Part shown: piece by piece, positions 1-47,577 of the stretch
Layout: each line of letters opens with the position of its first letter
How positions within the stretch are numbered: the first letter of the stretch is position 1
Source: an uncultured OCS116 cluster bacterium
GTDB lineage: Bacteria; Pseudomonadota; Alphaproteobacteria; Rhizobiales; TMED25
Assembly (NCBI GenBank): GCA_902632055.1
Contig: CACPAS010000007.1
Coordinates: forward strand, 1 to 47,577
Direction of reading: 5' to 3'
Length of the DNA stretch: 47,577 nt
Notes under the pieces: model-generated
Told to the model about the DNA's origin: nothing
Databases searched by the model: none
What the model saw: only the letters and a program-made list of their open reading frames with translations
Position numbers and translations under genes: made by a program

Positions 1-1
1 A

Positions 2-571
2 GAAGACAAGAGAGAAAGCAAAGAGCTTTTTGATGAATATGTATGTTTAATTGAGCAGCAAATTGATCATGTCGATTTATTTTTAGCCGAAACCATGTCT
101 AGTATCAAAGAAATAATTGCAGTGACGGATGCTCTTAAGCATTTCGGACTGGAACAGTATATTAGTATCACCTTGGATGATAATCATCCTAACTTACTCA
201 GATCCGGTGAAAATTTAGTTGATGTAATCAAGATATTGGAAATAAAAGCCGCTGATGCAATATTATTAAATTGCTGCTGCCCTGAAACAATTTCATCGGC
301 GCTATCTAATTTTCAAAATACCGAGATACCATTTGGTGCATATGCAAATGGTTTTTCTTCCGTGAAAGATTTGAAAATAGGGAAAAGTGTGAACGTGTTA
401 GAGGCAAGAAATGACTTGGGCCCAGATGAATACTCAAACTTTGTGATGGACTGGATTAGTAAAGGCGCACGAATAATTGGAGGCTGTTGTGAGATAAGCC
501 CTAAACATATAAAGAAAGTTTCAGATCAGTTATATTCTTGTGGTTACAGCACCATGAAGCTCAAACTATAA
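2..571 (+). CDS. Homocysteine S-methyltransferase family protein, 5'-truncated by window edge
   Basis: Frame stays open upstream of the listed ATG to base 2 (EDKRESKELFDEYVCLIEQQIDHVDLFLAETMSS...). LNCCCPETI and GGCCEISPKHI match the zinc-cysteine motifs of the homocysteine methyltransferase fold. Confidence 0.88.
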   Translation, partial: EDKRESKELFDEYVCLIEQQIDHVDLFLAETMSSIKEIIAVTDALKHFGLEQYISITLDDNHPNLLRSGENLVDVIKILEIKAADAILLNCCCPETISSALSNFQNTEIPFGAYANGFSSVKDLKIGKSVNVLEARNDLGPDEYSNFVMDWISKGARIIGGCCEISPKHIKKVSDQLYSCGYSTMKLKL

Positions 572-3500
572 ACTATTCTTGGGTCCATATCCTCCACCTG
601 AAGGAGTTGTTATTATAAGTTGATCTCCAATAAATAATTTGATTTGACAATTTCCATCTAATTCTGATAACACATCCTTCCTGAAAATTTTGTTTGACCC
701 TAACTTACCAGGCTCACCACCAGATAGACCAAACGGCGGCTCTTTCCTATTATTTGATAATAAAGAGCAATTCATATCATCACAAATAACGAATATTTTT
801 TTTAAACCACGGCCACCTACAAATTTACCATTGTTTTGCTTACCTCCGTTTATAGATATTTCAGATAAAATAATTGGATATTCCTCCTCGAAAATTTCAG
901 GATCTGTAGATCTTGAGTTTGTCATATTTGTTTGTATTGCATCACATCCATTATGATTTTTTCCTGCACCCTGACCTCCACAAATAGTTTCATAATATTG
1001 AAATTTATCATTACCCAAGATGACATTATTCATTGTAGATTGACATGATGCCTTGATGGATAGGGCCCCAAAAATACAATTTGCAAGTGCTTGACTTATT
1101 TCAACATTTCCGGCTGAGACCGCTGCATCTTTTGAGGGATTGATTATTGAGTAACTATCCGTAGATATTTCCACGGGATCAAGGATGCCAGAATTTAAAG
1201 GAATATCCTCATTGATTAAACATCTCAAGGAGAAGATTATAACGGCTTTTGTAATCGGTAAAGGAGCATTAAAATTATCTGAACTTTCACTACTTGATCC
1301 TCTGAAGTCAAAGTTAATTTTTTGTCCCTTCGGGGATACTTTTATATTTAATTTGAGATGGAAATTATCCAATGTTACACTGAAACTTGATGGCTTTATT
1401 TTTTTCAATATCGCAAGGCATGCCTCTTTTGCATTCTTCCGTATTGAATACATTTGTTTAAGAACCACATCTAAACCATAATAGTCAATCATTTTACGTA
1501 ATTGAATCTCGCCAATTTTATTCGCAGCTACTTGAGCTGTTATGTCTTGTATATTTAGATCTGGATTTCTCGCAGGGTATTTACCGCTATTTAATTTTTT
1601 TCTTAATCGCTCATTTTTTACCAGATCAAGCATCCGAATTTTAAAATTATCAAACACAATACCTTCATCCTTTAATTTTTTTGCTTCAGGTGTCATAGAT
1701 CCAGGATGAATACCGCCAATATCAGGGTGGTGACCCCGGGTGGCTAAATAAAAAACTATATTTTGGGTTTTATCTGAAAAAATAGGGGATATTACTGTGA
1801 TATCGGGTAAATGTGTCCCTCCCGAATTCGGTGAATTATTAATAAATATATCACCTTTTTTTACAGAATGATTTTTTGCTATAAGTTTTTTTACACAGTC
1901 ATCCATTGACCCCAGGTGGACGGGTATGTGAGGTGCATTCGCAACAAGATTTCCAGCGTTGTCAAATAAAGCACATGAGTAGTCAAGCCGCTCTTTTATA
2001 TTTACGGATGCCGCAGTCCTTTGTAGTGTTTCTCCCATGGTTTCCGCTACTGACATAAAAAGGTTGTTAAAAATCTCCAACATTATTGGGGATTTATCAA
2101 TTTTTCTTTTAATTTTGGTGGGTTTTATTATTTTTATTATGATATTTCCTGAATAATCCCTTGTTGCATGCCAGCCTTCTTCTACAATTATCGTTGTATG
2201 ATCATCAATTAGAATTGCCGGTCCTACTAAATCAAAATCGTAGAATTTATCTATTCTGCATACTCTTGCCTCATTCCATTTACCTTTACTGTAGAAAATT
2301 TCTTTATCTAGCTCATGTTCTGCAGCTATTTTTTTTACAGGTAGATCAATTTTGTCATATTTAGGTGTTGTTTCAACTTGGATCATATCGAGTATAATTT
2401 TTCTGTTTAGATTATAACCGTAAATTTTTTTATGAATTTTTCTGAAATTTTTGATTAACTTTTCGAAGTTAATTTTTGATTTTTTTTCTTTTATACAAAC
2501 ACTTTGATCTGTTCCTTCATACTTCAGATAGAATAAATTAAAATGAGACACGATGTTCGATTTAATATTTAATAAGTTTTCTTTTTGCAGCTTCCTCAGA
2601 AGTGTGTCAATTTTCCTCATATATTTTTTATTAAATTCAAAAAAAGTAGTTTCTTGTCTTATATATTTCTCTCCCGAGTGAACCATCCCATAAGCTGACA
2701 AAAAACTTGAAAGTGGGTTAATAACAATTGTCTTGATCTCCAAGTTCTCAGCAATCTGGCAAGCATGTTGACCGCCGGCTCCTCCATAGCTAACAAGTGC
2801 ATGCTCTTCTAAATGTAGTCCTTTTCTAGTTGCAATTTTTCTAATCACCCTACACATTTTCTCTACTGCAATTTTTATAAAACCTTCAGCCACATCTTCG
2901 GGAAGCATTTCTGGATCTATTTTTTCTCTAAGCTGATTGAATTCTTCAGTTATGATTTGCCTGTCTAATGAAGATCTGCCATCCACTCCAAACTTCTTCG
3001 GGAAGTATTTTTCTATAATCTTACCAAGAAATAGGTTAGCATCTGTCACTGTTAACGGTCCATTTTTTCCATAAGACATTGGTCCAGGGTATGAACCTGC
3101 TGATTTTGGTCCGACAGTCATCCTTGAGTTTTTATAATCTAAAATTGAGCCACCACCTGCAGCAATTGTATCAATATCAATAATAGGTACTTGAAGTGCC
3201 TGATTATCAATCATTTTTTCATTTTTATACTCTAATTCACCGTCAAAATGCGAGACATCTGTCGAAGTGCCCCCCATATCAAAAGTTATAATTTTATCGA
3301 AGCCTGAGTTGTTAGCAACTGAAATTGCGCCGATTACCCCCCCAGCTGGTCCGGATAATATGGAATTGATGCCTCGAAAGTTTTTTTCCTCTGCGAGACC
3401 GCCATTCGATTGCATATATCTGAGACTAATATTATTTATATCAAAATTTATTTCTTTTTTTAGGTTATCTATATCTTTTCTTATTATTGGGTCGACATAG

Positions 3501-4132
3501 GCATGAACAAGGGATGTATGGGTCCTTCTTATAAATTTTATAGTTTTTGAGATTTCGTGACCAAGTGTAATATTTTTGTGACCAAGCTGGCTCAGTATAT
3601 TTTTAATCTTTATTTCATAATGTGGAAACCTCCATCCGTGAATCAAACTGACACAAATTGATTTAAAATTCTCCATTTTTATCTGTTTTAATTCATCTTT
3701 TATTACTATCCAATTTGGTTTAATAAAATCGTGCCCACTTTTTGTGAGACGGATATCCAATTCTATAACTTTCGAATATATTGGCATTGGCTTTGTAATT
3801 CCTAATGCAAAGATATCTTCTCTACTTTGATAGCCAATCAATTGTGAATCTTTAAAACCTTTCGGAACAATTAGAAGTGTTTTTTCACCCGTCCTCTCCA
3901 AAAGAGTATTTGTAGCTCTCGTCGTTCCAACCGTAACATTTCCGATGTTGTCAAAGTTTCCTGAGTTATCATTTAGAATCTTTTTTATACCAGTCGAAAT
4001 AGGGTCATCATTCTCACTTTGAGACTGGCTCAATACTTTTTCTAGAAAGAGATTATTATCTGGAGATAGAGCAATTACATCGGTAAATGTACCGCCTTTA
4101 TCTATCCAGAAATTCCAATTTTTTTTCCCCAT
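566..4132 (-). CDS. 5-oxoprolinase / hydantoinase, fused HyuA-HyuB type (1188 aa)
   Basis: N-terminal DKGGTFTDVIA, central FDMGGTSTDVS and GGAGGQHAC, and a HyuB half with RGHHPDIGGIHPGSM and GGGGYGP-like C-terminus (PSGGGYGP). Confidence 0.9.
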   Translation of the reverse strand: MGKKNWNFWIDKGGTFTDVIALSPDNNLFLEKVLSQSQSENDDPISTGIKKILNDNSGNFDNIGNVTVGTTRATNTLLERTGEKTLLIVPKGFKDSQLIGYQSREDIFALGITKPMPIYSKVIELDIRLTKSGHDFIKPNWIVIKDELKQIKMENFKSICVSLIHGWRFPHYEIKIKNILSQLGHKNITLGHEISKTIKFIRRTHTSLVHAYVDPIIRKDIDNLKKEINFDINNISLRYMQSNGGLAEEKNFRGINSILSGPAGGVIGAISVANNSGFDKIITFDMGGTSTDVSHFDGELEYKNEKMIDNQALQVPIIDIDTIAAGGGSILDYKNSRMTVGPKSAGSYPGPMSYGKNGPLTVTDANLFLGKIIEKYFPKKFGVDGRSSLDRQIITEEFNQLREKIDPEMLPEDVAEGFIKIAVEKMCRVIRKIATRKGLHLEEHALVSYGGAGGQHACQIAENLEIKTIVINPLSSFLSAYGMVHSGEKYIRQETTFFEFNKKYMRKIDTLLRKLQKENLLNIKSNIVSHFNLFYLKYEGTDQSVCIKEKKSKINFEKLIKNFRKIHKKIYGYNLNRKIILDMIQVETTPKYDKIDLPVKKIAAEHELDKEIFYSKGKWNEARVCRIDKFYDFDLVGPAILIDDHTTIIVEEGWHATRDYSGNIIIKIIKPTKIKRKIDKSPIMLEIFNNLFMSVAETMGETLQRTAASVNIKERLDYSCALFDNAGNLVANAPHIPVHLGSMDDCVKKLIAKNHSVKKGDIFINNSPNSGGTHLPDITVISPIFSDKTQNIVFYLATRGHHPDIGGIHPGSMTPEAKKLKDEGIVFDNFKIRMLDLVKNERLRKKLNSGKYPARNPDLNIQDITAQVAANKIGEIQLRKMIDYYGLDVVLKQMYSIRKNAKEACLAILKKIKPSSFSVTLDNFHLKLNIKVSPKGQKINFDFRGSSSESSDNFNAPLPITKAVIIFSLRCLINEDIPLNSGILDPVEISTDSYSIINPSKDAAVSAGNVEISQALANCIFGALSIKASCQSTMNNVILGNDKFQYYETICGGQGAGKNHNGCDAIQTNMTNSRSTDPEIFEEEYPIILSEISINGGKQNNGKFVGGRGLKKIFVICDDMNCSLLSNNRKEPPFGLSGGEPGKLGSNKIFRKDVLSELDGNCQIKLFIGDQLIITTPSGGGYGPKNSL

Positions 4133-4211
4133 AATAAAACTAAATTATTGCTATTATGACTGCTATGAATGAATATAATAAATATCGATGATTATATAAA
4201 GAATTACTAAA

Positions 4212-4949
4212 ATGATAAGTTATAAATATCAATCTCCTAATTATAATGATCGAGCTCAGAATTCAAAAATTGAGTTTATAATAATTCATTATACTGGAGT
4301 GGAAATGGAATTTCATCAAGTTATTAATTGGTTTCTTAATAAAGAATCGAGAGTAAGTTGCCATTTTCTAATAGACAAATCAGGTGATATTTGCAATTTA
4401 GTCGACATCTCGAAACGTGCTTGGCATGCAGGGCAATCCTCTTGGAATAATTGTTTAGATATTAATTCGCATTCAATTGGAATTGAGTTACATAATTCTG
4501 GCAATGAAGATTTCACACCTCTCCAGCTCAAGTCATTAGTTAAACTTCTAAAAGAGCTTATGAGTGATAATGGAATTAAAAGCTGGGATATTTTGGGGCA
4601 TTCTGATGTTTCAATTGGAAGAAAGATTGACCCCGGAATAAAATTTCCATGGCACCAACTTGCAAAAGATAAAATTGGGTTTTTTTCAAATCTTTCACAA
4701 GAAAATTTTGATACTGATGTATCTGATAAAAATAATCAGCATATAATCGAGGATATACAATGCAAACTAATGACTATTGGATATGGAGTGAAAAAATCTG
4801 GTGTTTTTGATGCACAAACCGTCGCAGGGTTGAAGGCATTTCAGAGGCATTGGAGACCTAAAAGCGTTAGCGGTAGACTAGATGTCTCAACAAAACAAAT
4901 ACTGACCGAGGTTTGTGAAAAACTATGCGAATTTAGAACCCAGCATTAG
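4212..4949 (+). CDS. N-acetylmuramoyl-L-alanine amidase (Amidase_2) with C-terminal peptidoglycan-binding domain, AmiD-like
   Basis: IIIHYTG, SCHFLIDKSGDI, WHAGQSSW, SIGIELHN and GHSDVSIGRKIDPG motifs; C-terminal IQCKLMTIGYGVKKSGVFDAQTVAGLKAFQRHW resembles PG_binding_1. Confidence 0.9.
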   Translation: MISYKYQSPNYNDRAQNSKIEFIIIHYTGVEMEFHQVINWFLNKESRVSCHFLIDKSGDICNLVDISKRAWHAGQSSWNNCLDINSHSIGIELHNSGNEDFTPLQLKSLVKLLKELMSDNGIKSWDILGHSDVSIGRKIDPGIKFPWHQLAKDKIGFFSNLSQENFDTDVSDKNNQHIIEDIQCKLMTIGYGVKKSGVFDAQTVAGLKAFQRHWRPKSVSGRLDVSTKQILTEVCEKLCEFRTQH

Positions 4950-4983
4950 TCCTTGTGGACATTTGATAATTATTCATGTAAAA

Positions 4984-5339
4984 GCAAATATGCTAGATGG
5001 CTGGATGATCGCTATTTATTAGAGGAAAGTCCGGGCTCCACAGAGGAACAGTGCCGGATAACATCCGGCGGGGGTGACCCTAGGGAAAGTGCAACAGAAA
5101 ATATACCGCCATGCTCGCATGGTAAGGGTGAAATGGTGCGGTAAGAGCGCACCGCATTGGTGGTAACATCATTGGCAGTGTAAACCCCACTGGGAGCAAG
5201 ACCAAATAGAGATGGTAATATGTCCTCTGCATTTGACCATCTGGGTAGGTCGCTAGACTCACTGAGTAATCATTGAGCAAGATGAATGATCATCATCAAA
5301 TCGATACAGAACCCGGCTTATAGGCCATCTAGCATTTGC
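4984..5339 (+). ncRNA. rnpB: RNase P RNA, bacterial type A
   Basis: Conserved blocks GAGGAAAGTCCGGGCTCC, AGGGTGAAATGGTGCGGTAAGAGCGCACCGC and ACAGAACCCGGCTTATAGGCC. The ends pair: ATGCTAGATGGC with GCCATCTAGCAT, extended by GCAA/TTGC. Confidence 0.96.
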
Positions 5340-5367
5340 ATATAGTTAACAAATTATTAAAAAACCA

Positions 5368-5396
5368 TTGACTTCCAAAAAATACCATGTTATCCC
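5368..5396 (+). promoter_or_regulatory. Candidate sigma70-type promoter for mraZ/dcw: TTGACT-17 nt-TATCCC
   Basis: TTGACT at 5368-5373 and TATCCC at 5391-5396, spacer exactly 17 nt. The -10 is weak. Confidence 0.4.
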
Positions 5397-5407
5397 ATAG
5401 ATACCCA
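5383..5407 (-). promoter_or_regulatory. Candidate MraZ-box direct repeats (TGGGN-N5 pattern)
   Basis: Minus strand reads TGGGT-ATCTA-TGGGA-TAACA-TGGTA: three pentamers in 10-bp phase, two of them exact TGGGN, just upstream of mraZ. Confidence 0.6.
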
Positions 5408-5421
5408 TTAAAGGATTTTGC

Positions 5422-5880
5422 ATGCAATTATTTTTGTCAAAGTTTAGAAATAAGATTGATCAAAAAGGAAGAGTGTCAATTCCTTCTCAGTTCAGGAGTA
5501 TTTTATTCCAGGATGGATCCCAGAAAATGTTCTGTTATCCATCTCTTGACGCAGAAGCAATTGATGCGGGGGGCGATAGTCTATCACGTGAAATTTATGC
5601 ATTAATGGATAATCTCGATCCATACTCAGATGAAAAAGACTTTCTATCAACAGCACTATTTGGTTTATCTGAAGAACTCCGAATTGACAGTGACGGTCGA
5701 GTTATCTTAAGCGAGCCCCTAATTCAGCATGCTCAAATTAGTCACGAGGTAATATTTGTAGGCTTAGGTCAAAAATTCCAAATATGGGAGCCAGACAGGT
5801 TCAGTAATTACTTACAAGAAGCTCAAAAAAGGGTAAAAGAGCAAAGGCTGTTATTGAGTAAGAAAAATAAAGGTTTGTAG
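5422..5880 (+). CDS. mraZ: Transcriptional regulator MraZ
   Basis: NKIDQKGRVSIPSQFR and DSDGRVILSEPLIQHAQI are the AbrB/MraZ duplicated motifs; sits immediately before rsmH. Confidence 0.93.
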   Translation: MQLFLSKFRNKIDQKGRVSIPSQFRSILFQDGSQKMFCYPSLDAEAIDAGGDSLSREIYALMDNLDPYSDEKDFLSTALFGLSEELRIDSDGRVILSEPLIQHAQISHEVIFVGLGQKFQIWEPDRFSNYLQEAQKRVKEQRLLLSKKNKGL

Positions 5881-5881
5881 C

Positions 5882-6922
5882 GTGATGGGTAGTAGAAAAA
5901 TTTCTACTGGCGGACCATATTATCACATACCTGTCATGAAGAAGAAGGTGCTTGAAGCATTATCACTAAGAGGAGGAAGTGTTTATGTAGATGGCACCTT
6001 TGGTGGAGGCGGCCACTCTAGCGCAATACTTGATTTATTTGATTGCATAATAATTGCGACAGATAAGGATATGAATTCTTCACAGATCGCGAAAAAACTT
6101 AATAAAAAATATCAGGACCGAATTAATTTTTATAACACGAGCTACACGCAAATCCCGACCTTGCTTGATAGCCTTTCAATCAAAGCAGTAGACGGTCTTT
6201 TGCTAGATCTTGGTGTGTCTTCGATGCAACTTGATAATCCAAAAAGGGGGTTTTCATTCCAAAATGAAGGACCTCTGGATATGCGCATGGGTGATAGCGG
6301 TATAAGTGCATATGATGTTGTCAATAATATGAAAGTAGAACACTTATCAGAAATTATCAAAGACTTTGGTGAAGAAAGATACTCAAAGATTATTGCAAAA
6401 AAAATCGATGATTACAGGAAAATAAATACCATTAACACCACAACTCAACTCAGTAAAATAATAGATGATGCTGTTGGAAATTTTTACAAAAAGCAGAGAG
6501 GGATGCACATTCATCCCGCAACTCGGACCTTCCAGGCCATAAGGGTTTTTGTAAATAATGAGTTTGAGGAAATATATACATTATTAATGGGTATTTGTGA
6601 TTATATAAGACTTGGTGGGCGCATTGCGGTAATAACATTTCATTCTCTGGAAGATCGGATAATAAAAAATATTTTTGATCATTTGACTGGATATAGTTCA
6701 TCAAAGTCAAGATATGAACCAACAACTGAGTCTGAAATGAAGTACCCGTTTTTCTATCCTGATAAAAAATTTTACAAACCAGATCAGAATGAAATAAAAG
6801 AAAACCCAAGATCACGCTCAGCAAAGTTAAGATATATTCAAAGAACAAAGCATTTGTTTAGAGAAAATTTAGATATTTATAGTATGTCTAAATACAAAAG
6901 AATATTTGAGGAATTAAAATGA
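5882..6922 (+). CDS. rsmH: 16S rRNA (cytosine1402-N4)-methyltransferase RsmH (MraW)
   Basis: HIPVMKKKVLEAL, YVDGTFGGGGHS, LLLDLGVSSMQLD, RGFSFQNEGPLDMRM, ITFHSLEDRIIK, NPRSRSAKLR. Confidence 0.97.
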   Translation: MMGSRKISTGGPYYHIPVMKKKVLEALSLRGGSVYVDGTFGGGGHSSAILDLFDCIIIATDKDMNSSQIAKKLNKKYQDRINFYNTSYTQIPTLLDSLSIKAVDGLLLDLGVSSMQLDNPKRGFSFQNEGPLDMRMGDSGISAYDVVNNMKVEHLSEIIKDFGEERYSKIIAKKIDDYRKINTINTTTQLSKIIDDAVGNFYKKQRGMHIHPATRTFQAIRVFVNNEFEEIYTLLMGICDYIRLGGRIAVITFHSLEDRIIKNIFDHLTGYSSSKSRYEPTTESEMKYPFFYPDKKFYKPDQNEIKENPRSRSAKLRYIQRTKHLFRENLDIYSMSKYKRIFEELK

Positions 6923-7260
6923 CTAGGTTGTTGTATATTTCTGTCTTAATTTTATGTATCTTTACCTCTTTTATGTTGTATATCTTAAGCTATGATAGCA
7001 AAAATATTAAGAGAGAAATTGCCCAAATTAAAACATTTATTGAAACGGAAAAGTCTGATATTGAAACATTGCGCGCAGAGCTTAGTCTTTTATCTCAACC
7101 CGATAGAATCCAACATTTATCAAATCAATTTGACCTAGAGTTAGAACCGGTCAATGTGACGCAAATTAGAGGAATTGAAGACATTCCGCTTAAACCTGCA
7201 AATAAAGTTATGGATGAGCTCATACAAAGATCACTTATTGGGTATGCTGGTGAACAATAA
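6919..7260 (+). CDS. ftsL: Cell division protein FtsL-like
   Basis: Small protein with one N-terminal TM helix and a coiled coil, between rsmH and ftsI, with ATGA overlap to rsmH. Confidence 0.75.
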   Translation: MTRLLYISVLILCIFTSFMLYILSYDSKNIKREIAQIKTFIETEKSDIETLRAELSLLSQPDRIQHLSNQFDLELEPVNVTQIRGIEDIPLKPANKVMDELIQRSLIGYAGEQ

Positions 7261-7293
7261 ATGAAAAAAAATTAATGAAGGATAAATCAATAC

Positions 7294-8934
7294 ATGTTCC
7301 TAGCCAACGATAATAAAGAAATAAAAAGGCTCCATTTAAGAATTAAGTTTCTAACTTTTTGTTTTTTTTTGGGTTTCTTGGTTCTATCGTCAAAAATTTT
7401 CTATCTGGCAAATTTATCACCAGAATTAATCTCAAATATTGACGAAAAACAGATACAAAATATCAAACGCCCAAATATCTATGATAGGAACGGGCATTTA
7501 GTAGCCTCAAATGTAATAATATCATCAGTAGCGATAAGGCCAAATTTACTCAGAAATAAAGAGGATATCGTAGATCGATTACTATCAGCCGTCTCAAGCT
7601 TTCAAAGAGAAGATCTTGAGTTTAAGATATTTAATGATAAAAAATTTGTTTGGTTAAAACGCGGTATAACGCCAAGCGAGCAAAATAGAATACATAATTT
7701 GGGTATTCCTGGAATACAATTTATCGATGAGACAAAGCGGTTTTATAGCTCTGCAAATACTTTATCTAGTGTTATTGGTTATGTAAATATTGATAACAAG
7801 GGACAAGCGGGTATTGAAAAATTTATCGATCTACAGGTCGAAAGCGGTGATAGCAGAGATATCTATCTATCTTCAGATCTTGAGGTAAGCCATGCCATGA
7901 GAGATGAGCTCCGGAAATCGATGAATAAATATTCAGCAATAGCATCAGCAGGCATATTGATGGATATAAATAACGGTGAGATTATTGGGGCTGTCTCTTT
8001 ACCAGATTTCGATCCTCAATACCAAGCAGACGCACTTTTACCTGAAAATATTAACAAGGTAACACATTCATTATATGAGATTGGATCCACATTCAAGCCA
8101 TTCACAATTGCTATGGCATTAGATAGTGGCTTGGTTGATATTAATACTGAATACGATGCAAGAAAACCTATCATTATTGGTCGTCACACAATCAGTGATT
8201 TCAAACCACAAGAACGAGTTTTAACGGTATCAGAAATATTTACCCATTCTTCAAATATTGGCGCTGCAAAAATTGCGCTTGATTTTGGCACGGATTACCA
8301 ACAATCTTTTCTTATGAAATTAGGATTATTAGACTCAGTATCAACGCAAATACAAGATTTACCAAGCAGCAGCACCCCAAAGAATTGGAGAGAAATTAAC
8401 ACAATGACAATTTCGTATGGTTACGGAATTTCAATTTCGCCGTTACATGCAGCCGTTGCTGGTGCAAGCCTGTTCAACGGTGGGAGATTACTAAAACCAT
8501 CATTTTTAAAAATAAAGGATAACTCAAATATAATTTATAAACAAGTATTGGAGCCGTCTACAAGTGAAAAGATGAAGAAACTGATGTATCTGAATGTTGT
8601 AAATGGGTCAGCAAAACGCGCATCAGTTGAAGGGATTTTCGTGGGTGGAAAGACTGGTACAGCTAATAAGTTAATTGGCGGATCATATGATAAGGAAAAT
8701 CGACGTACGACATTTATGGGCGTATTCCCGTTAGATAAACCAAAATATATTATGTTTTTACTCCTTGATGAACCAAAACCAACTGAAAATTCTCATGGCT
8801 ATGCAACTGCTGGATGGAATGTTGCGCCAACATTCTCTAATATCGTAAGAAGAATTGCGCCAATGTTGAACATAAAACCCTCTTCAATTGAAAGGCTTTA
8901 TGACTATGATCAAATCGTAGTCGCTTCAAATTAA
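7294..8934 (+). CDS. ftsI: Peptidoglycan D,D-transpeptidase FtsI (PBP3)
   Basis: IYDRNGHLVASN, GSTFKPFT (SxxK), SSN motif in THSSNIG, GKTGTANK (KTG), dcw position. Confidence 0.95.
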   Translation: MFLANDNKEIKRLHLRIKFLTFCFFLGFLVLSSKIFYLANLSPELISNIDEKQIQNIKRPNIYDRNGHLVASNVIISSVAIRPNLLRNKEDIVDRLLSAVSSFQREDLEFKIFNDKKFVWLKRGITPSEQNRIHNLGIPGIQFIDETKRFYSSANTLSSVIGYVNIDNKGQAGIEKFIDLQVESGDSRDIYLSSDLEVSHAMRDELRKSMNKYSAIASAGILMDINNGEIIGAVSLPDFDPQYQADALLPENINKVTHSLYEIGSTFKPFTIAMALDSGLVDINTEYDARKPIIIGRHTISDFKPQERVLTVSEIFTHSSNIGAAKIALDFGTDYQQSFLMKLGLLDSVSTQIQDLPSSSTPKNWREINTMTISYGYGISISPLHAAVAGASLFNGGRLLKPSFLKIKDNSNIIYKQVLEPSTSEKMKKLMYLNVVNGSAKRASVEGIFVGGKTGTANKLIGGSYDKENRRTTFMGVFPLDKPKYIMFLLLDEPKPTENSHGYATAGWNVAPTFSNIVRRIAPMLNIKPSSIERLYDYDQIVVASN

Positions 8935-8953
8935 GAGAAAAGGGTGATAGAAA

Positions 8954-10399
8954 ATGAAGCTTGATAGGCTATTATGCTCAAAGGAGTTAGAGAATCTTAA
9001 CTCCAATCCAATTATAACTGATATATGCTCGGATAGCAGATTAGTAAGAAATGGAAATTTATTTCTTCTTCTCGAAAGAAATACACAACTGCAGGAGCAA
9101 TATGTCAAAGAAGCTGTTAGCAACGGTGCATCTTGTGTTATCACGCCAAAAGAATTTAGATCTGATAGCTCTTTACTGAATATTCCAATTGTAAGGGTAG
9201 ACTCAGTTCGAAAAACATTATCACAGGTAAGTTCCAAATATTATCCAAAAAAGCCTAATAATATATTGGCAATTACTGGTACAAATGGAAAAACTTCTGT
9301 TACGAAATTAACAGAGGAAATATGGCAATTGATGGGTATTAAATCTGCTTCTATTGGAACCTTGGGTAACTCAGCTGATAAAATGTCGAGTACACTAACG
9401 ACACCAGAGCCCATCTCGCTGCACAAGCAGCTAAATGCTCTTGCTTCGGATGGTTTCCATAATTTGGTAATTGAAGCATCAAGCCATGGACTTGATCAAT
9501 TCAGAATTGATTCATTAGATATATCTGGGGCAGCATTTACTAGTTTCTCGCGTGATCATTTGGATTATCACAGTAGTATGGATTTGTACTTTAGATCAAA
9601 AAGTAGGCTGTTTACCCACCTTATCAGTCAAAAGGGAACAGTAGTGATAAATATGATCAATATACCATCACGGTATTATAATTTTATAGACTCTATCAAA
9701 GCTGAAAATATAATCACAATCGACAACAAAAATGCAACAATTTCTATTTTGGATACTAAAAGAGGAGAGAATAATAACATTGAACTCCAAGTAGATTTAT
9801 CTGGCAATAAAATGATTGTTATGACACCATTTAAAGCTTCATTTCAAGCTATAAATTCTTTAATAGCAGGCTGTATGGCAACAATTAATACAGATATCTC
9901 AATTCCAGAGGCATTCGCATCGATTGAGAGATTGAGTGATGTAAAAGGCAGATTGGAGTGTGTTGCAAGTATAAATAATAATAATATCTATATTGATTAT
10001 GCTCACACGCCAAATGCTATGAAGTCGGCACTCGAAGCTATAAAATCGATAACAAAAAATAGACTAATTATTGTTTTTGGCGCGGGTGGGGATAGAGATA
10101 AAGGTAAACGAAGGATTATGAGTGATGTCGCAGATAAGTATGCTGACCTAATTATTATTACAGACGATAATCCAAGATTTGAAGATCCAAATTTGATCCG
10201 AAAACAATTAATGAAGCAGTCAAAAAAATATATAGAGATTGCTAATCGTGAGGAGGCTATAAGTTACGCAATTTCTCTTCTATCATCGCAAGATAACCTC
10301 GTCATATGTGGTAAAGGTCACGAAGAGTATATGATCTATGGCAAAGAAAAAATATTTTTTTCGGATCATAAAATTGTTGAGCAAACTATAAAGAAATAG
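8954..10399 (+). CDS. murE: UDP-N-acetylmuramoyl-tripeptide synthetase (MurE)
   Basis: ITGTNGKTSV, TTPEP, EASSHGLDQFR, DYAHTPNAM, FGAGGDRDKGKR, TDDNPRFEDP. Confidence 0.95.
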   Translation: MKLDRLLCSKELENLNSNPIITDICSDSRLVRNGNLFLLLERNTQLQEQYVKEAVSNGASCVITPKEFRSDSSLLNIPIVRVDSVRKTLSQVSSKYYPKKPNNILAITGTNGKTSVTKLTEEIWQLMGIKSASIGTLGNSADKMSSTLTTPEPISLHKQLNALASDGFHNLVIEASSHGLDQFRIDSLDISGAAFTSFSRDHLDYHSSMDLYFRSKSRLFTHLISQKGTVVINMINIPSRYYNFIDSIKAENIITIDNKNATISILDTKRGENNNIELQVDLSGNKMIVMTPFKASFQAINSLIAGCMATINTDISIPEAFASIERLSDVKGRLECVASINNNNIYIDYAHTPNAMKSALEAIKSITKNRLIIVFGAGGDRDKGKRRIMSDVADKYADLIIITDDNPRFEDPNLIRKQLMKQSKKYIEIANREEAISYAISLLSSQDNLVICGKGHEEYMIYGKEKIFFSDHKIVEQTIKK

Positions 10400-10405
10400 A
10401 GTTAA

Positions 10406-11827
10406 ATGAACGATAATTACAGGATAAATTGTAACTTTGATTGTTTAAGTTCGATAAATATTATTGATAAAAAAAGTAATATATTACTTAATAGTGATGA
10501 ATATAACATATCCACCGATAGCAGATCTATTAAGGAAAATGATATATTCATAGCTCTAAAGGGTAAAAATTCAGACGGGCATAATTTTTTATTGCAAGCT
10601 TTTCAGAATGGTGCATCTGTGGCAATAATTTCTGAAAAAAAATTTTTTGAAGAATTAAATTTTCCACTGATTCTTGTGCAAGACACATTTTGCACTCTGT
10701 CAACAATAGCGAACTATAATTTTAAAGATCTAAAGCCTCTCAAAATAGCTATTACGGGGAGTGTAGGTAAAACAACAACCAAGGACTACTTGAATAATGT
10801 CCTATCATATTATGAACCAACATTTTCTGCACCTGAGTCATTCAATAACGAATTAGGTATTACGTTAGCAAAAGCAAAATTATCCAAGGTGGATAAGTAT
10901 GCGATTTTTGAGGTAGGAATGAATATGAAAGATGAAATACGCTATTTATCAAACCTTATAAATCCCGATATTTCTATTATTACAAATATTGGTGAGGCGC
11001 ATATTGGAAATTTGGGTAGTAAAGAGAATATTGCAATTGAAAAGTCAAGTATCATTGAAGGAATGTCTCGTGATGGAATTGTTCTGCTGCCTCGTGATGA
11101 CGAATACTTCGAATTATTACGAAAAAATGTGTTGAGTAAAAAGTTAAAGTACATAACCTTTGGTCACTCAAATAAATCAGATATTCAAATTAGTAAAATG
11201 ACGCGGGGGAGTGACGGAGTTTTCATAGAATTTAGAGTATTTGGGGAGGTATTTAAAGCACATTCAAATTTGCAAAATATAAGTATCTTAAATAACTATC
11301 TTCCAGTTCTAGGTATTGCAAACATACTAAATTATGATCTTGATGAGGTACTAAAAAATATTGTGACATCAAAGGTGCATGAATCTAGATGGCAGGAATT
11401 AGATTTTGAATTGAATTGCAGGCAGGTAAAATTGATTGATGATACCTATAATGCAAGCCCAACGTCAATGTTTGAAGCAATTAAAGCAATCGATGAATAT
11501 AAAAGCGAGCAAATCATTCGAAAAATTATTATTATTGGTGATATGCTTGAGTTGGGGGATTTCAGTGAGGAGTATCATCTAAAATTGGTAAATCTCATAA
11601 ATAAGACGAATATTGATCAAGTATATTTCTGCGGAGAGTGTCTAACTTCTCTTTTTGATATGGTCTCATCAAAAAAAAGGAAAAAACAATTCGGGTCTAT
11701 TAGTGATTTTTGCTCAATTGAAGATTTTAGGCTGGTTGGAGGTGATTTAATATTTATCAAGGGTGGAAATAAGATAGGCTTAAATAAATTAGTTCAGGAA
11801 TTTATTAATTATTTGAGATTATCATAA
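10406..11827 (+). CDS. murF: UDP-N-acetylmuramoyl-tripeptide--D-alanyl-D-alanine ligase (MurF)
   Basis: [55 protein letters not shown]. Confidence 0.95.
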
Positions 11828-11849
11828 CAATTCAATAGGAAATTTTGAT

Positions 11850-12935
11850 ATGCTGATTTTATTAATTGACGAACTACTTAGTTTTTTTCCTCTACTAAAT
11901 GCATTTGCTTACATCAGTACAAGAACAGTTGCAGCAACTTTTACATCAGGTTTAATAGTTTTTCTTTTCAGCCCCCCGATTATTAGATATTTCAAAAAGC
12001 ACCAAAAGAATGGTCAGCCAATAAGAGCTGATGGTCCAAAAAGACATATAATTGAGAAATCAGGCACTCCAACGATGGGAGGCGTCATAATTTTGCTTGG
12101 CGTAATTGTTTCCTCTCTGCTTTGGGCTGATTTATCTAACAAATACATATGGGTTGTAGGTTTCGTTGCATTATTTTTTGGCTTAATTGGACTTTATGAT
12201 GATTATCTTAAAGTATTTAATTCATCTTCGAATGGATTGGCTAGCTTTTACAAAATACTATTACAGACGATTATATCTATAATTGCAGTATTTTTTCTAA
12301 CAACGTATATTGCGGATTTTCATCCAGTATTATTTGTCCCTTTTTTAAAGGACTTTTCAATTAACCTTGGTATATTTTTTGTTATTTTTTCAACCCTAGT
12401 CATTGTTGGATCAAGCAATTCTGTGAATCTGACTGATGGTCTCGATGGACTGGCGATAATGCCAGTTATGATAGCAATTGGGAGTTTTGGCTTAATAGCA
12501 TACTTAACGGGGAATATTCTTTTTTCTGAATATCTGAATATACAATACATGCCTGGTTCAGGTGAACTAGCAATTATCTGTGGCGCTGTTATTGGAGCTG
12601 GTATCGGCTTCTTGTGGTATAACGCACCTCCTGCAATGATTTTTATGGGAGATACTGGATCATTATCACTTGGCTCTATAATTGGAATTATTGCAGTTAT
12701 AACAAAGCACGAGTTTGTTCTACTAATAATTGGGGGTCTTTTTGTTTTAGAGGCAACATCCGTGATTGTGCAAGTAATTAGTTTTAGGTTAACAGGGAAA
12801 CGTATCTTCAAAATGGCACCATTACACCATCACTTTGAACAAAAAGGTTGGAGTGAACCCACAATTGTAATTCGTTTTTGGATAATATCATTAATCCTAG
12901 CATTGATAGGCTTACTAACATTAAAACTTAGATAG
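11850..12935 (+). CDS. mraY: Phospho-N-acetylmuramoyl-pentapeptide-transferase (MraY)
   Basis: [57 protein letters not shown]. Confidence 0.97.
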
Positions 12936-12948
12936 GATTGAATACAAA

Positions 12949-14340
12949 ATGATTCCATTAACACACTGTAAAAATAAAAAAATATTTGTACTCGGATTGG
13001 GATTATCAGGCGACAGTGCGATCCGGGCCCTAGAAGAAGGTGGTGCAGTTATATCTGCATGGGACGATGAGTATCAAGTCAGAAAAAAAAATATTGGGCA
13101 AGGAAGAAATATTATAAATCCTCAAGAAGTTTCTATGGAAGATCTTGATGCAGTTATTTTAAGTCCTGGTATAGATACTGAAAAATCACCTCAAAAAAGT
13201 TTCATTTGTGAAGCCAAAAGGAAAAAAAAGCCAGTGATCTGTGACGTACAGCTTTTCATGGATGAAATAACTCACAGAAATAGAAATGATAAAATTATAA
13301 TGTTGACTGGAACAAATGGTAAATCGACTACCGTAATGATGATTTACCACATTTTAAAGAAACTTGGAAAAAACGTCCAGGTTGGGGGTAATATTGGTTC
13401 AAGAGGGGTGTTAGATTTTGAACTAGATACTCGAGACATAATATTTATTATAGAACTTTCTTCATATCAGATAGAATTATCACCAGATATAAAGCCCGAT
13501 ATTGCAATGCTGCTTAATATCAGCCCTGATCATCTTGATAGACATGGCTCAATGGATAAGTACACAAGTATTAAATTTGATATTTTTAAAAACCAGAATG
13601 AAGATGATGTTTCAATAATTGGATTGGATGGGGACACAATATCTAATGAATTAAAAAAAAGAAATTTTGAAAGTAATTTAATTACATACAGAGATAATAA
13701 TGCAGGTGAAAACAAAATTGCTGAACTATACTGTGATGGCAAGGTAATTAAATATAATATTCAAGAGCAGTTAAACTCCCGAATGATTACCCATCCTGCC
13801 AATATTACCGCATGCGTCGCATGCTTATATGCAATGAAAATTGATTATAATTTTTATTGTGCATATTTCGATAGTTTTAGAGGACTGCGTCATAGAAATG
13901 AATTTATTCAAGAATATAAGAATATTCAATATATCAATGATAGTAAGGCAACAAACGCGGATGCCACAAAACAAGCCTTGACTTTGTATGATAATATTTA
14001 CTGGATACTAGGTGGTATTGAGAAACATGGTGGAATATCGCAGATCACTGGATATTTTTCACAAATAAAGAAAGCATATTTAATCGGTGAATCAGCTGAC
14101 TCGTTGGGTATAACTTTACTCCATTCAAAAATTGATTATGAAAATTGTATTACGTTGAGAAATGCTATCAAAAAGTCAACCGATGATGCTGAAAAGTCTA
14201 AATCAAAAGTAACTATTTTATTTTCACCATCATGCGCATCCTTTGACCAATATAAAAATTTTGAGGAAAGAGGCATGGAATTCACAAATATCGTCAGAGA
14301 ATTAGTTAAGGAAAGAAATGAGATTAAGCAGATCAACTAA
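12949..14340 (+). CDS. murD: UDP-N-acetylmuramoylalanine--D-glutamate ligase (MurD)
   Basis: LGLGLSGDSAIRAL, LTGTNGKSTTV, ELSSYQIE, NISPDHLDRHGSM, NDSKATNADAT, GGIEKHGG, FSPSCASFDQYKNFEERG. Confidence 0.96.
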   Translation: MIPLTHCKNKKIFVLGLGLSGDSAIRALEEGGAVISAWDDEYQVRKKNIGQGRNIINPQEVSMEDLDAVILSPGIDTEKSPQKSFICEAKRKKKPVICDVQLFMDEITHRNRNDKIIMLTGTNGKSTTVMMIYHILKKLGKNVQVGGNIGSRGVLDFELDTRDIIFIIELSSYQIELSPDIKPDIAMLLNISPDHLDRHGSMDKYTSIKFDIFKNQNEDDVSIIGLDGDTISNELKKRNFESNLITYRDNNAGENKIAELYCDGKVIKYNIQEQLNSRMITHPANITACVACLYAMKIDYNFYCAYFDSFRGLRHRNEFIQEYKNIQYINDSKATNADATKQALTLYDNIYWILGGIEKHGGISQITGYFSQIKKAYLIGESADSLGITLLHSKIDYENCITLRNAIKKSTDDAEKSKSKVTILFSPSCASFDQYKNFEERGMEFTNIVRELVKERNEIKQIN

Positions 14341-15463
14341 ATCAGTAATATCCGATTGGTGGTGGACAATTGATAGGGTTCAGTTAAGCGCCATCTTGAT
14401 TCTCATTATTTTTGGAATAGTGTTAAATTTGGCAGCGAGTCCGCCAATTGCTGAAAGATTGAATTATAGTGACCAATATTATTTTGTAAAAAAACAATTT
14501 ATATTTTTATTGTTTGGTGCTTTGATAACAATATTCTTTTCATTCCTAAACGCCCGAAATATACGTAGGTTATGCCTATTTATTTTCACAATATCACTTA
14601 TTTCAATATTTTTTATTAATATTTTTGGGGCAGAAATTAAGGGTGCGACAAGATGGATGGATCTGGGACTAATTTCATTGCAGCCATCAGAATTTGCGAA
14701 GCCTGCTTTTATTGTTTTAATATCTTGGTTGATGTCAGAATCGGTAACAAAGAACGTGCCTGGAAAATCATTGTCATTTGTAATATATATACTTTTCATT
14801 ATGGGTTTGATTTTACAACCTGATATTGGCCAAGCAATATTAGTAACCCTCACAGCTTCTATAATTTATTTTATATCGGGAATGCCTCTGATTATTGGTG
14901 TTGTAATTTTTTTCTTGTCACTCACTGGTATAGCGCTTTCCTATATATATATTGATCATTTTACTCAGCGTTTAAATATTTTCTTAAACCCAACACTGGG
15001 CGATACATATCAGATCGATACCGCATATAACGCAATAATAAATGGCGGTTGGTTTGGTGTTGGGCCCGGTGAAGGAACAATTAAGAATATACTTCCAGAC
15101 GCTCATACAGATTTCATCTTCGCGGTAGCGGCTGAAGAGTTTGGATTGATCTCATGCTTTATTCTTATATTTTTGTTTGCATTTATAATTTTTAGAGGTG
15201 TTAAAAGATCAATAAATCAACAAAATTTATTTGCAAAAATATCAACAATTGGTCTCATCTCGATAATTTGTTTACAGATGGGTATAAATATTGCGGTAAA
15301 TCTGGGCATTGTACCGACAAAAGGGATGACGCTACCATTTATCTCATATGGAGGCTCTTCAGTAATCTCTATTGCAATAACATTTGGGCTCGTTCTTGCA
15401 TTTACCAGGCAAAAGAAAACTAATTTTGAATACTCATCACGTAAGGTGAGTTTTCAAAGCTGA
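14318..15463 (+). CDS. ftsW: Peptidoglycan polymerase/lipid II flippase FtsW (SEDS family)
   Basis: Polytopic; GATRWMDLG, QPSEFAKPA, QPDIGQA, LPDAHTDFIFAVAAEEFG, PFISYGGSS. Overlaps murD by 23 nt. Confidence 0.95.
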   Translation: MRLSRSTKSVISDWWWTIDRVQLSAILILIIFGIVLNLAASPPIAERLNYSDQYYFVKKQFIFLLFGALITIFFSFLNARNIRRLCLFIFTISLISIFFINIFGAEIKGATRWMDLGLISLQPSEFAKPAFIVLISWLMSESVTKNVPGKSLSFVIYILFIMGLILQPDIGQAILVTLTASIIYFISGMPLIIGVVIFFLSLTGIALSYIYIDHFTQRLNIFLNPTLGDTYQIDTAYNAIINGGWFGVGPGEGTIKNILPDAHTDFIFAVAAEEFGLISCFILIFLFAFIIFRGVKRSINQQNLFAKISTIGLISIICLQMGINIAVNLGIVPTKGMTLPFISYGGSSVISIAITFGLVLAFTRQKKTNFEYSSRKVSFQS

Positions 15464-15478
15464 CTGGAGATATTAGAT

Positions 15479-16573
15479 ATGAAAAAGAGATCAATTGTGT
15501 TGGTATGCGGTGGGTCAGGTGGTCACATCAATCCTGCAATATCTCTTTACGAGGAGCTAACTATAAATGATCCCGATCTTGTTATTAATTTTTTTAGTGA
15601 CAGGAGAGGGCAGCTTTATCTTAAAGAGCTAAAAAATGCTAATATTACAAAGATAACATCATCATCACCATTTCGAGGTGATTTAAATTCAAAGTTATTT
15701 TTTTTATTATATCTTTCAATTGGTTTTATTCAGTCTATTTATGAACTCATAAGATTTAGGCCAAGATTAATAGTTTGTTTTGGAGGTTATACAACAATTC
15801 CTACAGCTGTCGCGGCTTATTTATTAAAGATTCCAGTGATTATTCATGAGCAAAATGCTGTTATGGGTAGAGCTAATAGATTCATATCATATTTTGCTGA
15901 GTTAATTTTATTATCATTTGAGAACACAGAAAATATCAGACAAAAACAAAAAAGAAACTCTATTTTTACGGGATTACCGCTAAGGGATCGGATTACGCAA
16001 TGCAAATCAAACGGCAACAGAGAAGAAAGTTCGATAAATATTCTTGTTGTTGGGGGAAGTCAGGGAGCAAAAATATTTACGGATTTAATACCGGATGCTT
16101 TGAGATATTTACCAAGAGAATTAAAAGATAGGCTAAAAATTTATCAAAATTGTGTTGAGTCTCATAAGGTGCTATTGAAAAAAAAATATCAAGAAATTGG
16201 AGCAGAATTTGAAATCAGGCCATACTTTTCAAATATTGGGAGCATAATGCAGAGAGTGGACATCATCATATCACGAGCAGGAGCGAATACAATTTTTGAG
16301 ATTTGTTCGATTGGTAAGCCCTCTATTCTGATCCCATTACAAAACTCAATTGACCAAGATCAAATAAAAAATGCCAAATTTTTTTATGATAAGGGGGCAT
16401 GTCTGATATTTGACGAAGGGGAGAGCAATCCGGAGGGATTATCAAATATGATAATTAATTTAATTTCAAATAAGACTGAAAGAATTAAAATTGCTGAGAA
16501 AGCGAGAAAGATTGGAAAAACAAAATCTAGAAAGATATTTGTAAAGTTATTAGATAAATATTTATCAGAATGA
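15479..16573 (+). CDS. murG: UDP-GlcNAc--undecaprenyl-pyrophosphoryl-MurNAc-pentapeptide transferase (MurG)
   Basis: CGGSGGHINPA, GFGGYTT-like FGGYTTIP, IHEQNAVMGRANR, VVGGSQGAKIF, SRAGANTIFEI. Confidence 0.96.
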   Translation: MKKRSIVLVCGGSGGHINPAISLYEELTINDPDLVINFFSDRRGQLYLKELKNANITKITSSSPFRGDLNSKLFFLLYLSIGFIQSIYELIRFRPRLIVCFGGYTTIPTAVAAYLLKIPVIIHEQNAVMGRANRFISYFAELILLSFENTENIRQKQKRNSIFTGLPLRDRITQCKSNGNREESSINILVVGGSQGAKIFTDLIPDALRYLPRELKDRLKIYQNCVESHKVLLKKKYQEIGAEFEIRPYFSNIGSIMQRVDIIISRAGANTIFEICSIGKPSILIPLQNSIDQDQIKNAKFFYDKGACLIFDEGESNPEGLSNMIINLISNKTERIKIAEKARKIGKTKSRKIFVKLLDKYLSE

Positions 16574-17961
16574 TTGAAAATTATAGCAACAAGAATTCAT
16601 CAATAATTCATTTCATTGGCATAGGGGGGATTGGACTATCTGCCATTGCAAAATTATGCATGTATAGTGGATACAATGTTCAAGGAAGTGATATTAAGAA
16701 TAGTGATATACTTCAGAGTCTCAAGGAAACCGGCATCAGAGTATTTGTTGGGCATGATTATTGTAATATAAATACTAAAGTTGAAAAAGTTATATACTCA
16801 TCGGCAATAGACAAAGACAATCCTGAATTCATTGCAGCAAAAGATCTCAACATCCCAATTTATACTAGGGCCCAGATGCTTGCAGAAATTATGCAAAAAA
16901 AGAAGTCTATCTGTATTTCCGGTACCCATGGAAAGACAACATGTACATCAATGACGTCTTGGATATTATCTGAAGGTATCAAAAAACCGACTACCTTGAT
17001 TGGTGGTATTGATTATTCTTTTAAATCAAATTTACAGGTAGGAGATGGTGATTGGATGGTTGTTGAAGCGGATGAGTCCGATAAAACATTTTTATCATTA
17101 CCATCTGATATTTCAGTTATTACAAATATTGACGACGACCACATGGAGAACTACAGTACCATGCAGAATGTTAAAGCGTCATTTTTGAGTTTTGCAAATA
17201 ATATAAATGATGGTGGGTATTTCATATATTTTAGAGATGATCCTATTGCGTCAAAAGTTTTTAGTAATTTTAAATCGAACAATATGATAAGTTATGGTAC
17301 TGATAAGGACTCACACATTGTAATAAAAAATATACAGAAATTACCTTTCGGTCACAAATTCCATTTGTCAGGATCCATAGATAAAAAAAAATATAATTTG
17401 AGACTCACAATAAATAGGCCTGGAATTTATAACGTTTGGAACTCTACTGCTGCAGTGATAATTGCCTTACTGCATGGAATAGCTGAAGAAAAAATTATTG
17501 ATCAATTAGCAAAATATCAGGGGGTATATCGAAGGTTTTCCAGTATCATTGAAAAGAGTGGTGTAAAATATTTCGATGACTATGCTCATCATCCAACAGA
17601 AATAGATCAGTTATTATTATCTGCAAAAGAAGAGGCCGCGAATAAGGTTGTGACGATTTTTCAGCCTCATAGGTTCAGCCGAATCCATTCGTTATATGAT
17701 AGTTTCTGCACTTCATTTAAGCACACAGATTATCTTGCAATTTTGCCAATATACGCCGCGGGTGAGGAATATAGTGGTGTGTTTGATTATGAGAAATTTG
17801 CTGAAGACATAAAGAAAAAATCAAATACGAATGTAATTATTTTATCAAGAAAACAAATAACCAAATTATTGAGAGATATTGCAAAAGATGGTGATATTGT
17901 GCTCTTCGTTGGTGCAGGTGATATTAACGAGATATCAAGAGATATTTGTAGAGAAATTTGA
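16570..17961 (+). CDS. murC: UDP-N-acetylmuramate--L-alanine ligase (MurC)
   Basis: HFIGIGGIGLSAIAK, ISGTHGKTTCTSM, EADESDKTFL, NIDDDHMENY, DDYAHHPTEI, FQPHRFSR. Confidence 0.96.
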   Translation: MIENYSNKNSSIIHFIGIGGIGLSAIAKLCMYSGYNVQGSDIKNSDILQSLKETGIRVFVGHDYCNINTKVEKVIYSSAIDKDNPEFIAAKDLNIPIYTRAQMLAEIMQKKKSICISGTHGKTTCTSMTSWILSEGIKKPTTLIGGIDYSFKSNLQVGDGDWMVVEADESDKTFLSLPSDISVITNIDDDHMENYSTMQNVKASFLSFANNINDGGYFIYFRDDPIASKVFSNFKSNNMISYGTDKDSHIVIKNIQKLPFGHKFHLSGSIDKKKYNLRLTINRPGIYNVWNSTAAVIIALLHGIAEEKIIDQLAKYQGVYRRFSSIIEKSGVKYFDDYAHHPTEIDQLLLSAKEEAANKVVTIFQPHRFSRIHSLYDSFCTSFKHTDYLAILPIYAAGEEYSGVFDYEKFAEDIKKKSNTNVIILSRKQITKLLRDIAKDGDIVLFVGAGDINEISRDICREI

Positions 17962-18908
17962 TGGTACGTTTTATGAAAAACTGGTCCGATGCTGATAAAT
18001 TGAGAGCACATTTTGATGGAAAAGTAGCTGGCTATCTTCACGCAAATTATCCAATAAAAAATATATCATGGTTCCGTGTGGGTGGGTCTGCTGAGTTGTT
18101 GTTCAAGCCAAAAGATGTTAATGATTTAAAAAGATTTCTTTTTATCAAACCGAATGATGTACCCGTTGCTATTTTGGGTGGCGTATCTAATACCCTTATA
18201 AGAGATCATGGTATAGAAGGAATTGTAATAGTTCTTGATAGAACATTCAACTATATCAAACATATAGATGTAGATATAATTGAATGCGGCGCTGGCGTGC
18301 CAAGTAAAAAAATTTCAAATTTTGCGCTAAAAAATAATCTCGGAGGCCTATCTTTTTTCAACACAATCCCTGGAACTTTCGGTGGCGCGATTAAGATGAA
18401 TTCCGGTGCCTATGGAATGGAAGTTGCGGATGTACTTGTATCCGCAAAGTTTATTGATATGGAGGGTAATGAGTACGATAGCCATACCCCAGATATAGGT
18501 TATAGTTACAGGTCTAGTAATATTCCTGATGATATGATCTGCATTTCGGCCACTTTAAAGGGATCAATGACGAATAGAGAAGAAATTATTCAAGAGATTA
18601 ATCGGCATAAGAGGCAAAGAGACTCCACACAGCCAATGAGAGAAAGGACTGGCGGGTCAACTTTTAAGAATCCTACAAATATTAAAGCATGGCAGTTAAT
18701 TAGGGATGCGGGATGCGCAGACCTTGTATCAGGCGATGCGGTTATTTCTGAATTGCATTCGAATTTTATAATCAATAAAGGTAATGCAACGGCATATGAT
18801 ATTGAGTTTTTAGGTGAAAAAGTAAGAAAGCGTGTGAAAGATAGAACAGGAATAGATCTCGAGTGGGAAATAAGAAGGATTGGCGTCGGTCCAAAAGTTG
18901 AGTTATGA
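17958..18908 (+). CDS. murB: UDP-N-acetylmuramate dehydrogenase (MurB)
   Basis: SWFRVGGSAE, LGGVSNTLIRD, NTIPGTFGGAIKMNSGAYG, GYSYRSS, GGSTFKNP, HSNFIINKGNATA. True start may be the ATG at 17961. Confidence 0.95.
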   Translation: MMVRFMKNWSDADKLRAHFDGKVAGYLHANYPIKNISWFRVGGSAELLFKPKDVNDLKRFLFIKPNDVPVAILGGVSNTLIRDHGIEGIVIVLDRTFNYIKHIDVDIIECGAGVPSKKISNFALKNNLGGLSFFNTIPGTFGGAIKMNSGAYGMEVADVLVSAKFIDMEGNEYDSHTPDIGYSYRSSNIPDDMICISATLKGSMTNREEIIQEINRHKRQRDSTQPMRERTGGSTFKNPTNIKAWQLIRDAGCADLVSGDAVISELHSNFIINKGNATAYDIEFLGEKVRKRVKDRTGIDLEWEIRRIGVGPKVEL

Positions 18909-19819
18909 ATAATTTTCCAAAAAAACAAAATATTCTGCTTCTCATGGGTGGAATATCTCCTGAAAGAGAAGTAAGTTTAGAAAGTGGAAAGGTGTGCTTG
19001 CAAGCGATAGAAGATTTAGGCTACAAGGTTCAAACACTCGATCCAGATTATAACATTATAACAAGTCTAACTGAGCTAAATTTTGATATTATTTTTAATT
19101 GCTTGCACGGGTCTTGGGGCGAGAACGGATATATACAGTCAATTTTTGAATTCCTAAATCTAAAATATACCCACTCTGGTATTCACGCGTCAGCAAATGC
19201 TATGAATAAGTTAAAATCAAAAGAAATGTTCAGGCATAGAAAAATCCCAGTCGCAAGATCCTACTCACTCGATGAAACAGATGGGAAAATCCAATTCCCT
19301 ATAATAATCAAACCTATCAATGGTGGATCAAGCGTTGATATTTATTTGATTAAGTCGCAAAATCAGTTGGACGAATTTTTTGAAAAGAATCAGTCGTCAT
19401 TGAGCTCTTTTTTTGCTGAAGATTTTGTGGATGGCGTTGATTTTACTTGCGGGGTTATTGGTGGAAACACGACGCATGTAGCAGAAATAGTCACAAGTGG
19501 TCCATTATTTGACTACAATGAGAAATATAGTTCCAATTCAGCGAAGCACATCATTCCTGCAAATCTTAAACCAAATATTTACGAAAAGATGAGAGAATAC
19601 GCTTTGGAAGCTCATGATTGCTTAGGCTGCAGGGGTGTCACTCGGGTTGATTTTAGGTATGCCGCATCGGGAAATGGAAAGCTTATATGCCTTGAAGTAA
19701 ATACTCAACCAGGAATGACAAAGAAATCTCTACTACCTGAATTAGCAAAATATTCAGGCATTTCATTTAATGAGTTAGTTGAATGGATCATAAGTGACGC
19801 TTCTTGTGGTAAATATTGA
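18905..19819 (+). CDS. ddl: D-alanine--D-alanine ligase
   Basis: LLMGGISPEREVSLESG, NCLHGSWGENG, IIKPINGGSSVD, CRGVTRVDFR, EVNTQPGMTKKSLLPE. Confidence 0.95.
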   Translation: MNNFPKKQNILLLMGGISPEREVSLESGKVCLQAIEDLGYKVQTLDPDYNIITSLTELNFDIIFNCLHGSWGENGYIQSIFEFLNLKYTHSGIHASANAMNKLKSKEMFRHRKIPVARSYSLDETDGKIQFPIIIKPINGGSSVDIYLIKSQNQLDEFFEKNQSSLSSFFAEDFVDGVDFTCGVIGGNTTHVAEIVTSGPLFDYNEKYSSNSAKHIIPANLKPNIYEKMREYALEAHDCLGCRGVTRVDFRYAASGNGKLICLEVNTQPGMTKKSLLPELAKYSGISFNELVEWIISDASCGKY

Positions 19820-19835
19820 CTTATAAGGGAAAATA

Positions 19836-20606
19836 ATGCGTCATTTCGTGTTTAGGATAATCAAGAAATTTAAATTCAGGACATGCATCATTGGTTTATC
19901 AGTCATTATCATGCTTTATTCCATGCAACATTTGCTTAAAAATTCAGAAGATATTATCAGTAGATCATTGGAATATATTAATTTAGATATAAAATTGAAG
20001 AATGTAAGAATATTAGGAATTGAAAATACAAAAGCTAGTGAGGTTGTAAATATTGTTTCTGAGCTAACGGAAATGTCACTTACAAAAATTGATTTTGAAA
20101 AAATCAGTTCAAAAATTAATAATATAGATTGGGTTAAAAGCTCTGAATTAAGAAAGATTTATCCATCAACTTTAGAGGTCAGAGTTTATGAGCATAATCC
20201 AATTGCAATATGGTTTAATGAAGGAAATAAGTTTTTGGTTGATGGAGAGTCACAAATAATTACAGAGTTAAATCCAAATAATTTTAAGAATTTAAAAGTA
20301 ATAGCAGGACCAAATGCTCTTGAGGATATACCTGCAATTATTTCTATTATAAAAAATTATCCTCAGTTCGAAAAAAAAATTAAATCACTCTTAAGGGTTG
20401 GAGATCGTCGCTGGACGATCCGATTGCATAACGGGATAACAATACATCTACCAGAAAAGAATGTAGCAAATGCTATTGAAGAGATAGAGGATTTGGACAG
20501 GAAGCATTCACTCCTAAGCAGGTATATTGAAATAATCGACATGAGGCTTCCTGACCGAATTGATATATTACCAAGCGAAGTTATGATCAATAGCTCCAAA
20601 ATATAA
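19836..20606 (+). CDS. ftsQ: Cell division protein FtsQ
   Basis: N-terminal TM, POTRA-like region ending in IDWVKSSELRKIYPSTLEVRVYEHNPIAIW; between ddl and ftsA. Confidence 0.88.
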   Translation: MRHFVFRIIKKFKFRTCIIGLSVIIMLYSMQHLLKNSEDIISRSLEYINLDIKLKNVRILGIENTKASEVVNIVSELTEMSLTKIDFEKISSKINNIDWVKSSELRKIYPSTLEVRVYEHNPIAIWFNEGNKFLVDGESQIITELNPNNFKNLKVIAGPNALEDIPAIISIIKNYPQFEKKIKSLLRVGDRRWTIRLHNGITIHLPEKNVANAIEEIEDLDRKHSLLSRYIEIIDMRLPDRIDILPSEVMINSSKI

Positions 20607-20621
20607 TATAAGAGTTTTTGT

Positions 20622-21923
20622 ATGTATCTGATGTCATTTGACAAGATGTCCGGAATAAGTCTTAAGAAGAATATTAACACAATAACCGCAGTGTTGGATA
20701 TTGGTTCAGATAAAATTGTATGTTTAATTGCAAAAAATACGATAGAAGAAAATTACAAAGGAAAATTTGAAATATTAGGACTAGGGCATCATAAATCAAA
20801 TGGTTATGAGCACGGAAGTATTGTGGACCCGTCAAATCTTGAATTATCAATAAGAAAAGCTATTGAAGACGCGGAAAAAATGTCTTCTTTGACTATTGAT
20901 AAGATTTCAGTAAATATTACCTCTGATAAAGTTGAATCAAATCTATTTGAAATTAGCATTCCAATAAATGACACTCAGGTGACAAAAAAAGAGCTGGATA
21001 AAGCATTATCAATTGCGGCGGAACAAAATGTAGTATCTGATAAACTAATTTTTGAAACTATACCATTGGGTTTCTCCATCGATGGGGTTGATCTAATTGA
21101 AGACCCAGTTGGGATGTATGGAGAAGAATTAAATATTAATCTTAATAACCTTACGTGCGCGAAAGGCATCATTCAAAATATAAATAATGTTGTTGAAAGC
21201 GCGCATATTCAGTTGGAAAGGATTATTTTCTCGCCGATTTCAAGTGCTGTTGCGACACTATCCAGTGACGAAGCAAATCTTGGTTCTATTGTTATTGATA
21301 TGGGAGCTGGAACAACCTCTTATTCAATATTTTCTGATAATATTTTCCGATACGCAGGCGTGGTTCCGTTTGGCGGTAATAATATAACTATTGATATTGC
21401 CCGTGCACTCTCAATCAGTGTGAGTGATGCCGAAAAGTTAAAAATTTTATATGGTGGTGTTTTAACCAATTCATACGACAATGGAGATACTGTTTTCATA
21501 AAACAGTTAGGCTATCAAGAAGATACGAGTTCTGAAAAACAAATTCAAAAATCTTCAATAGCCGAGATATCGAGAACGAGTGCCCTCGATACCCTCGAAA
21601 GAGTAAGGCTTGCAATTCAAAATATTAGCCCCGGATTATTAAATCAAAAAAGAGTGATACTTACGGGTGGGGGAAGCCAGCTTATCGGAATTGATGATTT
21701 AGCCAGTGAAATCTTTCAATCGCCAGTTAGAAGGGCAGTCCCAAGATTAATCTCTCAAGATTTTGATATCTCAGATCCAATTTTTTCTAATGCATGCGGT
21801 ATGCTAACTTATTCACAGAATGAAACTTTTGTTAATAAAAAAATAACCACTAAAGGCTTATCCTATGGTCAAGGTAATAATTTTCTTTCTAGTTTGATGA
21901 AATGGTTTAAGGACAGTTTCTAA
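20622..21923 (+). CDS. ftsA: Cell division protein FtsA
   Basis: AVLDIGSDKIVCLIA, IVIDMGAGTTSYSIF, VVPFGGNNITIDIARAL, VILTGGGSQLIG; upstream of ftsZ. Confidence 0.94.
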   Translation: MYLMSFDKMSGISLKKNINTITAVLDIGSDKIVCLIAKNTIEENYKGKFEILGLGHHKSNGYEHGSIVDPSNLELSIRKAIEDAEKMSSLTIDKISVNITSDKVESNLFEISIPINDTQVTKKELDKALSIAAEQNVVSDKLIFETIPLGFSIDGVDLIEDPVGMYGEELNINLNNLTCAKGIIQNINNVVESAHIQLERIIFSPISSAVATLSSDEANLGSIVIDMGAGTTSYSIFSDNIFRYAGVVPFGGNNITIDIARALSISVSDAEKLKILYGGVLTNSYDNGDTVFIKQLGYQEDTSSEKQIQKSSIAEISRTSALDTLERVRLAIQNISPGLLNQKRVILTGGGSQLIGIDDLASEIFQSPVRRAVPRLISQDFDISDPIFSNACGMLTYSQNETFVNKKITTKGLSYGQGNNFLSSLMKWFKDSF

Positions 21924-21976
21924 GAACTAATTGGCCGAGAAATTTGATGAGTTAAATAAACATAGGAAATAATATC

Positions 21977-23803
21977 ATGACAATAAATTTGAAGATTCCA
22001 GATGCTATGAGTGAGCTGAAGCCTAGGATTACAGTTTTTGGTGTTGGTGGTGCCGGCGGTAATGCGGTAAATAATATGATCCAAGAGGGATTAGATGGAG
22101 TCGAATTTGTTGTTGCTAATACTGATGCTCAAGCTCTTGCAATGTCAAGTGCTGATAGACGGATACAAATGGGCACAAATCTTACAGAAGGTTTGGGGGC
22201 CGGTTCACAGCCAAAAATTGGAGCTGCAGCTGCCCAAGAGGCTCAGGCAGAAATTCTAGATTATTCGGCGGGGTCACACATGGTATTTATCACTGCCGGT
22301 ATGGGCGGTGGCACTGGGACAGGGGCCGCGCCAGTTATCGCACAGCTGTGTAAGGAGCAGGAGATACTTACAGTTGCAGTCGTTACAAAACCATTTCAAT
22401 TTGAAGGCGTGAGACGGATGGAAATCGCAGATGAAGGAATTGAAGAATTGAGTAAGTACGTCGACACATTAATCGTAATTCCCAACCAAAATTTATTCAG
22501 GATTGCTAATGAAAAAACCACATTTTCAGATGCATTCGCAATGGCCGATCAAGTTCTTCTTTCAGGGGTATCGGGTATTACTGATTTGATGGTGAAAGAA
22601 GGATTAATAAATCTAGATTTTGCTGATGTTAAGTCGATTATGTTTGGGATGGGCAAAGCAATGATGGGTACGGGTGAAGCTTCAGGCGAAAAAAGGGCTA
22701 TCGAAGCTGCGGAAGCAGCTATTTCAAATCCATTGCTTGATGATGTATCGATGAAAGGAGCGCAAGGTTTACTTATTTCAATAACCGGTGGTGAAGACCT
22801 TACACTCTTTGAAGTTGATCAGGTTGCTACTAGAATCAGGGATGAGGTAGATAAGGACGCAAATATCATATTAGGCGCAACTTTTGACGCTAATTTAGAA
22901 GGATCAGTAAAAGTATCTGTAGTCGCAACAGGCATTCAAAATAATATTAAGAATATCGACTCTACAAATTATACATTTAATAAAAACTATACAATTCCAA
23001 AAATAAACACAAACAGAGCTGAAGCTAAAATGACAGATTTTCAGACACGTCCTTTAGGCAGTATTTCAAAGGAGGTAAATACCCCTGAAGAGAAAAAATA
23101 TGATGGTGACGTATCGATAAAGAAAATAGACGGAAGTCATAATTTTTTTACTTCCAGCGATCGGCAAAAGCAAATTAATAAAAAGCCGGTAAATGATCAA
23201 ATAAATAGTATAAATATTTATGAAACACAACCACAATCAAATGAAATAAATGAAATACCAAGAGTGAGCGAGTTCTTCTCTATTAAAGACGAAAATATTT
23301 CAATGGCAATGAATGAACAACTTCTAGATGGGGGTGAAAAGAAAAGTAAAGGCGGCTTTTTAAGTAAACTTGTTAATGTTGGGTTCAAGAAAAAAGATCA
23401 AGCTGATGAAACGCCGATTGTTGACAATAATTATTCAAATATTGAATTAAGTTCTAATACAGAATTTGACGATGATCACGTTCTGAAAGAGAGACAGGAT
23501 GATGAAAATTCTGAGTTCGACGCTATTGATAAAAAGTTGGCCAAGGAAGAGCTATCTGACGATTTGGTAGCGGATGTTTCGGATCTCAGTGATGAGCCAA
23601 GTCTTAGTTCCAATCATGAGTTCGAAAATTTATCAGACGAAGCAAACTCAACTAAGGGTGATGAAATCCAAGAAAGCCTTCTTGATATTGAATTGAACGA
23701 AGACAGTGAAGGCGATTTTGTTGATGATCCGATCGATGAAGATTCTCCAAATACAGAAGGTGAATTGGAGTTACCATCATTCCTAAAAAGACAGGCCAAT
23801 TAA
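21977..23803 (+). CDS. ftsZ: Cell division protein FtsZ with long acidic C-terminal linker
   Basis: [51 protein letters not shown]-terminal peptide [12 protein letters not shown]. Confidence 0.98.
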
Positions 23804-23868
23804 TATATTAATATCTTTCACAGATCTATTGCTTATGTTAGCAAATATGTATATCAATGTAGATATTA

Positions 23869-24810
23869 GTGAGAGTAAAATATATGTCTAAGCAAACTAC
23901 AATTGATAGTGATATAAAATTCATGGGTATTGGTGTTCACACCAACTCTAAGTCAAGCATAATATTAAAACCATCAGATCCTGGGACAGGAATTTCTTTT
24001 AAAAGGACTGATATTAAGGATCCAAATAAAAATACAATTAACGCTAACTATAAAAATGTAAAATCTACTTATTATTGCACTGAAATTTCGAATGAGTTCG
24101 ATGTTTCCGTTTTAACCGTCGAGCACTTACTAGCTGCTATATTTGGTGCCAATATTGATAATATTGAAATATTGATTGACGGCCCTGAAGTACCCATTTT
24201 AGACGGCAGTAGTAAAATTTTTATGGACGGAATTCAGGATAGTAAAATTGTAAATCAAGGGCAGGCTAGAAAGTTTATAAAAATTCTAAAGCCTATTGTT
24301 GTCAATCATAATAATGCTCACGCAAGCTTTACTCCAAATGATAAGCTAATCGTTGATGCTCAAATTGATTTCAAGCATCAGCTGATTGGAAAGCAAAAAA
24401 TGGAAATTGAAATAAATCACGATAACTTTCTGAACGAAATTTCGAATGCTAGAACTTTTGGTTTCCTTGAGCACGCAGAAAAATTACATTCAATGGGCTA
24501 TGGTTTGGGGGTGACACTATCAAATACCATAGTATTGACTGATAAAAATATTATGAATACGGGTGGCTTGAATTCAACTGATGAATTTGTACGGCATAAA
24601 ATACTTGATATTTGCGGCGATCTAAAGCTGGCAGACTATCGAATAATTGGGAAATTTACATCTGTATGCGGTGGTCACAATATCAATTATTTGGCTTTGA
24701 AAGAGCTTTTTGAAAATAAAGACTCATGGCAATTAGTTGAAATTGATGAAGGTATCGAGCCGTCAAAGAATATCCGGCATATTGAACAGCAGAAGCTTGT
24801 TAATCAGTAA
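23869..24810 (+). CDS. lpxC: UDP-3-O-acyl-N-acetylglucosamine deacetylase (LpxC)
   Basis: GIGVHTNSKSSIILKP, STVEHLLAA-like LTVEHLLAAIFG, DGPEVPILDGSS, ARTFGFLEHAE, KILDICGDLKLAD. The listed start is GTG; ATG at 23884 is more likely. Confidence 0.95.
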   Translation: MRVKYMSKQTTIDSDIKFMGIGVHTNSKSSIILKPSDPGTGISFKRTDIKDPNKNTINANYKNVKSTYYCTEISNEFDVSVLTVEHLLAAIFGANIDNIEILIDGPEVPILDGSSKIFMDGIQDSKIVNQGQARKFIKILKPIVVNHNNAHASFTPNDKLIVDAQIDFKHQLIGKQKMEIEINHDNFLNEISNARTFGFLEHAEKLHSMGYGLGVTLSNTIVLTDKNIMNTGGLNSTDEFVRHKILDICGDLKLADYRIIGKFTSVCGGHNINYLALKELFENKDSWQLVEIDEGIEPSKNIRHIEQQKLVNQ

Positions 24811-24849
24811 ATATAGACTATACTATCTTAATATCAATGTTGTATAGTT

Positions 24850-25668
24850 ATGTACAATATGCAGAAAATTATCGTCTCAATATTACTTTTATTATTGGTT
24901 GGTTGCACAACAGACATACCTGTTGAATCCTTTAGTCAGAGAGATATGAGTAAAATCTATGACTCTGCGGTCGATTTACTAGAAGAAGAAGAATTTGAAT
25001 TGGCTGCTAATGAGTTTCTCAATATTGAGAGAGAGTATCCATATTCCAATTGGTCGGAACAGGCCCTAATAATGGCATCTTACTCATACTTTGAAGGTAA
25101 GAAATACAAAGATGCCATCAGTCAGCTGACACGATACACTCAATTATACCCAAATGGGAAAAACCTTGCTTATGCAAATTATTTAATTGGACAATCTTAC
25201 TACTTGCAAATAGCTAATGTTGGTAGAGATCAATATAATGCTGAGAAAGCACTGGAACGATTTAATATTATCTTAGATAGATTTCCAAATTCAGACTATG
25301 CAGCGGATGCCCGTCTAAAGAGGGATCTTGCGGTAGATCATATTGCTGGAGCGAAAATGGAAATTGGAAGATTTTATCAAAAAAGAAAACAATTTACTGC
25401 TGCTATCAACAGATTCAAGGAAGTCATTTCTGAATATCAGACCACATCACATATTGAGGAAGCGCTGGCTCGATACTCGGAGGCGTATCTCGCACTGGGT
25501 ATATATGTAGAAGCCCAGTCCTCTGCAGCAATTTTGGGATATAACTACTCCAATAGTAATTGGTATAGTTATATTTACAATGAGCTGACACAAGCGGGGC
25601 TGGAACCCAAAGAGGAACCAGAAACATGGATTCGTAGGGTTTGGAGAACAGATAAGTCGAGTTTTTGA
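24850..25668 (+). CDS. bamD: Outer membrane assembly lipoprotein BamD (ComL)
   Basis: Lipobox LLLLLVGC; TPR-like repeats (YDSAVDLLEEEEFELAANEFLNIEREYPYSNW...). Between lpxC and recN, typical of alphaproteobacteria. Confidence 0.9.
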   Translation: MYNMQKIIVSILLLLLVGCTTDIPVESFSQRDMSKIYDSAVDLLEEEEFELAANEFLNIEREYPYSNWSEQALIMASYSYFEGKKYKDAISQLTRYTQLYPNGKNLAYANYLIGQSYYLQIANVGRDQYNAEKALERFNIILDRFPNSDYAADARLKRDLAVDHIAGAKMEIGRFYQKRKQFTAAINRFKEVISEYQTTSHIEEALARYSEAYLALGIYVEAQSSAAILGYNYSNSNWYSYIYNELTQAGLEPKEEPETWIRRVWRTDKSSF

Positions 25669-31315
<5,647 letters not shown>

Positions 31316-31416
31316 ACCTACTAACTATTTTTTGAACTACTAAACAACATTTTTACTACTATATATGATCTATAAGTAACTTAATTTTTAGAAAAAACAA
31401 AGTAGAAAGGAAGAAA

Positions 31417-31596
31417 ATGGAAATCTCAAGTTATTCAATCAGTATGGCCAGTGGTTTTTACGGTCTAAGCTTTAGATCAGAGAAAAAGCAAAGAGCTCAA
31501 ATCAAAGCAGCAAAAGATTTTGCAAGGAATGAAGGTATTGCTATCGGTGATGTTCTCTCATCACTAAGTAGAGCCTCATATCGCAAGAAAAACTAA
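31417..31596 (+). CDS. Small ORF, hypothetical protein (59 aa)
   Basis: MEISSYSISMASGFYGLSFRSEKKQRAQIKAAKDFARNEGIAIGDVLSSLSRASYRKKN*, preceded by an AGAAAGGAAG purine-rich RBS; fills an otherwise empty gap. Not in the ORF track (under 60 aa). Confidence 0.62.
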   Translation: MEISSYSISMASGFYGLSFRSEKKQRAQIKAAKDFARNEGIAIGDVLSSLSRASYRKKN

Positions 31597-31642
31597 TCAA
31601 GACACCACTAATTAATTTATATAGTAGAGATAGTAGTACGAA

Positions 31643-31780
31643 ATGAAGTATTTAATAGACAACTCACATGATTTTTTTCAAGCCCTCATTACAACTATTC
31701 GGCAGGATATTGCAAATGATAGCTATGAAAAACGTTCATTCAGAGAGGTTTATGCTGAACTAAATAAATCAGCAAAGTAA
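31643..31780 (+). CDS. Small ORF, hypothetical protein (45 aa)
   Basis: MKYLIDNSHDFFQALITTIRQDIANDSYEKRSFREVYAELNKSAK*, charged helical composition, co-oriented with the preceding small ORF. Confidence 0.45.
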   Translation: MKYLIDNSHDFFQALITTIRQDIANDSYEKRSFREVYAELNKSAK

Positions 31781-31815
31781 TACTCTTTCAAACTAAACCG
31801 AACATACGCTTAACT

Positions 31816-32700
31816 TTAATAATTACAATAAGTACCGCCTTGTTCCACTTTGAATTTTAATACCAGAGTCACCCAGTTATTGTGGCTATACTCCTTTACA
31901 ATAATAAAGCCTAGATTTTGGTATCCTGCTCTAATCCTTAACGCTTGTTTTTCTGTAAATCCAGATATTATCAAAATACCACGATTCGAGATAATCTTCG
32001 CGATGTCAAATCGGATTTGATCAATAACATTCGCAAGAATGTTAACTATGATGAGATCAAATTTAGACGTAACTCTAAGTTTATATGCTTCTTTAATTAT
32101 ATCCAGCATTCTAATTTTAACTTTACTTCTACAATTATTTTTTATGAGATTACCTGTCGATACTTCAATAGATTTTTTATCATTATCAATCCCGATGCCT
32201 TCGCATTTCCATATTTTGTTGGCAAGAATCGAGAGGAGCCCACTGCCAGTTCCAATATCTAGAAAGTTCTTCACGTTAATAATTTTTTGTAGGTCAAGTA
32301 ATGCGTTAACACACCCTGATGTAGTTTCATGGTGGCCAGTACCAAAAGCGAGTCCTTCATTTATACAGATGTTGATTTTTTTATATTTATCTTTTTTGTA
32401 GCCGTCATTATGAATATATAAACCCATAAAGCGCAATGGTTTAAGGTTTTTTTGGCTCTCCAAAACCCAATTTTTATTTTCTACCTTTTTGATTTTATAA
32501 TCTTGGGATGTGCCAAACAGTTCAGATACAGTTTTTTTTATTTTTGACATGTCTTTTTCACTGAATAGGAGGCTCAAATATAATTCTTCATCACTAGTAA
32601 ATTGTGATATAGATAGGACATTATGTGTAAATAAAAGATCATCATCGAATTCAGAGATAGATTTATTAGACTTGATCAAAATATCAAAAATATCAGTCAT
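31816..32700 (-). CDS. prmA: Ribosomal protein L11 methyltransferase (PrmA)
   Basis: AFGTGHHETTSGC, FLDIGTGSGLLSI, GIDNDKKSIEVS, DLIIVNILANV. Confidence 0.93.
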   Translation of the reverse strand: MTDIFDILIKSNKSISEFDDDLLFTHNVLSISQFTSDEELYLSLLFSEKDMSKIKKTVSELFGTSQDYKIKKVENKNWVLESQKNLKPLRFMGLYIHNDGYKKDKYKKINICINEGLAFGTGHHETTSGCVNALLDLQKIINVKNFLDIGTGSGLLSILANKIWKCEGIGIDNDKKSIEVSTGNLIKNNCRSKVKIRMLDIIKEAYKLRVTSKFDLIIVNILANVIDQIRFDIAKIISNRGILIISGFTEKQALRIRAGYQNLGFIIVKEYSHNNWVTLVLKFKVEQGGTYCNY

Positions 32701-34912
32701 TATTTACTAACTCTAAATATGAAGCTAGTACAATTTTTTTACCTGTTTTAAATTCGACTTCAATTCTGTCATTATCACAGTCTATTACAGTGCCATAACC
32801 GAATTTTGTATGAAATACCCTCTGATTGGGCTTAACATTAATTTCTTGACTGAATGATAAATCATCATACTCAAGATTATCAAGGTATCCAATCGCCTGC
32901 AATCTCTCTAATGCCGTTTGGCTATTATTATTTTTTTGGTTATAATTGGTATGAGAGAAAGATGGGTATCCCTGAGTATAGTCACTATAGATCATTTCTT
33001 GTTCAATAAATTCGGGTGCAATTTCAGACAAAAATCTCGACGGAATTGATTGCGTCCAGTTGCCATACACTCTCCTATTTTGAGCATGGGATAAGAATAG
33101 ATATTTCTTAGCACGCGTAATGCCAACATGAGCTAAACGACGCTCTTCTTCCAAACCAGAATTACCTTTTTCATCCAATGATCTTTGGTTCGGAAAAACT
33201 CCTTCTTCCATACCGGGTATAAAAACATAGTCGAATTCCAGTCCTTTAGCTGAATGGAGGGTCATCAGGCTTACCTTGCTTGAATTTTCATCATTTTCAA
33301 CATCCATTACAAGTGAAACATGGTCAAGAAATTCAGACAATGATTGGAATTCGGATAATTGACCAATAAGTTCCTTTATATTTTCAATTCGGCTCTCAGA
33401 ATTCGGTGTTTTTTCATTCTCCCACATAGCAATATAGCCGGAGTCTTCAAGTATCAATTCGGTCAATGTTATATGATCAATTTTGTTTACTTTCTCACGC
33501 CAACTATCAATCATGGAAATAAAAGATTTCAGCTTAACGCGAGCTGTTCCCCCCAACTCATCAGTATGTACTATCTTTTTTGAAATATCATATAGTGAGA
33601 TATCATCTCTACGTGCCGCATCATTTATTTTCCGAAGTGTTGTATCCCCAAGACCTCTTCTAGGAGTATTTATAATGCGTTCAAATTTTAGATCATGATT
33701 GGGATTCGCAACGAGCTGTAGATATGCAATAACATCACGTATTTCTTGCCTTTCATAGAATCTTGGACCCCCTACTACTCTGTAAGGGATGCTATTTATA
33801 ATGAATCTATCCTCAAACTCTCTCATCTGGAAGCTAGCCCTTACTAGGACTGCTGTGTTATTCAAGTTTTCCTTTTTTGAAATAATTTTATCGATCTCAT
33901 CAGATACGAGTCGTGCCTCATCATCTGCACTCCAAACACTGTTTATCTTTACCTTGTCACCATCATCCTCTTTGTATGAGGAGAGTTCTTTTCCTAGCCT
34001 ATCTTTATTGTTAGATATTAAGCTCCTTGCTGCACCAAGTATATTTTTCGTCGAACGATAATTCTTTTCAAGTCTTATTATTTTTGCACCACGAAAATCC
34101 CTCTCAAAATTTAAGATATTATTTACATCTGCGCCCCTCCAACCATAAATTGATTGATCGTCATCACCTACACACGCTATATTCAAGCTTCTTTGAGACA
34201 GTAATTTAAGTAATAAATATTGAACGCTATTTGTGTCTTGATACTCATCAACAAGTATGTAGGAAAAGATTCTTTGATACTTATTGAGTAGGCTTTCATT
34301 TTTCTGAAGCAGCTCAAGAGGTAAAAGCAATAAGTCTCCAAAATCTGCTGAGTTTAATCTTGATAGCCTATTTTGATATTTGTCATAGACATCAATACTT
34401 TTTTCGTGACCAATCATATCTAGCTCATTTTTGGCAACTTTTTCGGGTGGGAGTCCTTTATTTTTCCAATTTTCAATTTGCGATAAAAAATAGCGCGGCG
34501 GAAAACGCTTTTCATCTATATTTATTGATTTTATAACCTCTTTTATGACCTTTAATTGATCATCGGTATCTAATATTGTGAAATCACTTTTTAGGTCTAC
34601 TTCTTCAGCGTGCATTCTTAATAACTTTGCGCCTATGGAATGAAATGTACCGAGCCAGTTCATTCCTTCAATTGCACTGCCAATAATGTTTCCAATGCGT
34701 ACCTGCATTTCTTTAGCTGCTTTGTTCGTGAATGTTACCGCTAGAATATTTGATGGGAAGGCTTTTTTTTGGTCAATAATATGAGCAAGTCTTGAGGTTA
34801 GAACCCTAGTTTTTCCAGTACCGGCACCAGCCAGTATTAGAAGTGGTCCTTCCGTATGCATAACCGCATCTTTCTGTTGCACATTTAGATCTGAAAAATA
34901 ATTGGGATTCAT
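32693..34912 (-). CDS. UvrD/PcrA/Rep-family superfamily 1 DNA helicase
   Basis: LILAGAGTGKTRVLTSRLAHII, AVTFTNKAAKEMQ, VDEYQDTN, CVGDDDQSIYGWRGA, RLEKNYRST, LMTLHSAKGLEFDYVF, EERRLAHVGITRAKK. Confidence 0.96.
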   Translation of the reverse strand: MNPNYFSDLNVQQKDAVMHTEGPLLILAGAGTGKTRVLTSRLAHIIDQKKAFPSNILAVTFTNKAAKEMQVRIGNIIGSAIEGMNWLGTFHSIGAKLLRMHAEEVDLKSDFTILDTDDQLKVIKEVIKSINIDEKRFPPRYFLSQIENWKNKGLPPEKVAKNELDMIGHEKSIDVYDKYQNRLSRLNSADFGDLLLLPLELLQKNESLLNKYQRIFSYILVDEYQDTNSVQYLLLKLLSQRSLNIACVGDDDQSIYGWRGADVNNILNFERDFRGAKIIRLEKNYRSTKNILGAARSLISNNKDRLGKELSSYKEDDGDKVKINSVWSADDEARLVSDEIDKIISKKENLNNTAVLVRASFQMREFEDRFIINSIPYRVVGGPRFYERQEIRDVIAYLQLVANPNHDLKFERIINTPRRGLGDTTLRKINDAARRDDISLYDISKKIVHTDELGGTARVKLKSFISMIDSWREKVNKIDHITLTELILEDSGYIAMWENEKTPNSESRIENIKELIGQLSEFQSLSEFLDHVSLVMDVENDENSSKVSLMTLHSAKGLEFDYVFIPGMEEGVFPNQRSLDEKGNSGLEEERRLAHVGITRAKKYLFLSHAQNRRVYGNWTQSIPSRFLSEIAPEFIEQEMIYSDYTQGYPSFSHTNYNQKNNNSQTALERLQAIGYLDNLEYDDLSFSQEINVKPNQRVFHTKFGYGTVIDCDNDRIEVEFKTGKKIVLASYLELVNND

Positions 34913-34972
34913 ATTTTTATAATATTAGTAAGATTGCGTGTTGCAATATTTATATGTCTCTAATACCAAGTA

Positions 34973-35188
34973 TTAACGTTTTTTTCGAAGATCATCTAAG
35001 TAATTCAAGCAGAAGACCCTAATTGCCGAAGCTAAGTTTTGCTTATCGCTTTTTTTTTCAATAACCTCAATCAACATTGGGATAGAGGTATTTTTTTCAG
35101 AGGATATGCCATCTAAGATATCCCAGAATTCCTGTTCCAGGGATATACTTGTCCGGTGTTTGGCAATCGTTACAGAACGCTTATGCAT
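34973..35188 (-). CDS. Ribbon-helix-helix domain protein (RHH_4-like)
   Basis: KRSVTIAKHRTSISLEQEFWDILDGISSEKNTSIPMLIEVIE...NLASAIRVFCLNYL, the alphaproteobacterial RHH_4 pattern; adjacent to fumC. Confidence 0.82.
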   Translation of the reverse strand: MHKRSVTIAKHRTSISLEQEFWDILDGISSEKNTSIPMLIEVIEKKSDKQNLASAIRVFCLNYLDDLRKKR

Positions 35189-35191
35189 CTA

Positions 35192-36571
35192 TCAAATCAT
35201 TTTTTTTGGGTCTACAAGCGAGTCAAATTCATCTTCAGTGACATAACCAGATTTCAAGGCTTCTTCTTTTAGGGTTGTATTATTTTTATGCGCTGATTTG
35301 GCAAGCTCCGCTGCTCTATCATATCCAATTTTAGGTGCAAGTGCGGTTACAAGCATGAGGGATCTTTCAAGGTTTATCTTGATATTTTCTTGCCTTGCTT
35401 GAATACCGTCTAAACAATTTTTTTCAAATGAGATTGAGGCATCTGTCATGAGTTTTACAGATTGTAAAAAATTGAATGCCATCATTGGATTGAACACGTT
35501 CAACTGGAAATGACCTTGACTACCAGCCATTGATATGGCTGTATTATTTCCAAAGATATGCAAGCAGACTTGCGTGAGGGACTCACATTGAGTTGGATTC
35601 ACTTTACCAGGCATAATCGACGAGCCCGGCTCATTTTCCGGGAGGGCCAACTCACCTAGTCCTGCTCTCGGACCACTTCCCAGAAATCGGATGTCGTTTG
35701 CTATTTTAAATAGCGAAGCGGCAACGGTATTTATTGCGCCATGAGACATAACCATTGCATCATGGGCTGATAAAGCCTCGAACTTATTAGGAGCACTTGT
35801 AAATTTTTTTTCTGTTATTTTTGAGACACTCTGAGCTATTTTAACTCCAAAGTCTTTTGGTGCATTTAGACCTGTTCCAACGGCAGTCCCTCCTTGTGCC
35901 AATTCCATTAGCTTTGGCAGTGTGTCTTTTATTCTTTCAATACCGTTATTAACTTGCTGAGCATATCCAGAAAACTCTTGACCAAGTGTTAGAGGCGTAG
36001 CATCTTGCGTGTGCGTTCTTCCAATTTTTATAATTTCTGCCCATTCATCTGACTTAATCTGGAACTTTTTAGCAAGGGAGACTAAAGCAGGTAATAGTGA
36101 GTCCAGTATTTCTGATGCACAAGCAATGTGCATGGCTGTTGGATATGTATCATTTGATGATTGAGACATATTACAGTGGTCATTTGGGTGAACTGGTGAT
36201 TTTGAGCCCATTTCCCCACCCATCAATTCTATCGCTCTGTTTGATATGACTTCATTAGCGTTCATATTGGATTGCGTTCCAGATCCGGTTTGCCAAACTG
36301 AAAGTGGAAAATGGTCATCTAGTTTACCATCAATTACTTCATTTGCGGCCTTAATGATTTTCTTTCCAATATTTTTATCGAGAAGACCATAATCCATATT
36401 GACCTCAGCGGCCGCAGCTTTGATAACGCCCAAGGCTCGGATTATAGATTTTGGTTGTATCTCCCATCCTATATCAAAATTCTTCAGGGATCTTTGTGAT
36501 TGGGCACCCCAGTATTTACTGCTATTTACCTCAATCTTGCCAAAAGTATCTTTTTCAATTCTTTTACTCAT
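35192..36571 (-). CDS. fumC: Class II fumarate hydratase
   Basis: [74 protein letters not shown]. Confidence 0.97.
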
Positions 36572-36578
36572 GATGACC

Positions 36579-37082
36579 TCACTTACTTGTCTCTTTCATA
36601 AATTCTTTTAGTGATACAATCTCGGCAGTTTTTTCATATTCAACTTTTTTTTCTTTGCCCGCAGCCATAAGATTTTCATTTGCCAGTTCGTGATTCAGCT
36701 CAATTTCGTGCTTCTCTTGTCGCGATTTTAACATAAAATCAATACCAAAATTTACCGCTGGATCAAAAAATCTAGTTAGTGCAGAGTAGGGAATAACAAT
36801 TTTTTCTGGCTTGTTATCAAAATGCAGAATTACAGAGAAATGATCTGATTTTATCTCAAGCTCTCTAAATTGATGTTGAAGTACAATTGTCATCTTATCT
36901 CTAAATTTATTCTTTAAACTTTTTGATATTACAACGCCATTCTCATTTGTTAAAAAGGTCAGATAAATATGGTGTTCACCAGGCAATCCGTTATCTTTTT
37001 TTATTTTTTTAAGTACATCCATAACGACGTTAATCATGGAATTATTAATAATTTTGTCATAACCAATGAGATCTTCTGTCAT
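36579..37082 (-). CDS. sspB: ClpXP adaptor SspB, alphaproteobacterial type
   Basis: [83 protein letters not shown]; upstream of fumC as in other alphaproteobacteria. Confidence 0.9.
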
Positions 37083-37116
37083 TTATAAATTCTCAATATC
37101 ATTTAATTTACTAATA

Positions 37117-37470
37117 TTAGTTTTCGCCAAACCATTCCCAAATAACACTTGCCATCACATCACAATCTGTTTCACCTGCTGAAATAACGGCCGCGGCACC
37201 GGTAGCACCTCTTTCCCAAGCCAATTCCTGCCTTTCATTGAGATGTCCTAACTCATCTGAGTAGCGTTCGAATCTCGGGCTAATCATCAATCTATCAATA
37301 ACTGTATCGTAATACTGGTTATCAAAACAATACTCTTCATACGTAAAAATTTGTGTCCATACCCCGCCCAAAACGGCAATCTCTTCGTTAGCGACTTCTA
37401 CATCATGAAATGCAAAGCTAGAATTAACGAGAAGGATGGATGAAATTATAGTTTTTATAATTGTTTTCAT
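37117..37470 (-). CDS. Hypothetical secreted protein (117 aa)
   Basis: Signal-peptide-like N-terminus MKTIIKTIISSILLVNSSFAF; two Cys in the mature part (EEYCFDNQ, ETDCDVM); no recognised family. Confidence 0.7.
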   Translation of the reverse strand: MKTIIKTIISSILLVNSSFAFHDVEVANEEIAVLGGVWTQIFTYEEYCFDNQYYDTVIDRLMISPRFERYSDELGHLNERQELAWERGATGAAAVISAGETDCDVMASVIWEWFGEN

Positions 37471-37615
37471 AGACCGTCCTCTGTCTAATATTTTTTTGTT
37501 ATTACAATAACACTAAACAAAAATATAAAAATTAAAATAATATACTTATATTCAAAATAAAATATACCAACAGTAACTGACACTAACTGTTATGCGTGAA
37601 TAACAAAAACCCATA

Positions 37616-38686
37616 TTAAGCCAAATCTTGATAGTCAATTTGATGTTTTGGAATTCTATTGTCTGTTCCAAATAACATATGTTTCGACATATTTTCCCTA
37701 TATTTGCTTGCCGGTACTTCTAACCCAACAGACTCTGCAACCTGCCTAATTAACATTGGATTTGCACCACAACAAACACCAAGATAATTTATTCCGATAT
37801 TATACGCATCTTTTGCAAATTTCCCAATTTCATACCTGTTGCATTGCATTGGGTCCAAGGCTGTGGGGAATGGAGTTTTATGTGGCGAAGGACAGCTGCA
37901 ACCATTATGGTCAGGTAGGTTGAAGAAAGTAGGGTTTGATCTTGTGGTTCGATAATTAATAGGCAAAGCAGCCACATGACAACTAACTGCCTTCCTAATC
38001 TTTTTTATGTATGGCATCATAGTATTTGGGCCTCTGAAACAATTCATACCAACAACATCCCCTCCAAGCTGCTCGAGCTCTTTACAAGTATCGATAATGG
38101 AGACGCCATCTCTCATTATATTTTCACCCATTGGTGCGATTGTTATAACGCATGGAAGTCCTGACTTTTTCATACTTCTTAAGGCTTCGAATGCCTCTTC
38201 TGCATAGTAGAAAGTTTCACCTATTAAAATATCAGCATCTTCATCAACAGCCCAACCGATCATCTCATCAAACATTTTCCTTACTTCATGATTTTGGCTG
38301 GTATCCTTATCATTCCATATATTTGAGTTAGATATATTTCCCGCCATAAGGTTCTTTTCCTGTCCGTCCGGTGTATCATCCGCAACTTTTTTAGCAATTT
38401 TTAATGCTGACCTATTAAGCGGTTCAAGAAGATGTTCTCTATTGATAATCTTCATTTTTTCACGATGACCATTATATGTAAAAGCTTGCACAATATCGGA
38501 GCCGGCATGCTGGAAATCTCTGTGTAAACTCTCCAATACATCTGGTCGATCAAGTGCTACCATTGGAACAAATTCACCAGAGGCCATATAACCTCTTCTT
38601 TCTATTTCAAATAGAAAACCCTCAGCACAAATAACAGGCCCTGAATCTAATCTATCAATTAAACTTTTCTTTATTTCTTTTTTCAT
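37616..38686 (-). CDS. Betaine--homocysteine S-methyltransferase-like protein (BHMT)
   Basis: SGPVICAEGFLFEIERRGY, VQAFTYNGHREKM, GETFYYAEEA, VVGMNCFRGP, GVCCGANP zinc motifs; downstream of SAM riboswitches. Confidence 0.9.
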   Translation of the reverse strand: MKKEIKKSLIDRLDSGPVICAEGFLFEIERRGYMASGEFVPMVALDRPDVLESLHRDFQHAGSDIVQAFTYNGHREKMKIINREHLLEPLNRSALKIAKKVADDTPDGQEKNLMAGNISNSNIWNDKDTSQNHEVRKMFDEMIGWAVDEDADILIGETFYYAEEAFEALRSMKKSGLPCVITIAPMGENIMRDGVSIIDTCKELEQLGGDVVGMNCFRGPNTMMPYIKKIRKAVSCHVAALPINYRTTRSNPTFFNLPDHNGCSCPSPHKTPFPTALDPMQCNRYEIGKFAKDAYNIGINYLGVCCGANPMLIRQVAESVGLEVPASKYRENMSKHMLFGTDNRIPKHQIDYQDLA

Positions 38687-38689
38687 TTT

Positions 38690-38748
38690 ATTCTCCTTTT
38701 TAGTGCTTTGACAGTTGTCAGGTGCACAATTTGGTTAAATCACCTGAT
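38690..38748 (-). promoter_or_regulatory. SAM-V riboswitch overlapping the BHMT ribosome-binding site
   Basis: Minus: TCAGGTGATTTAACCAAATTGTGCACCTGACAACTGTCAAAGCACTAAAAAGGAGAATAAAATG. P1 CAGGTG/CACCTG, core GATTTAA, and pseudoknot GTGC with GCAC placed next to AAAAAGGAG (Shine-Dalgarno). Confidence 0.87.
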
Positions 38749-38755
38749 TTTTTGT

Positions 38756-38783
38756 AAAAAAAAACCACCTGGGAAATAGGTGG
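38756..38783 (-). terminator. Intrinsic terminator between SAM-II and SAM-V elements
   Basis: Minus: CCACCT-ATTTCCC-AGGTGG-TTTTTTTTT, a 6-bp stem followed by a 9-T run. Confidence 0.85.
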
Positions 38784-38795
38784 CTCGGTGGAGAA

Positions 38796-38850
38796 CATCT
38801 ATTTAGCAGGTTTTGTCACGCGCCCGCAATTTGACTTAAATCAGCGCAAT
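38796..38850 (-). promoter_or_regulatory. SAM-II riboswitch
   Basis: Minus: TTGCGCTGATTTAAGTCAAATTGCGGGCGCGTGACAAAACCTGCTAAATAGATG. Shares the SAM-II signatures GCGCTGATTTAA, ATTGC, GCGCGTGA and GCTAAA, with P1 GCGC/GCGC. Confidence 0.9.
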
Positions 38851-38854
38851 GTAA

Positions 38855-38883
38855 AACATACATGATTAATCGATCAGAATCAA
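38855..38883 (-). promoter_or_regulatory. Candidate promoter for the riboswitch-BHMT transcript
   Basis: Minus: TTGATT-17 nt-TATGTT, which would place the start of transcription at about the first base of the SAM-II aptamer. Confidence 0.45.
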
Positions 38884-38930
38884 ATGATATCTTAAATACT
38901 GAGATCAAAATTGAAAATTAATGTATTTAT

Positions 38931-39200
38931 GGGGGCGTTCTGTTGCCAGGTGCCCCCAGACCCCGCCGTATCTTGCTAGAGATAAGGACTTAAGTTTCGG
39001 TGCTCAAGCTGACTATGCAGCTACTGCGACCGGAGCATAGTTGTCATTTGCAACTATAAAATTAGCCCGATAACGGTGGTACAATACCGAGTAAAAGGTA
39101 GCCCTTTACGCTCTCGTCGATCCTGTTTCGCCCCCATGATTTTTATTGGTGGAGGCGCCGGGTACCGCCCCCGGGTCCGATAAGTTTATTTTGACGCCAA
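38931..39200 (-). ncRNA. ssrA: Transfer-messenger RNA, circularly permuted two-piece alphaproteobacterial type
   Basis: Minus order: acceptor 3' part ACCCGGGGGCGGTACCCGGCGCCTCCACCA (CCA end at 39147), 11-nt intervening ATAAAAATCAT, then GGGGGCGAAACAGGATCGAC (from 39135). Tag ORF at 39013..39051 = ANDNYAPVAVAA*. GGGGGCG/CGCCTCC pairs with G3.U70. Ends in GGGGGCACCTGGCAACAGAACGCCCCC. The upstream edge of the acceptor piece is approximate. Confidence 0.93.
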
Positions 39201-39275
39201 TTTATTACTATAGCTCAAAGAGCAGAACTATAATAATCCCAAATACGTATCAAATAAAGTTTATTATAAATTTAT

Positions 39276-39300
39276 TTCACACTTCGCATGCGCTTGTGAA
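39276..39300. repeat. Nested inverted repeat upstream of thyA
   Basis: TTCAC-ACTT-CGCATGCG-CTT-GTGAA: perfect 8-bp palindrome inside 5-bp outer arms, 17 nt before the thyA ATG. Confidence 0.6.
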
Positions 39301-39317
39301 TCAGTCATAATTGAAAA

Positions 39318-40112
39318 ATGAAACAATATTTAGATTTATTAGAGCACATCATTCAAAACGGTGAAAAAAAGGATGATCGTACTGGAACTGGTACAATTTC
39401 TGTGTTTGGTCATCAAATGAGATTTAATCTTCAGGACGGATTTCCACTTATCACAACAAAGAAGCTTCATCTAAAGTCAATTATATATGAACTTATTTGG
39501 TTTCTATCAGGGGATACGAATATTAGTTTTTTGAAGGATAATGGCGTCTCAATTTGGAATGAATGGGCAGATCCTGATGGTGACTTGGGTCCGGTTTATG
39601 GAAAACAGTGGCGTTCGTGGGATTGCAAAGATGGAAGATCCATTGATCAAATATCAAATTTAATAACCAACTTAAAAGAATCGCCGCATTCAAGAAGACA
39701 TATAATCTCAGCTTGGAACGTGAGCGATGTTGAAAACATGGCACTTCCACCGTGTCACTGTTTATTTCAATTTTATGTATCAAACAATAAATTAAGTTGT
39801 CATTTATACCAGAGATCAGCTGACGTATTCTTAGGTGTACCATTCAATATTGCTTCGTATGCATTACTCACTCACATGATCGCTCATGTATGCAAATTCA
39901 AGGTTGGCGATTTTGTTCATACATTGGGTGATGCGCATATATATTCAAATCATCTCGAGCAAGTTAGAACCCAGCTTGATAGATCTCCTCTTGGATTACC
40001 AACAGTATCATTGAACGAAAGTGTGACGGATATATTTAACTTCAAATATGAGGATATCACCATTTCTAATTATGAAGCTCATCCTCACATTAAAGCTAAA
40101 GTTGCTGTATGA
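39318..40112 (+). CDS. thyA: Thymidylate synthase
   Basis: [79 protein letters not shown]. Confidence 0.98.
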
Positions 40113-40618
40113 TTTCGATATCAATTATAGTAGCACATGCGTCTAATTATGTTATCGGCAAAAATGGTAAGCTACCATGGCACATCCCTGCTGATCTAAA
40201 ATACTTTAAGGAACTTACGTATGGGTGCCCTATAATTATGGGACGTAAAACCTTCGAGTCGATAGGTCGGCCACTTCCAGGTAGGCATAATATAATTATT
40301 ACTAGAAATAATAAATATCGCAGTCATGATTGTGTTGTTATGTTTGACATCCAAGCAGCCTTGACGGAAGCCGCAGATTTTGCAGAAAAAAATGGAAAAA
40401 GTGATATTTTCATAATTGGTGGCGCCGAAGTGTATAAGCAAGCAATGGATTATGCAGATAAGGCATACATCACCGAAGTTCATGCTGATTTTGATGGTGA
40501 CGCAGTATTTGATGCACTGAACCCTATAAATTGGCAAGAAATTTCCCGTGATTATCATGCAAATGAAGGAACAGATCTGCCATATTCATATGTGGTTTTG
40601 CATAAAATTAGCCAATAA
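40109..40618 (+). CDS. folA: Dihydrofolate reductase
   Basis: [63 protein letters not shown]. Confidence 0.96.
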
Positions 40619-40674
40619 ATATTAATTTTATTCTATTTGTATAAAAACCTTTAAAATAATTTACTTAATAACTA

Positions 40675-40683
40675 TGTTATAAT
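40675..40683 (+). promoter_or_regulatory. Candidate extended -10 promoter for hflKC
   Basis: TGTTATAAT (TGnTATAAT), 33 nt before the hflK ATG; no clear -35. Confidence 0.4.
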
Positions 40684-40715
40684 AGGGTGTTTTAGAAATC
40701 TCAAAAAGGTAACGA

Positions 40716-41819
40716 ATGATGTCATGGGACAACAACAACAACAATGGTCCTTGGGGGCGAGGCCCCAACGGCGGTAATTTTGATAATAATGATTTAGATA
40801 AGCTACTTAATAATCTAAAGTCCCGTTTTGGTAGCTTCTCACCGAAGTCACCGGATGGTAAGGTTAGCAAAAAGAATTGGGTGCTGATTACACTAATTGT
40901 GTTGGCAATTTGGGGAGCGACCGGAATTTATAGAGTTCAACCAGATGAACAGGGAATTGTATTACGCTTCGGTGAATATATTCGTTCTACTCCAGACGGA
41001 CTTCATTATCACCTTCCCTTTCCTGTAGAGACAGTTTTAAAGCCTAAAGTAACACGTGAGAACCAAGTTGAAGTTGGTATCAGAACCTCAAATCAAGCAT
41101 CGATTGGCAGAGGAGCAGTCGGACGGGATGTACCTGAAGAAAGCTTGATGTTAACAGGAGATGAAAATATTGTTGATGTCGATTTTTCGGTACAATGGGT
41201 AATCAGTGATGCCGCTGACTATCTGTTTAATATTGAAAATCAAGAGTCAACAGTAAAAGCCGTTGCAGAAAGCGCAATGAGAGAAGTAATAGGAAACTCA
41301 GATCTTGAGCAGATCCTTACGCAAGGTAGAGAGACAAACGAGACAGCCGTTCGAGATTTGATGCAAAGCACACTTGATGAATACGGTGCAGGCATACTAA
41401 TCAGACGTGTCCAACTACAAAAAGTTGACCCGCCAGCTGCAGTTATTGATGCTTTTAGAGATGTGCAGGCTGCAAGAGCTGACCAAGAGAGGCTTAGAAA
41501 TGAAGCTGAAGCATATTCTAATAGGATTATTCCAGCAGCACGCGGTGAAGCCGCTCAATTAATGGAGGCTGCTGAAGCATACAAAAATTCTGTTATAGCT
41601 GATGCCGAAGGTCAGGCATCAAGATTTAACTCAATCTATGACGAATACAGAAAAGCACCTGAAGTAACGAGAGGAAGGATGTACCTGGAGACCATCGAAC
41701 GTGTCTATGGTGGTATGGATAAGATAATAATTGATCAAAGCAGTGATAGTTCGAGCGTGGTACCATATTTGCCCCTTGATCAACTACAAAAACGACAAGA
41801 CGATGGAGCAGCACAATGA
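40716..41819 (+). CDS. hflK: FtsH protease modulator HflK
   Basis: MMSWDNNNNNGPWGRGPNGG N-terminus, GIYRVQPDEQGIVLRFGEYIRSTPDGLHYHLPFPVE, SPFH domain; paired with hflC. Confidence 0.95.
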   Translation: MMSWDNNNNNGPWGRGPNGGNFDNNDLDKLLNNLKSRFGSFSPKSPDGKVSKKNWVLITLIVLAIWGATGIYRVQPDEQGIVLRFGEYIRSTPDGLHYHLPFPVETVLKPKVTRENQVEVGIRTSNQASIGRGAVGRDVPEESLMLTGDENIVDVDFSVQWVISDAADYLFNIENQESTVKAVAESAMREVIGNSDLEQILTQGRETNETAVRDLMQSTLDEYGAGILIRRVQLQKVDPPAAVIDAFRDVQAARADQERLRNEAEAYSNRIIPAARGEAAQLMEAAEAYKNSVIADAEGQASRFNSIYDEYRKAPEVTRGRMYLETIERVYGGMDKIIIDQSSDSSSVVPYLPLDQLQKRQDDGAAQ

Positions 41820-42691
41820 TTAAGAAACTTGGAATAATGGGCTTAATTGTATTACTATTTGTATCTGCTGTAATTATTTTTAGTGCAGCGTTCACTGTTC
41901 ATCAGACACAACAAGCTTTGATCTTACGTTTTGGTGAAGCAATCAGAATTGTTACAAATCCTGGATTGCATTTCAAAATGCCAATCGCTGATGATGCAGT
42001 ATATATTGACAAAAGAATATTGGATTTAGACTCAGAGTCACAAGAGGTTATCGCATCTGATCAGAAGAGGCTTGTTGTCGATGCATATTCAAGATATCGA
42101 ATAACTGACGCACTAAAATACTACCAATCAGTTCAAACTTCAGCGAGGGCAAACGCTCGTCTCTCCCAAATTCTCAACTCAGCTGTCAGAAGGGTTCTTG
42201 GTGCAGCTACATTTGAGGAAATTGTAAAAGATAAGCGACCAATGTTAATGAAAAAGATCACCGAGCAAGTAAACAATGAGGCTGCTGCGCTTGGAATGTC
42301 AATTGTGGATGTAAAAATCAGGAGAGCAGATCTACCCGAAGCTAACAGTCAAGCTGTATACATGAGAATGCAAACAGCGAGGACCAAGGAGGCAAATGAC
42401 ATCAGAGCAAGGGGACAAGAACAAGCTAAGATCATAACATCAAAAGCTGATCGGGAGGCAAAAATTATCATTGCTGAAGCTAACAAGGTATCAGAAATTA
42501 CAAGGGGTGAAGGCGATGCTGAGCGAAATAGTATATATGCCGACTCTTATGGCAAAGACCCGGAGTTTTTCAAATTCTATCGCTCCATGGTAGCATACGA
42601 AGAAAGTTTGAAGTCTGGTGATACTCGGCTAGTGATTTCACCTGATACAGATTTTTTCAATTATTTCAAAGATCCACTTGGTTCTAAATAG
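41816..42691 (+). CDS. hflC: FtsH protease modulator HflC
   Basis: FTVHQTQQALILRFGEAIRIVTNPGLHFKMP, SPFH domain, RGEGDAERNSIYADSYGKDPEFFKFYRSMVAYEESL. Confidence 0.95.
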   Translation: MIKKLGIMGLIVLLFVSAVIIFSAAFTVHQTQQALILRFGEAIRIVTNPGLHFKMPIADDAVYIDKRILDLDSESQEVIASDQKRLVVDAYSRYRITDALKYYQSVQTSARANARLSQILNSAVRRVLGAATFEEIVKDKRPMLMKKITEQVNNEAAALGMSIVDVKIRRADLPEANSQAVYMRMQTARTKEANDIRARGQEQAKIITSKADREAKIIIAEANKVSEITRGEGDAERNSIYADSYGKDPEFFKFYRSMVAYEESLKSGDTRLVISPDTDFFNYFKDPLGSK

Positions 42692-42693
42692 AT

Positions 42694-42873
42694 ATGGATG
42701 TTTTTATCTTGGCGATCGCAGTATTCTTATTGTTTGAGGGTACCATCTACGCGTTGTTTCCTGAACAAACGAAACGGCTGCTTACCACGGTAATGTCAAT
42801 GGATACAAATTCACTAAGAATTTTTGGTCTTATAATGGTAACAGTGGGCGCAATAATCGTATGGTTGGTTTAA
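42694..42873 (+). CDS. DUF2065 small membrane protein (59 aa)
   Basis: MDVFILAIAVFLLFEGTIYALFPEQTKRLLTTVMSMDTNSLRIFGLIMVTVGAIIVWLV*. YjeT/DUF2065 pattern directly downstream of hflC. Missing from the ORF track. Confidence 0.88.
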   Translation: MDVFILAIAVFLLFEGTIYALFPEQTKRLLTTVMSMDTNSLRIFGLIMVTVGAIIVWLV

Positions 42874-42938
42874 AAACATAATTTTGACAAAATCTAGACC
42901 TAAATAGATACAAATAAATCATAAATTGGAAGGTTAAT

Positions 42939-44390
42939 ATGCAAAAATCATACAACATCAACTCAATACTAGGTATAATATTTGTCATTGGAGCAATCGT
43001 CTTTGCAAATCCTGTACATGCAAATACATATCCCGATTTTTCTGAGATTGCTGCAAAATATGCAGACTCAGTTGTAAATATATCCTCAAAGCAGAGTGTG
43101 AAAAGTAGCGATCCTTTCGATGGGCTAAATCCGGAAGACATACCTGATGTATTCCGAGATTGGTACGAAAAAAATAAGAATTCTCAGCAACCTGAGTCAG
43201 CAAGTTCACTCGGTTCAGGATTTGTGATTGATGAGGAGGGTATAATAATAACAAATGCGCATGTGATACTTGATGCCAATGAAATTGACGTACTATTCAC
43301 AGATGGAACGGTTCTAACTGCTGAACTAGTAGGAAAGGATACTAAAACTGACATTGCAGTCCTACGTGTTGAACCTGCTGAAAGTCAGAATTTGGTGGCC
43401 TTAGAGTTTGGTGACTCAGATGAATTGCAAGTAGGGCAGTGGGTAATGGCAATAGGTAATCCATTTGGTTTGGGCGGAACTGTTACTGCCGGAATTGTCT
43501 CCGCAAAAAATAGAGATATAAGGTCAGGTCCATATGATAATTTCATACAAACTGATGCTGCGATTAACCGCGGTAATAGTGGCGGTCCATTATTTAATAT
43601 AAACGGAAAGGTGGTCGGAATTAATTCAGCGATAATATCAACCACGGGCGGTTCCGTTGGAATAGGATTTGCAATACCATCAAAAACAGCAACTTCTGTG
43701 ATAGAACAGTTGATTGAATACGGGGAAACTAGGCGCGGGTGGCTCGGTGTGAGAATTCAGGAAGTATCCGAAGATATTGCATCCAGTCTTGGCATGGAAA
43801 GCGCAAGTGGTGCACTTGTCGTTAGTATTGATGATGATGGACCCGCTAAGCAGGCCGGTATTAAATCTGGTGATATAATACTTACTTTCAATGGTGTTAA
43901 TATCGACACTATGAGAGAGCTACCAAGAGTTGTAGCTGAGACAAAGGTTGGTACAAAAGTTGAAGTTGAAATATGGCGTAAAAATAAAGCAATAAAGAAA
44001 AATGTGGTAATAGAAAGGTTGAACGAGGGTGTTGTAGTGCAACAGCCATTGGTCGAAGAGGATAAAGATGATGTTGATAACACCTCTATTCTCAACCTTG
44101 GCTTCTCCTTAAGTAATATAAACGAAGAATTATCAGCTAAGTATGATTTCTCCCCAGATCAAAAGGGACTTGTTGTAACAGAGATTGATCCACAATCTGA
44201 TGCATTCAAAAGAGGTTTGCAGGAGGGTGATGTAATCAACGTTATAAATGAGCAGGATCTATACAGCGTCAATCAATTTATTCGTATTATTGATAAATAC
44301 AAGAAGGCAAACAAAAACTTACTTCTGATAAAAGTAGTCCGTGGAAAGAATATGATTAGAGTATTCCCCATTGATATATCTGTAGATTAA
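42939..44390 (+). CDS. degP: Do-family periplasmic serine protease (DegP/HtrA)
   Basis: Signal peptide; GSGFVIDEEGIIITNAHVI, DIAVLRVE, QTDAAINRGNSGGPLFN catalytic site, two PDZ domains. Confidence 0.93.
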   Translation: MQKSYNINSILGIIFVIGAIVFANPVHANTYPDFSEIAAKYADSVVNISSKQSVKSSDPFDGLNPEDIPDVFRDWYEKNKNSQQPESASSLGSGFVIDEEGIIITNAHVILDANEIDVLFTDGTVLTAELVGKDTKTDIAVLRVEPAESQNLVALEFGDSDELQVGQWVMAIGNPFGLGGTVTAGIVSAKNRDIRSGPYDNFIQTDAAINRGNSGGPLFNINGKVVGINSAIISTTGGSVGIGFAIPSKTATSVIEQLIEYGETRRGWLGVRIQEVSEDIASSLGMESASGALVVSIDDDGPAKQAGIKSGDIILTFNGVNIDTMRELPRVVAETKVGTKVEVEIWRKNKAIKKNVVIERLNEGVVVQQPLVEEDKDDVDNTSILNLGFSLSNINEELSAKYDFSPDQKGLVVTEIDPQSDAFKRGLQEGDVINVINEQDLYSVNQFIRIIDKYKKANKNLLLIKVVRGKNMIRVFPIDISVD

Positions 44391-45265
44391 GTAATTATTT
44401 TATCTTTCGGTAAGCCTATAAAATATAATAAGCTGCAAAGATCGGTGTGCTCTATTTGCCCATTTGCACTTGCTTTCAATATCTGCTTTCCTTTGTAAGA
44501 GATTCCAAGTCCTGCGTCTCTTATGATTTCTAAGTCATTTGCTCCATCACCTATGGCCACGACTTCTGAACTTTTGATCCTAAGAGAATCAATCGTATTT
44601 TTGAGGATTTTCTTTTTTGATATGGAGTCAATTATTGGCGGTATTACCTTACCAGTGAGAGTGCCATCAATGACTTCAAGTGAGTTAGCGTAATTTTCTT
44701 GGAAATTAAGTTCTTCTGATATTTTTTCAGTAAAAAAAGTAAATCCGCCTGAAACTAATATTGTCTTTATTTTTTGTTTATTGAGATTTATGAGTAACTT
44801 TTCTGCTCCATCATTAAATTCAATCTTATCGTAAATCTTATTAAGAAGTTCTAATTTTATACCTTTTAGTAAGCCAACTCTTTTTTCTAAGGCTTCAGCA
44901 AATGCTACTTCTCCCTGCATTGCACTCCTTGTTATATCTTCAACTTCCTCTTTTACATTTGCGAGATCTGCAATCTCATCAATGCATTCTTGTTTTATGA
45001 TTGTAGAGTCCATATCTGAGATGAACACACTCTTGTATTTTTCCTCGGCATTTTGGTAAGCCCAATCGTACAGATGCGTATTAAAATAATTTACTAATTC
45101 ATCTAGTAAAACATTCTTGTCAGAATCAAAATAAATTTCACATGCTTTCTCATTATCAAGCCATTTACTTTTTATAACAACCTTGAGATAATCCCGAATA
45201 ACTGCAAAGGTTTCAGTTGTTATCTTGTTATCTTTACTAGATACTATTGTAAGTAATTTTTTCAT
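44387..45265 (-). CDS. serB: Phosphoserine phosphatase
   Basis: VFISDMDSTIIKQECIDEIAD (DxDST), LVSGGFTFFTE, VAIGDGANDLEIIRDAGLGI. Confidence 0.94.
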   Translation of the reverse strand: MKKLLTIVSSKDNKITTETFAVIRDYLKVVIKSKWLDNEKACEIYFDSDKNVLLDELVNYFNTHLYDWAYQNAEEKYKSVFISDMDSTIIKQECIDEIADLANVKEEVEDITRSAMQGEVAFAEALEKRVGLLKGIKLELLNKIYDKIEFNDGAEKLLINLNKQKIKTILVSGGFTFFTEKISEELNFQENYANSLEVIDGTLTGKVIPPIIDSISKKKILKNTIDSLRIKSSEVVAIGDGANDLEIIRDAGLGISYKGKQILKASANGQIEHTDLCSLLYFIGLPKDKIIT

Positions 45266-45288
45266 TTTTTATGTATAAACTAGGGTAG

Positions 45289-46194
45289 ATGTCAAATTAT
45301 AGCTCAATTCTTATTTCAGGTCCAACAGCTTCTGGAAAGTCCGAGCTTGCAGTTCGCGTGGCAAAAAAGTACGATGGGGTGATAATCAACGCTGATGCTA
45401 TGCAGATATATGATGTATTATCTATTGTAACTGCTCGACCAACTCTCGAAACTCAAGATACTATTCCCCACTTCCTGTATGGGTATGTTAATCCTCAGAT
45501 CAGATACTCAGTCGGTCAGTGGCAAAAAGATATTGCGAGATTGCTGGTATTCTTGAAGAAAATAAATATTCTACCAATAATTGTCGGAGGTACTGGATTA
45601 TATTTCTCCGGATTATTAGGCGAAATAGCTGAAATCCCAGATATTTCACAAGAAATAAGAAGCAAGTGGTTAAAAGTTAAGGATGATAATGACACACGCT
45701 ATCTCTATGAGTGTTTAAAAAAAATAGATCCAAAATCATGCAAAAAGATCAATGCAACTGATCCATCGAGAATCTTACGTGCCATTGAAGTCTATGAGCA
45801 AACTGGAATCTCAATTCTAGATTGGCAAAAGAAGCAAGGTATTCAACTCATAGATAAGTCAAAATCAAAATTTATATATCTTTGTCCTAAAAGAGAGGAT
45901 ATTCAAATTAATATAGAAAAAAGAACAGCCAAAATGCTATCAAAGGATGAGCTGTATAGAGAGGTCGGCGATATTCGTAACCTCAGAGTTCCAAGCACCT
46001 ATCCATCAATGAAAGCAATTGGTGTAAAGGAAATTATCGATTTAATGGATGGGAAAATTAACCTTGATCAGGTAAAAGTCAGCATAAATACTCATACAAA
46101 AAGATATGCAAGAAGGCAAATAACGTGGGCACGCAAAAAAATGGTTAATTGGGAGTGGATTGATAACGAAAAACAAATTTCTAAACTTTTATAA
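45289..46194 (+). CDS. miaA: tRNA dimethylallyltransferase
   Basis: ISGPTASGKSELAVRVA, INADAMQIYDVLSIVTARPT, PIIVGGTGLYFSGLL, TKRYARRQITWAR. Confidence 0.95.
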   Translation: MSNYSSILISGPTASGKSELAVRVAKKYDGVIINADAMQIYDVLSIVTARPTLETQDTIPHFLYGYVNPQIRYSVGQWQKDIARLLVFLKKINILPIIVGGTGLYFSGLLGEIAEIPDISQEIRSKWLKVKDDNDTRYLYECLKKIDPKSCKKINATDPSRILRAIEVYEQTGISILDWQKKQGIQLIDKSKSKFIYLCPKREDIQINIEKRTAKMLSKDELYREVGDIRNLRVPSTYPSMKAIGVKEIIDLMDGKINLDQVKVSINTHTKRYARRQITWARKKMVNWEWIDNEKQISKLL

Positions 46195-46217
46195 AAAAAA
46201 TTGATTAATTTTTCTAT

Positions 46218-46268
46218 ATGAAATATATTGGGATAAATTTATTATTTTTAATTATATTATGTACTTGA
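46218..46268 (+). CDS. Candidate leader peptide of an ilvB attenuator (16 aa)
   Basis: ATG...TGA encodes MKYIGINLLFLIILCT; 8 of 16 residues are Ile or Leu. Lies between miaA and ilvB, upstream of a terminator. Confidence 0.6.
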   Translation: MKYIGINLLFLIILCT

Positions 46269-46292
46269 ATAAAAAACTGCTAGTCGTCTTGT

Positions 46293-46330
46293 GTGTCACC
46301 TGAGTCCCCCGGGGTTCTTGATGGTGATAC
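46293..46330 (+). promoter_or_regulatory. Pre-terminator hairpin in the ilvB leader
   Basis: GTGTCACC (46293-46300) pairs with GGTGATAC (46323-46330), 8 pairs including one G.U. The loop holds CCCCCGGGG, which could pair with the terminator arms. Confidence 0.5.
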
Positions 46331-46336
46331 TTTGAT

Positions 46337-46358
46337 AGGGGCAAACGCCCCTTTTTTA
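46337..46358 (+). terminator. Intrinsic terminator upstream of ilvB
   Basis: AGGGGC-AAAC-GCCCCT followed by TTTTT, about 50 nt before the ilvB start. Confidence 0.83.
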
Positions 46359-46408
46359 ATTTTAGGTATATTTTTTTTGAGTATTTATTTTATATAAGGC
46401 AAATAGGA

Positions 46409-47577
46409 ATGGGTAAAAAAATTACAGGAGCAGAAATAGTAATCCAAACACTTCACGATCAGGGTGTTGACTCTGTTTTTGGTTATCCGGGTGGCGCCGT
46501 GTTGCCAATCTATGATGCCATATTTCAGCAGGAAAAAGTGAAACATATTCTTGTTCGTCATGAACAAGGCGCATCCCATGCCGCGGAAGGCTATGCGCGT
46601 TCAACTGGAAAAGTTGGCGTTCTTATTGTTACTTCTGGACCAGGAGCCACAAATGCAGTTACAGGGCTAACAGATGCTTTACTAGACTCCATTCCTATAG
46701 TTTGTATAAGTGGCCAGGTTCCAACACATCTAATTGGAACTGACGCTTTCCAAGAGGCTGATACTGTTGGTATTACAAGAGCATGTACAAAGCACAATTG
46801 GTTAGTAAAAGATATAAAAGATCTGCCGCGTATAATGCACGAGGCATTTTATATAGCTAGATCAGGTCGTCCTGGTCCAGTTTTAGTTGATATTCCAAAA
46901 GATATACAGTTCGCTGAGGGGGACTATGAGAATTTATCCAAGACTACACACAAAACATATACACCCCCAAAAACAATTGATAATAAAGCTGTAACACAAG
47001 CTGTTGATCTCATGCAAAGGGCAAAGAGACCAATAATTTATTCGGGTGGAGGCATAATTAATTCGGGTCCTCAAGCATCAAAATTATTACAAAAATTTGT
47101 GCAAAAGACAAACATGCCAATTACATCCACACTAATGGGTCTTGGCGCATACCCAGGTTCGGGTGATAATTGGTTGGGTATGCTGGGTATGCATGGTACC
47201 TATGAAGCAAATATGGCGATGCATGATTGTGATTTAATGCTTTGTATTGGTGCAAGATTTGATGACAGGATTACAGGAAAAATTGATGAATTTTCCCCAA
47301 ACTCAAAAAAAATTCATGTAGATATAGATGCAACGTCGATAAATAAGAATGTCGAAGTGGACTTGTCTATAATTGCTGACTGTGGAAAGTTTTTAAATGA
47401 AGCTATCAAAATTATGGATAATAGAGGTAATAAATTCCAATCCTTCGATCTATGGTGGAAGAAAATTGAGTCATGGAAAAAAGTAAATTGTTTAAGATAC
47501 AAACCTAATTCAGATGTAATCATGCCACAATACGCAATTCAAAGATTATATGAATTAACAAAAAATAAAGATACATA
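46409..47577 (+). CDS. ilvB: Acetolactate synthase large subunit, 3'-truncated by window edge
   Basis: Translates MGKKITGAEIVIQTLHDQGVDSVFGYPGGAVLPIYDAI...LVRHEQGASHAAEGYARSTGKVGVLIVTSGPGATNAVTGLTDALLDSIPIV...GRPGPVLVDIPKD. Open to the window end, hence absent from the ORF track. Confidence 0.96.
   Translation, partial: MGKKITGAEIVIQTLHDQGVDSVFGYPGGAVLPIYDAIFQQEKVKHILVRHEQGASHAAEGYARSTGKVGVLIVTSGPGATNAVTGLTDALLDSIPIVCISGQVPTHLIGTDAFQEADTVGITRACTKHNWLVKDIKDLPRIMHEAFYIARSGRPGPVLVDIPKDIQFAEGDYENLSKTTHKTYTPPKTIDNKAVTQAVDLMQRAKRPIIYSGGGIINSGPQASKLLQKFVQKTNMPITSTLMGLGAYPGSGDNWLGMLGMHGTYEANMAMHDCDLMLCIGARFDDRITGKIDEFSPNSKKIHVDIDATSINKNVEVDLSIIADCGKFLNEAIKIMDNRGNKFQSFDLWWKKIESWKKVNCLRYKPNSDVIMPQYAIQRLYELTKNKDT

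Follow-up and report, generated by a model that had tools for sequence, protein, structure and literature searches.

The SAM-II/SAM-V architecture on the betaine-homocysteine S-methyltransferase gene (bhmT) of SAR11 reportedly goes back to Poiata in 2009. A table of Meyer et al. 2009 (PMC2704228) includes the bhmT tandem, and 149 tandems were counted in 2022 (PMC9481103). In Pelagibacter, both the bhmT transcript and the protein are raised under sulfur limitation, and the KD values are 1.2 uM for SAM-II and 120 uM for SAM-V (PMC5069961). In the full-length RNA studied by Feng et al. 2024, SAM-II was silent and could be rescued by linker-directed oligonucleotides, a behaviour termed puzzling; neither SHAPE nor earlier in-line probing gave a SAM-II response to SAM in the full-length Pelagibacter RNA, and the words 'antiterminator' and 'anti-terminator' appear nowhere in the main text of that paper (PMC11508383). 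SAR11 has neither MetH nor MetE nor the split synthase and presumably depends on Bhmt, whose use as the single enzyme has been proposed for SAR11 only (PMC12478193, 2025).

We analysed a bhmT locus in the window, by which the whole stretch of 47,577 nucleotides is meant, and found its switch to be a further case of the architecture already known on SAR11 bhmT. It is probably a SAR11-type bhmT leader, a SAM OFF switch with two stages, that was acquired together with its gene by horizontal transfer. What is new is the move of the switch with the gene into a host outside SAR11, the persistence of its structure in that host, and a covarying putative antiterminator in the family.

Tandem SAM-II and SAM-V elements upstream of bhmT

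On the minus strand, positions 38852-38690 hold a SAM-II aptamer, an intrinsic terminator and a SAM-V aptamer running into the Shine-Dalgarno of bhmT, which is the order that defines the tandem SAM-II/SAM-V bi-mechanism riboswitch (SAM-II before the terminator and SAM-V after it, covering the ribosome binding site; PMC9481103). The preliminary description had named all of these elements at this place on a BHMT gene and had noted that SAM-V and SAM-II/SAM-V tandems are known from marine bacteria, as is borne out by the literature (PMC2704228, PMC5069961, PMC9481103, PMC11508383). The same three-part arrangement was present in nearly all fetched leaders of 80 BhmT relatives, almost all SAR11, that reached far enough upstream. 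The window shares with the SAR11 bhmT tandem the element order, the linker terminator with 9 T, the SAM-V placement over the Shine-Dalgarno and bhmT itself, with 74-78% nucleotide identity across the whole block. Unlike the SAR11 tandem, it lies in a host of another order in the class, is flanked by tmRNA and a 117-aa ORF, and has a unique linker, GTTCTCCACC, and a shorter antiterminator.

The SAM-II aptamer (38798..38852, minus strand) has its P1 at 38848-38843/38824-38819 and its P2 3' strand, GCTAAA, at 38807-38802, and has the P1, GATTT, TTGC and GCTAAA core in common with the SAM-II riboswitch (RF00521 / RF01726); its outer P1 pair has changed from A-U to U-G. In an Rfam scan of the leader, RF00521 scored 24.2 bits on 38857-38782, under the gathering score of 36, and the best RF00521 matches in the three SAR11 genomes behind fetched loci were likewise sub-threshold (22.7-32.2 bits), which makes this cut-off uninformative for the SAR11 lineage. 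We built a covariance model, R1, from the SAM-II elements of 32 SAR11 bhmT leaders with the window left out. This model scored the window copy at 65.2 bits (E 1.9e-16, 38852-38798), so that the match is not due to chance, and upholds the SAM-II aptamer of the preliminary description. Thus the element is a SAR11-type bhmT SAM-II by homology, and not a member by the Rfam threshold, and is predicted to bind SAM. The Rfam models that had been proposed as the check therefore divide, with SAM-V above its cut-off and SAM-II below.

The SAM-V aptamer (38690..38754, minus strand) matched RF01826 over its full length (model positions 1-66) with 50.6 bits against a gathering score of 41 (E 2.3e-5 in the 47.6-kb scan), which identifies the second SAM-II-superfamily pseudoknot noticed earlier. 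It shares the P2 strands TTGTGC and GCACTAAAAAGGAG and the Shine-Dalgarno placement with the described SAM-V riboswitch (RF01826; structure by Huang and Lilley 2018, PMC6061858), and its P1 (UCAGGUG/CACCUGA) is by reading fully paired, better than P1 of the nearest SAR11 leaders. The 3' strand GCACTAAAAAGGAG (38706-38693) includes the Shine-Dalgarno GGAG (38696-38693), as had been claimed, with a spacing to the ATG (38686) of 6 nt rather than the 9 given before. Weak Rfam matches of the leader to preQ1-II, Yfr10, freshwater-2 and Mu-gpT-DE were far under the cut-offs and were rejected.

The window-specific linker GTTCTCCACC (38787..38796, minus strand) is unique among 77 leaders and combines a second CCACC with TTCTCC, complementary to the Shine-Dalgarno GGAGAA. 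In the full-leader MFE structure, linker GTTCTCC, which occurs in the window only, pairs with the Shine-Dalgarno GGAGAAU, and such pairing could in this folding model affect stage two (translation). The second CCACC noted in the preliminary description exists (38791-38787) and is absent from every other of the 77 leaders, hence not conserved; its competition for the terminator arm is speculative. SAR11 loci such as L003, L004, L036, L047 and L065 were seen by reading to have the SAM-V GGAGAA followed by a hairpin with 3' arm TTCTCC, whose partner could be either the SAM-V GGAGAA or a second GGAGA before bhmT, which suggests a putative decoy Shine-Dalgarno platform at these loci.

Other arrangements of SAM riboswitches were also encountered. 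Four species (L128, L129, L130, L136; family f97, about 1.4 Mb) carry a SAM-I/IV element (57-66 bits) followed after about 30-40 nt by a SAM-V-like element (34-43 bits), the pair sitting directly before an OmpW-family gene; SAM-I/IV combined with SAM-V does not figure among the tandem types in the available part of PMC9481103. In three presumed SAR11 loci, SAM-II (R1, E 3e-5 to 4e-3) stands directly upstream of SAM-V, separated from it by a short terminator-free linker, before a metY-like gene (L126 1444-1488, L127 1440-1487) or a MmuM-like gene (L137 1442-1486); for sites of this type the cited literature gives SAM-V alone. SAM-II upstream of SAM-V (41-43 bits with R1) was also seen in other families with genomes of 2.1-2.5 Mb (L134 1526-1348 and L133 2279-1501, both minus strand).

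Terminator and covarying putative antiterminator

The intrinsic terminator occupies 38756..38786 of the minus strand, with the hairpin at 38786-38762 and the T run at 38764-38756. The hairpin has 9 pairs including wobbles, 6 of which are the CCACCT/AGGTGG pairs noticed earlier, and is followed by the 9-T run likewise recorded then; its predicted stability is -11.3 kcal/mol, and 0 of 200 shuffles were equally stable. In SAR11 leaders, CUAAAGCG, which comprises the SAM-II P2 3' strand and three nt, is complementary to CGCUUUAG in the terminator 5' arm and loop. The putative antiterminator so formed is represented in the window by the 5' strand AAATAG (38799..38804, minus strand), overlapping SAM-II P2, and the 3' strand CTATTT (38774..38779, minus strand), overlapping the terminator 5' arm and loop; both strands are supported by covariation in 42 leaders and the nascent-transcript MFE, and the 5' strand also by tree-corrected pairs. 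As the antiterminator strand is the conserved GCUAAA strand of SAM-II, the aptamer and the antiterminator would be mutually exclusive.

Pairing held in 89.9% of the antiterminator-helix cells across the 42 leaders. Column 55/80 was CG in 23, AU in 18 and GU in 1 and unpaired in none, and column 54/81 was GC in 20, UA in 10 and AU in 2. P1 and the antiterminator jointly had 33 double-changed cells, against 12.6 in shuffled alignments, none of 500 of which reached 33, and 0-3 in slid controls. On the BhmT tree, each side of column 55/80 underwent nine changes, and 7 of 7 independent pairs on supported branches were concordant (sign test p 0.016), while in column 54/81 six to eight of ten changed together and none in the opposite sense; this tree is a gene tree, and leader recombination could inflate the count of independent changes. 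Against the terminator 3' arm, column 80 was UA in 19, GC in 13, GU in 2 and unpaired in 8, so column 80, never unpaired in the antiterminator, has preserved its pairing there more faithfully than in the terminator. The predicted antiterminator between the SAM-II P2 3' strand and the terminator arm and loop thus covaries across SAR11-type leaders, a link between SAM-II and the terminator that the preliminary description missed. It could be the reason for the silence of SAM-II in full-length RNA in vitro, where the linker would capture the SAM-II strand at equilibrium.

When the nascent RNA of the window was folded up to just before the GGUGG arm, the MFE structure contained AAAUAG/CUAUUU, and the fold as a whole was not unusually stable (z 0.27). 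The window antiterminator has 6 pairs (-4.9 kcal/mol) and is shorter than in the SAR11 leaders; as the terminator is far more stable (-11.3 kcal/mol), antitermination would need to be kinetic.

The assignment of SAM-II to termination and SAM-V to translation, made in the preliminary description, is supported by comparative evidence and the literature, and the direction of switching is predicted as follows. At low SAM, the SAM-II P2 3' strand (CUAAAUAG) would pair with the emerging terminator arm and loop (CUAUUU), and this antiterminator would delay the terminator and let the polymerase read through. At high SAM, the SAM-II pseudoknot would hold the P2 3' strand, the GAGCCACCU/AGGUGGUUU terminator would form and transcription would stop. 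Transcripts that escape would meet SAM-V, whose SAM-bound pseudoknot would draw the Shine-Dalgarno GGAG into the P2 helix and block translation. Since BhmT uses glycine betaine to turn homocysteine into methionine, SAM would repress its own supply line.

As SAM-II is unresponsive in the full-length Pelagibacter RNA, stage one may have little effect or operate only during transcription. The same silence in vitro (PMC11508383), together with an antiterminator cut down to 6 pairs in the window, would fit an arrangement in which SAM-V is the sole regulator, the SAM-II unit a non-switching relic and the hairpin a constitutive attenuator. We consider such a relic improbable in view of the antiterminator covariation across SAR11 and of the pattern of conservation in the window. 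Relative to the seven nearest leaders, SAM-II is 88%, the terminator 93% and SAM-V 87% identical, whereas the adjoining linker and spacer have fallen to 47% and 37.5% and the third codon positions of bhmT to about 50%, which argues that the leader RNA has been kept by selection. The two-stage switch, with a SAM-II stage at termination, is the preferred reading.

Probable import of the switch and gene into a host outside SAR11

The regulated gene, bhmT (37616..38686, minus strand), encodes a SAR11-type betaine-homocysteine S-methyltransferase of 356 aa (PF02574, E 1.7e-34). The protein has the S-methyl_trans fold, matches mammalian BHMT structures (E about 1e-46) in an alignment that includes the three Zn cysteines, and groups with SAR11, so it is a predicted enzyme of the SAR11 type. 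It is 71-83% identical in amino acids to the fetched SAR11 proteins, and shares with the SAR11-type Bhmt (PMC12478193) the three Zn cysteines and 81-83% identity to the nearest SAR11 proteins; unlike that Bhmt, it is located outside SAR11. In a tree of 79 BhmT proteins it fell within SAR11, where eight SAR11 proteins form its sister group (support 100/97), and its branch was long (0.54); therefore the immediate donor is unsampled or the transfer is old. Among BhmT relatives outside SAR11 with 64-67% identity, a cobalamin riboswitch (L148, L149) or a SAH riboswitch (L161) was seen upstream.

The gene lies in a stretch of about 1.34 kb (37567..38910, minus strand) which by blastn is missing at the syntenic site in same-genus relatives. 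Within it, the block homologous to SAR11 extends between the 5' end of SAM-II and the stop codon of bhmT (37615..38855, minus strand; about 77% nucleotide identity). Just upstream of SAM-II we noticed by eye a weak, putative promoter-like TTGATT-17-TATGTT (38855..38883, minus strand), below the scan threshold, at the position where the nearest SAR11 leaders, also by eye, have TTGAAA...TACGTT. The flanks belong to the host. On one side are the alphaproteobacterial permuted tmRNA (38928..39262, minus strand; RF01849, 283 bits), found at the same place in relatives and mostly 92-94% identical in the closest, and thyA (39318..40112, plus strand; 75-92% identity in 11 of 11 relatives). On the other are a conserved 117-aa ORF (37117..37470, minus strand; same ORF in L103, L104) and sspB (36579..37082, minus strand; 47-83% identity in 11 of 11 relatives). 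The sspB/thyA neighbourhood is kept in almost all relatives, and sequences matching 39400..38911 and 37566..37000 adjoin, with a spacer of about 57 bp, in L103, L105 and L108, and nearly so in L107 (blastn); in six same-genus genomes the site between tmRNA and the 117-aa ORF is free of bhmT. An unrelated ORF of about 158 aa with no Pfam match stands in the spacer after tmRNA in L104 (2522-2998) and L106, so this spacer holds varied inserts.

SAM-V was found in none of 11 same-genus, 2 same-family and 47 sampled same-order genomes. In the 11 same-genus genomes SAM-II was not found with R1 and bhmT was not found, the best homologues being 20-24% identical. The group with the strongest SAM-V matches (1.2-1.3 Mb, metY downstream) was taken as SAR11, and it shares only the class with the window genome. 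The latter belongs to a small-genome family (0.9-1.6 Mb), the other sampled genomes of the order having about 2-8 Mb. The host is thus not SAR11, and the whole unit of switch and gene appears to have been imported; both points had been missed in the preliminary description. Transfer from SAR11 is the simplest reading. As for a viral vector, no BhmT relative was found in IMG/VR and the matches in phage records were all below 26% identity. Base composition was uninformative as a sign of import, since the block and the DNA around it have equal GC.

An assembly or binning chimera, by which the bhmT block would be foreign to the genome, might be suspected from an assembly of 42 contigs and 77% completeness, the plenty of SAR11 DNA in sea water and the absence of the block from the other same-genus genomes examined. 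However, the block is internal to a single contig and is flanked left and right by host DNA, at the exact syntenic spacer, a chimera would require two breakpoints precisely in the spacer between tmRNA and the 117-aa ORF, and the nearest SAR11 locus found is only about 78% identical to the block, which makes an artefact very unlikely. Just as implausible, in our view, is a cassette that both groups inherited from a common ancestor and that the rest of the genus has lost. The patchy distribution of BhmT across the class would agree with such losses, yet the window BhmT sits deep inside SAR11 (100/97), the cassette is absent in 13 same-genus and same-family relatives, and the other two members of the order with BhmT (67% and 54%) have a SAH riboswitch or no riboswitch detected. 

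Methionine supply of the host

The B12-binding methionine synthase domain was not found in the closest relatives (G001, G004, G005, G007, G009, G010) or in G002, and MetH-sized proteins with this domain were present in G003, G006, G008 and G011; the MetE C-terminal domain was absent in 12 of 12 genus genomes. Close relatives have a protein resembling homocysteine S-methyltransferase (L091; about 307-311 aa), of which a truncated copy stands at the left edge of the window. As the window genome (G000) is 77% complete, the absence of a native gene from it is weak evidence. Judged from gene content, the imported bhmT may restore a lost methionine synthase step, with benefit to the host.

We give roughly even credence to a fuller account, in which a self-regulating SAR11 methionine module, complete from promoter to stop and needing no host regulator, would have entered a streamlined lineage after the loss of its methionine synthase, and in which the SAM-II stage would act through the conserved antiterminator that captures the P2 strand, this capture being the unexplained linker effect in the full-length RNA. 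The locus offers a clean case of a riboswitch moved with its gene between bacterial orders, with a bhmT-free site for comparison and a measurable retention of RNA structure. It extends the range of the SAR11-type Bhmt beyond SAR11, against its proposed confinement (PMC12478193), and the covarying putative antiterminator would provide a specific and testable answer to the inactivity of SAM-II in the full-length tandem RNA (PMC11508383).
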